Assembly: GCA_950295325.1 (NCBI GenBank)
Contig: OX485803.1
Coordinates: 16,866,001 to 16,930,000 of the forward strand
Source: Polytrichum commune
Taxonomy: Eukaryota > Streptophyta > Polytrichopsida > Polytrichales > Polytrichaceae
Length of the DNA: 64,000 nt
Reading direction: 5' to 3'
Position numbers and translations under genes: made by a program. The notes under the pieces were generated by a model. It made no database searches. It had not been told where the DNA came from and saw only the letters and a program-made list of their open reading frames with translations. Positions 1-64,000 of the stretch are shown piece after piece (the stretch's first letter is position 1; every line of letters begins with the position of its first letter).

Positions 1-630
1 TCGCTTCTTGAGCAAGTTGGCAACCATGCGAATGGCCCCATCTGGTAACATGGAGGCAACATCTATTTGTACAGACAATGCTTTGTCACTGAACTCATCC
101 ACCACCCTATTATTCCACTCTTTTCGTTGGAAGATCATATCATCAACTAGGGCTTTGTCTGCTTCATCTTCTGTTATCATTGCACTCGGAAAGCAAGCAC
201 TTACTTTCTCCTCCAGAACAGCGGGTGCACTTGCCAAGCAATCCATGTAGTAATCTAATTCTGCTTGCCTTGTCTTGATGAGGAGATCGAGCATTCCCAT
301 CTTATAGTCTCTCAGAATCTGTTGGGCAGTTCCTGTGGAGGAAGCCAAAGTCTGAAGAATACCCAGGATCACCACCGGCTCGTCGCTTAAGCCTTGCGGA
401 AAACTTCCCTTATTCCGATGCTCACACAGGACATGGAGACACTCCGCCGTTTCCAAGTAGAGCTCGTACTGCGCCCTAAAGCTAACCAGCATTTCTTCCA
501 AGAGAGACGTCAGAATAGCTGGCGGCCTTTCCAGTGCGTGGTTCCCACTGTGGTCGGACATCCCCTCCCGATCCATCCCTGTTTCCCATATTCGATTCTC
601 GTCAGTTCGGAAGAAGAGCACTGGCCTCAT
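1..630 (-). CDS. Partial 5' coding region, unrecognised protein
   Basis: The minus strand is open without a stop from the window edge to an in-frame TGA just upstream of position 630, about 210 codons, which is unlikely by chance. The reading begins at an ATG at 630-628; further in-frame ATGs lie at 576-574 (G at -3 and +4, the best initiation context) and 561-559. From the second ATG the protein starts MDREGMSDHSGNH and continues into a mixed acidic and hydrophobic, probably helical sequence with stretches such as SLLEEMLVSFRAQYELYLE and LLIKTRQAELDYYMDCL. It has no signal peptide or membrane segment and is not low-complexity, which supports real coding. I do not recognise the family. The 3' part lies outside the window, and an upstream 5' exon is possible. 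Plus-strand open frames here are antisense shadows. Confidence 0.62.
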   Translation of the reverse strand, partial: MRPVLFFRTDENRIWETGMDREGMSDHSGNHALERPPAILTSLLEEMLVSFRAQYELYLETAECLHVLCEHRNKGSFPQGLSDEPVVILGILQTLASSTGTAQQILRDYKMGMLDLLIKTRQAELDYYMDCLASAPAVLEEKVSACFPSAMITEDEADKALVDDMIFQRKEWNNRVVDEFSDKALSVQIDVASMLPDGAIRMVANLLKKR

Positions 631-905
631 TATGGGGCTTACGAACGAAGATCAGACCAGAAATAAATTTTAAAAACGATGGGGGATGACCAAAAACTCA
701 GAAATTGACCCCAAATGGCATAACCCATCATACACCACTGTCTCTCGATGGAAAACCCACAGCCAGAGCCAAAACACCGTACCCAAAATCAGATTTAGGT
801 TAAAAATTGGAGGTAAAAGAAGGACCGCAAGAATACAGTTCGGAGGAACGGAAAAGCAGGGGACCGGCAAGCACATGTGATGGTCTTCTGAGACAACTTC
901 TCACA
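631..905. other. Short stretch upstream of the minus-strand gene
   Basis: No coding signal is seen. By position it should be 5' UTR, intron or proximal promoter of the minus-strand gene. No clear TATA box was identified. Confidence 0.3.
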
Positions 906-1640
906 CATTCAAGCCGGTCGCACTTGCCACCGTGCTAAACTCACAAAATAATGAGGGCAAAAAGAAAGGAAGCGCGGCATAAACTGTGCAATACCTCCAC
1001 CATAACAATCTCAAAGTGGCCAAAAGTCAGCGCACACGAAAGAGCGCCCAGTGCCGACCGCACCTTCACCCTCTGACCAAACACACACATCCCAAAGAAC
1101 AAGAGGAAGGTAAAACCCTACGAAGAAAGGAGATGGTAGGGAGAAGGGAAGATTAAGAGGAGAAAGAAAAACGCACGATCGCAGCAGGAACCATGGAGCT
1201 TGAATGCTGCGTGGAGAGAAGAACACAATTGGGAGGAACAGGAAACACATCGTCGAACGGAAGCCAGTGGTGGGGCGGTCTACAACGACATTCAAGCTGG
1301 TCGCAGTTGCCACCGCGCTAAACACACAAATAGGGAAAGGAAGAAAGAAAAGTAGGGCATAAAACTAATCTCCTCTTTGCCTCCACCAGAGCAATCTCCA
1401 AGTAGCCAAAAGTCAGCGCACAGGAAAGAGCAGCCAGTGCCAATCCGCACCTTCACCCTCTGACCGAACCCATACATCCCAAAGAACAACAAGACGATAA
1501 AAATAAAAATAAAAATAAACCCCTACGAACAAAGGACATGGTAGGGAGCAGGGAAAAATAAGGAGAGAGAGAGAGAGAGAGAGAGAGAGACGCACGATCG
1601 CAGCAGGGACCATCGAGCTTGAGCGCAGCGTGGAGAGACA
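906..1640. repeat. 384-bp tandem duplication upstream of minus-strand gene
   Basis: About 320 bp starting with ATTCAAGCCGGTCGCA (from 906) recurs from 1289 as ATTCAAGCTGGTCGCA. Both copies keep the block CCAAAAGTCAGCGCAC, the block CACCTTCACCCTCTGACC and, near the end, CGCACGATCGCAGCAGG followed by a GAGCTTGA and GCGTGGAGAGA motif. The copies have diverged by substitutions and by expansion of an AAAAT run and a GA run in the second copy. It lies where the promoter or 5' UTR of the minus-strand gene is expected, so it may duplicate regulatory sequence; that is inference. Confidence 0.8.
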
Positions 1641-1923
1641 ACGTTTCCTGTGCCAACATGTCCACGTCCAGCAACTTCACGGTGGACGGGCTGCTGCCGC
1701 TTCGCACCAGCGGCGCCGCGACGCTGCTACTGGACTCCGCGGCCGCCCCAAACCTGTTGCTGCTGCAGTCGAAGGCGTCCCCGCTCTTGGTGGCCTCGTG
1801 ATTCATCGTCAACCATTCCTCCGCCCGCACCACCACTGCCTCGTGCGACACGATGAGGAACGGCAGCCGGCTGCTGCTGCCGCCGCTGAGGCCGCTACTG
1901 CCGCCCCCCCTGCTGCACGCCAT
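1453..1923 (-). other. GC-rich open frame, possible 5' exon (doubtful)
   Basis: A minus-strand frame of 157 codons runs from the ATG at 1923-1921. Its first 110 codons are GC-rich (about two thirds G+C by eye), in contrast to the AT-rich surroundings, and read as Ser/Gly/Ala-rich sequence with a less repetitive patch (VKLLDVDMLAQETLSL). The end of the frame runs through the GA microsatellite and is surely not coding. It could be an upstream exon of the minus-strand gene or simply a GC-rich promoter block: stops are rare in such DNA, and several plus-strand frames over the same interval are also open. Confidence 0.2.
1561..1590. repeat. (GA)n microsatellite
   Basis: About 15 GA units inside the second copy of the tandem duplication; absent from the first copy. 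Read on the minus strand it is a CT tract, a composition common in plant 5' UTRs. Confidence 0.95.
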
Positions 1924-1940
1924 TCTCAACCTCCTAATCC

Positions 1941-1942
<2 letters not shown>

Positions 1943-1996
<54 letters not shown>
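1943..1996. repeat. (CT)n microsatellite
   Basis: About 26 uninterrupted CT units, followed by pyrimidine-rich CTCC/CCCT runs to about 2045. Confidence 0.95.
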
Positions 1997-1998
<2 letters not shown>

Positions 1999-2640
1999 CC
2001 GCTCCTCCCTCGCTCCTTCCTCCCTCCCTCCCTCCCCCCTACCCCAACCTCCCAACGCCCATCCAACCCCTCATCTCATCTCATCCCTTCGCTGGATCCC
2101 ATCCTCCATCGATCACCGCATGCATTCCCCTCCTGCTTCACTCTCGTGTCCACGATCACTGGATTCCCTCGATTCCTCTGTAGCAGCGGGCCGCTCCCCC
2201 CCTTGCTGCGCATGCATGGACTAAGTTACGATGTGTGATGTTCTTCGCCTGCCAGGCTTGTTGTTTTTATGCGCTGCTGCTGCTGCTCCTCCTGCTCCTC
2301 CGACTCCAAGCGAGGCCGAGTCCAAGTCCGTTTTCAACCTCGCGAGTCGGGGATGAAGGTGAAGCTGGGTGGAGCATGAGCATGCATATTCCGATGGTTT
2401 TGTGTCGTGCGCGGAGGAGGGGCCTGCTTTTCGGAAAGTGGGTCGAGATGCTTTCCCTGCGGGTGATGCGAGGAGTATGTTGCGAATGGCGAGCCTCCTG
2501 CCAGCTCCCCCTCCCCCTGCCCCTGCGTTGCGTTGCGTTGCGTTGCGTTGCGAACTTGCTCTGCTCCTGCCGCCGAGTTCAACTTACTACTGACGGGCCA
2601 GGATGACGACAACTTCTTACACTGGCATGTAGTAATACGC
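1997..2640. other. GC-rich, low-complexity stretch without a convincing gene
   Basis: Pyrimidine-rich on the plus strand, then CTG/CTC repeats (about 2274-2305) and a short TTGCG minisatellite at 2525-2553. Several open frames overlap in different phases, as expected in GC-rich simple sequence. No splice pattern or conserved protein was recognised. Confidence 0.5.
2525..2553. repeat. (TTGCG)n short tandem repeat
   Basis: About five perfect 5-bp units. Confidence 0.9.
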
Positions 2641-3320
2641 AATGCATGAGGGAAGGGTGCCTTATGGGCTATAAGGGCGTCGTGCCCGCATTCCCCACAA
2701 TGCATTACCGGACGTAAAGAATCAAGCCTAGACTATGAAAACCATGCATTATAGAAGAAGAAGAAGAGGAAGAAGAAGAAGAAGCGTAATGCCCTGTCAA
2801 AGAATGTAATGCACTCCGCTTTATTTGGAGTGCAATTCCGTAATATAAGGTGCATGAGGGAGGGTGCATTATGGGGAATAAGGGCATTGTGCAAAGCGTA
2901 GGGGAGCTCCAGTGCTTGCATTCCCCATACTGCATTACCGGATGTAAAGAATCAAGCTTAGATTACGAAAAACATGCATTAAAGAAGAAGAAGAAGAAGA
3001 AGAATGCCATGTCAAAGAATGTAGTGCATTCCACTTTATGCATAGTGCAATTCCATAATATATGGGTATGTCCAATAACAAAGCAAAATTTGAACTTGGT
3101 TCTTTACGTTATGGGGGAATAAGGACACCATGAGAGGCGGTAGCCGAGCAAAGATGTTTGTGTTCCCTGTAATGCACTCTCCACGTGCATTACCGGACAT
3201 AAAGGTCCAAAGGACGGATTTCCACAATTCTCATCGGTTGAAGAAATGTGATGCCTTCCCGAAAACGTAATGCACTCCAAAATATGTGTGTGCATTATGT
3301 AATAGGCGAGGCTGGAGATA
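2640..3320. repeat. Tandem repeat of about 230 bp, three or more units
   Basis: The unit is marked by a CATTCCCCA...TGCATTACCGGA block at 2691, again at 2919 (228 bp later), and in diverged form around 3160-3200. Each unit then carries TAAAGAATCAAGC (altered in the third), a (GAA)n run in the first two, a TGTCAAAGAATGTA block and a degenerate GTAATGCA. The words TGCATTAC and GTAATGCA recur in both orientations, so single units can fold. No reading frame is maintained between units. Confidence 0.8.
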
Positions 3321-3575
3321 GAGGCCATTGTCAAAAATAGGGATTCCACGAGGACGGGAGTTTGTTTGGGATGATGCCATGTCTTGAGGGCCTCACCGCA
3401 CGTACAAGACTTAGCCATGACCTCTAGATGACCCACACATAATGAGAAATCGGAATGCACTTTGGGAAAGCCATGTAATGCCAAACATAAATTAGGGCCA
3501 AGTCTTTACGCAAAGTAAGACGGTATCATATTACAAAAGGGAGATTTGCCCTGGGTCATTATGTGGCTAAGAAAG

Positions 3576-3783
3576 GGGGAGAAGGAAATATCCCATACGA
3601 GTGTACCTCTCATCCATCTAACATGAACTCTTGATCCGCTTATAGGTTTATGGCCAGTTCATCTTCGAATCACTTGCCTTAGACTAATTTAGGGTTTTAG
3701 AAGCTAATTTCAATGCCAAATTAATAAAAAAAACAATAACTAGGCTCCATACTATTTGTAGGCTTCTATGTTGAATGAACGAG

Positions 3784-3790
<7 letters not shown>
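3576..3790 (+). mobile_element. TIR element family B, copy 1
   Basis: The left end reads GGAGAAGGAAATATCCCATA and continues into CGAGTGTACCTCTCATCCATC. The right end GAATGAACGAG is cut off by a CT microsatellite. The core block (GACTTGCCTTGGACTA type, then TTAGAAGCTAATT) is shared with the next copy and with copies at 46184 and 48801. Small size, TIRs and no coding capacity indicate a MITE. Confidence 0.65.

Positions 3791-3819
<29 letters not shown>
3785..3819. repeat. (CT)n microsatellite
   Basis: About 17 CT units at the right end of family B copy 1. Confidence 0.95.
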
Positions 3820-3823
<4 letters not shown>

Positions 3824-3853
3824 GGAAGAGAAATCTTGCATAACAAATGGAGT

Positions 3854-4080
3854 GAGGGGATTTTCGTATACAAGAGTATTTTCCATCCAATCAACATAAA
3901 AACTTTATCCCTTGGCCAATTCATCTCAAGTGACTTGCCTTGGACTACATTAGGGTCTTAGAAGCTAATTCTGATGTCAAATTCGCTCAAAATTACTAAT
4001 CTTCATACATTGTATGAATGTCAAGACTTTTATGTTGGATGAATGAGAGATATGCTCATATGAGATGATTCCTCCTCTCC
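3854..4080 (+). mobile_element. TIR element family B, copy 2
   Basis: The left end GAGGGGATTTTCGTATACAA and the right end ATGAATGAGAGATATGCTCA lie in inverted orientation around the shared core GACTTGCCTTGGACTACATT. This is a second family copy about 65 bp downstream of copy 1, so the pair may be a local duplication or nested insertion. Confidence 0.65.
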
Positions 4081-4161
4081 CTATGCGAGGGCGTAAGAAG
4101 GGAACACAAAACAAGGCACACAGAGAGAGGTAGTTATCGCATACCCCTCAGTCGATGCATA

Positions 4162-4251
4162 ATAATAGGCTAGCATTTGGGATGCATGTTATCAGAGGTA
4201 ATTGTCCCCAAAAGCCCTCAAATAGCATGCATCCCAAATGCTAGCTATTAT
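4162..4251. repeat. Inverted repeat, 26-bp arms
   Basis: The left arm around GCTAGCATTTGGGATGCATG (ending 4188) is complementary to CATGCATCCCAAATGCTAGC (4226-4245), and pairing extends to ATAATAG/CTATTAT. The loop is about 37 bp. It could be a remnant of a foldback MITE or a small-RNA hairpin. No TSD is evident. Confidence 0.8.
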
Positions 4252-5456
4252 GTTTCGTTGAGCTAACACTAGAATTAGGCAAGGTCCACCCCGCCCGCCA
4301 AATTTACATCCATTGTAACTCACCATTTGATGGGTGATTTTGCTTAGTATTGCAATATTATCATCACCGTGGCTTTATGTTCACACCACAAGGTAAGTTA
4401 CACTTATCCCTCATGGTAAGAAGTTACAACACTTCACATCGGTGCTAGTGATTTTCATTTGCATGTAATTTTTAATTGGAGGGGGGGGGGGATGTTGCCT
4501 CCGTTGCCCATCTCGTCCACTCCCTTCATACCATCCTCCTAATGCCCCTATCCTAACTTACCCAAAAAAATAAAGGGAGGCTTTTGATGTAGAAGTTATC
4601 ATCACCGTGCCATCAAACTTATCATTATGTTTACTTAATGGCAAGTTTAATGGTTTAGGGTTTAGGGCAATGGATGAGACGTACGTTCGTATGCGATAAT
4701 TCCCTCGCCCCGGTAACATTGACTCAAACTTCCCATCTCTATGTTTTAACTTAATCAATAACACTTCACCTTTGCTAAGAGGTCACTTCTATTCCTTGAC
4801 ACTCGAGCATCTTAAGAGGCCCCGTGATGGGCATCTCAATGCACAAAAACATGTATTTGAACTACTTCCATTTTAAGATGGTTGTGTTAAGATGACCGTA
4901 TCTTAAAGTAATGCACTTCAAGTGAACTTTTCAAATTGGTTAAATACCTTCATATTAAGAAGTGGTATGCTTTGTTGTGTTTAGCTAAGGCATTCATGTA
5001 TGACACACATGGAAGATTTAGGTTCAAATACACAACATGAGTGCCCTTGGATACATATACATACCTAATATTTTTATCATAATGATCATAATGATCATAT
5101 ATATATATATATATATTCTTGACATAAGATTATCTACTAAATGAAGCTCAAACCCTACAAACATTCTCCAACTAGTATTGTGTGCTAGGTGGGGCCAAGA
5201 ATAAGCCATGTTCTATACATTACAATACCCTATGAGGTTCGTTAAAATTGTGTATATGTGTCGTACATCGATACCATGCATGTCTCAAGGATTAAAGACA
5301 CGGTACAAAATGGATGCTTACCCCTCATAGTCCTCACCTTGGTTGACCACCACATATTAGTTTATAAATATCAAGTACACCCAAACTAATTACCCAGCTT
5401 GAGGGGGTACCAAAAATATTTAAACTTTATTCACATGGTCAACTAGAGGGATAAGT
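4252..5456. other. Intergenic, no gene seen
   Basis: AT-rich DNA with a G10 run near 4482, a TA run at 5099-5115, the telomere-like dimer and a family B fragment. Open frames are short and show no family resemblance. Confidence 0.6.
4652..4707. repeat. Telomere-like dimer next to a family B end fragment
   Basis: TTTAGGGTTTAGGG (4652-4665) is two units of the plant telomere repeat. It directly abuts a family B right end (ATGGATGAGACGTACGTTCG to GATAATTCCCTC). The dimer is too short to be an interstitial telomere tract. Confidence 0.6.
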
Positions 5457-5600
5457 ATAGTAGAGGCACCTATTCCCACTCGAGGTCCCAATGGCAATCT
5501 ACAGGGCACCGCAATTTCGATCAGGCTAGGATTGGCTATTCAATTAGGCTAGGGTTGAATTGCGAACGAGCTAGAACCAATATTGCCATGACACATGTGT
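5457..5600 (-). repeat. Dispersed repeat family C, inverted copy
   Basis: The start AGTAGAGGCACCTATTCCCA and the following CTACAGGGCACCGCAATTTC block are the reverse complement of sequence at 42465-42536. The match includes CAATATTGCCATGACACATG, which corresponds to CATGTGTCATGGCAATATTG there. Confidence 0.7.
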
Positions 5601-6584
5601 TGGTTTTGAGTGTTGAAGTGAGGATGAATGAGTAGTTATGGCTGACTTTAAACACTGGTAATATGTGCGACCAACTCTTTGGCTTGAAAATTCACAATAA
5701 TTTCAATTCAAGCAACAATACTACCAAAAAAAATAAAAAAAGTGGTGAGCCATTCTCGGTGCAATGTGCTCCACACCTATGTTTGTAGAGTAGAGTTGAA
5801 CTCTTGGTTATTTTGTTGCTTCTTATATGCCTCTACTTCTTGTTTTAAATTACATAGTCATGATTTTGACCTGCAAAAGCTCAAATAAACAAGATGGGGA
5901 AGGTAGATTCTACTCGATTTTGTGTGACTACATGTAGTCATAATTCGATCGATCCAAAACCCTCTTGAAAAGTATTTCTCTAAGTATTTGTAGGATCTTT
6001 GACATGAGGTAAGATAAAATGGGCACCATGAATAAGATCACAACATTGCTCAACCTAGGGGTTGAGCTCCCTATTATAAAAGAAGAACGCTCCCTAGGTT
6101 GGTACGTGGCTACATTTTATAACAATTGGGTTATGTGTAGTTGGTTAGTTGTTATTGTACGACTTGTCAAACTGGTTATTTGCAAGCTAGTTGGCTTGAA
6201 GCAGTGGATGAGTGGTGGCAAGAACGGAGGAGATTAGAGGAGGAGGGTTACATCGGTCGAATCCGACGGTCGAGAAAGCATATGCAACGTGGCCTCACTA
6301 GAAGCCAACAGTTGCTTTCATCGCCCATAGACTTCTTCTCGATAAAACTAAATATGGTTAATTTTTTCAATTGTTTGTCACACATGGTTGCCACTCTATG
6401 TCCATCATTTGCATAGTGAACAAATACTAATGTTGATTACTATTCATTTTGCAAGGGTGCCCTGAAAAAACAAAGGAATCATTTCTTGCTTCATTTCCTA
6501 ACACTAAGGGTGTAGCGACACCATAGTGTTGAGTGAATGTTATGATTGATTTGGGTTCTTTGAAGCTCCAGTAACAATCATGTT
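5601..6584. other. Intergenic, no gene seen
   Basis: AT-rich sequence. Short open frames at 6019-6416 overlap each other and have neither an exon pattern nor a recognisable domain. Confidence 0.5.
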
Positions 6585-6810
6585 AATGTGGGTGGGTCAC
6601 TTGGAAAATAATTGGCCAATCTAGTTGTATACCTGGGGTGGAAAGAAATGTGGGTCCAAGATTACGAGTCTCCCCCCCGGGGATTTTCCTTGAGACTTCA
6701 AATCAACACATTACACAAAACAAATCAATTAAGTAACATTAAATTCAACATAAATGAAAAAAACTATTCACCTACATCAATTTTCTATGATAACGATTAA
6801 TGTGACATGC
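6585..6810 (+). mobile_element. Dispersed element family D, copy 1
   Basis: The run TGTGGGTCCAAGATTACGAG, then CTCCCCC, TTGAGACTT, CAACACATTACA and CACCTACATCAATTTTC matches, in order, sequence inside intron 8 of the Gln-rich gene (35820-36120). The left border resembles the GTGTGGGTGG end of the copy at 25427. Confidence 0.6.
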
Positions 6811-7720
6811 ATGATTTTTGTAACCTAATTATTTGGCTTGGGGTATAAACCAATGTGGGTTCTATAGAATGTTTTTGATCCACACAAATAAATTTTGTTT
6901 CAAAATTCGAAGACAACACATGCAATCAAATGGATGGTAAAACAATAATAATTTCCTACTTAATGATTTTAAGGGCCCAAAATTGGCGACTACACACAAA
7001 AACAAAAATAAAACAACAAAACACATTGATTCACACTAATAGGACAGATAAAAGTATTTTTAGTGTCGATCAACTAAATAAGTACAATTTGGTGTAGGTA
7101 CATGCCATTTCATAACCCTTTTTTTTTTGGATGAATGAGAGGTATATTGGTGTGCAACGGTTCCCTCTTGCCAGCGGTAGGTGGGTGAACTGCATTAAGT
7201 ACTTAACTCTCAACCTCCCAAGCTTATGAAATGGTTGTTTGAAGTGCATTTCACTCAATGTTGGTTGTGGAATTCGCATGGACAAGTTTTGAGGTTGAAA
7301 TGGGCTTTGACTGTATGGTTTTGAAACATGGGAGTTGAGTTATAACGAAGGAGAAAGTGAGCAAGAACAACCATTTGGATTTCTTGATTATAACAAATGC
7401 CAGAGTTGATGCACAAGAAAATGCCATGTTTTATCCCCCGAAAGAGACCCTTGGCCAATCAAATTCACTTGGAAAATGAATGAAAAGCTGGTGTGATCCA
7501 CTAGATGGGAACAACTCAACAATCAATCATCTCCACTAATTCTCATGTCAAAATGTGCAAATCACAATGGCCAACCGCATTGCGTTTGGAGTATGTAAAT
7601 GCTTGGCTTGATGTTTATAATTATTTTGATTGTGGATGGATGAGTTAGGTGGGGTTAATGCATGAGACCAATCATGCATCCACCAAAATGGGTTTCTTGG
7701 GAAGTTTGGGGTTAATTCAC
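6811..7720. other. Intergenic, with a family B end fragment at 7128-7170
   Basis: GGATGAATGAGAGGTATATT followed by CAACGGTTCCCTC at 7128-7170 is a family B right end with no matching left end nearby. Otherwise AT-rich without coding signal. Confidence 0.5.
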
Positions 7721-7724
7721 TTAA

Positions 7725-8079
7725 GGTGAGTTTCCATGTAGGCCGCTCGGCCACTAGATTCTAGAAAATAATGGATCGGTGGTGTTCACATGTAGTTAAG
7801 CACAAGCCACCATCCAACCACATTCTAGTGGGCCACTAGAATGTGGACAGTTGTGGAAACATGCCACTCAACTTCCATGCACCCCACGAAAGAACCTTTA
7901 ACATACAAGTGCCAGTCACCAAAGGATTGAGAGCCTATTTTAGAAGAAGGAGGAGGTTTTAACATGAAGGAGGAGGTTAGTAGGTGGACATAAGTTTGAG
8001 AAGATGACCCTACCTCAATATATTTCCTCCTTATTCACACTAGATTATGGTGGCTAAGCGGCCTACATGGAAACTCACC
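7725..8079. mobile_element. 355-bp TIR element flanked by TTAA
   Basis: The left end GGTGAGTTTCCATGTAGGCC followed by GCT (7725-7747) is exactly complementary to the right end AGC then GGCCTACATGGAAACTCACC (8057-8079). Imperfect pairing continues through a GGCCAC motif. Both ends are immediately flanked by TTAA (7721-7724, 8080-8083). TTAA is the duplication made by piggyBac-type transposases, but TTAA is itself a palindrome and could be part of the TIR. No coding capacity is seen, so any mobility depended on an element elsewhere. A 29-bp palindrome lies inside. Confidence 0.75.
7818..7846. repeat. 29-bp palindrome inside the TTAA element
   Basis: CCACATTCTAGTGG and CCACTAGAATGTGG are perfect reverse complements separated by one G. 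Confidence 0.9.
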
Positions 8080-8083
8080 TTAA

Positions 8084-10204
8084 TATATGAGTCACACTAT
8101 GCATGTCACTTTGCTCTCACCCTTTGCTCGTTTGCATGTTGACAAGAGAGAGAGAAAGAGAGAGAAACTTGCAACATAAGAGTGTACACAAAATATTGTG
8201 TTTAGTGTCATATGGCATGTGTGCGTCATTGTGGTAACTTTTTCTAATGACACTTCTCATGGATAAGTTTACAAGTTCTGAATCCCAACTTACTTTTAGT
8301 TCATTCAAATGCCAATTACCGAACACAAAAGTTTGGTATACTCTGCAAGCAAAAAACAGTCTTGCATTGAAATATTGTCATGGATGATTAAAAATTGGAT
8401 GGAAAATCACATAGTAAGCGACAATAACTGCAACATTGTATATCTATGGTGTCCTATTTTTTTCACAAGGAATGACAAAAAAAAAGTAATGTTCACATTT
8501 AGTGTTGGCGACACTACACGGGTGGTTCCCAATTGATACTGAGCAAGCCGCATAGAATCGGTGACACTAAATACAATGTTTAGTGTAGTAAGCTATGTCG
8601 GTCCTTTATTCCTCCGACATAAAACGTCTTTAAATAGTGTGTACATTGGAGGTAGCTTCTTGAAGTTGGTTTGACACCATAATTCTCTTTGAAGACCCCA
8701 CCTTAGTAGTCTAGTTCACCACAATTGAGATGAATGTTAACCCTAAACCTACACATATCCCGCATGCATTTAATACAAAAATAAGACCTACACTTGTTAT
8801 ACAACAATTTCTTTTCGTTGTGTCATTAGCTTTAAGACCTTTCCCACACCACAACATTATGTAGAGCACCTCCAACAATGAATGAAATTCTCAATGATTG
8901 GTTTTCAAAATTCTTTGGGCTAATGGCACATGCTCATGTCATATTATGCACGTAAAGCTCGAAAAGCTAGCTTTGTATCAATGTAGGACTGTTCTCCCTC
9001 TTAAGTTTATGACATGTTTGGGAAATACACAAAAACTCGTATTATCGAGGTATTGTCTTCTCACTAATATGACAAATGGCGTAAAGTTGTCGTATTATTG
9101 AGGGAATATGAAAACATAAGTAATATGGGTTTAAAAATATATACAACAAGTTTAAGTTTAAGCAATATAGATGGTATGAAATAATAACGTATTATTCCAA
9201 ACAAATACACACATTCTCAAGAACTCTTGAAATAGGAGATTAAAGATCTCCAGTGTTGTCTACTCGAGTTAGTAACTGCCATCTTATCTAAATTCCCTAC
9301 TAACTTTTGAAAACTAATAATTTCATTAACACAAAAGTATAAAGCGTTTTTAATAAGAAACCGGACAATAATGATGCATGATGTTTAGCATCAAGATATT
9401 GGTGATTTTATATCATCATGAGTATAAGGCAACATACTAAGCATGAGGCCACTCTAACCCTAATCATGTTCATTCTACACTAGTAACCCTAATTATCATA
9501 AAGTTCCTAGTGATAAGTGAAGTTCCAAAGTAGCTCCCAAGTGAAAATGGATGTATTTTAGATGTACATAACATAAATGAAAGAGATTTTAACATTAACT
9601 ACCTCTTTAATATGACAGAACGGAGATTCTAAATGTCACATTATCAAGTGTCGTAGTCGTATAAAAGAGGGAGTTTTGGACTAAAAAGTTCAGTCTCGCA
9701 AAAATGTGTTGTAATATCGAGGGTGTCATATAAACAAGTGTCGTATTAACGAGGTTAGACTGTAGTGGCCATGAAGGATCAATGCCCTCACTTGTACCTT
9801 AGCATTCTTTTTCCCAAGTTGCATGCCGAGGTAGAAGGGCCTATGATGGACACTTTAAGCATTGATGTCCCCTTGTGAAACCCGAATTTTATTTTTATTA
9901 TTAATTTATGTATTTGGATTGGCATTTACATTATGAACACAACCTTGTCGAGATCACATGTCACATAACATATTGGATTTCCATATAAACATTCATAAAC
10001 ACGAACATCATTCGACCCTTGTTAGTTTGACATGCGTGTGTGCAAGATATTGTGGGGTTTTGCAGTTGAGAGTACATTTAGTTTGGTGTCATGACGCAAA
10101 TGCATGCCCTTCGAAGTTAGTCATGTGCATCCAACCTATGCACAAACTGATCCCCTTTTCAAACATGTTTGTCCCTTATCCTCAGGAGATCGGACTTCTT
10201 CTTC
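8084..10204. other. Intergenic, no gene seen
   Basis: AT-rich. At 8873 the word GAGCACCTCCAACA resembles the ends of plant PIF/Harbinger MITEs, but no matching second end was found. Open frames stay below 120 codons and are unsupported. Confidence 0.55.
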
Positions 10205-10810
10205 TTCTTTGTCCCTTAACCCCTAAATGCTTAGGCCTATTATGGAATATTAGAGCATTACATACGAGTAATTTCTTTTTTGTCTACTTGAAACAATGCA
10301 ACTTCTAAACTAAAATCATAAAGATTTAGGCAAATGTATAATGAAGCTATAACTAACATTTTAACATGATTGGACCATATTTTATATAATGATGATATTT
10401 AACATGTAAAAAACATTATATATGTATATTAAAAATAAATATACAATGAGCATAAAATGTGATTTAGATTTGTATTTGTGGTAGACACAATATGTATTCA
10501 TTAATAGGCGAGATGTTGCAAAGGAAAAAAAACACGAGAAGCACATGATTGAAAAATTTTGAGAATTCAGTTTGCATTTTGGACACTCAATCCTTAATTT
10601 TTCTCAACAATGTAGAATCTACAAATCATGTCGTTTGCTCAATTCCAATTGTGAAAAAAAGAAAGCATTGTAACCTAACTTGAACATCTTGTGAAAAGAG
10701 TATCCCTAATGAAAGTTTGAAAATTGATGATTTGGCCCTTTGACCATAAATCAACCACTTTGTGGTCACATGGACATTTGAGGGTTGACCCTTGATCTAT
10801 AACCCATGAA
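10205..10810 (+). repeat. Dispersed repeat family E, copy 1
   Basis: About 600 bp aligns by eye in direct orientation with 45040-45580. Shared words, in order, include TTAGGCAAATGTATA, GATTGGACCA, GTTGCAAAGGAA, GTTTGCATTTTGGA, GTAGAATCTACAAAT, ACATCTTGTGAAA, ATTGATGATTTGGCCCTTTG and ACCACTTTGTGGT. No protein is preserved. It is probably an old retroelement or transposon fragment; the class is unknown. Confidence 0.8.
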
Positions 10811-12814
10811 TTTTGAGGGGTCTTACATGACCCAAAATGAGAGAAAAACATTTGCTTTTGTCGCCTTATTTGTTGCAAGGACAATGAGCCTTTAGAACAA
10901 AATAAAGGTGCACCACCGATAAACTAGTACGGCTTGCCCCACCCACTGCAAGGTAAGCATTAAACCCCACCCTGCACCAAGAAGATTTTGGAACAGGGTA
11001 AGGCCAACGGGCTCAAATTCACGTTGGATTGCCTGACGCTGGTTTTTATTTTTCTTTCTAGTATGGCTTAGTATTTATGAACTTAAACAAAAATAAATAA
11101 ATAGAATGTTGGGTTGTAGGTTTTTTCAAGTGTGCTAAAGAACTTTGAAATATTAGTGAGCAACACATCATTGGCTTGAAACAATAATCTTGAATTTCCT
11201 TACTCCATGTTTATCTCGTTCATATGATTGGATTTCTCATCTCAATGTATAAAGTCTCGGACACGAACTTTCATAATGACCCCAAGTTCTTAAACCACCT
11301 CTCGTGCCAATTAGGGGTTTCATTGACCGATGTGTTTTTGGTAAAGTGGCATGTCTTAAGATGGGAGTCTTAAAAAGAAATCTAGAGTCAATTCTACAAC
11401 ATTTTGTAAATGTTATTGTTCTAATTCACTAATGCATTGTGGGTGTGTTATGCTCTTTAAAACAAACACTATATTTAGCAATACACATCACAAGAAACAA
11501 GTAGAAATAGTGTCATGTTATGTGGCAATTGTGGTCAACCAAGTATACTACACACATGAAGGGAAATAGACATTAGCATATCCACATGTATTTGATGTTC
11601 ATAAACTTGTTGTAACTCGAGACACGTGTATCAAGACACATGTAATCGGAACAATCATAACATGTATAATGATTTATTTCATACAAGGTCTAAGTTGGCA
11701 ATAACAACCAAGATTAAGTACATGAACAAATCATGTACTTAAGAAAGCCAATCATGGGCTCCTTTGGGATTTCAAGGTTAACATCGTTTGTAGCCTTATT
11801 TGCATTTGGTTCACCACAAATGAATGTAATTGCTTGGGATCTATAATAATGTGTGGAATTTGATACATATTGGTAATACTCCTTAGGATATTATAAGTGT
11901 ATAATTCATGTGGTGAGCATGGGTTTGGTTGTTAAGGGGGAAAATAACAATAACTATTGAACATATGTTAATTGATCCAATCACCCACTTTGCACTTGCT
12001 CGTGTGACATACTAGGTTTGAAGCCCCTCACGACTCGACCCCACAATCACTTATATCAAACACGAGGGAACCGCATTATGAGAGTTATTGAACTCCATGC
12101 AAATTTGCCTAGATTCAAATAATACACAATACGGTAAGTAGTAACAAAGTCTATGTTTGCACATCACACATTCTAATAAGACTAAATTGTAGTTGTTATG
12201 TTTCCTTGTTTTTCTTTTTTGGGAGGGGTGATGCTAACCGATTAAAGGATGGTAGTTGTCCACTAGGTGTCAAGATTGGGTTGTGTACGGAGTTGGGCAT
12301 TGCTACCTTAACAAACTTGGAAATTTTATTAGGGTTACTCGAGGCCACAACGAAGGCGAGTTAAAAAAATCTCGATGTTTTGACAAAGTTTAAGATCCGA
12401 TAAGATTGTGGGGTTATGGCAGCTAATATAATAAAGGGTTGTGATTCCCTTCATTTTGTATGATGAGTGGATGAACATTCTTGTTAGCAATAATGTCAAC
12501 AAACACAAGTTTGGAGGATGTTATTGTAAGCACGTGTGCCTTATTCACTTCCCAAATTTGGAGTTCATATGTTTGTTTTCATGGAATTAGAGTCCTTTGA
12601 ACGGTTTGAGGGGTATCACTCATGTTAAATAGTCTACAATGATAAGGCTTTGGTGACAACCTATGAGTTTCAACCACATTTTAGAGCATCATTTTGCTTC
12701 AAGCGAAAGCCAAACATGTATGATTGTTATTAAGTTGTTTTTTTTAAAACACAAACAAAAGAATCTCCATTACAAGCAGGTAGGGCAGGTGGTGAGAGGA
12801 GGTGGTGTTCCAAG

Positions 12815-12851
<37 letters not shown>

Positions 12852-13314
12852 TTCCCAAAAGCAAGCTCATAGGGCTTGCTTGATAACAAAATGTTATATA
12901 CATTTGGATCATGATTTGGGTTGTCTTCTCAATTTACATGCATTATTTCCATGTCATACAACATATCAATTGTTTGAAAGAAATGTTGTGACTAAGTTCT
13001 AGCTTCCCCATACTGTCATCTTTGGTGTGTACGCAATGGATAATTTGGTAGCAAACATTGACATACACCTACACACTGCTTCACTTCGCTTTTTTATTTG
13101 TTGGTAGTTCATAAAAGAAAACCCCGTGTTTAATTGTTTCTTCCTCCTTGTCTCCCTCCTCATTCTGGCTCAGGGTAGATGGGTAAATCTGTGGTGTATT
13201 TTACCTTATCATTTGATTCCCCCCCTTAATGATGCCACGGATGCACTCAATTATCTCAATTATTTTTATCAGTGTTTTTCCACATTTTTTCAGTTTGATT
13301 TTTGATTTATTTAA
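10811..13314. other. Intergenic, no gene seen
   Basis: AT-rich, with a (GTT)n microsatellite at 12815-12849. No exon-like frames or recognisable repeat ends. Confidence 0.55.
12815..12849. repeat. (GTT)n microsatellite
   Basis: About 11 units. Read in other frames it gives artefactual poly-Val, poly-Leu or poly-Gln. Confidence 0.95.
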
Positions 13315-14040
13315 AGAAGGCCTAAAGCATTTGAAAGGTTCAACATTTCTTGCTGATGGAAGAAAATTTTGAGGTGGTGAGGGCGGAGAGCGGAGGTGGC
13401 ATGGCATGGAAACCCTTCATGGTTAAACTTTATAGGGAGGTTGGTGGTCATCGTCTACTTGCTTAGTAATGTTTTATTGGAAAGGTTCAACATTTCTCAT
13501 TAGCAGATGAAAAAATTGAAGTGGCAGGGGTGAAGAGAGGAAGTGATGTGGTATGGACACTCTTCATAGTTCGATTCGTGGGGAAGCATGTGATCATGGA
13601 TGTTAATTCACTGGCAATTCACATTAAAGAGGGCTATCTATTTGATAGAAACCCATCATTTCCCCCTCGTATTCTACAAATTCTACCACGGATGTAACTC
13701 TTACATTGGTTGGGACCCCCTCGAATCTCATGTGGAGACTACATCCCTATATAAACTATATAAAGATGAAATAGAGTATTTTCTACATCGGACAATTTGT
13801 GTTTTAATATGTCATGTCTCCCTTCTCCTTCTTCATTTATCCATCCTCGTTCCCGGCTTGGGTCTAGGCAAAGTTATTCTTCAATTTCTAGCATTGCTAG
13901 TTCACTTCATTTTTTGGAAAAGGGGGAGGCCCAAAGCCTTTTAAAGGCTCAACAATTCGGATTCGAGGAAAAAAAAAGCTGAGGTGGCAGGGGCGGAGAG
14001 CTGAGGTGGCATGGTGCGGAAACCCTTCACGGTTGGGCTC
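13315..14040 (+). repeat. Local repeat, three diverged copies
   Basis: The module AAAGGYTCAACAWTT, then AAAA, GAGGTGG..AGGGGYGGAGAG, GGTGGCATGG and GAAACCCTTCA occurs at 13315-13430, 13477-13575 and 13922-14040. The third copy lies just upstream of the ACINUS promoter. No coding is evident. Confidence 0.65.
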
Positions 14041-14099
14041 ATGTAAGTGACTTTTACACATAGTGTTGCGGAGCGCCTGTGAGTCCCTGGCCGTCGTCA

Positions 14100-14647
14100 T
14101 GCAACCCTAGAAGACCCGCGCCACGCCATCGCTAGCGCAAAGCTAACCAGAATTGAGCAAAAGCCTCAACAAGACTTCGAGGTTCTGCTCGTGAGATAGC
14201 AGAGCGGAGCGGGTTACGGGTTGCGTACGCATTGGGTGGTACGCTGCCCGCTGCGGCATTCATTCATCCGGGGAACATTGGCTTTCAACCCTCCGCTGAT
14301 TTGGTCTGCTGCTTGGGTGGAAAGGAAAATAAAGCAAAGGAAGTGAAGAGAAGAATAGAAAGCGAGTGCGCAGGATGTGCCGTTGAGGTGTGATTGAAGA
14401 TTGTATGCTGAACGCATTGCCTTCGCACCGACAAACGGGGTTTGTTGCCCGCCATCAATTTCTGCGTTTTCTGTTGGTTAGGGTTTCGTGGAAGGGTTTT
14501 TGTGTGTGAAGCTGGGGAGTTGTGTGGTGTGAAACGTGGAGAGTGTTTCTTAGGTCGAGCTGTGGTGCGTGTGTGTGTGTGTGTGTTGAAGAGTGTTACT
14601 GGTTTCTTGTTTAGGTCGTAGTTTGGGCAAAGGCGAAAGAAGAAGAC
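14100..14647 (+). promoter_or_regulatory. Probable promoter and 5' UTR of the ACINUS gene
   Basis: Immediately upstream of the ATG at 14648 the sequence becomes GC-richer and free of long repeats, as expected for a promoter and leader. It contains TTAGGGTTTCGTGG at 14478, a motif type common near plant transcription starts, and a (GT)n run at about 14569-14586. No canonical TATA box was seen, so the transcription start is not placed. Confidence 0.4.
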
Positions 14648-17600
14648 ATGTCGAGCCCTTTGGCGGCCCTGGGCAATCGAACGCCGGAGCAGCTAAGGGT
14701 TCCCGAATTGCGGGAGGAGCTTCGGAAGCGAGGTATTCAATTCAAGGGCTTGAAGAAGGACCTCGTTGATCGGCTGGAAGAAGTGCTTCGACAGGAAGAA
14801 GCGGAGCAGATAGCTCTTGCTAAAAAAACTGAGACCGCTGGCGACAACGCTAGTCCCCCTTCGGAGACTGCTGGTGATGGGGCCCCTGACCCTGTAACAC
14901 CGTCTGCAGATAAAGGAACTGATGATGAGGAAAGAGACTCTGATGCAGGACCTAAGGAAAATGTGGCTCCTGAACCTGAGAATGTTATCATGGCCGAGGA
15001 CACATCTAAGGAAACATCTGGAGGATTGGAGGATTTACCTGCTCAAGGTCAGGCAAAAGAGGTTATCATTGCTGATATATCATCTACAGTTGCTAACGTG
15101 GAGTCGGAGGCCGAAGTAACAAACCTGAATGTCGAGGTAGCCACCACTGTTACTGTGGTCGAGGAAACGATGATTGCAGCATCAGCTGCAGTGGTTAACC
15201 ATTCAGAAGCGCCTTTGGAAGACAAAGGTGCGGTTCAGTCTGCACCTATTAACGAGGAGGAACCTAAGACAGAGGTTTCAACTATTGTGGAGGAGCAATC
15301 AGTTTCAGAGTCTGTAGTGGTTGTACCATCCACGGTGGACAATGAGGATATTGTACAACCTGTTGTTATGCCGGAGGAGGGTTTGGGAGATTTGAATGTT
15401 GTGCAGGAAGAGGTTATCCAGGAGAAGCCTGTAGAGGCAGAGGTTGTTACTGCAGTGGAGGTGGGAGGAGGAGAGGTGGATGAGCCAGCTGTGTCAATGA
15501 ATGTAGAGGAACAGACTGTGACAACTATCACGGAGGAGGAGACTGTCACGACGACTGTGGTCATTGAAGAGATGACGACTTTCACGATGGCTACAGATGA
15601 GCAGACTGTTACAACAAATGTGGGGGAGCAATATGTGAGGACTACTTCAGAGGAAGAACATTCTACAATGAGTGTTGATGATAATGAAACCCTGAAGAAG
15701 ATCGAAGACAAAACGGACGATGTGATGGAGGAGGCTGCTGAGGAGGATGATCGTACAGCGATTGATGGTGCACAAGAAGCAGATGGGGAAGCCAAAACAG
15801 AAGCAGAAAAACCCATGGAGATTGATGCAAATAGTCACAAAGATTCAAAAAGGAAAGATATAGGTTGGTGTCATATACCTGGGGTTTCTCCTTGTTTTGT
15901 GTTTATGATGTGGAAGTTTTCAATATATCCTTTCTGGCAGATTTATCTGGGGCCTTTTTCCAAAGATTTTTTTTTTTTACTGGAGAAACCTACACTGATT
16001 TCATGTTTGCTCTCAACACTTTAAAAGGGCATGAGGAAACTGTAAGCAAGTTAGCATCTTGAATGTTTTCTACAGGCTGTCTTTTTGTTTGTTTGTAACA
16101 TTGTGATAGAGAGTTCACAGTGATTATCTTCCACAAATCTGGTCACTCTGCGTGCCTTCTATGTGGACAGAAGCATTTAGTTAGTTATTATTATTATTAT
16201 TATCATTATCATCATCATCATCTGTTTTGTGTGCCCACATTTGGGACATAATTAAGATGAGACTGTGCATATGAGGGCTCTCAGATTAAATTGTGTGGTC
16301 ATGCAATGCTTCTGATCCTATGCTAACCTTGTGGAGGTGTTTGCATTTGTGGTGCACTTTGGATGATTACCCACTCTAATCAGCATATCTGTGTATCTGT
16401 GTTAGTAACATGTTGTCTCCCTTCTCTGCAGCGGATGGGGAGACAAGAACACAGGAACCCACCAAACGTCGAAGATGGAACACTGGGGTAGGTGAAATTG
16501 ATGCAAAAGCTCCGGCAAGGATTGCAACAACAGAGGCTGGGACTGAGGTACCTTCTTCTGACCCAAAGGAAGAACTGCCCTCATCAAATCCTCCTGTGTC
16601 AGCTCCAACAACATCTACAACTCCTAAGGTTGCCCCTGCCCCTGAGAAGGTGGCCATTACCAGGGCTACACCATCGAGAACAGAGGGTGTGGTCAATGGA
16701 GAAGTACAAAAAGCTCGTGTTGGTAAGCACAATACGATCTCTCTTTTGACAACTTCTTTTAAACAAATTGAGCAGATAAGCATGCTAATTATCTTTGCAG
16801 TTGAGATCAAGGATGTGAACTTCTAATATGAAAGGAGTGGGCTCACCTTTGTCTGTCAGGCTTGCAATCAGTATTGTGGGTTTATATGCTTGATGAGCCT
16901 TATCAAGCTTCTTTAGTCCTGTCACCAGTGGGCTTCTCATCCTGCTTAGTCCTTCTCATGACTTATGTTTCTTAGTAATTGGGACTGCCTCTCCCCATCA
17001 ATCTCCAGAACTGTGTTTGGAATTACTGTGATATGAACAATATTCTCCATTTATGAATTCTTGAAATGCAATTGATGTGCAGTGCCAACCAGTGCCAAGC
17101 CGGCAACTACATCATTAAAGATCGACAGATTCTTGCGTCCTTTCACTTTCAAAGCTGTTAAGGTGCTACTTGCACAAACTGGCACTGTTGAAGACGTGTG
17201 GATGGACCAGATCAAAACCCACTGCTATGTTACGGTGAGTACACCATAATTACATAGGCTATATGAATTCCCCTATCTGAGGGGAGATAAGCTGATGCTG
17301 TTGAGCTGAACTGTACTTTCTGTCTGTGAGTTGTTCAAGGCTTGGTTTGCATTTTATTAAAGTCTGCTGTTGTTGTTTGCGCTTTGCAGTCTGTTCATAG
17401 CACCTCACTCACTCTCTTCAAAATATGCTCATGTTGTGTTCCCACGTTTAGATATACAATTACTTTAATGGACAATGCTCAGAAGAACTTTGAGTGTGAG
17501 GCTTCTTTTCTTTCTATGATTTGCTGTAGCAAATGTAGTCATCTGGGAATTATGAGGACACAGTAGACTAGTTGTTCAACTTATTAGCGTTGGAGGTTTT

Positions 17601-18609
17601 GCAGTCCTGTAGCAAGAAATGCCTTAGCCTCTACTAGGGAGTTCAGGGATTCCATCGTAACACTTTGTTCCTTCCAGATCTAGTTTTGTGCTGTTAGGTA
17701 TGCTTGGATCAGTTCTGAAACATAAAATGGACATTATCAGCGATCACAATGTTTTCTTTTTGGTGTGCATCCTGCTGGCTCTTTGATTCCTATGCAATTT
17801 TTTTTGGCTCTGTGCAGTATTCATCAGTGGAGGAGGCAATTGCCACACGCAATGCTTTGTACAATGTTCAGTGGCCTCCACAGGGAGGGCGTCTGTTGAC
17901 TGCTGAGTTTGTAGAGCCTTCAGAAGTGAAAAGCCGGTGTGATGCTGAGAAAGCTGCAGCAGCTGCTGCTGCTGCAACCCCAGCTACAGTCCCAACCACA
18001 AATGCAATCACTCCACGCGGAATATTACCAGCTAAAACTAAGACACCAACAGATAGTGGCACTGGAGTGACAGGTCCATCATCTAGTGATTCTGCTGTAC
18101 CAGCCTCAGCAACGCTTCCACCCCCACCACCCCTTCCCTTCCCTCCCAGAGAGAGGCCTAAACAAGGTGTGTGATTTCATTGCTGTCATACTGGGTGGCC
18201 TGTATAGAGGGGCCTTGTTTTTTATTCAGTTTGCATTCATGAGCTATTTAGTACAGTCAGGTAGTATTGTGAGGTTGGAGTCTGTCCTGTTGGTCAACAA
18301 GCTTTGTATCTTCATGTAATGTGGGTTTGTTGATGTGTCTTAACAGTTTCATCTCTAACTGTTTAAACTCAAGGTTGATTTTATGGGGACATAATATGTA
18401 ACAAGATGTGCGCAGTCACTACATCCAGATCATTTACAGTGTTGAATGTGTTCACAGAACTGGAAAAAACTCCAACTTTGGATGATCTCTTCAAAAAGAC
18501 CCGAGCAAAGCCTCAGATCTACTATCTGCCTTTGACCAGTCAACAAGTTGCAGAGAGATTGGCCAACAGAAATCAAGCATCTCTAACAAAGCCTGGTGTG
18601 AAGGCTTAG
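14648..18609 (+). CDS. ACINUS: ACINUS homologue: SAP domain, RRM, RSB motif
   Basis: The exons join in phase through GT/AG sites: 14648-15863, 16432-16722, 17083-17234, 17818-18166, 18458-18609, giving 719 residues. A SAP DNA-binding domain occupies residues 14-48 (PEQLRVPELREELRKRG...KKDLVDRLEE). A long acidic region (to about 400) contains repeated EEQTVTT-like units at 286-343. A basic KRRRWN motif lies at 417-422. An RRM spans about 513-591 (SLKIDRFLRPFT...THCYVTYSSVEEA). A Pro-rich segment leads into the C-terminal RNPS1-SAP18-binding motif (TPTLDDLFKKTRAKPQIYYL, about 673-692). In animals and plants ACINUS forms the nuclear ASAP complex with RNPS1/SR45 and SAP18, acting in splicing and exon-junction complex function. 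The start is the first ATG of the open frame and puts SAP near the N-terminus, as in homologues. The caspase-cleavage role described in animals should not be assumed here. Confidence 0.93.
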
Positions 18610-20828
18610 TTAGTTCTCAACCATGTGCATGAATCAATCTGCAGCCATGCATCAGCGTTCCTGTGAGCTGGTAAGAGGTGCCTGAACAAAGTTGTACATG
18701 CTAGTGCCCGGCAATACATCATATTACCTGACTTGAGAGCTATCTGGTAAAAACAGTCTAGAAAGCAGAGGAGCGTCCAGGAGATTTCTTTCTTCCTTGT
18801 CACTGGATAGCAGAACTCTAAATTAGTTCGATTTGACATCAGCTGTCAGACTTAATCTACTCTGACACAACTAGTGCAACTTATTTTGAAACAAAGTGAA
18901 ACGTTAAATCCCAACCTAATTATCATCCCTGACCTGCATGCTTGGAATCCTGGGTGGGTGGGCAACTGCAATCTCTGGTTTTTCCTGAGATTGCTAGATG
19001 ATTGTCTTACCCGCTTTGTCTGTTAGATGTCAGATTCTGTCAAGGTTGTCAAGTCTTTTTTGGTAGTGCCTCAACTACTTCACGTAAAGCCTTTAGGTTT
19101 TCTTTCAGTTATGAACAGACTTTGGGTTGGGGCTAATCCACAATGTAGTATGTGAAGATGGGAAACTGGGGTCTGTGGTAGAGGTGTTTTTGTCTCACAG
19201 GTGAACAAGAATTGATGCAGTCGGCACTTCTTCATCCACGGGTGGTTCTTTTTGCCAGTGACAGTTTGTGCAACCTTTCAGCATTGCGCCGTGAACTAGG
19301 GTTCTTCTTACTCATCTTCTGTGCAGGGAAAGCACAAGGTCAAACCTTGTGAAGGTATGACCTGCAGTTGCAGATACAGGAACACCTATTTAACTACCAC
19401 TGTCAAAACTTTCTTCAGTTCCATATTACAGTTGTTCCAGTTTGAATATTCTTACTGTGTCAAGTTGAATGGTATATGCCGCAATTATAAGTTGTGTAGT
19501 TTGTGTATTGACTCTTTATTTGAGTTTATGTATGGTCTCCAGTACCATCCCACATGGATGTCTTTGAATTGTCCTTGTATCATCCTTTGTAGCTTCTCAA
19601 TTTTGGCTGGTTTACCAAAGGTGTGTGGGTAATAGTGAATCTCATTTCATTGCTACACAATATTCTTCCAAACGATTAAATGAATGAATGAACCATCCTT
19701 GTCATAGTGTTGGGAAATGCCTCATCCAATATGCATAGTTTCGTACATCATATCTAATCTACACGAGTTGTCCACAATTTCTTCCATCGTAACTGACTAA
19801 GTTGATTAATAAGACCTGCAAGATCTCCTCCTTTTGTACATAGATGACTCAGCAATTCTCAGGACTTCTATTGACATCTCCTATATGCCTTTGATGTAGA
19901 TACTTGAAACACTGCTAGGGTCATTCACTGGTGTCTGATGGCCAAGGCAGGTCCCTGGTGTCAAAAGTGCTCCACTGCCAAGTCCATTGGGAATGATGAA
20001 ACATGGAGCCAGAAAGTGTCGGTATGCTCATGTGTAACTTTGAATTTTGCAAGAACATGGGTAGTTGTGCAAAATCCCAGCCAGCTCTGACTAGTCCTAA
20101 ATCTTGTTCAGTAATTATAAGCACGGTTTAAAGTACAAGCGCCTAATGGGGTCACTTTTCTTTATTGAACACATAAATTTGATGAGTGGTATATACACAG
20201 TAACTTGTTACAAATCTTGTAGTTACTAAGGAACATTAAAAGGACATGTGCTTGTAATACAGTAACTGTTATAGGTTTGATTGTTAACACAAGTGGGAGG
20301 GTCCTACGTGATCACTTGAAAGAAAGAAAAGCTCCACTTATAATTAGTGCAACTTTTACATGTTGACTTTGATTGTGAAACTAAAAATGACGACTCCTAA
20401 CCTGTTGAGACAATTACTCATCCAATCCAACAGCTTACATTGTTTGTGGAGTTTGGAAGTGCCGACAATAGGGCCATAGGTATAGTGCACTGAACATATT
20501 GACAACTCTGGTAGACGGTTCAAAGAAAACATTTTGTTGAGATTCAATGCACTATACCAAGGCATCACTGCAACCTTCGTCCTTGCATCAATCGAGCCTT
20601 CTGACACAATAATTGGTCACTATTCCGACAACTCGTGTCCACTTTGCCCGTATCATCTTTGCATCGGTGAACGTCCAAGAAAATTGGTCTTGCTGATAAC
20701 CTATCTACATACTAAGAAAATCTTGAAGAAGGATTCCATTTCAGAATTATAAGCTCCCAGCCCCTGATTCAGGAACCAAACAGAAGAAGACGACCAAATT
20801 TGGTCAACGTCATGGGCAATCAATCAAG

Positions 20829-20829
<1 letters not shown>
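18610..20829. other. ACINUS 3' UTR, then intergenic
   Basis: Sequence after the stop stays moderately GC-balanced to about 19.7 kb and probably includes the 3' UTR. TTCTGTGCAG at 19317-19326 looks like a splice acceptor, so a 3' UTR intron is possible. No AATAAA-type signal can be assigned with confidence. No further gene was recognised. Confidence 0.35.

Positions 20830-20902
<73 letters not shown>
20830..20902. repeat. (CT)n microsatellite, longest in the window
   Basis: About 36 uninterrupted CT units. Confidence 0.97.
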
Positions 20903-20906
<4 letters not shown>

Positions 20907-21623
20907 TTTCTGTATACGTCAGGCTCACTTAAAACTCGGGACGTTTGGAGAAATTCCTCCAAGACTTGCCACATTCACATGTTCATGTCATATATTAAAT
21001 TTGATGACCCAAAAGTTGTTCAACTAACTCTTGGAAGTGACTCCAGCCTCCGATGTGGCATGCCTTCCGAGTCTTTGTCTTTACTCCTACACATTTAGAA
21101 ACCTAGATAAGAGAAATCTATGAATTTTGAAACACAGGTGTTGAACTACCGGTGTGAAAAATATTGAATTGCAATAGTTTCAACAAATGTCTGCTTTTCT
21201 GTGAGATTTTGATTTTTGAAATACACGGTCCTTTCAGAATAAATAAAAGTTGCATTCGTTAATAGAACTGAGTAATGTATACCTATCATTTGCACCTGAT
21301 CCCTTCTCATGCTGTGTGTATATATAACAAAGCCGAATAAAGAAATGTGAATAATGGAGTCCAGTGCCATTTATATATCACGAATGTGTCTAACATTAAG
21401 CTTATTCAGACTCCATTTCCCAAGGAACATAGCATTCTTAAGCATGTGTAAGAAGTCAGGACGCTCTTCTTTCTATTCTAGGTTTAAGAATGAAATCTCA
21501 AGAATCAGAATCCTTGACTACATGCATGAATGCCAGGCATGGTGAAGTGGCAAGCTCTCATTAGTCAAGCTCTCATTTTGTCTCTCCTTCAAGCACAAGG
21601 TGTTCTTCCATCGACCGATAGGG
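20903..21623. other. Intergenic, no gene seen
   Basis: No coding signal, repeat end or structured element was recognised. Confidence 0.5.
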
Positions 21624-21905
21624 GAGTGTGTAATTTTTGCAGAAAAATGACAAAAATTTGCAAGTTTTTGACATTCGACACGCAAAAACTTGCACCCAAA
21701 AAAATGCACGTCAGTTGACATTGTTAATTTAGAATTTGACATGTAGTGTGATTTGTGAAGAAAAAAAAAACATATGTTTCAATGGACACATTAGAAATTG
21801 AAATGACATAAGTTGACATTCGTTCATGTTTGTTTTTGAAAACTTCACGTGACAATTTGGATTTGAAGTTGAATGTCGAATGAAATTTGTCAAACATACT
21901 CACTG
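21624..21905 (+). mobile_element. hAT-like MITE family A, copy 1 (oldest)
   Basis: The 282 bp aligns with the copies at 43360 and 43713 through TTTGACATTYGACACRCAAA, then GCACGYCAGTTGACAT, ATGTAGTGTGATTTGTGAAG, TTAGAAATTGAAATGACA and the end AAATTTGTCAAACATACTCA. The right end is CACTG; the left end has decayed to GAGTG. Flanks CGATAGGG and CAATAGAA could be a degenerate 8-bp TSD (5 of 8 match). It lacks the internal block CATGCGACATTGAG..TAGAAGAAAAT present in the other two. Non-coding. Confidence 0.8.
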
Positions 21906-24900
21906 CAATAGAATTAATTGAAAGTATGGGGATTAATTGGGGTCGGATTGCCTCAATGGTCGTTTGTTTGAGTGTGACTGGAAAGTCTTTGAGGGCTTCT
22001 TGAGCTTTAGACGCCGACATGTGTCTGTATATAATTGAGAATCTTCTCAATCTCTTTGCCATCTATGTGCACATGCATCTCTTTACTTCTCTCACCACTT
22101 GTGTACTCCTCAAATAGAATCAAAATTAAGAAAAAGCTCAAATTTTCCTAAATTTATGTTCCCGGAAATAGAGCAAAAGACATTTCCTCCCTAATTTTAA
22201 TTTTTAGATAATTGACACAAGTGTTGGAAGTGGCAAATACGGGAGATCCATCAAAAAACTTAAGTTGGTCCCCACTTTTGGGACTTTCCAGTAAAATTGA
22301 AGAGGGCATGTCTCGGATGGAATCATGCTTAGGTCACCTAGAGTACCTATGATGAACAATCCTATTTGCATTGGAACATATTAGGCTACTTACAAATATT
22401 ATGAAGTGAGTTGGTCTATTTTTTAAAATGTGAAGAGAATTTAGCATGCTTTTCAACACTTGATTCCGCAAAAGTTACATGACATGTTTTGCTTGGGCCC
22501 CACATGATTGTATGAAAGAAAATGGGTGCTCGGGGGGGGGGGGGTTGTATAACAACGAGAAAGAAAACAAGGTGGCATCATTGGCACTAAAGAGCCTGAA
22601 GTTTGTGTCATGTCACCATTGTGTGAGGGGATGCTTAGGGTTTTTTTCTCATTGACATTGAATGGTGTGTACTTAGGAAGGGGCCCCACTCCTTTTAGGG
22701 GAGATATGCGACTCCTTTGAAGTAGGTGGCTCCTTCCCCCACCGCCACTTATGATTGTATGTGGGGCCCATCAACTCAAAACGGTTGGGATCCGAAACAA
22801 AAGTTTTTCTTACATGTTCCAATGCAATCAAACTATTGTGTGTGCGTATTGCAAGCTCTTGTTAATTGTTACTAACGGGATTAATGCCTTTAGTAATCTA
22901 AAGGAATAGGCCTAAATACAACTGAAATGAGATGATGTTCTTAAACTAATCAATAATATGAGGATGCTTGGATGTTATTGTGAATGTTTGCATAGAAGAC
23001 TTTATATATATATATATATAATCTTAAAATGACATGCTCATGTGTGACACAAATATGTCGAAAGCATACATGAAGTCCCCATGGTAAAGACCATGTGTGT
23101 AGAGGATTACAACCCATGATTCTTTGACTCTTGCTTCTTTTTTGAGGGTCAATGTCAAGGTTACTATCATTGTGATTCATCAAAAAAACACATTGTTATT
23201 ATTTAGTAAGAGCAAAAATTTAAAGCTTCGGAGATTGGGAGATCCTTGGTTGCAATCATATGTCAATGATGAAACTCGTAGATGAATACACCAAGTATGA
23301 AAATAATTCCAATGTATTGAAGGGTTACATGTCATGCAAATTTGTATCAATGTGCAAATTAAGGCAACAATTTGTGGAGCATGACAGAATTGTACCATGC
23401 CAAATTTAATACGTGCATAGAAATTATCTTGAGTAATTTTGTCTCAACATCACATACTCGGGACTTGCACAACATGTGCTACTTTAGTCCTACAAAGAAA
23501 ATGCTCTATGAGACTTATTGCCTTACTTATAACTTGTTTTCGCTTCATTGCTTGGCCTTTATTGCTGACATTGATGGAAAAGTTAGCATGAAACATGCCA
23601 TGCATGATTAAGAGCCTCTTCATATTTGTTGCCGCATTGTAGTTATAAATCACAATGTCTTGAATGCCTAGGTAACTTTCACAACCCCAAAAACATGTGA
23701 TTGGGTACCTTTGATAGTGTCAACACTCTACGTAACATCATGCCTCCTTTGTACCGAGTTTTGTGGGCACAACATATTTGAAGAAGTATGATAGAATAAT
23801 TCCACAATGACGTTGAAATGTTTGTAAACTATACATGAATCCGGGATAGGTTGGGCTAGGAAGTCATGGTTCATAAAGAGAAGCATTCACCTATAATTAA
23901 ATATTGTTATGTATGTGTTGCTCTTAAGATGCTAGTATCTGTAATTCCTCAAAAGTGATTCACATAGCACAAGTCAATGGTTGTGGGGTACGAGGATTCT
24001 CAATCCATTGTGAGTATAGTTCCTTTTTTTGTGGGTAAACACCTTACCAACATTATCCACTTTGAGAATGCATGGTTTCACAAGTCATCGGCAAACTTAA
24101 GTATTGTTGAGTTTATATTCTCTATATATCTCGAGGACATACATGTCTTCGACCAGTGGATTATGGGATCCCACCCATTATGTAACCATAAAGGTGGGTG
24201 CTCCAAAGTTGAAACGAGTGGAGAGTCAACATTCAATTATATATCACACTCTACTCGTGATTTTTAATTTATTAACCCTTTGAGGACAAAGAGGTCACTT
24301 CTGGTTCTACCAGTTGATACAACGATGTCATCCTACTAATAGAGACTTGCAAACAACTAGGGACCCTTCAAATCACATCATTTAACAACCTTGGAAGTGT
24401 CACAAAACACGAATGTCTTCGACATGCCATAAACATATGAGATTTTCAAAAACCATTGAAAAATATGTAGTCAGCAATGCCATGCTTGCAATGGATGATC
24501 ATTGTTGATGCCACGTGGGTGGTTCATAAGTACTTAGAAGATGAGCAATCAATCCCTCAAATGACAATGCACGCATCTGTTCACAATGGACCACATTAAA
24601 TACCATACTTGATGTAACTATTGTACTTTCATGTCTAATCATCCATGTATTTGCCTATATCCAACTATTATGTCATCTTCAAAGAGGCTTCAACCAACCT
24701 CATGGTGATAGGTGGAATTTATGGGCTAAATATTTGTTTTGTGCACCTAATGTGACCCATATGTAAAATATATTATATTGAACAAAGGTCATGTAACCAT
24801 TTCACATTACATGATTGCTAGAATGCAAGAGACATGGCATAGTTATAAGTTGCACATAATTGAGGCACACCACACCACTACTAGAGTGTGATTGATGAAC

Positions 24901-25426
24901 ATTCAATAGGATGGAGAGTAAGGAACCATCCATTTGGAAAGGTGGTTGATTCGACACCGAGGGGAACATGAGGTAGGGGAAAAGGGGAGGGCCAATAGTG
25001 AATAAGATTGGGAGTAATATATATGTAACTCACTTTCCTTCATTGTTAGCATTAATTAAGCATCGTATAGTATGACTTAGTTCATTCTTCTGAGTGTTGG
25101 GTTTTAAAGATTATAATACTCAATGGATAAAATGTATCGTGGGTTAATGTGACCAATTCACAAATGACACTTTATGATATTCCAAGTGTGTTTTGAAATT
25201 AAAGGCCAATAAAGCCTCCTATAATTTTGCGATTTCAATTAATTTTGCTACAAATCGTTGTTGCATTGGTTGAGAATTGATAGAATCTTACATGGAAATT
25301 ACAAATTCCTCATAAATTTCCATGTGGGTGTTGCAACCGTTACTAAAAAATCCTCAAATATCATATCACGACCCCGACATGGCACATTGTGCATATACAA
25401 TGTGAATTGGAAATGTGGAATTACAT
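21906..25426. other. Intergenic, no gene seen
   Basis: AT-rich, with a G run near 22532, a TA run near 23006 and one moderate frame at 23977-24267 that resembles no family I know. GGGCCCCACAT (from 22495) and ATGTGGGGCCC (22760-22770) are inverted about 275 bp apart and may mark a degenerate MITE. The rest may include decayed transposons, but no domain is legible. Confidence 0.45.
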
Positions 25427-25673
25427 GGTTTTGTCTAATTAGTGTGGGTGGGAGATTCACGTGGGTTGGAATTTAATGTAATCCACATTAATTTTGCAAA
25501 CTTGCCTTGGTTAACATCAATGATTTTATAGTACTCATCTTGCCTTGGATTTTCATCCAAATATGTAGACGAAAAAACCCACACTAATTTTTCACATTGG
25601 AAATTAATGTGGGCCACTTCAAATAAATAGGGACTTGGGCATTAGTGTGGCTCACACTAATTAGACCAAACAA
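25427..25673. mobile_element. TIR element family D, about 247 bp
   Basis: The left end has GTCTAATTAGTGTGGGTGGG (25433-25452), and the right end carries its near reverse complement, GGCTCACACTAATTAGAC. Internal inverted copies of ATTAATGTGG-type sequence add foldback structure. Related ends occur at 6585 and 35815. No clean TSD was read. Non-coding. Confidence 0.7.
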
Positions 25674-25689
25674 TGTGCCATTGAGAATG

Positions 25690-27840
25690 GGACCGTGAAG
25701 GGAGGGGGGATGAAGGGAGAAACAACTAAATAAATAGTGAGAGGCCTTTAGAAGGGAAAACAAAGGAGAGACTAACAAGGGGAATAAAACAAACGAGGGT
25801 AAGATACCAAATGCGACATGATGTGAATTACATACATATAAGGCATAAATGTAAGATAAAGAAAATTAAAATGAAGTGTAATGTATCATATATGCAACTA
25901 TGAATAGCAATAGAAGAACTTGGGAGTGAGTAAGATGGAAGAAGGCCACATAAGACACATAAGACAAAAATGAACATCATGTGGTACGTCAAAATGAAAG
26001 GTTAATATAATATATATATATATATGTAGGTAGGAAATGTCATATGAGAACATGTATTATTAATAAGCAATGAGCTAGGAGTTGCTTGGATATAAAATGA
26101 CAAACTTTATGTGTTCAATATATACGAAGGGTAAGATATCACATGGGAAGGGCCTAATGAGCATGACTAAATTGGGTGAGGACATATACATATGCAATTT
26201 TTTGAGATTACATGAGAGTGAAGGGTGAGGAAGTGTAAAGTCTACATGTGCAACTATGAAGACCTATGTATACCACTTCATGGTTGCTAAGAAGTGAGGA
26301 ACAATGGACACGGTTGCTTAATGACATGTTAACTAAATTGGTGAAACTTCATACGCTGTACAATTACACTTTGATTTTAATACATAATTGATCATTTCAT
26401 GCATTATCATAATGCTTGGTCAAAACCACATGGAGTCCCACTTGGATGTAGAGGATACAAAAAACGAAGGGTGAGGTATCAAATTCTTATATACATACTT
26501 ACAAATGCCATTGGAAAGAGGAGATGATGGATATGGAAACAAAGTGCTAAGGTCACTATTTGTATGAAAGTATGAGGAGGAAGTAAAGAAGAAGAGAAAC
26601 TTCGGTCTCCGTTAGGAGGCCGACGTGAATGAAGTGTTTGTTCGTGAGGAAGTAAAGATAAAAATAGGGAGTTTAAGCTATGACAAGAAGGGATATGAGA
26701 GGGAGGGAAGGAAGGAACAAATGGCATAACATAAGAGGCATGAAAAGGCAAGGGAACAACTATCCACAATGGTTAGGTTGATGGTTGGGTATGGCCATGG
26801 TGGGGGAAAACTTTGACACGTATTGTACATGCACATGTGAACAATAAAGAGGAAACAAAAATAAAGGGTACCCAATAGTATTCTTGAATGGCATTTGAGA
26901 GGAGGGCTAGTGGAAATAAGAACGGACTTTAGGGTAGTTGTATTAGGACAAAGTAATGAAGGGGAGAATAGGGAAGGAAAATGGATGATGAGCTATGACA
27001 ATAAGGGCCATAAGTTGGCTAGACAAAAGAGAGATATTAAGAGAGAGAAAGAACCAAACAGAACACAACATACACAACATAACATTGACATGTACTATAG
27101 AGACACTTGAACAATGTAGAGGGAACTAAAAATGAAGAGCAAGATATTGTATTCATGAATGTCATTTAAGAAGAGTGGTGACAAAAATAAGAACGGAGGG
27201 TAAGTAAGTAAATAAACAAATAATTAAATACGAAGGGTAATAAAAGGGGAAATAATTGGAAGAAAAAGGGAAAATTAATTATGACAACGAGGGACACAAT
27301 TGAGAGAGAGAGAGAGAGAGAGAGAGATTACACCTGCAAGATAATTTAAAATGTATGACAATGGTACATAGTGGTTGTATGCACATTTAGGTACAAAGCA
27401 ATGAAGAGGGGGGGGGGGGGGGGGAGGAAAAGGGAAGCTATGACAACAAGGGACATCATAAGTTAGCTAGCAACAAGAGACGTAAGTTAGGTGGGCGAAA
27501 GCGAGAGAGACTCTCGAAAGAGGAGGGCCATTACCACAAACAAGATACAAGTGGAGGGTGTAGGACGATGGTGGTTATAGGCATATTTAGGTAGGAAGTA
27601 ATGAAGGGAGGGTATGACAAGAAGGGACATCATAAGTTAGCTAGGCAACAAGGGACATGATAATAATAATAAGGTAGCTAGAGGCAAAAGAAAGAAAGAA
27701 AGAGAGTGGGAGGGAGGGAGGGAGGGAAGGAAGGAAGGAGGGAGGGAGAGGGGAGAGAAGAGGGGGAGGAGGGAAGGCATAAACATAACATAACATAACA
27801 AAAGAGGAAAGGAAAGGGGGCAAGGGGAACGCCTGCCCAC
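25690..27840 (+). repeat. Purine-rich degenerate tandem repeat tract, about 2.1 kb
   Basis: The plus strand is strongly purine-biased and built of degenerate units with recurring words in the order TTGAATGGCATTTGAGAGGA, ATAAGAACGGA, AGTAATGAAGGG, AGCTATGACAAcAAGGGACAT and AAGTTAGCTAGGCAACAAGAG. The TATGACAA landmark recurs at about 26678, 26994, 27276, 27431 and 27613. GA runs (27304-27327), a G15 run (about 27409-27423) and (GGGA)n near 27700-27750 are embedded. No frame is conserved across units. Confidence 0.75.
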
Positions 27841-29329
27841 GCTGGCTGGCTATGGCTATGGCGGACTGGAGGAACAAGAAGAAGAGGAACAACCCCCCCC
27901 GCAGCAGCAAGGAAACTGAGGCGTCACGGGTAAGGAGTGCAACTTGGTCACGATGATGGTCATCGTCGCCGCCCCGCGCACAAGCTCCCCTCACGCGGAC
28001 GGAATCCGGAAGCGCAACGAGGATCGTCCAGAATCGGGGAGGCAGGGAAGGAAGGGCAGGGCACTTGGACTGGGCTGCTGCGGCTGCGAATGGGGACAGG
28101 TGGAGGAGTGTAAGTGAGTTAGCTGGTGAGGCATCGGGCGCAACTAATAACTCCATTAGCTTTAGTTAGGGTGTGGTGCGGTAAGTAAGTAGGGGAGCGG
28201 TGAGGAGGGGGGAGGCGTTGGTTGGAGGGCGCCTTGGTCGAGGGTGGCTGGAGTTGCTTACTTTACTTTCGCTGACTTGCCAACGGGGAGAATGGTGGAG
28301 GGAGGGATTGGTGTGGTGGATTGTGTGCACGGCCGTGTTCTACATTCGTGGCCGCGGGGCGGGAGAGGAGTGGTGTGAGGGTTTCGTGAGTTCCGTGGCA
28401 TTTTTTTTATTTTTATGTGTTCCTCGTCAGAGGTTAGAGAGTCGCAAACCCTAGGTTTCGCGGTTTCGGTGTTTTCAGGGGGGTAGTCATCAGGGTAATG
28501 TGAGTGGGGGAGGGTTTTGTTTTGTTGTTGGAACATACATCTTTAGTCTAGTTTTATATCTGTGTTCATCATCTCTTCCCCGTTAAGACGAAGCCCTACT
28601 ATACTTACCTGCCGCTGTCCTTGGGGCCGTCTGTGAGCTCTTATGTCCCCGGCCGTTCTTTTCAACCCTGCTGTCGTTGTTTGCATTTGCTACTCTGGCC
28701 TGGAGGGTGAAGGAGGGTTCGAAAGGTGTGGAATGCGATTGTTTAGGTTTAGGTGCACGGCCCTTAGTTTGTGGTCCTAGTCAACATTGTGACTTTGGGG
28801 GCTTGTAAATCAGAGTGCAGCCTCCTATCGTTGTGTAGACGTATGTGTAGACTGGTGTGTGTGTCTTGTCTTTCGTGTAGGCTGAATCAGGTCGATGGGG
28901 TGGATGTGTGTAAGTAGTAGGAGGAAGAGGAGTAGGTCGGCAAGTAGTTTTTTGCGGCCCTGCATGGAGTGAGGGAGCAGCGTAAGCCAGTGGGACAGGT
29001 GGATACATTCTAGTTTTCTAAAAGGCTGGTGTCCTGAAGGCTGTTCCACATGTGGCTCACATGCTCGGAGGGGAGGCACTGACAGCAATGTTTGCCAATG
29101 ACCTTAGTTGAACAGCGGCCGAAACTCCGAAGAAGCGTATATGAATTTCCAGCCAGACGAGTGACATTCCCTTTGGTATGGTTTGGTTCCACATGCTCCG
29201 TTAGGACTTTGGCTAAACAAGGAGGTTGTCTTGGCCTTGGAACATCACCCTGGGGCATAATATTATTCCATCTGTGAAAAAACTGCGGAGTTGCGGCCAA
29301 GGAAGTGATCCTTCTCCCATTTGAAGGTT
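27841..29329 (+). promoter_or_regulatory. Probable promoter and 5' leader of the Gln-rich gene
   Basis: From 27841 the composition switches from purine-repeat to GC-richer unique sequence and stays so up to the first proposed coding exon. Overlapping open frames on both strands (for example a minus-strand frame from 28156) are best explained by GC content. The leader may contain introns, because conserved protein sequence only becomes clear downstream. No TATA box or transcription start was fixed. Confidence 0.35.
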
Positions 29330-31641
29330 ATGGAGAATTACGAAAGTGAGCTATTCATGTCACAGGAAAACTATGCATCTATTGACTTCACTCTGCTGGA
29401 CCGGCCGAATAACAAGTACGAATTGGCTCTTTCTTGGCTGACACCTCGACCCTCTAGTTTAACTCCATTTGCGCAACAAGAAGGATCAGCTCCTCGCACC
29501 TTTGACGTTTTTTGATAAATTGTTTACTTTGAACTTGATGATTCCTACTTCTACTCGGACTTCCCTAGCTTATGACTCTGTGACTTAAATAGGCTTGGTC
29601 AATGATAATTTACACTTACCTGCTTCTTACTTGTGCTTTGCAGCATTGCTTCAGCACCAGAGGCCACTGCATCTCTGCTTCCGGGTAACTGAAGACTACT
29701 TTGAAAACTTATTAACCTGGTTTGAAGAGATACTCATTTTCACAGCATTTGTTTTGTGAACTCGTAGAGGTCCATTAGGTTGTACTGACAAGCTTGTGAT
29801 GTTTGTGGCCTGAAGATGTACATGTCGCAGATTCTTCTTTTTCATCATTTGATTTCTTAGATGGTTCGGGAGTAGTTGGCTTGAATGGATTTCCTCGCGG
29901 GGTTGATGAGAACCAGCCTTTGGAGCACCCAAGGTACAGCCACTCTCATAATCGTCTACATAAAGTTTAGAAAAGTTTTTCCTGGGACTATAGTGGTCTT
30001 CTTTTAAGGAAACCAAGTGTATTGAAGTTTTGTTTTCATGACACCAGGGTTGTATACTTGGAAAGCTAGTTGTGACAATGATCAGATTTCGTTGTCATCT
30101 TAGCTTGTATCCTATTTTTTTTACTAGAGTACTCCCTTATTTCTTCCTTTTAGTGTGAGGATGCAATACGTGATAGGGGTTGGTAGTACTCCACAAAACA
30201 CAGAGTAATTACACAGCCATGTTCATAGAGGAGCTTATACTGGTTCTCATATCAGTGTCCCAGTAAACAACCATTCTGGTGCAATGATCTGTGGTCAACC
30301 CATTGGTCAGCATTAATTATTTGATCAACATTTGTCTGAAAAGTACTTGAATGAGATCTTTCAATTATGTGTTGTTTATAAGTGGGAGCTAAAAATTTCT
30401 GTGACCTTTTTTGCCTCTGAATATATTAGGCAGATCCCTCAAATTAATCTATAAGTTCTTCTGTGCAGGGCTGAGCCCGAGAAGGAGATGTATCAAGAGC
30501 GGCCAATGCATCCGAATGCTGAAGTATTGGAGCCAAAACCTTCTCTATCTTATGTGATATGGTTGTGAATTTTACCTGTAATTCATGAACATATCTTATG
30601 TGGTAATGAACCTCATTTGGGTGTTAAAAAAACCAAGGTTTAAGCTGGATGGAAAGCAAATCTGTCGTCCAGATCCGTCATCATTGATACTGGATTATCT
30701 GTCTCATACATATCCAACTGTGTGGAAAGTGCCCTGCATTTATGGTGATGAGAGAGAATTTTGACGTGTGTGTGAAGGTGTTAACTTGTGTTTCACATTG
30801 GGTGGTTATTTGTGCAGAATGGAGTGGCAGCTGCTAATGCGGAGTATAGTGAATATCAGATGCCACAACCAGTGCCGAAGCCTGTGTCCAATGTGGACTT
30901 TTTTGCTAAAAATCAAGCAGGTCAACAGCAAGAGAACCAGTCTCAGCTTTCGCTTTTTGGCAGTGATGGTGCTGAGGATAATCAAGAATATTTTGAAGCA
31001 GGCCAGGCTTCTCAGCAGCCTCAGCAATCTCAACCAACAGCTAACAGCTGGTGGACGCCTGACAATGCCTGGATGGCAAACAATAGCAATAACCAGAGAG
31101 ACCAGTCCCAGGTTTACATGCAGATGAAGGCTGGGAATACACAATCTAGTCCACAGTCACAGTATCCGGGAACTCTGTATTCTATGCCACAAGCAGTTAA
31201 CAGCGATCCCACGCCTATGTACTCCTTTATGCAAACAAATGCAAACCAGCCCCACAAGATGGCTCAAACAGCTGCAGCAGGTCTGAATGTGTCAAGGGTG
31301 CAGGGTGCTCAAGGTTCTGCAAGTGTGAAAAACCCACAATATGATTTTCAGGGCCTTCTGAATGGCCCAGGATATAATCAGGGGGGATCTGTTGGCCAGA
31401 ACATGAATGTACCTGAGCAACATCGGTACAGGCTTATGATGCAGGAAGCCAGCCGAGAACAGCAGCTTCGAATGCATGGGCAACAAAGCCAGAGCCTTAA
31501 TAGGTATGAGGGTCAAAATGTGATGGAATCACCTATAAAGGTCAGTGACTATGATTTTCTGGGTGGTGATTTCTCGATGAAGGGGCAACCACAGACGGAG
31601 ATTGGACAACAGCTAGAAGAGGGTGACTCCCAGATGTGGCG

Positions 31642-31674
<33 letters not shown>

Positions 31675-34600
31675 GCAGCAGCAACTACAACAGCAACAGC
31701 AGCGGCAACAGCAGCCGCCATCAGCACGGCAACTTCCTCATCAGTTCAATGCCTATGCAGGTGGCAACTCCTATGAAGAGATGCAACAGCGTCAGCAGCA
31801 ATCTCAGGTTGGTATCCCCAATATCCTCGTACCAGAGGTTAAATATTTCTCCTCTGGCTACTGTCAATTAAATCACAAAGCAGTGAATGCTAGGGATGGT
31901 ACCTGTGCATGCAGGATGCTCAGGAATTGCTGACCAAGAACTGCTTGTCATCAGTGAGGCACGCTGTGCTGTCTGCATTATGCATGGGGCAGTGGTGCCG
32001 TAAGGCACAATCCCCTACTTTCCTTTTCACTGCGGGTTCCATTTCTGCCCTGTAGAGGTCAGAAGGTTCTTAATGTTCAAAACTGCAATAAAATGTACCA
32101 AATTCATCCTGGTAGGCCAAAGATTACTGATTTATTGAAGTCTCTTGTGTGTCATCCATCAACCTATGCATTGCAGCATCCTGTTTGTGTGGTTGGGGGT
32201 TGGCTATAACTTGTTTTTTTAAGTGACATCAATATGGGTTTTGAATACTTCAGATACGCCAACGAATGCAGCAGCATGCCCAGCAGCAGCAGCTCTATGC
32301 TGGTAATCAGGGCCAGGCTTCCGGGACTCAGTTCCAAGCTTTTGTGAATGAGGGTTCCTATCAAGAATTACCACAAGTAATGCAGCAGCAGCCTGATCGG
32401 ACTAACCCTCAACAGATGGGAATGGAGGCTCATCATGCGCTGTTGCAATCCAACTTGCAATCAGTTAATCAAAGTAATACAGGGAGTGCCATGTATCCAG
32501 GAAACAATGAAGGGGGAACTGGGCAGGGTCCTGCCATTGGTTATCTTCTTGGGCAAGACAACAGCTTTAGTTGGCATCAGTTAGCCATGAAAGCATCTGG
32601 GTATGATCAGTCCTTATATGCTTCTGCTGCAAGTAGTGGTAAGTTGGGTCAGCAGGCAAACCCATATGCTAATATGCATGGCGGAGCTATGGCAGGTTTT
32701 GTGGGAGGTATGAACAAGCATCCAGTAGCTAGTGCACATGTTAATAGGCCCATCCCCCGCAGTCTTGGAGCAGGGCCCTCTCCATTGTTTGGTCCAGATG
32801 GCCGGCCAGTTGCAGATCAGCAGGCCTCCAAGGCCAAGATGTTGTTCGGACAAACTATGCAGCAGCAGCAACAACAACAACAACAACAACAACAGCAGCA
32901 GCAGCAGCAACAGCAACAACAGCAACAGCAACAGCATCATCAACATCAGCAGCAGCCACCTCAGGTGGTGAAGCACATCCAAGGGTTCTCTGGTAATATT
33001 CAGCAGAACAACTATTCAGCATCAAACCGTCAAGCTGTGGAAGATTCACAAAGACGGCAACAACAGATAATGAGGGCTAATTCTGTTCAGCAAGATGGTA
33101 CACCTCAAGTGAAGCTGTTTGCTCAAAGTCTTACGACATTGGACCCTATGCAACAGCAGCAGCAGCAGCACAGTTTGATAGCAGGGAGCAGGAATTCTCA
33201 ACATCAGCAAGCTGGTTCTGCAAGTGCTATGCAGCAAGCTTCACATAACATGCCACAAGCAAGAAATCCACAATTAGGACCTAGTTCTGGACATTACTAT
33301 CAGCAAGGAGTCAATCAGACTGGTGGCTCATTCTTGCAGAATTCAAATGATCCAAAACGGCGGCAGATGTGGAGTAACTATGATTTGGAGCCTGGTTCAG
33401 CACAGGTTGATGTTCCAGCTGCAATGCCAGGAAGTAGCAATTCCATTCTCAAAAACAGCAATTGGAATGCCGGTGGTGAGGTTCAAGGCCCTGCTGAGAA
33501 TGACAACTCCTTGGTGTTTGGGAGATCAAAGATTCAGCAAAATATATGGGGTGGCAATGGGATGCAACAGAACAGTTCCCAATCTTCAGGCGATCTTGAT
33601 CCTAGACACCGTGGTGTGCAAAGTGGCCATCGTATTCAACATGGGACCTCCCAGCCAACAGATGGCCACTCACTAGCCAGCCAACCAAATGGTAGTAACC
33701 TGCAACGTAACACTTTGGGAACATCAGTGTTGGATCTTGCAGACTTGGACAATAGAAGGTCACAAGAGCTACAGAACTGCCAGGAGGAAAGCAATTGGCG
33801 TGACCACAGTTTGCTGCAAGCAAGCCCTCAACAAGCAGCTCCCACCAATTCATCTTTGCAGGCATTTGCAGAGATGGACCGAACACAGACTAGCTGGAAA
33901 AACTTATGGCAAAGTGTGAACCCAGGGAACTCAGGTCAGCTGGTCGAGTCAGACAAAGTGGAGCAGAGCTCACTGTGGGGGCAAAGCAGCTCTCATGTGG
34001 GCGGATCTCAGCCTCTGTTACCTGATGGTCCAAATGCGAGGGTGGAACATAGTGGTTGGAGTGGTGGGGAAGGAGCTTTGCAGACAGATACACATGGGGA
34101 GAGGGAGCTGCTAAGTCACCAACCCCTAAGGGATGAGCAGCAATTTGTACAATCTGGAAGCCCTCAGCCAACTCAGGCTTTCCAGGATGGGGATGAAAGA
34201 CAGCTGTTAGCCAATCAGGGTCCCAATCTCCAGGAGGCCTTGAGCCATGCATCTATGAGTGATAACGAACCAAGCTCAGCAAGTCGCCATGTGGAACAGA
34301 GCTATCAACAGAGGGGTTCCTTTTCACACTCCCTGGATAGGAGTGGGAATCAGAATAACCAGAACTCCTCTGACCCTGTAGGTCATAGCTCGGGTAGCAG
34401 AGATTCCATGCATTTTCCAAACCTCTCTATTGAACAGCAGTCCTCACACCAGTCCTCATTGAACAAGGCAGAATTACAGCACCAAGGAAGAAACAATGCT
34501 TGGTCTTCTCTTGGTGCCACATCAGATTCTAGGCAGACTCTTGATGAGGCAGCTATTCCAACCTTGGAGAGTAGTACTTTAAGGCAGGATCATCCAGAAG

Positions 34601-37600
34601 GTAGGGTGCAGTTGCAACTCAGTAACCAACAAACTGAAAATCGTTTCTCTCACCTGATGAATGCTAGGTCTGCCAATTTACAAGAAGAGGCACAGGGTGG
34701 GCAGGCACTTCCTACAATGAATGCAGTCACAGGCTACAGACATCAAACAGACTTGGAAAGGTCTGGTTTGCCAAATGGAGCTTTGGAAAATCCTATGTCT
34801 GGATGGGTACAGGGACAAGTTGCTGGCGGTCAAAGTCGCACAGAACAGTCAAAGCTTGGGGGGAGAGCACTACAGACAAGCAGTGTAGCTGTAAGTGCTG
34901 GAAAGGTAAATGAGCTGGCCTTGGACTCTCCTTTTTTTCTTGTTGAATCCTCAATGTTTGGTTTCTTTCTGGCTTGGGAGTACGATTGGGAGTGCCTCTA
35001 ACAAAGACAAATTAAATATATATTTCAGGAATATTTCACACCGCCAAGACCTGAAAGCAGCATGGAGGAACATATGTTGGCACAGAGAGCACGATATCAA
35101 GCTCAACGGAGTGAGCTAAGAGATGCTACGGATTCTGGAAGGTAAATACCTAGTCTATAGTTTCATAATATTTTTTCTTACTGCTACTGTTACCTCACAG
35201 GAGTGGAACTTGACTTGCAATTCTCCCCTTGCAATTTTCTAGTGGAGCAGGACTTGCTGTATGTCCTCATTAGTATCTCAGCTTCTTTGGCTGCTTTTAA
35301 CTTGTTGGTTGACAATGGATTTATGATGTATAATGCTCTTACTTTTCAGAAATACTTTGGAGCTGTTGAGCCGTCCAGAGCAGGGTGAAAGGAGTACAGA
35401 TGGTCTGGAAGATCAAGAGGGAGTGGCATTAGATGATGGTGGAGCGATGTCAGGGGTGTCATTAGCACATCTACGGCGAGGTCAGTCTTACTGCTCTTCT
35501 TTAACAGCAAATGATCCTTATTTCAATTGCTTGGCTAGTGTCTAGTTGGTAAACATGCAGATAAGTTTGTGTTGTTTGAATTCTTTTTTTGAGGACAATT
35601 GTTTACCTCTGCTCCTATGTTGTTTAGTATACATAGCAGTTGTCTCCTTTTCTTTCTCCTGTTGATGGGATGGTAGGGGCGTTTTAAAAATCTTCTGCCT
35701 CCTCTCTGTAACTAGAAGCCAGATCATTTTTGCATTTGATGCTGGCAACCACTGTCGAGGATGATGATGGGTCGATGAACCTGGTGTTCGTAACATCCAA
35801 AGAACTACACTATTCCTATTAGTGGGTGGGAAATTAGCATGGAAATAATCAAATGTGGGTCCAAGACCCAGGTCTCCCCCTCAGTCTTTCTCGAGACTTT
35901 TGACCAACACCTTACATAAACAAAATAGTCACTTTACATTAAAAGTAGAATAAAATTGAATACTCACCCACATCAATTTTCAGAAAATCACGCAATGTAG
36001 TCCACACTAAATTTATCTAGAGATTTGGCGTGGGTTGAAATTAAGGTGGTTCACATTAATTCTCACTGTGAGAATTGATGTGGGCTCTAAAGGAACCACT
36101 GTGGCCCACACTAATATGACTGTTAGTGGATTTTACCTGTGTCCTTTGGCTCTGTGCTTTGGTTTTTGGAGAATCATCATTTAGTTACTTTCTCAAAAAA
36201 GTACAAATCCAAATTGCCATTTGAACAAGTACAAACCCAAGTTGCCTGGAGAGGACATTTGAATTGTGGAATGATGCCAACATTGTAACTAATTTGATCC
36301 TCTTCCTTGTGCAGGTCCAATGGGAAGTATCTTGCAACGCCCAACTCCTTCGCGGCCAGAATCTGCATCTCGAGAACAGTTAGATCTCCAGCTTTCAAGG
36401 AATATGGAGAATTGGCCTCAAGGCAGGAATCTTGCTCCGGACTTCAGAGAGGAGGGTCATGCATTTGCACAGGCTCAAATGTCTGCCCAAAGCATGCGAG
36501 CAGCACAGATGCATGGTGATGGTATGCCGCCAAAGCAAGGTCAAATGCCAGAGAGGATGAATATCAATGCCATGTTCCTTGGTGCCAGTAGACACCTCCC
36601 AAATGACCTCTCCAGGCAGCAAGCGCAGCACATTTATAAAAATCTCAGTGCTGCAGCAAGGTTGCAGTTTGTGCATCAGCTGGCTTCTCAGCAAAGCCAA
36701 AGGGCTAATGCAGCTGCCCATTCAGTGGATCATTCAAACTTACCCCCTTTTGCAGACCCTAGAGCTGCAATGCAACAGCATATGTCCAGAGTTAACTATC
36801 CGGAGAGACCAGCAATACCTGTTGGCCTATCCCCTGAAAAACCCCCTGCTTCTGCGACTGCACTGGCCCCTGTTGCCCCTGGTCAAGTTGGTAATGAATG
36901 GTCTCAAGAGCAATCTGTTGCCTTGCAAGAACTGAAACACGCCGCTCCAGTTGAGCCACCACCTAGGAAACGGAAGGAGTACTCACCTCTTGTGCCTTGG
37001 CGTATGACAATTACGCACGCGTCTTGCAATCTTGCAAATACAAGGTTTGTTGAAAGCTTTTTATTTTATATGCAAACAGAGGATTGTAGAAATGATCTCT
37101 TCCAACCTTTGAAAGAGAAGGGACTGACATTCTCTGTGTTGTGGAGGTCTCTTTGAATCAGTGAGAAATATGCAGTAGTAACTGACAGTTTTAGTATAGA
37201 TGTGTAAGGATTCTAATACCTGATGAAATATGTGTGATGATCTATATGTTGATAGGCTGAGATTTTGATTTTTATCTGCTTATGTGTGACTGGGTCTAGA
37301 TATGCAACATCTTGGTGCAACTGTGGAGCAGTTCCTTACAAAATCTAGGCCCTTCTATACTACTGGAAAAATATTATCAGCATCAACCATGCTGTTATCA
37401 ATATGGTCACCTGCAGATTCTGATCCTTGTGTGCCCTGATTATGTGTTGCAGTCGCACTGAGATGGAATGGGCAGCAGCAACCAACTCTGTTCCAGAGCA
37501 GGTGAGGAAGTGTGCCATTCTATTTTGCACATAGAAAAATTAGGATCTGTCTCATCTACATATTTTAGATGCTGAAATATCAACAGTATAAGATATTTAA

Positions 37601-40153
37601 GCTCACTTAAAGCATCTCAGGATTGACTCGTTTGCCACTTTGAGACACAATCTTCATGCTTGTTGAATGATTTGGGTTTGACGGGTTGTATCCACCATGA
37701 TTATGTCAGGCAACATATGCATGTTATTTGGAATACATAGTATTGCCCGTGGCCATCTTGTACAACAAGATTTGTTGTCCAGCGTTTTTGTGTGGGTCTT
37801 GTTTATCTGGTTGTGTCCTGGTGCATGAGTGGGCGATGAGGTCTTAAGGAGGAAGTGCAGCATTGATAGTAGGACCTGGTTGACTAGATCAATATTTGGT
37901 ATTGACAATGTTGCCTATTGGTTGCAGGATCGGTTCCATGATGCTGTTGAAACACTTGATATTACTGCAATGTGTGTGAAGCGAGCAAGGAGGCGGCTGA
38001 AATTTACTACTCAGCTAATGCAGCAGTTAATTCCAGCTCTCCCTTGTCAGTTGTTCAAAGGCAATTCCTTGGATGATCACAAATCAGCTTCTTTTGTTCT
38101 TGCAAAATTTGCATTAAGTGAAGCTTGTTGGCTAGCTACTGGCCGCAGCAAAGACCCAACAGGTATTGCTGTTAATGAGGACAACAATGGCAACAGCAAT
38201 GGAAATCACAAAAGGTATTTTTTTTAAGGCCTTCATCTCTAAGCTCTGATTATCTCACCACATACGCTCTGGAATAATAATGTCTTAGTGATGGCTTGTT
38301 AAGCATGCTTGATTATAAGGAACTGTAAATTTTCTCGTTTTGCATCCTGCACTCTTACTTTGTCTACTAGCTTTTGTTGGCTACTCTTAACATTCATTCT
38401 GAACTCTTGATAACATGGTGAAGCAAGTTATTTGTAAGGGTCTATGATTTTTATAATGAGGAGTTTGTTGATTTGAGAAAAGGAAATCATTTTTAGTCAG
38501 TTAGGGGGCCAAGTGTTCACAATTTTAATGTCCTTTGAGATTCTTGAGGCAGACCAAGGTAGGTAAGTGTTGTCATAGGGAGCTGAAGTGTCAACACTTG
38601 GTAGACTCCAAGTAGCAATCGGCCTTTAAGCGAACCTTACAGGGTGTGCCAGCAATGGTACAAGTTCTGTGAAGTTCGAATTGCACGTTCAGAAGTTCAG
38701 TAGACAATTTTAGCAAAGCGATTTGAAGCTTGTTTTGTCTATATTTTATTTGTGAGGCAAAATAAAATTTTATCAAAAACCATTCAAAAGCTTTTTGCTG
38801 GAGAATATTTTTGCTACAGTGGATTGCTGTGAGTGGTATGCTAACAATTTAAATCTCCGAAGCACCAACTTGTTGTACAAATGCTGCAAAATGCTCAAAC
38901 AGTTCTTGATTTGGTATTTCAATGCCCTAGCATTGCTTCATGTCTATTAGTAATTAGCTGGGGTATGCTTTTCTTTGTGAGTAGCAGAGGTGGAACATAT
39001 TTCATTGTTGTACTATATAATTTATGTCAGTTTTCAATGTTACAGTGAAACCGAAGAGGAGAAGCTTGCAATTGTGACACAGAAGAGCCCACTCACACTC
39101 TCAAGCAAATTGAAGCTACAACTGAAGCAAAAGATGTCGCTATTGCATGATGAGTTGCTAAGGTACAGTTTCTCCCTACCCTTTATCTCTATGATCTAGG
39201 GTGATTAGGCATAGTTTTTTTGTGTCTAAACCTGGGTTGGCTATGTTTGCTATATTTTTATGTACTCAATTAGAATCATGTGCTTAGAATTCCCATTACC
39301 TCTGGAGGTGTAGTAGAAACTCAAGACTAGGATCCGCTGTTGGAAACTGATGAAGTCAATGGGGATATTATGGAAAGGAGCTTCTTCCATTCAGATTGTC
39401 ATGGATGGTCTCTGGTCAAATGGCTTGCCACTATTTGGCTATTGCTGCACAAGTATTTCTTTCTGGTTCTTGATTGCGGCCTTCTGCTTGCTTTAGATTC
39501 AGTATGTAATTAGGTATATGTGGTTTAGTTATCTAGCTTGGTTATTGGTTTGTTGTTTTCTTGCTACAGTTGTCTGAAACATAATACTTACAAGGATATA
39601 TCATTAAGAACTGTCTATTTGTTCTTGCTTGGTGTTAGCTAAGTCCACATTTCTGTTGGATGTAATGGAAGTCCGATATGTTTTGAAAATATAGTAAGGG
39701 CAACACCACGTTCTGGCCTTTCCTGTTTTTCCATTGTGATTTTAGTACCTGGAAACTTGCCAGCACTACTATTCCAGATGTTGATCACTAATGCCTGTAT
39801 GGAGAACCAACTTGATGTTTCTGTGAGTTTGTTGTTACTGTTCCTTACTACATAACTCTAGTTTACTGATTAATGAATGGGATAGGCTGGAGAGTGCACC
39901 CACTGCTTTGAAGCTATCAAGGGATTTGCATGATCTTGACAAGCTGGGAGTTGCAAACCGCATGGCAAAGATTCACGGCTCAGCATTTCTAGCTGGACTA
40001 GCAAATCCAACTGGGAGTCCCCGAGGCAGACAGGAGGCTCATTTTGAAGCATCACTGATGTACAGCTCTGAGAATGCATTTCCGGAAAGATATGTAACGG
40101 CTGTGTCCCCTTCCCAAGGGATCCCAGACAACTTCATGCTTTTTCCATTGTAA
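29330..40153 (+). CDS. Large Gln/Ser-rich 'dentin sialophosphoprotein-like' plant protein
   Basis: Proposed exons, all phase-compatible: 29330-29415 (weak), 29644-29684, 29861-29933, 30469-30523 or -30553, 30818-31807, 32254-34905, 35029-35141, 35350-35480, 36315-37044, 37453-37501, 37928-38214, 39046-39162, 39886-40153; about 1863 or 1873 residues. Most of the protein is disordered, rich in Gln, Ser, Asn and Gly, with polyQ near residues 360-390 and 617-645. The conserved part is the C-terminus: PPPRKRKEYSPLVPWRMTI, TEMEWAAATN, RARRRLKFTTQLMQQLIPAL, FVLAKFALSEACWL, KLSRDLHDLDKLGVANRMAK and a final FPERYVTAVS. From memory this order matches the family including Arabidopsis At5g07940/At5g07970/At5g07980. 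Its function is not established; basic stretches and lack of a signal peptide suggest a nuclear protein (inference). The N-terminus is the least certain part. Confidence 0.85.
31643..31715 (+). repeat. Coding polyglutamine tract 1 (mixed CAG/CAA)
   Basis: In-frame CAG/CAA repeat in exon 5, with Leu and Arg interruptions. Mixed codons argue that glutamine itself is retained rather than a pure CAG slippage run. Confidence 0.9.
32859..32950 (+). repeat. Coding polyglutamine tract 2, passing into His/Gln
   Basis: About 26 Gln codons in exon 6 (CAG and CAA mixed), followed by a His/Gln segment. It is the longest homopeptide in the window. Confidence 0.92.
35815..36125. mobile_element. Family D element inside an intron of the Gln-rich gene
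   Basis: CCTATTAGTGGGTGGGAAAT at the left and GGCCCACACTAATATGAC at the right are in inverted orientation. Inside, TGTGGGTCCAAGACCCAGG, CTCGAGACTTTTGACCAACA and CACCCACATCAATTTTC match the copy at 6585. It lies wholly within the 35481-36314 intron and leaves both splice sites intact. No clear TSD. Confidence 0.65.
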
Positions 40154-41863
40154 CAAAAGGTATTTCCTTAACTTCTGATGGTATTGCTCCAGATGCCTCA
40201 TAGTGGATTCATATATATATATTTATTTTTCTGGATCTCTACTTGTCAAGGGTGGAAGGGTGGGAGGGCTTCCAAAGCTATATTAGCTTCTGGAGGTCAC
40301 AGTGCAGTAGGGGATGTTCTGGTGAATATAGCTTCTGGGGCTGATAAGCATATGCTGACTGATCATGAAATGTTATTACGAACTTGTATTTCTGAAGGAG
40401 ATCTGCTCTCTTATAGATCTGATCTTTACTGCAAAATCAAATTGGTGCACATGGTTCAGCCGCACTTTTTCACATTCAGGTGATGGTTTTGAGCAAGGGA
40501 AGTGCAATTTATCATGCACCTCAAACTGCATATGATGTACAAGAGCATTTTTCTGGGGACCAATTTCATGGACTGATTGATTGCGTCCCTCTACGTGCAG
40601 GAGAATTTTAGGCCAGCAAGGAATGGAATCTCTTTGGCCCAATAAGGGTTATATGGAGGAGCATTTCTCATTTTCATGAAGAGTTAGAGTAAAGTTGTAG
40701 AACAAACATGTGTTATAGCTCTTGGCTGTTGCCAACTTAGAGTGTGGGAAGGGTCATGAGTCTTTCATGACTGTCGCATTTGAGCATGTCTTACCCGACA
40801 GGAGAGGGACCCGCTCAATTATCAATCCTCCCTGGAGCTCTACGCAGGACGCAACTTTGAAACTTTCCCTGCATCTGAATATCTTGGCATCAGCTGTGAC
40901 GTGTTGTGCTCGATCACACCCCTGTAAATGTTGTCAATTTCACCATTCGTTGAGGTATCTCATTACTGTCTCATGAAGTGTTGCACAATTGATGCTTTCT
41001 TTTGAACTTATCTATGGGGCAAAAGAACTCACATATTTCCATGTTGAACCTTGGTGGATTTTTGTGGGGGACATTCTGTTTTGGTGTTTGCGATCTTCAG
41101 GAAAGCCAATTCTTGCTGGACCTATGTTATCGTTGAGCAATGAAATTTTCTTTGTATAAAATGTAGTTTACCAAGAGAAACCTTCATTTGTTGACAGTGA
41201 AACGAAGAAGGCTATGCAGGTGTTCTCATTGGAGGGAAATGATGTCACTGGCACTTGTTTGTGAGACCCCGAGTGAGCTCACAGAGTATGCCCTACTTAT
41301 TTCACGTGGAATTATCCTGAACTTCTGGGAATAATCTCAATTTTATTTTTTTAGTCAAATTCATAGACATAAATTACTCTTGTTTTCGAGTGCTCGAAGC
41401 ATCTTAAATGGTGGCCATCGCTGAAGTAGAAATTGTTGTTTCATGGAAATAGAGTGCCGGTCATGTAGTTGGACTTTAGCTATTATGTATGCTTATTGTA
41501 CTCCTTCCTATATGGTGCCTTCATTTAGACAACACCTATGACAGAATCTAGTGAGGCCCAAATTTCCCATAGAAGGTATGTCTTCCATAGATCTGAGAGA
41601 AGAGTGCATGATGAGCTGTAGTAGTAGCAAGACATCCATCTACTTGAGCTGTTTATGGGCCATATTTGGTAACCTCTGGACAAAGTCCTTGAGGTTACGG
41701 ATGACCTGTTTTGTGGGTGGATAGAAAAACATGAACACATTGCTAATCGTGCTTTCTAGTTGGATGTCTATTGGATACGTGGTTCAAATTATACAAACCA
41801 CTCATGCTATGCTCTTGAAACTAGCACGGCGTTAAATTAAAATTCGAGATCATTATTCCCATG
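40154..41863. other. 3' UTR of the Gln-rich gene, then intergenic
   Basis: AAAAG|GTATTT directly after the stop codon (about 40158) and later ACATTCAG/ACGTGCAG sites suggest that the 3' UTR may be spliced; this is inference. Sequence to about 41.2 kb has transcript-like composition. No other gene is seen. Confidence 0.35.
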
Positions 41864-42537
41864 TAGGAAGATAGAAATCAAGAGGATTGCAATTTTTTTG
41901 GTAATTTTATTCCTCAAATTGAAAATACTGTGAGTTTTGAAGCCAAAATTTGCACTGAACATATTACCATTGTCTAAAGTCTACCATAACCACTCGTTCC
42001 TCCTCATTTAGCACGCAAACTATGTGTACTATTGGACTCCATAGTAGTATTGGTTTTGGCTTGATCAAAATTATATCACCCTATAAGTTCCCAATAGGTC
42101 CTAATTGGGAATAGGCACCTCAACTATAGTCCTTCAAAAAATCACCAGACTCTTTTTGGTTGCCTCTACTTGCCACAAAGTAGAGGCGCCCATAACCGGT
42201 CACTCAAGGGATTTTGTGCTAAAACTGGAGAAAGTATAAGGCAGTGCAATAGTTTCCTCTGTAGGAAGATAGAAATCAAAAGGATTGCAAACTTGATTCC
42301 TCGAATTATATTATTGTGAATTTTTGAAGCCAAAAGTTTGCTCGAACATATGCCTAGAGTTTGCCATGACCGTTCACTTCAGCAGTCAAACCAAGACATG
42401 TGTCATGGCAATATTGATCCTGGCCCAATCAAAATTCATCCCCAACTTGATCGAAAATGCAATCCCGGCCTCACCGAAATTGCGGTACCCTATAGACTGC
42501 CGATGGGATCCTAATTGGGAATAGGCGCCTCTACTAT
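41864..42537 (+). repeat. Dispersed repeat family C, tandem pair
   Basis: GTAGGAAGATAGAAATCAA occurs at about 41864 and again about 398 bp later. Each is followed by matching blocks (GGATTGCAA, GAAGCCAAAA, TTTGCCATGACC or CTACCATAACC, CCTAATTGGGAATAGGC). The second copy is bounded by inverted AGTAGAGGCGCC (42179-42190) and GGCGCCTCTACT (42524-42535), so it may be a TIR element of about 357 bp. An inverted relative lies at 5457. Confidence 0.7.
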
Positions 42538-42540
42538 ACA

Positions 42541-43351
42541 TCTCTACACTATTTTCTTTGCACGGATACTTAAATTTGTGTTGTATGGAATCAATTGTGT
42601 TGTCCATGTCCAAATAACTTCCAGTCTAGAACATCCTTTAAAATAGACCTTACTTATGGACTCAAGATTGGACCCAAGTCCGCATACAATATTGGCTTCT
42701 CAAGTGAGCATTTCTTGGAGTTTGGATAGAGCTTACCGCTCTTGGGTCCAACATCACATTTTGCTCTCCACCAATCGGATTGCTTGGTTTCGGTGTTTCT
42801 TTGATTTCGGACCCTTGTGCAAGCCCACCCACTTTAAGACACCATCAAAGATAACACCGAGAGAGACACATAATAAGTGCAGTTAATAATAGTAGTATGT
42901 TGAGGAGACATTGTGCATGATGAGCGGATTGTGTTTTTTTCAAGCATAGATTCTCTCTCTCTTTTTAAAGAAAAGGTTCGCAAGGTTCGCTTTATTGACT
43001 TACGAGTGAGGAGTTACATTACACATGATGAGTCAGGCTTTATCTTTCAGTCCACATATGATCATGGCAGAAAATGATATTGGTTAACTAAATCATTATG
43101 ATATATAGAGTACAATGTTGGGTAATGGCCAATAATATTTGGGTAGTAAGTTGAAGCCTATGAAATTCTGCCAGATCATCTCATGAAATATCTAGAAGTT
43201 CAACTAGATGTTAGCAATGTTAATTTGAAACAAACAAAGATATGTGACTGTTGAAACTTAAGCTCTGATGATGATAGAGGGCCCGTCATATGTAAGACTA
43301 ATTTTCAAAAGTTTCTATGTTTGGACTTTTGGGGAGGAGAGGAATGATTCA
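42541..43351. other. Intergenic, no gene seen
   Basis: AT-rich; no coding signal or element ends recognised. Confidence 0.5.
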
Positions 43352-43359
43352 TGTTCAAT

Positions 43360-43659
43360 CAGTGTGTATTTTTGACAAAGTTTTTGCAAGTTTTTGACAT
43401 TTGACACACAAAAAATTTGCGCAAAAATAAAATGCACGCCAGTTGACATGTAGCGTGACTTGTGAAGGGAAAAAACACACACGTTAATTGACACTTTAGA
43501 AATTAAAATGACACGTACTACTACGCATGTGACGTTGAGGCGACATCCTAGAAGAAAATCTAGATGTCAATTGATGGTCATTTTTGTTTTTGAAAACGTC
43601 ATGTGACACTTTGGATTTGAAGGTGAACATCAAATGAAATTTGTCAAACATACACACTG
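43360..43659 (+). mobile_element. hAT-like MITE family A, copy 2 (intact, perfect 8-bp TSD)
   Basis: Exactly 300 bp, beginning CAGTGTGTATTTTTGACAAA and ending AATTTGTCAAACATACACACTG (last 22 bases), so the TIRs share CAGTGTGTATnTTTGACAAA. It is flanked by a perfect direct repeat TGTTCAAT (43352-43359 and 43660-43667). An 8-bp TSD with CA..TG ends is the signature of hAT-superfamily insertions. It has no transposase capacity. Confidence 0.9.
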
Positions 43660-43712
43660 TGTTCAATTCGGTCCAAATGCCAGGATTAGAAGGCCCACCA
43701 AATTGTTAAGAA

Positions 43713-44030
43713 CAATGTGTAGTTCTGACAAAGTTTTTGAGAGGTTTTTTTGATATTTGACATGCAAAGCTTGCACACAAAGGCATGCACGTCAATCGTC
43801 GCACAATTTAGAATTTGACATGTAGTGTGATTTGTGAAGAAAAAAAACCACACGTCAATTGACACGTTCGAAATTGAAATGACACCTACTACTAGCCATG
43901 CGACATTGAGTTGACATTTTAGAAGAAAATGTAGATGTCAATCAATATTTGTTTTGTGTTATGAAAACATCACGTGACACTTTGGATTTGAATTTGAACA
44001 TGAAATGAGATTCGTCAAACATACACATTG
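43713..44030 (+). mobile_element. hAT-like MITE family A, copy 3
   Basis: 318 bp, beginning CAATGTGTAGTTCTGACAAA and ending TCGTCAAACATACACATTG. The flanks are GTTAAGAA (43705-43712) and GTTAAGGA (44031-44038), an 8-bp TSD with one mismatch. It lies only 53 bp beyond copy 2 and in the same orientation, but each copy has its own TSD, so these are two insertions rather than a duplicated segment. Confidence 0.88.
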
Positions 44031-44038
44031 GTTAAGGA

Positions 44039-45039
44039 TGCTCGATGTGGGTTATGATACGTATTTTTGGAAGAGGGTGAAGGAGGTTGTCCATAAATGG
44101 CCTTTTATATGAGTGTGATGCTACTTGGTGTGCTCATAATATGACTCAACAACTCCATGATGGTCTCTTCCCAAAGAAAGAGGTTGCAATTAAAAAAACT
44201 TTGATAACTTACAATTGCTTGTCAAAAAATCTCTAAAGTACATAGCCTGAGTGCTCCTCACAAGTGGGGATTCCTAGAATGAAAGGAGGAATATGCTCAT
44301 GTGATACTTGGTCCCACGGAATGTAGCCAAGGAGATGTGTAATGTTATGATTGTGAGATGATTGTTCAGAGACTTTAGTTGTGTGTCTCTTGGACATGAG
44401 AAAGGGCCTATTATGGAGATTATCACCTAGTTTCTTCTAGTAGTCCCTTGTTTTGAAATTTGCTTTCATGGTCATTGAACTTTGTCTCTTTGTGCCACAT
44501 AAATAAATAAATAATAATGTCTATTGAAAAAATGAACTATGGACCGAGAAATTTTTGCATTATGTAATTCCAAATAGTAAGTGACACTAACACTACTTGA
44601 TCATATGAGTTCTAAACAATTGACTTATGTGACTAATTTTTTTTGCAAATCTAGCACCGTGGTAGAGTGGCATTGTTCTTTCATCGATGTGGGACAATGT
44701 CGTAGGACTCGTACCCTAGTAGTGTAACTATCATAAATGGTGTAGTGTAGTTTTGGGGTTTTGTAAAAGGACCAAGTGATATAAGAGGTCATTTGTTATG
44801 GTCACACTTGCAACTTTCACCTAAAAAAGACTGTATCCAAAAGATACAAGTCCAACTAATTGCCTTTTTGGTCCAAAAACTTTCCACTAGCTTGATTTTT
44901 CCTGTTTCAATTGTTGCTCTGATGGCAACTTTAGGGTGTTGGATTGAGAATTATGCTTAAGCTATAGAGGCCCTTATGTAGTCACTCTTCTTCATTGGAC
45001 ATTATGTTTGAGTGGTATGTGGTAAGGGTTGTAGTAAAC
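44039..45039. other. Intergenic, no gene seen
   Basis: AT-rich; no coding signal or element ends recognised. Confidence 0.5.
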
Positions 45040-45580
45040 CCTTCCCCTGGGCCCATTTTCCAAAAAGTCAAAGCATTGCATATGAGTAATTTTGTATACT
45101 TGAAGGAGCACAAGTTTTAAAGTTAAACCCAACATAATTAGGCAAATGTATATTGAGGCTATAACCAAAATTTCAAGATGATTGGACCACGTTTAGAGTA
45201 GTTATGATTTTTTGCATGTAAAAAATAATATAAAATTGAAAATAAGTATGTTGTTAGCATAAAAGTTTGTCCAATTTTTTAATTTATGGTAGAGATAGTA
45301 TGTATGTATTAGTAGGTAATAAGTTGCAAAGGAAGAAGTTACGAGAGGCACATGACCAAGGCATCCTAAGAATTTGGTTTGCATTTTGGATACTTCAATT
45401 TTAATTTTCTCGACGGTGTAGAATCTACAAATTAGACCTTTTTCTCAGTCCTAACAGTCAAAAGTTGTATTATAACATAACTTAAACATCTTGTGAAAGA
45501 AGTATCTCCAACATAGGTTTGGAAATTGATGATTTGGCCCTTTGATCCAAACCCAACCACTTTGTGGTTGCCCATGCAAT
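45040..45580 (+). repeat. Dispersed repeat family E, copy 2
   Basis: Direct-orientation partner of 10205-10810, with the same order of shared words (see that entry). It is slightly shorter because of small indels. Confidence 0.8.
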
Positions 45581-46183
45581 TTAGGATTAAGGTATGTGGA
45601 TATTAAGTGGCTTGTCTTTCATGTTCTGCAACTTCTATTGATGATTTTTACACAAAAAACTTGTCTTTGCATTAGCAATCTTTGACAGAGCATCAACAAC
45701 AACTTGATTGAAAATAAAACTTTTATTTATTTCTTCAGTTATGATGATTGGTAGTGCATGTGTTGTTGATCTTTCAAATGAATACCTAGGTCCCCCCAAT
45801 TGTGTTGACTATTGAGTCTAGAATGTCCAATCTCTCTAAATCACGTGTCTTGTTGGATTTCATTCTTAGATATATGGCCCTAACCACACATCACTCAAAT
45901 ATAGGTCTTTGATTAAGATAAATAACCAAATAAGGTCTATGTAGCTCAAAGGTTCAAGAGACCCTTTTTGGATCTAAAGGTGTCATATGGAGACATTAAG
46001 ATCACTTCTTAACATTTTAAGCTAAAAGTATCAAAAGATTCGTAGTTGTGAATTAGATAAGACAACTCTTGAGCCAATCCGATGGCAGAATATGTCCATG
46101 GACTTGGAACTACCCACAAGATGGCCACATTCGTTATATCTCAAAGGTCTAGAGAGGAATGATAAGCAATGTTAATCTATTAA
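45581..46183. other. Intergenic, no gene seen
   Basis: AT-rich; no coding signal recognised. Confidence 0.5.
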
Positions 46184-46335
46184 GGAGCGAGAATTGTTGC
46201 ATACAAGCATACCTCTCATCCATCCAATGTAGGCACTTGAACCCATGTAGGTTTGTGGCTGGCTTATCTCAATTATTTTACTTGGATTATATTAATGCAG
46301 GGTCTTTGAAGCTAATTCTAGTGTCACATAAACTA
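46184..46335 (+). mobile_element. TIR element family B, left part only
   Basis: GTTGCATACAAGCATACCTC then TCATCCATCCAATG, followed by the family core TTTACTTGGATTATATTAA and GAAGCTAATTCTAGTGTCAC. The right inverted end is missing, so the copy is truncated. Confidence 0.6.
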
Positions 46336-47331
46336 TGGCTATGCATGCCTTCTTCTTGATCGGACACCTATATTTGAGTGGTGTGTGTGGTTAGGTTAGA
46401 TTTGTGAACGGAACCCAACAAGATATGTGTTTAAAAGAGATTGGACAATGTGCTAAAAAAAATCATCCACCAATCTAGGCTCAATAGTCCATATCATTGG
46501 AAGTTCCTTTTAAAATAAACAAACACACATACACTTTTGATAATCATAAAAAATTCAACGGAGGCCCCATTTTTTTTTTAACTTGATTTTCGCTAATGCT
46601 TCATCATAGATTCGCTACCGCAACATAAATTTCATTGCATAAAATCTGATTGGTAGAAGTTGGAGCACATAAAAACCTACCCGCATGACACCCACACACC
46701 TTTAAAGTAGTAATGAACAAGGATGCCTAACATGTCATGCCTTTTACATTGGTTGAACGATAGGTCCACCATTTACACCTCTTCATGCGGCCCACCATGA
46801 TTTTGCCACACCCACGCTAATTACGCTCAACGTAACTTTTCTTGACCCACACCCATCGTAAAACCCACAGTATTACATCTTCAAAACCAGGGAAAGTAAA
46901 ATAAAATAAAATAAAATATAGGATCAACGGTTCCTACACAAACACATTCACTACGAGTTCAAAAACCATCAACACTCATCATATTTACACCATACTATAA
47001 ATAAACGGCAACTTACTTCAAAACAGTGACCTAGCGATAATCCATCCATCCTCGTTTTCAACCCACACATACAGTAAAGCAGAGTGGACCCGCGCCAACA
47101 TTCAGCTTGCAGTAATAAGTGTAAAAAGCGTCCATCCCTGGTATGCTATAATTATTCTACTCCCTCTCTAGCTCCCTCCCTTGAATCATGTTGGAAAGCA
47201 CTCTGTGCCGCTGCTACCATATCTTCAACACAGTGCGTAGTGTAACTCGTTACTTAACTTGACAGTAGCAGCAGTAAGTTAGTTTGAAATCGTGGCATCA
47301 GTGACATCATGCATGTGTCCTAAACCATCCA
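46336..47331. other. Intergenic, no gene seen
   Basis: AT-rich, with an (AAAAT)n stretch at about 46899-46916. No coding signal. Confidence 0.5.
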
Positions 47332-48089
47332 CTGCTGCTGCTGCTGCTGCTGCTGCTGTTATAACTAAACTGAACTGCCTGACTCCCTCCCTCCCTCCCT
47401 CCTCGATCATGCGGCTCCTATGTTGTGCATTTCCGCGATGCGATCCGAATTAGAAAAGAGAAGGAGAGAGAGAGAGAGGACGCATGCGCCGGGAATCGTG
47501 TCAGCGCCTGCCTAGCCTCTCCTCGCCTTTCTTTGGCCGGCGCCTTCGTCCCTGGCTACCTACTTGCGTGTGCGGCTGGGTGAATTAAGTTAGTTATGAG
47601 GCGAGTGCATGGAGGCTAGGCTAGGCTATTGGGGCGCTCACCTAGCTAGCGTGCTAAACTGGGCGGAGGGAATGACACACTTTGCTTTGCGCCCTTATTT
47701 ATACCACGAGCCTAGCCTGGACGGTTTGGTTTCCGAAATTGCCCAGCTTGTGAGTGAGGAGGCTGGCGAGGGGGAGGGGATTATATACAGGAGACGGCAG
47801 CAAGTGAGTGAGCAAGCAGGTGAGCAAGTAGGTGAGCAAGTACGTACTGGCATGGAGATTCCTGGAGGAGGAGGAGTCCCGTGCGCGCAGGGTCTCGTGT
47901 CTTTTCTCGACTTCAGAGAAGCCTTTAAAAGCTCAGCTAGATGCTTGCTGCTGGCCGCTTGCGTTGCTTGGTTGGTTAGTTGTTATTATACAGTGGTTTA
48001 GTGGGACAGGCGTTGTTGTTGTTGTTCTTCGTCATTGTCTTCTTGTTCTTTGACGGAAGCCAGTCACTGTCTGGGGGGGTTTGTAGGCG
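47332..48089. other. GC-rich block with simple repeats; open frame 47609-48001
   Basis: It contains (CTG)n (47332-47359), a (CCCT)n run and a GA run, then GC-rich unique sequence. A plus-strand frame from ATG 47609 encodes 130 residues with the internal repeat VSEQAGEQVGEQV and a hydrophobic C-terminus. I recognise no family and the codons look like low-complexity DNA, so I do not call a gene. The composition resembles the promoter blocks before the other genes, and TTATTTATACC at 47696 and TTATATACA near 47780 could serve as TATA-like boxes for an unseen transcript. Confidence 0.3.
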
Positions 48090-48800
48090 TGATCGGTCGA
48101 GATCCCAGTGTTTCCAAGTACGACCGAGGTTACATGTTGGGGTCTTTCGGCTTTTTCGTTTAATGGTTATTTGAGGTGTGTTCCACAGATTTTAAAGAAC
48201 GATCAGTACCGTTTTTTGAAGTCTTGAACTTCTGCCGGTTGTTTCTCGAACTTGTGCTCCAACCACACCAACGTTTCCGTCTAGTTCTAGCCGTGGAATC
48301 GTTGGGGGTTGTGTTGAGAAATAGATGTTGGCCCACCACTTTTTTCACACTATTACAGCTGGAGGTGCCGGTGGAGGGTGTCAAAAGTGGCTGGTGTGAT
48401 CAACCCCTCTACTGGTTCAGGTGTAACTGGCTGTCGGTTCTCCGCAATCATTGGAGTCAATAAAACCAACTATTTGGGCGTGCTTGCTCTGGTTGTTTCT
48501 CGAATTCGTGCTCTGATCACACCAATGTTTGCATCCGGTTCCCACCGTGAAATCAGTGGGGGTCGTGTTGAGAAATAGATGTCGGCCCACCACTTTTCAC
48601 TTTGATGGTGTCAAAAGTGGCAGGTGTGATCAACTCCTCGGTCAGTCTATCTGTAACTCGCGGTCGGTTCTCCCCATTCGTTGGAGCCAATAAGGCCAAC
48701 TATTTGGGCATGCTTGCTCCAATCATTTCTCAAACTCATGCTCCGATCACACCAATGATTCCATCCGGTTCCAACCCATGGGAAGCTCCAACCCATGGGA
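48090..48800 (+). repeat. CCGGTT-type repeat (family F) with an internal tandem duplication
   Basis: It starts with GATCGGTCGAGATCCCAGTG and TTTCCAAGTACGACC. From about 48250 a unit of about 230-250 bp is repeated: CACACCAA, AAATAGATGTYGGCCCACCA, GGTGTCAAAAGTGGC.GGTGT, then GTCGGTTCTCC and CCAACTATTTGGGC. Landmarks lie at 48311 and 48563 and a third partial unit ends near 48800. Related copies are at 49440, 50985, 53180, 57945, 58205 and 58835. Confidence 0.75.
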
Positions 48801-49056
48801 GGGGAGGGAGCTATTGCATACGAGCGTACCTCTCGTTCATCCAACATAAAAACTCGACACCCCTATAAATTATGTATAAATTATAAATTATGTATGGTTG
48901 ATTCATCTCAAACGACTTGAAGTAGACGAATTCTTTGAAACTAATCCCCGCGTCACATCAACTTTAAAAAGTAACCTCTGGATTCGCATACTATTTCAAG
49001 GATTCTACGCTCGATGAATGAGAGGCACACTCGCATGCGTCGTTTCCCTCTCTCCG
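48801..49056. mobile_element. TIR element family B, copy with both ends
   Basis: The left end GAGGGAGCTATTGCATACGA continues GCGTACCTCTCGTTCATC. The right end is complementary: GATGAATGAGAGGCACACTC followed by GCATGCGTCGTTTCCCTC. Both TIRs, about 40 bp, share GAGGGA-6 bases-GCAYRCGAG. No clean TSD could be read. Confidence 0.75.
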
Positions 49057-49439
49057 GGCCTATCGCCCGCATTTCAGCAATGATATCAAATGCCTCATAA
49101 ACGCTGGTGCGACTCTGAGTCTTCGTGAGCCAAGACTATTAGTATGGGACTGTTAAATGAGCCGAGCGAGCAACAGTCATTCAAGAAGTGAGCGGTCTGT
49201 AACTTCAACAAGTGCAACTAGAATTTCAACTGCGTAAAAGGAATTCGACCTTATAGGCTGCCTCTTCCTCATCTTCCTCCAAGATGGAGCCAAAAGGGAA
49301 TGTTTGAAGCGGATCGAGATCGTATGTTGAGACTCGTATGTTGGCCCTGTAACGAGGCCACTAAATATATGCCGTGTAGAATGTGTAGGAAGAATGTGTA
49401 GGAAGAATGGGCAGGCCTGAATGAGCAAATGGAGGGCCC
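49057..49439. other. Intergenic, no gene seen
   Basis: No coding signal or element ends recognised. Confidence 0.45.
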
Positions 49440-49660
49440 CAGTAATGCCCGGGAGGTTTTGGGGCATAAACCTAACCTAGACTTTGCAAGTCCAACTGGT
49501 TATACATGTGGTGATCTTTCGCTTTTCCTTTATTAATTTGAGGGATATTCTCTAGATTCCTCTAACAAGATCAGTAGTTTTTCCTGGAGTCTTGGACTTC
49601 AACCAGTCGTTTCTTGAACTCAACTGGTTCATCTCTCTATCTAGTGGTCGAATCTCCCCG
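49440..49660 (+). repeat. Family F repeat copy (+)
   Basis: GGGAGGTTTTGGGGCATAA, GCAAGTCCAACTGGTTA, GTGGTGATCTTTCG, TCCTTTATTAA, TAGATTCCTCTAA and TCTTGGACTTCAACCAGTCG follow the order of the copies at 57945 and 58835. Confidence 0.7.
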
Positions 49661-50984
49661 TTCATTGGGTTTTTCATAGGACTTGAGCAACAATATGATA
49701 ACATTACTCAGTTGATGAGTTGTGTTCAGTTGTCTTACCTTCAACTTCAATCTGAAGCACTCGAATTATGGCCTCCGGACTTTTTACTCTCAATCTATTG
49801 TTGGGCCCATGAACACAACTCATCACTTGAGCAATGGTATGATTTAACAAGTGAACATGTGAGTAATAAGTTACAATATATGTAAGGTCGAGGCATCTAT
49901 AATCGACCAAGTCTATTCAACCGCTCACTAGGGTACGTGTAGTGCTGATATGGATGAGATTTATATTTTTTAAGCGAATGGAGTTAGGGTTTATGTGGCG
50001 GCGGCTTGTGATTGATTACCCTCATAAGAGTTTTGACAACTATCATAGCCAAGAATTAGCATTTAGATGAGTGGTTATGAATTAATATATAGATTGGCAA
50101 TGTGTTCTAGTGAACTTTACCACTTCAAAATTTGTAGCAATTTCCATATTCATGAAAAAAAACATATTAGAAAAAATCACATTTTCCTTAGAATGTGTTT
50201 CTCTTCGCAAGAAAAAGAATCTCCCGCTATTACTCCTCCCAAATAGTTGCAAACTTCTCTTATTTTATCGGTTATAGATGCCTCGACCTTGACAAGGGCC
50301 ACTTTACACTAGAGCTTGAAGGCCCTTGATCCATGATATAAAAATCATGTAACTTGTCAAGAAGCTAGAGACGGTCCAAGTTCACTTTGCAGTGGACCCC
50401 AAGGGCTTGAGCGACCAAAGAAATTCGAATGGAAGGCAATCCTTCATGACATCCCACATTAGGTAGTGAATTGCAACCATTGTGACCACCCTCAGCTACA
50501 CCACCACCTTCTATTGTAGCGTAGACATGCCCTATTACAATAAAATACCATTCTCAAGTGGTTCCTAAACACATGTGTGTGCATGTCTGAATGTGAAATT
50601 CACATATCTGAAAGAAAACTTCCTCAATGAAACAAGCAACTCTGTGAGAATCCATTGAGGTAATCATCATAACTTCTAAATTTGTGAGCTTCGCAATCAT
50701 GCTCCTCAAATCAGTTGCTAATATTCTCGTCCACAGTTTACTTTGCACTAGGATATATGTCGACATACAGTACTTGTTTGATAAGCTTATCTATCTTGGT
50801 TGATGAAGAGTAAAAATTGTGGTTGTGGCTATCAATGTTGCATCTTATATATCCCTCCTTGTTGCTCCATACAAGGAATTCATGTCATTTACTATTTTGG
50901 GACGACGCCATGCTTGAACTATTTATCGAGAATGTAACGTTTTACCCAACAAAGTCAATTATGTTCTACTACATCTGAACCACT
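49661..50984. other. Intergenic, no gene seen
   Basis: AT-rich. About 50290-50420 (AAGGGCCACTTTACACTAGA, GACGGTCCAAGTTCACTT) resembles 59070-59190, so it belongs to another dispersed repeat. It lies between inverted family F copies and may be the interior of a larger element. Confidence 0.45.
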
Positions 50985-51195
50985 ACTCTCAGGAAGTACC
51001 GGCGGTTAGTTACAGATGAAGCGGTTGAGTTTGAGAAATAACCGGTGTAAGTGCAAGACTTCATGAGAATTACTGATCATTTTAGAGGAATCTATAGAAT
51101 CTACCCCGATTCAATAAAGCAAAAACCGGAAGATGCCGTCAACATGTAAGCGGTTGGACTTGCAAACACGAGGATCTCGACCGACTATACATCTT
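50985..51195 (-). repeat. Family F repeat copy (-)
   Basis: GTTAGTTACAGATGAAGCGG, GAGTTTGAGAAATAACCGGT, GAGGAATCTATAGAATCTAC and TTGGACTTGCAAACACGAGG are the reverse complement of the copy at 58835. Confidence 0.75.
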
Positions 51196-52040
51196 GATCT
51201 TGACCGAGCAAGAAGTTATTGCATCATTGCGCGATTCCAAATAGTAAGTGACCCACTAAACACCCTAAACGGTGCGATGCCACACATAGTCATGGAGCCA
51301 CAATCATGGGTGCTTCAATTCGGCTTCAAGATAAACAAGCGTCGGAAAACACGAGAGAGAGGGAAACACCACGCCGTCGCCGCCACTTGGGGGAATTCGA
51401 GAGGAGATTTTTTCTTCTTCCTTCTATCCTTTCTTTTTCTTTTTTGGTAATATGCTCCCTTTGGGTTGAGAGAGCCCACCATGGTTTGAGGGCATCATGT
51501 CGCGTCTAACTTAACAAGTCCGCCTGCCTCCGTAGCCTACCATGCTTTCGGGAGCCTCATGATCCATTGTTTTTGGGGAAGATGCTTGGAGCCGGCGGAT
51601 CGATGAAGGCGATGATCATGTGTGGGTGAAGCGTGTAGCTTAGTAGGTGCTCCGCACTAGGTATTATTTTTCTTTGGAATCGTTGTCTATCTATCTATCT
51701 CCTCCTCCTCATATATATATATCTCACCGTCTTCTTTAGCCTTGAGCAGCCAAATGAGGACGCCTTGAATGCGACACGGTGACCGATGTGCCTCCAAATG
51801 GACGCGTTGGGCCGTTTGGCCACATGACATGCGCAGGAGAATCGATCAAGATTGAAGCCCTCGTATGAGTGTCATTTTGAAGGGCTCTCGAATTTCAGCC
51901 GTTCAGTTGAACGGCTGGTTCAAATCCAGGACGTTAATTCAAGAATAGAGAAATGAAATACAAAACTCGTGTTCGACTTGTGCATGGATTATATGGGTAC
52001 ATGTTTCCAGTACGATGTGAAGAATTAAGAACCAACCATC
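51196..52040. other. Intergenic, no gene seen
   Basis: Mixed composition with a CTAT/CTCCTC/TA simple stretch near 51690-51720. Open frames at 51133-51509 overlap in two phases and are not credible as a gene. Confidence 0.45.
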
Positions 52041-52043
52041 TAA

Positions 52044-53004
52044 GGGCCAAGTTCTATGTGCCGGTGCCGGTCCATTATTTACGTGGGTGAGAAACGGGTG
52101 ACATCATCCTAAATATGGGTGATGTCACCCATTTAATGGAGGGGTACTTCTACATGGGGTGCCGGTTTATTTTGAATTCCGGTTTATTACTCACCAAATT
52201 CGGTGAGTAATAAGATGTCACAGTTTATGAAGGTGACCGGCAATGAAGGTCATCTTCATTTAACTTTTGATATTCGACTTGCACAAAAATTACAGTACAT
52301 TTATTGAATGCATCTCAAATTATGTGTTCTTGGTGTCCATAGGTGGTACGGATGTCATCTATGGAACTATATACATATTTATATATTTTACTTTGAGTTG
52401 AAATCATGATTTCATGTTGTTTATAAGTGATTTTTGATACATTTGCGCGGTCTTTGGGTTTTTTTCTAAAAAATTATTAAACCCAACACTTACTAGCACA
52501 TTGCATTTTATATACATATTTTTTATTATTAAGATTCAAATTCTTGAAAACATCATGAGATGCACATTCCCATGAGTTTACTTTAGTTCATGATGAGAAT
52601 TCCGACGATATAACATACAATCATTTTCTATCTCTTCTTTCCTTTTCATTTCTTCTCACAACTAGGCTTTGAGTGTACAAAGAGTGCATGATGCAAGAGC
52701 AAGGAGCCACAGGAGTACCCCTCAAAAGGAAGGACTTGAAGAACAAAATGGCCTTCAGTACCCAAGGTGACCGGCCAATCCGGTCACCGGAGCTCTCTAA
52801 CCAGCACATGTCCTTAACTTGACCGTTAGGATTGCCCGTCCTTTGGCACCCGTCCTTGCACAATGTACAATGCGTGACACCCATCCATGGGGGGTAGCGG
52901 TCCTTGTGTGAGGGGGGATAGACACATGGCACCACCCTTTTCCCACCCGCCCACCCATTTATTTCTCAATAACTGGACCGGGACCGGTACATGGAACCTC
53001 GCCC
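52044..53004. mobile_element. PIF/Harbinger-like element, 961 bp, TAA TSD
   Basis: The left end GGGCCAAGTTCTATGTGCCG and the reverse complement of the right end, GGGCGAGGTTCCATGTACCG, match at about 17 of 20 positions, and the TIR continues to GGTCCA. Both ends are flanked by TAA (52041-52043 and 53005-53007). A 3-bp TWA duplication with GGG/GGC ends is characteristic of PIF/Harbinger insertions. The interior has two strong hairpins and no transposase; the minus-strand frame at 52621-52935 is not recognisable as one. Confidence 0.8.
52096..52213. repeat. Two perfect-arm hairpins inside the Harbinger-like element
   Basis: GGGTGACATCA (52096-52106) pairs with TGATGTCACCC (52120-52130). TTATTACTCACC (52184-52195) pairs with GGTGAGTAATAA (52202-52213) around a 6-bp loop. 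Confidence 0.9.
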
Positions 53005-53179
53005 TAACTCCACTTCTTGTAGTGACAATGCCCTACAACGCTTGTTGGCTCTTGTGGTGGGCAGATTGTATTGAGGACTTCAAGTGACGTCTTCATTTTT
53101 CAATTTGGGGTTGCGTTTTGAAGGGTTTTGCGTTTTGAGAGCGGTATATTTTGAAGGGCCACATCAAATTCGCGACTTC

Positions 53180-53400
53180 AATCTTGAACACTGGTTGCAG
53201 GTGACCCGGTTGAGTTTTGAGAAGTAACCGGTGGAAGGTGATCAAGACTTCAGGAAAATTATGACCCATCGTCCTAAAGGAATCTGTGGGCGAATATTCC
53301 CTAAATTAATAAAGAAGAAATCGAAACATGGAATCGCTTGGACTTGGAAACACTAGGATCTCGACAAGCCAATTATGCCCAAAAATCTCCCCGGACACCG
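53180..53400 (-). repeat. Family F repeat copy (-)
   Basis: GGTTGAGTTTTGAGAAGTAAC, AAAGGAATCTGTGGG, TTGGACTTGGAAACACTAGG and GCCCAAAAATCTCCCCGG are the reverse complement of the 57945/58835 copies. Confidence 0.72.
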
Positions 53401-53571
53401 TTTGGGCTTTACATTATGCATGTACTCGTAGTACATAGTTGGATTTACACATGCGAACTCACTATGGCAGCTTTCTACACCGATATGCGCAATTAGGGTG
53501 CCCCATACTAATGTATTGTCAATCCACACTATTTTGAATATTTATTACCACAATAACAAATTTTTATTTTT

Positions 53572-53602
<31 letters not shown>

Positions 53603-55817
53603 GCAATGAATAAGCAAAGTTGTAAGGTTCTGCGATTTTGTTTCCATCCAATGTAATTTGCATGGCTAAAGAGGCAACATGTTTGTGAAGGCAATTCAAC
53701 TGCACATAGCCGCAATGTTCTTATTCTTCATATTTTTGAAAGAGTGAATTGAGATAAAATGATGTGCTTTGTGAATTCGACAAGCATGACTTTGACCTCC
53801 ATAGCATGTCCTTTCTAGACTTGAACCAAAGTTATGGTAGGAAATATGGTTATGTTTGACAATGTAAGTGCACCTAACCTATTTCGGTTTATGGACTACT
53901 GTGGATTCCATATTTTGAAGAAGGGGGGGGGGGGTGATTTTGGATGCTACATGATTGTCAAAAATATTCAAAAATGAAGTGGCGGCATAGCATGATCTAT
54001 ATGGCTTTCAAAGCGACCTTGAGAAATCTCTAAAAATTTGAAATTTATGCCCTTGGTTCCAAGGGTATAAAGAAGAACATTTTGGTAGCTTTCAATTCCT
54101 CGGGGAGGTCACTCCCTCTTATATATTTATCGGGGGGGGGGGGGGGGCTATTTATCTTGTAGAAAAGATTAAAAGGTATGGTATTTCTCAAAATGAAGGT
54201 AAATGCTTGTATTTTAATACACCCTATCAATAATCATAATTTTTTTGGGGAATCATTTAAAAATACCCTATCTTACTTATATTACCAAAGAAAATTAGAA
54301 AGAAGATTGCAATTCAAACAACGCGCTAAAACATGACCTCCCAACACGTAGGTAGAGAACATTAAGTCCACATTGGATACATTGGTTCAGTAACATTCAA
54401 GCCAAACAACCTGCGAAGTCATCCATCCAAGCTTTTCCAACAAAAAAATTACCTCTTGTCATCCACTAGCATAGACCCTACCCTAGACTGACCCTCCATC
54501 CCTAGTAATTGTTTCCACGTTATTTAATATGTACTAAGTGGATAAAAAGGCCATTATATATGATGGTATTTTACATGTAAACATGTTTCATTATTTTAAT
54601 ACCCCCTATAATATATGTATGTTTTTTTTTTCAAAGTTTATCCACAATGAATATATTAGACCTTATCTTTTATCGCACTTTGTTTTGACGATTTTCACTA
54701 GTGACCTCCCCGAGTTCAATTTGGCTCACAATTTCTTTTATTTATCTCAAACACTTTGTAAATGGCCCTTGTAACACTTCTCAAGGCTTTTGAAGTGTGA
54801 CCTTCAAAAATCATACTCTTAGTTTTTGAGGGTACAAATATCAACGTTTAGGCAAGTACCAATTGGTTCACTAGTTAGGATAATGGTAGGGTTTCTAAGG
54901 TCACAACTCCTAATACTTAGAAAATGTAAAAACGGGTGAACCAGAGGGAGTGTTGGAGTTTTGTGGTGTATGACCTTGGTGATGAATGTAACAATGTTGG
55001 TCATTGGAATATTAGTATTTAAATTTGAAGGGATTCCTAACTTGTTTGTGGTTGTAGTACTAGTTGTCATTGTGTACGCAATCAATGCTGAGAAATCTTG
55101 GAGAGGCAACTCTTATGTTGGAGTTTACCTTTAGTTCCCTAATAGCAAGAAGTATGTACATAGACTACATTGTATGTACCCATTACTAGAATTTGTGTGA
55201 TGAGTTTGGATTTTTGGCTACCTTTTAAACTACCACAATTGCTGGACATTAATTTGTGTGAGCAATTTCCTTTTATACTTTCATCTCACCTTTGAGTTTC
55301 AAACTCTTAAGCAATGCCTGCATCAATTCTTTTTCTCAAACCTACATGAATTCTAGAAATATAGTTTAGACCACGCTCAATGCTTGGAACGTGCTTGCAT
55401 TTTGTTCTTGGGAAATTGGATGTTGAATATGACGGCAATATCAAAAATCATTTCCAAACCCTCAAGCCAAGTTTGCGGTTGTTGATATTAAAAGTAGAGT
55501 AAGGCATTCGTTGGGGTGATTGTACTTTGCGTGAGCCCCTCAATCATATTATTATTAAAAAAAAAGGTGTCATTATTTATGTCAAAATACCATAGATATA
55601 GGATACTAGTAGGTTTATTAAACAAATATTTTCTCCTCCCTCATCGCTCACAAGTTACCGCTCATTGTTCATTGCTCACATGATAGCAGTCCCAAACCCT
55701 TGGTCCTAAGGACATGTCTCCAACTCTTGGCAAGTTGTTGTTACCACTTAGGACTCCTAGACCTTAAGAAACTTCACATAGGAGTTTGAGACATGCCCTT
55801 ACTAATGCAGGCAGCTA
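53401..55817. other. Intergenic, no gene seen
   Basis: AT-rich, with (GTT)n at 53573-53602, G runs near 53923 and 54133, and no recognisable coding sequence. Confidence 0.5.
53573..53602. repeat. (GTT)n microsatellite
   Basis: About 10 units. Confidence 0.95.
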
Positions 55818-56138
55818 CACTAAATAGGTAGATTAGTGTTGGAAACACTAATAGTCGACAAAAACGCTAAATGTAAATTGTCTCTATAGTGTTAGAACAC
55901 TAAATGTCAACTCTAACACTATTTGTACCAAGTAGTAACTTTAAATATTTACATGAGCGCATTTAGTGTTAGATGATATTTTGTAAATCTTGGAATGAAG
56001 AATTGAAGGAAGAAGAATATGAGAACCTCGTAAAAGGTATAATTTGTTCAAACCCTATTCAAACACTAATTGTAATATCAGTTGAAAATTAGTGTTTTAG
56101 GTAACTATTGCATCTAACACTAATCTACCTATTTAGTG
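55818..56138. mobile_element. 321-bp TIR element with CACTA ends, flanked by TA
   Basis: The left end CACTAAATAGGTAGATTAGT followed by GTT is exactly complementary to the right end AACACTAATCTACCTATTTAGTG (last 23 bases). TA lies immediately outside both ends (55816-55817, 56139-56140). CACTA termini point to the CMC/CACTA group, but that group makes 3-bp TSDs; a TA duplication would point to Tc1/mariner. The interior has several extra copies of AACACTAA in both orientations. Non-coding. Confidence 0.75.
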
Positions 56139-56220
56139 TAGTGAAACAAAAATCCTCAATCACGACTAGCCACACTAACCCCAGGACTGGGGGAGGTCAT
56201 TGAACAACAACACCCTGTGA

Positions 56221-57717
56221 TTTAGCTACCATTCCCCATTCATAATAGCCTCTTATTCTTTGTGCCGGACCCCCACCCAACTGCCAAAGAATGAATTGTC
56301 CACCAAATTTGTGAATTTATACTCAGTATGTGACTCACTCACTATCAAACTCTTGATAGGTTGTAGCAGTCGCTTCTCTAGTCCAATTGAGGCGTTCTCT
56401 AAAACATTGGAAAGCATCGGAGAATCATTGTCCAATGCAAGCTCACTCTTTCAAATCGGAGTCACCCGTAAAAGAATGACATTGGCCCTATATGGAACAT
56501 ACGCTAGGTTGCAAGACGTTCTAGATCTCAACTTGGGACATCACCCATGCTTAGGCTCAAGGGATCTTATGTGGGTTCTTTGGCACCTACCTTTTGCCAC
56601 GGGGGACGTTAAATACCCCCCCCCCCCCCCCACAAACTTTTCGGACTGTCAGAGTCGGGCTGGGGCAGCCGCCCGGCCAGAAAATTTGAATTTTTTGGAC
56701 CTGACCGAAAACTGCTGCCCGCCCGCCCGATTTCGAAAAAACCATTGCCCTTGCATTCTTGAAGGCCACTTACTCACAAATCCCATATTGAGTGCACTTC
56801 ACCTTCAAGGGCCAAAATCCAATATATATGTTCACTTCCATTGAGTAAATAAGCAATTGACTGGGGTTTCATTATCAAAGTGAAACCCTCAATAAAACAT
56901 GTAATTAACTTGGAAGTCAAAAATATTACAAAATTCCAAATATTAATTATTATAATTAACTCACTGGAATATATTCCAATAATTAATTAATTACAGTAAG
57001 TACATTTTATAATCAATTAGGTTTACTTAATTTGGTAAGCATAGTTTCTGATTTATTTGGGATTAATGAAGATTAATGAAGATTAATTAGACTTAATTAT
57101 ATTTAATCCCACTTGATATTATTGAATGCGTATGAATACTTGTGAAAGTAGACGGCATTACCTAAAATATTATAAAATACACATACTAAATCAACACACT
57201 AAATTTAAGTGTCATTTTAGAATGACAAAGACAATTTCAAATTGTGAGTCACAAAAATTATAACCTCAATGTTAGTGAGGGTTTTGTAATATTTTTGGCT
57301 TCCAAGTTAATTACATGTTTTATTGACGGTTTCACTTTGATAATGAAACCCCAATCAATTGCTTATTTACTCAATGGAAGTGAACATATATATTGGATTT
57401 TGGCCCTTGAAGGTGAAGTGCACTCAATATGGGATTTGTGAGTAAGTGGCCTTCAAGAATGCAAGGGCAATGGTTTTTTCGAAATCGGGCGGGCGGGTAG
57501 CAGTTTTCGGTCGGGTCCAAAAAATTCAAATTTTCTAGCCGAGCGGCTGCCCCAGCCCGACTCTGACAGTCCGAAAAGTTCGTGGGGGGGTATTTAACGT
57601 CCCCCTTTTGCCACCCACTTCCTTGCCATCGTCAAGGGAGACTTAAAAGTCCACCCCCATTTATTGGTGCGGATCATCAGTGAACGATTCCTATCAACAG
57701 GGGCCACTTTTTGAGTT
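56221..57717 (+). pseudogene. Open frame split by the Mutator-like element
   Basis: A frame is open from after a TGA at 56218-56220 to the left edge of the transposon, about 126 codons. If the element and one TSD copy are ignored, the same frame continues beyond 57606 for about 34 codons to a stop near 57717. The product is unrecognised and has no obvious domain. It may be a fragment of a gene or older transposon, or a chance frame. As it stands it is interrupted. Confidence 0.3.
56601..57605. mobile_element. Mutator-like element with 330-bp TIRs and perfect 9-bp TSD
   Basis: The ends GGGGGACGTTAAATACCCCC and GGGGTATTTAACGTCCCCC are inverted, and the TIRs run about 333 bp on the left (to 56933) and 324 bp on the right (from 57282). 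They differ by a few substitutions and by a longer C run on the left. The perfect direct repeat TTTTGCCAC flanks the element (56592-56600 and 57606-57614). Very long TIRs with a 9-bp TSD are diagnostic of the Mutator (MULE) superfamily. The 348-bp AT-rich centre has no transposase, so the element is non-autonomous. A transcript across it would form a very long double-stranded stem. Confidence 0.92.
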
Positions 57718-57944
57718 GGTTTAGCTAGTGAGAGTCACTGGTTGCAACCAATGCTGGTACTCACCGTTCACTGGTGGCTTGCATCAGTAAGTGTGGGTGG
57801 ACTTATAGACGCCTCCAAAATCCACTCTTTTGTACAGCTCACATCTGCAACCCTTGCGGGATGTGGGTGTCCACCCCAACAAACAACGTGTCAGCACACA
57901 TCATTTAGGGGTGCAAAAGGTTCATGCACGTATACATCCGTGGC

Positions 57945-58160
57945 TGGGGAGGTGTTTGGACATAATCGGTCAACATCTGAGTGTTTCCAAGTCCAACCGG
58001 TCACATGTTGTGATCTTTCGGTTTTTCTTTAATACTTTGAGGTGTATTTCATAGAGTCTTGTAGAATGATTGTGGATGTTTGCTGAGCTCTTGAACGCCA
58101 GTCAGTCAATTCCAAATTCAACCGGTTCATATGTAACTAGCAATCAATTCTCCATGTTCA
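57945..58160 (+). repeat. Family F repeat copy (+)
   Basis: GGGGAGGTGTTTGGACATAA, TTTCCAAGTCCAACCGGTCA, GTGATCTTTCGGTTTT, CTTGAACGCCAGTC and AACCGGTTCATATGTAACTA follow the family order. Confidence 0.75.
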
Positions 58161-58204
58161 CTAGTACACATGAGAAAAATCTCCTTCTGTAGTCACAACC
58201 CGGG

Positions 58205-58370
58205 AGACTTATGCCCCGATCACACCAAACTTTCCGTGCGGTTTCAGCCATGAAATCGCTAGGGATTATGCTCAGCAATGGATGTTGGGCCACCACTTTT
58301 CACACTATTACAACCGGAAATGCCAACAGATGGTGCCAGCAGTGGCCGGTGTGATCAGCCCCTCACCATG
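58205..58370 (+). repeat. Family F second module copy
   Basis: GATCACACCAAACTTTCCG, GCAATGGATGTTGGGCCACC, TTTTCACACTATTACAACCG and GGCCGGTGTGATCAGCCCCT match the tandem units at 48257-48420. Confidence 0.75.
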
Positions 58371-58493
58371 GGACATAACTTAGGCATGACCATGGGAGTA
58401 TTACCGTTAGGAGTATTGTTTTGACAACCCAATTCTAAGACGAGATGTGTATGCAATTAGACGACCATGAAGACCTGGGTATGAGGGCCCTGA

Positions 58494-58647
58494 GGGCATC
58501 GCCAGTGGATCTAGGTAAAGCTCACTGCAAACCAAAACCTATCTTTTGACTGACCTAAAATTAGAAACTGAAATTACCATCATTAGGTCAGTCAAAAGAT
58601 AGGTTTTGGTTTGCAGTGAGCTTTACCTAGATCCACTGGCGATGCCC
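58494..58647. mobile_element. Perfect 65-bp-arm hairpin (Harbinger-like MITE), TGA-flanked
   Basis: Arms 58494-58558 and 58583-58647 are exact reverse complements over all 65 positions, separated by a 24-bp loop. The ends are GGGCATCGCCAGTGG and CCACTGGCGATGCCC, with TGA on both sides (58491-58493, 58648-58650). End sequence and 3-bp flank resemble plant PIF/Harbinger MITEs, although TTA/TAA is the usual target. Perfect pairing indicates a recent or conversion-homogenised element, or a young inverted-repeat small-RNA locus. Confidence 0.9.
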
Positions 58648-58834
58648 TGAGAACTTACCAGAGTACATGAACATAGACATGTATTGGATCCATAGGGCAA
58701 GGCAAAAAGAAGGTGTTTAAATATGTCTTCAGGGTTTGTTGGTCAGAAACCCAACACCCAACAAAGCCCACATTTAGGTTCTGAGGAGCAAGTAGCTCAG
58801 GGAAAAAGGAATGGAGTCCGGACCAGTGTTCGGG

Positions 58835-59055
58835 GAGGTTTTTGGGCATAATCGGTTGAAACCCTAATGTTTGCAAATCCAACCGGTTACATGTGTTCAT
58901 CCTTCGGTTTTCCTTTATTAAACTGGGTATATTCTATAGATTCCTCTAAAATGACCGGTAATTCTCCTGCAGTTTTGAACTTCGACCGGTTATTTCTCAA
59001 ACTCAAGCGGTTCATCTGTAACTAACTGCCGGTTCTCCCTGATCATAGGTCCGGA
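58835..59055 (+). repeat. Family F repeat copy (+)
   Basis: GGGGAGGTTTTTGGGCATAA, CAAATCCAACCGGTTACATG, TTCTATAGATTCCTCTAAAA, AACTTCGACCGGTTATTTCT and TAACTAACTGCCGGTTCTCC; the best-preserved copy in this orientation. Confidence 0.78.
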
Positions 59056-61515
59056 CACGTGGAGGAGACAACTAAGGGCCACTTCGCACATGAGACTGAG
59101 AGCCCGTGACCAGTATACTTCAAGCACTCTCATTGGTGGAAAAGGCGGAGCCGGTCCAAGTTCGTTGCTTCACACTACGCTTGAGGGACCAACGGAGTAT
59201 GTGATTAGTGCAAGGTGGATGTAAAGTCTACATGCATTCCTACATGGCATCGAATGGATCATGTTTCATGGTCACTTGGACTATTTTCAAAAACACCCTC
59301 TCGGAGGTAGGCCTAATACAAAACCGGGAGACCACGGCACTCCAAACGCTTACAATCGTTGATTTATTCTATTTTATCATACGTGAGGACCCACAAGAAT
59401 AAAAATCCATTGAAGTAGTATTTGGTTGAGGGCCCGGTCACATATGACTTCACACTACACTTGAGGGTCCGTGACCACACTACATGATTTTGGAGGTGTG
59501 TTGAGACGGACTTTGGACATTCTCATTTTCGTCCACGGTTGTAAGTTTGAACTGTCCATGATACAACTTTATGAGTGTTTATAAACTCTAAGTAATAATC
59601 TTTTTGTTCTCCCAACTGTCAACTTTTATTAAGGGCCAACTATATGTGTTTCTACTAAGGTAGACTTCCTTTGATTTAACATATCCAATGATGGAACACC
59701 TACTTCAGTGTTGAGTTGTGGTTTTCGTATTACTTAGTGGTCAATCACCTATTGAGACCATATTCAACCTAGAATGTGACTGAATTAGCTTGACCATACA
59801 ACTAATTTTATGAAGGTGTATAACGCGATATGAAAGTGATCATCACATTTTCAAAGCCAATTTGATATTCGAAAGGGACACTTCCAAATTGACATTTCAA
59901 ACATTGCACAAGTTCAAACAAATAATTTATCGTAGACATGCTACTAACCATGCATATTTGGGTTTCAAATGGTTTTCCACAAGGTGGGTTAAACCTTTTT
60001 TATTTATTTTTTTAAATTTGTAATTAGTAAATGAGATGAGAGTATTGTGGTAAAATGAAATGACAATTGTATTTGAAAAGTTGTAACCTTTCTACAATCA
60101 AGTTCACAACTATATGCATCAATGTGTGATCAATGTGCCATTCACTAACCGTGCATGTTAGGTTTCACTAAAGTAGCTACAAATGTTGCCCTCTTCTTTG
60201 TAGGCATAGGAAATTGATGAGGTTTTGATATTGTCCTTTTGACTTGTGTAGCCATTTTCTTCTCAAGTTGTTGTTGAAATTTTTGCTTCTTTTTTGGCCC
60301 TGGCAAGGTCTGCTCTTTTCATCTTCATCAAATTGCTACATCTACACCTTGCTATGTGATTCAACTGAAGGAAACTCCATGATGAGTGTGAGTTGACAGT
60401 GATGTTTTTAGGTCATTGGCGCGGTCATGATTGAGTTTGAGAGACATCGGACGGTTGAGATTGCATGTGATATAATTTGACGGCTGAGATTATAAGTACA
60501 CGGTAAGTGGCATGGTGGAGTATCGTGACATGCACGGTAAGTGGTGTTGCACGGTTAGTAGCATGTCTACGATAATAGTAAAAAATCCATGGGTGGGAGG
60601 GATCTACATGACTGAATTATTGGCAGAATAATCTTAAGTTTATAATCTCATAGAATGATCACGTGCACTCTAAATTGAAATTGAAAATTTTGCCATCTCT
60701 TCCACACCCATTTGCAACAAACCTCAAAAACACGAGTGTTGATTATCTCTGACAAGAAGGCTTCAATTACATAAAAGTGCCCATTAAAGACTACTTAAGG
60801 GCATCTTCACTAGACATATTATCAAATTTGTCATGAAATGAAACCGACTTCAAAGCTCAAAAAGCCATAAGGCTCATGGGACTAGAAGTACATCAAGATG
60901 TTGTCAAAAATGCTAAATCCTTAGAGTAATGGAGTGTAGTGGCTTCCGTAAGAGAAAGGCTAATATCAACTTGATGATCCAATTGGAAGAAAGACTTGGG
61001 ACTACCTAGTACTGCATTTGGACATAGGAAAGGCAACCTATTTATGAATAGAATTGTAGAGGGCATAGCATGTATATTGGGTACCATTGGGGCATGGGTT
61101 TAATGTATAGGTGTCCAATGGACCTGTTAAACTTAAAAAATAGTGACCGTTTTTTATGGCCTCAAACCCAATCCTCAACATTCCATCTTGTTGGAGCTCC
61201 CACGAGTGGATGGGGAGAAATTTGAACCAACACGGTCGCTATCTTTACTCCTTTGATATCGATTGATTATTCATTGAAATGCTTTAGTGATTCCTTGCAT
61301 TTTTTCTTTACGTAAGAAATATTTCAACATATGATTCAGTTCATTTCCTAAAGTGTGCATATGAACTAGTAATTTGAGAAAACAAACCAGTTCATTTGTA
61401 ACTAGTAGCCGATTCTCCGTGTACATTGGCTCTTACAAAAAAAAAATACTTGTACGCTGAGAGAATCTTTTTCTCTTAGTCACTAATGATCCTTTTTTCC
61501 AAAGAACTTGCCACC
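59056..61515. other. Intergenic, no gene seen
   Basis: AT-rich. 59070-59220 resembles 50290-50420. At 60797 the word TTAAGGGCATCTTCACTAG looks like a single Harbinger MITE end with no partner found. A short family F fragment (TTCATTTGTAACTAGTAGCC) lies at about 61391. Confidence 0.5.
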
Positions 61516-61519
61516 TTTC

Positions 61520-61735
61520 AAGGAACTCTTGTGCAAGTTTCAAAGTAACCAAGTAGTCAAATTTTTTTTGGAGTAACTCTTTTGTAAGTATCCAAGTGAT
61601 CTTTTTGAGTATCTCTTTTGCAAATATGGAAGTAATACTTTAAAAAACTTTTTTTCAAGTATCCAAATAGTCCTTTTGAATATCTCTTTTGCAGGTCTCC
61701 AAGTAATCGGGTGACCAAATAGTTCCTAGTGACAT
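61520..61735 (+). repeat. Minisatellite of about 47-bp units
   Basis: Four to five degenerate copies of a unit combining AGTATCTCTTTTGCAA and ATCCAAGTAATC/ATCCAAATAGTC. Confidence 0.65.
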
Positions 61736-63385
61736 TCCTTCAATAGTTTACATTCACACTTTTTCCCTTAGTCTCTAAAACTAATCATTTCCTTTTTCAA
61801 CCCTTTATCCAGCATTTTATTATTGATTTTCACTGTTGGAATCATTTCCCGGTATGATATAGGTAGCAACCACCAAGTTATGTTTCCTCTCTTGCCATCT
61901 AGGAAACACCTCCTTTCCACATGTGTGACAATATCTCTACTAACTCTCAACTTCCTTATCAAATTTTAAAGAGGAATCTTTGCATCATTCCTTCAAACTT
62001 ATCATCTCTCTCAACTCTTTAATCCCTCTTTGTAAAAGATAACTTACGACATAAAGTATAAGCATGAAAGTGTATCATTAAAAGTTAAAGATTACTTTTA
62101 GCATAGAACTAATAAATATAAAAATATTTATAAGTCATGCAATGTTTTTTTTATGTAGCAATCTATTCATATACATAATCCTATCCATGTGATAAAGAAT
62201 TTTATCATAATTTGCTTTACGTGCATGTCACTTCCCATTATTCTACAGTTTTCTAATACGTACACAAGTGAAAAAATAAATGAATCGTAAAGACCCCAAT
62301 CATATGTATATGCCAAAAAGATCATGTAGAAAGCATGCGTAAAATACTCTTAGCAAGGCATATTTATTTGTCATTGATGAAATCATTGACCCCTTGTTCA
62401 TCCATTGGATGTAACTCCTTCAAACTCGTTTTCATAACATACGTTATTATAGCCAAATGCAATGATGGTTTCTAACTCTAGCATCAAATGATTTGACAAA
62501 TCATAGGTTCATGTTGACCCATTCTTATTTTGATACCAACGGGACCCTATTCCCATAATGGAAGACCGGTCTAAGAGGTCAATTGATTATCGATAGTCAA
62601 TCCACCTATTGCCAATTTCGTGGCACATCCTATATACCCTTCCCAAATACCAAGTCTTGGTGGTCAATGTTTTGGCCGATTTGCTTTTTCACCTCTTTTC
62701 TTCACTCCTTAAACTACTAGTTGCAAGACAAATGATACCGCAATGAGAAACCTTTAGGATTTCTAAAAGGTGGTCTTTCCCTCTCTTGTCTTAAACCCTA
62801 AATTTTAGGGATGAACGTGGTTTACATATTGGATGAATATTCATTTGGACCTCTTGTAGATTACTCACTTCATTATAATCGACAAAGCGCCTAAATGTAG
62901 AAATACAACTAGGATTACATGAATAATACACCTAGTATTTTTACAAAGTTAGAATAAAGAATACGCGTGCCTTATCTATATTTGTAACCCCTAGTTATAA
63001 TTAATACCCCTTTTGTGCATCCACGTGGGTCTATACATGCTACATTGTAAGTGCCTATGTCTACCATCTACTTTTTCTATTGTCTTATACGTGTAGTTGT
63101 TTGGTCTTGTACACAATGGTCCTCATTATCGACCATATCAATGTGTGTATTTAGTTTTCCAGGACTTCACATCATATCAACGTGTTGAGATGCCATCGTG
63201 CAATCTTGCCAAAATAATTAGCTCCAACAATCTAGCAACAAAATGACATGTCTTTACAAGGCAATCATTGATGAAATGATTTGTGCATGCATACAACTTG
63301 CAAGCTATCAATCATGGCTGAAAGGTGGTTCATGAAGGAAAGGACCAAACCAAGATTCTTTGAAGCTGAAAGTCATAGCACACAC
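61736..63385. other. Intergenic, no gene seen
   Basis: AT-rich sequence without recognisable genes or element ends. Confidence 0.5.
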
Positions 63386-64000
63386 TGAAGATCCCAAGCT
63401 TATGGCATCAAATATGAACACTTACCCGGGCACAAAATCCTTAACACAAGGGATGTTGTTTGGATCGACAAAGAGGAAAATGACTTGCCACCCGGTTCCA
63501 AGTATGATTATCATCGTCCAAACAAAGTGAACTACCCGATTTCCCACCCAAACACAAGATCCACAAGGGCTCGCATTGAGGAGTCTTTGAAGCATGATGA
63601 CAATTTGGTTGCCTGTATTAGCAATTTCTTGGAGTCATAATGCCTTGCATCTCAATGACATATTGCTTAGTTGCCATATACATCAAAGAAAAAATGTCAG
63701 ACTTTGCAGGCATTACAAGCCAATACATGATGTGCATGCAAGGCTAAAGTTGGGAAAGTTGTACATGATACTCTTGCTCCAACCTACACAAGCATGAAAA
63801 AGGAATACCATTCCAAAAACCACGTGCCATGTGAATTTTGGTTTTGCGCCAATGGAATCAATTGTTGTGTGAAGGGGAGCAAAAAAAAAACGGATTTTGG
63901 AATGGCCTACTCTTCCAAGGACATGGCCACTGAAAGTTGGAACAAACTTTCCCAGAAAGGAAGTTTTTATGTTGTAGGATGTTGGATTCCAACTTTAGTA
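63386..64000 (+). pseudogene. Two open frames at the right edge, possible partial or decayed gene
   Basis: Frame one (63386-63640, ending TAA at 63638) contains YEHLPGHKILNTRDVVWIDK and a charged sequence that is not low-complexity. Frame two (from 63731, with an ATG at 63794, open to the window end) contains VPCEFWFCANGINCCVKG, a Cys cluster of possible zinc-binding type, then NKLSQKGSFYVVGCWIP. The frames differ and are separated by stops, so this is either two exons or one reading frame broken by mutation. I do not recognise the family; a transposon origin is possible. Confidence 0.35.

Follow-up and report, generated by a model that had tools for sequence, protein, structure and literature searches.

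The region around positions 56592 to 57614 of the window, meaning the whole 64,000-nucleotide stretch analysed (C1:16866001-16930000), raises the question of what kind of sequence holds two long, nearly matching inverted arms between two copies of a short direct repeat. On its own, the window element is an ordinary transposon copy of a kind already known. We are highly confident in classing it as a non-autonomous DNA transposon of the Mutator-like type (MULE) that moves by cut and paste, with a MULE transposase supplied in trans from another locus. The long arms and the 9-bp target-site duplications (TSDs) indicate the MULE class, and the lack of recognised coding capacity indicates the non-autonomous state. 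The initial annotation had made the same call, and the features described below bear it out.

The whole element, delimited by its matched arms and TSD and by relatives in its own genome, spans positions 56601 to 57605 (1005 bp). Its left terminal inverted repeat (56601 to 56933, plus strand, 333 bp) starts with GGGGGACGTTAAATA and contains a 16-nt poly-C tract, and its right terminal inverted repeat (57282 to 57605, minus strand) is 324 bp long. The alignment of the two arms shows 316 of 324 positions to be identical (97.5%), with 8 mismatches, 7 of which are transitions, and one 9-nt gap within the poly-C tract (16 C versus 7 C); the arm-to-arm K2P distance is 0.025. The arms of about 330 bp that differ only slightly, as initially described, are thus confirmed. 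The arms enclose an A+T-rich loop of 348 bp (56934 to 57281), which has a G+C content of 24% (43-45% in the arms) and no Pfam match above the cut-off. With 309 ungapped nt at 97%, this is the longest inverted repeat among those listed in the window, the next ones being 157 nt at 78% and 135 nt at 84%.

The element is flanked on both sides by an exact copy of TTTTGCCAC (56592 to 56600 and 57606 to 57614, plus strand), in agreement with the 9-bp duplication reported before, and this is the sole 9-mer common to both 300-bp flanks. The direct repeat is strictly 11 bp long (CCTTTTGCCAC), since TTTTGCCAC is preceded by CC in the left flank and, on the right, by the final CC of the CCCCC that closes the arm. 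The copies described below support a length of 9 bp.

Relatives were searched for in the window's own genome (407.8 Mb, 64 contigs). Using the element as the query, at least 22 places, including the window, match near full length at 90-100% identity among the best 40 of 2660 candidates. The terminal 15-mer GGGGGACGTTAAATA occurs in the genome 69 times forward and 66 times in reverse, 135 times together, compared with 0 and 0 for the reversed control, and two complementary patterns together list all 135 termini (71 and 64). These exact termini form 48 adjacent inward-facing pairs, with spacings from about 470 to 4170 bp. A diverged group whose arm matches at only about 75-82% (L082, L085, L092, L093, and L095) shares the 15-mer, which is also found at L094, where the likeness to the arm stops after 22 bases, so that the 135 occurrences count the termini of a wider family and not the copies of the 1-kb group.

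We sampled 60 loci by non-random choice (8 and 32 from the element-similarity list and 20 from the terminus list) and called both ends with up to 3 mismatches per end; L053 has a second possible pair, and its inner pair was set by hand. Both ends are present in 53 of the 60 loci, being absent in L071, L073, L075, and L092 to L095, and the 53 two-ended loci sit on the seven large contigs. The initial annotation had made its call depend on other copies with 9-bp TSDs, and 44 of the 53 copies have a TSD of their own with at most one mismatch, 36 of them exact. An exact 10- or 11-bp TSD is found in none of the 53, which fixes the TSD of the window element at 9 bp and rules out the 11-bp alternative. 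The duplication is exact at 8 bp instead of 9 in L013 and L074, fits 9 bp after a one-base shift in L046 and 7 bp after a shift in L049, and has 2 mismatches over 9 bp in L076. Four of the 53 copies (L050, L057, L070, and L091) have no duplication, and L096, which lies outside the 53, has a 9-bp duplication with one mismatch. The 36 exact TSDs show a target preference: of the 72 cells at positions 2 and 8, 48 hold the favoured T (position 2) or A (position 8) (binomial probability of about 8e-11 against a background of 0.295), and of the 72 cells at positions 1 and 9, 52 hold G or C (8e-8); the window TSD matches the preference for T2 and A8.

These features correspond to the published description of MULEs, for which one source gives TSDs of 9-11 bp and arms of 100-500 bp (PMC3310237) and another a TSD range of 8-11 bp (PMC6446971). 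The window element has the typical TSD length of 9 bp and arms within the common range, and it shares its exact ends with unrelated places in the genome. A 26-mer of the element gave 0 matches in prokaryote genome contigs, and a 20-mer gave 0 matches in viral contigs. An 18-mer is found in five viral contigs, where the likeness ends within 18-23 bases, and we put these matches down to chance.

The Pfam search of eight stop-free frame pieces across the element found no transposase family, and seven of the eight pieces are without any family; the only row is a sub-threshold match to Phage_gp53 (E value 0.17). Neither does the tblastn search of the window with MULE frames yield a match, nor do Rfam, at gathering thresholds, and ARAGORN find anything in the window. 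The initial annotation had suggested searching the host genome for an autonomous partner; this search returned relatives and places with the MULE transposase domain, but not the partner itself. The MULE domain (Pfam ID PF10551) is found at at least 142 places in the genome (150 of 271 candidates scored), which indicates that MULE transposase genes or their remains are present. When these places were paired with exact termini only, none of the 142 was within 15 kb on the inner side of a terminus; the closest on that side are 45-46 kb away, and one place lies 5.7 kb outside an exact terminus. The arm is absent from 30 MULE loci chosen among the 142 places, each read with 1.5 kb on either side. 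A tblastn comparison of the three long relatives (4129, 3945, and 4171 bp) with frames taken from 23 of the 30 loci gave no match, the frames having been chosen crudely and several being shorter than the open frame at their locus. A partner with slightly different ends is a possible source of the transposase. The matched ends, the 9-bp duplications differing among dozens of relatives, the target preference, and the lack of recognised coding capacity fit a mechanism in which the transposase would bind the long arms and cut with a 9-bp stagger. Its source would be a MULE of the same genome, either not found here or gone.

The two flanks of the element differ in their repeat content. Searching the genome with the joined 300-bp flank returned its own two halves separately, and none of the 40 other matches listed (of 277 candidates) spans the junction; 38 of them cover about query positions 175-300, and 2 are short reverse pieces (query positions 180-235). 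The matches listed thus include no paralogous copy of the empty site. The right flank, from about 25 bp past the TSD (approximately 57639 to 57764), is a dispersed repeat with 40 matches listed at 80-87%, and the 150-bp left flank has only its self-match among the matches listed. In the rebuilt empty site (56221 to 56600 joined to 57615 to 57714), one frame is open for about 160 codons, and Pfam gives no match for the scanned frame piece, which crosses the border between the left flank and the left arm; the element may lie inside an old reading frame, or the open frame may be due to chance. Around the element, an old repeat of about 150-210 bp is dispersed in both orientations, at 48093 to 48252, 49483 to 49634, 50989 to 51188, 53194 to 53398, 57962 to 58139, and 58826 to 59042. 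A second hairpin at 58490 to 58651 has 69-nt arms that are 99% complementary and 24 nt apart, and the region from 58470 to 58670 folds at -139.5 kcal/mol (z score of -22.9). No clear target duplication was seen by eye for this hairpin, which might have arisen by a recent inverted duplication or serve as a precursor of small RNAs. Host genes of the window are located at 14615 to 16024 and 30785 to 37156, with a frame for a SAP-domain protein (Pfam ID PF02037) and long glutamine-rich frames, the latter without a Pfam family at an E value of 0.1.

The initial annotation had also taken the similarity of the arms to suggest that the element was inserted recently or homogenised, a reading that is not supported for the window copy. 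In the 1-kb group (24 copies), the arms of the same copy are on average 0.970 identical, compared with 0.965 (left-left), 0.962 (right-right), and 0.963 (left-right) between copies. As the identity within copies is only slightly above that between copies, arm likeness gives no insertion date, and the variation carried by the arms is mostly family-wide. Dating by arm divergence was dropped for this reason, and computed ages were left unused because they depend on assumed substitution rates and on the premise that the arms were identical at insertion. Over the whole element, the mean K2P distance between copies of the 1-kb group is 0.033; the window copy differs by 0.0226 from its nearest relative (L007) among the 23 other 1-kb copies and by 0.0227 from the column majority, versus a group mean of 0.0178. 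By these distances, it is an average or slightly worn member of its group. A very recent, still segregating insertion with just-homogenised arms would agree with the 97.5% arm identity, the intact TSD, and the slight excess of within-copy identity, but this excess is less than one percent point, one window arm is closer to an arm of L062 (0.981) than to its own partner (0.975), and no other 1-kb copy is nearer than L007, making such an insertion quite unlikely. Younger family members do exist in the 1287-bp group, where L078, L079, and L080 have mutual K2P distances of 0.0023-0.0039 and the four 333-bp end stretches of L079 and L080 are all the same in sequence, and the window copy is not among these younger members. 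In some longer relatives, the two arms of the copy are nearer to each other than to those of any other copy (for example, L066, 0.983 versus 0.961; L074, 0.988 versus 0.976; L065, 1.000 versus 0.988), so recent insertion or homogenisation may hold for them.

Across the 53 copies, arm length changes in steps, as measured by a search for arms that extended to half of each element. Arms of about 320-370 bp are found in the 24 copies of 978-1042 bp, arms of 407-410 bp in 7 copies of 1102-1113 bp, and the longest arms, of about 500-737 bp, in 20 copies that measure 1179-1483 bp and include two members of the diverged group (L082 and L085). In 18 of these 20 copies, all but L065 and L069, the unpaired remainder is no longer than about 90 bp. 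The one copy that we inspected at its centre, L080, shows a clean repeat over the first approximately 490 bases, followed by a gapped run through a central A+T-rich tandem repeat. The extra arm sequence of the longer copies matches the loop of the window copy, which in these family members belongs to both arms. As the longer arms take in the loop sequence, we infer that the loop of the window copy is either the unpaired remainder of a longer inverted repeat or the raw material for one, in either direction of change. The left arm might have grown by copying the right end, or it might have shrunk by deletion near the centre of the palindrome; beyond the left arm, members of the 1.1-kb group have about 40 bp in which the inner end of the left arm of the window copy is repeated, and this direct repeat makes both routes possible. 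At L092, L093, and L095, which are single ends (each from 501 to about 1127-1143), one arm of the diverged 1.3-kb palindromic group extends over about 630-640 bp and stops near the centre of the palindrome, and no right end is found in the next 9 kb; these loci are either halves of palindromes or elements of very great length.

The FARE elements of Arabidopsis are foldback elements of plants, and the window family resembles them by description only, in having long arms. Near-palindromes of this kind could point to a strict Foldback-type element, with the palindrome as the working unit, a Foldback-like machinery, and only a convergent likeness to MULEs. The 20 of 53 copies with the longest arms, the 18 of them with little unpaired sequence, and the A+T-rich tandem repeat in the centre of L080 are what such an element would have, and the Tm1 Mutator/Foldback elements of root-knot nematodes join Foldback-like arms of variable length to mostly 9-bp TSDs and a MULE-type transposase (PMC3169594). 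The arms of the window copy, however, do not make up nearly the whole element, leaving the 348-bp loop unpaired, and its 9-bp TSDs and long arms match MULEs directly, so that we regard a strict Foldback-type element as unlikely. The example of Tm1 shows that the categories are not exclusive, and Foldback versus MULE is therefore mostly a question of naming. According to the same report, Tm1 has a TSD of 8-10 bp in 45 of 53 elements, arms consisting mainly of 13-15 bp tandem repeats, and terminal motifs that differ at the two ends, and it is reported without a clear target preference, whereas the window family has one (PMC3169594). Two further explanations do without a transposon, namely a hairpin-RNA locus of the host and an artefactual inversion in the assembly. 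A transcript of the window element is predicted to fold into a single hairpin of -661 kcal/mol (a value without a shuffled control at this length) and, if made, could feed small RNAs such as the siRNAs proposed in the initial annotation. The exact TSD and the 53 two-ended loci, 44 of which have a 9-bp TSD of their own, refute both of these explanations, leaving them practically no chance, and we retain the non-autonomous MULE.

There is also a sister family with other outer ends. The nested elements in L077 and L094 start with GGCAGACGATATGCTACC and have exact 9-bp duplications in both cases (2 of 2). They share with the window family the inner arm (positions about 91-333, 88-90%) and not the outer 90 bases. 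The sister terminus GGCAGACGATATGCTACC occurs 26 and 24 times in the genome, with 0 and 0 for the control.

Three pairs of exact ends are long, namely L076 (4129 bp), L077 (3945 bp), and L096 (4171 bp). L076 has a 192-codon frame with a dirigent-like domain (Pfam ID PF03018; E value 8.4e-26), which recurs with 99% identity in the genome protein search at C6:5210045-5210665; a 65% relative of the frame is located about 6 kb beyond. The C6 locus aligns with 2926 bases of the L076 interior, of which 2870 are identical, with 48 mismatches and 55 gap columns (98.4% identity in aligned bases over 2.9 kb). The match halts at both interior borders, and the C6 dirigent locus has no match to the window element. 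With the alignment confined to the interior and the C6 locus lacking the element, L076 is, on this comparison of sequences, a Pack-MULE with a contiguous 2.93-kb copy of chromosome C6 and an intact dirigent-like gene. There are 4 differences in the 576 bases of the frame (2 amino-acid changes) versus 44 in the 2342 bases outside (Fisher test, 0.044), which is weak evidence of constraint on the dirigent frame. The dirigent gene family itself suggests a land plant as the host. L096 carries frames with an RNase H domain (1.3e-14) and a PCIF1-type WW domain (9.4e-8), an unusual domain pair located at L096:2292-4057 on the minus strand, and this cargo is perhaps derived from a retroelement. L077 contains a stretch of unknown residues (a run of N) in addition to its nested sister-family element.

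L076 thus holds sequence of another chromosome between family arms, as Pack-MULEs and Pack-TIRs do, and it differs from Pack-MULEs in that its cargo goes beyond a fragment and includes a complete reading frame. The window copy differs from them in having no recognised gene, with no Pfam family above the cut-off in its loop to indicate captured host sequence. For animals, gap filling and replication-fork switching have been named as the origins of such elements (PMC8277862). In the literature searched, mostly without subscription papers, no paper pairs a Pack-MULE with a dirigent gene. The non-autonomous TIR-MULEs of plants, such as the maize Mu, tomato, and rice families, have the same arms of 100-500 bp and TSDs of 9-11 bp and lack a transposase; in contrast, the arms of the window family vary in steps and reach near-palindromes, and the likeness described here is one of structure.

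Taken further, the family might have turned near-palindromic by repeated exchange between its arms, with a palindromic branch that is still young, and might have duplicated a whole working dirigent gene between chromosomes, so that the same family would supply both gene carriers and the double-stranded RNA able to silence them; we consider this combined picture doubtful. What stands out most belongs to the relatives, namely the palindromic arms and the carrier of a whole gene. The family also cautions that high arm identity does not date the insertion of a MULE if arms taken from separate copies resemble each other to about the same degree. With stepped arms behind the same outer ends, the family offers a clean set for arm-length change in MULEs, and for whole-gene pickup by MULEs, L076 gives a carrier with clear borders and a 98.4%-identical parental locus.
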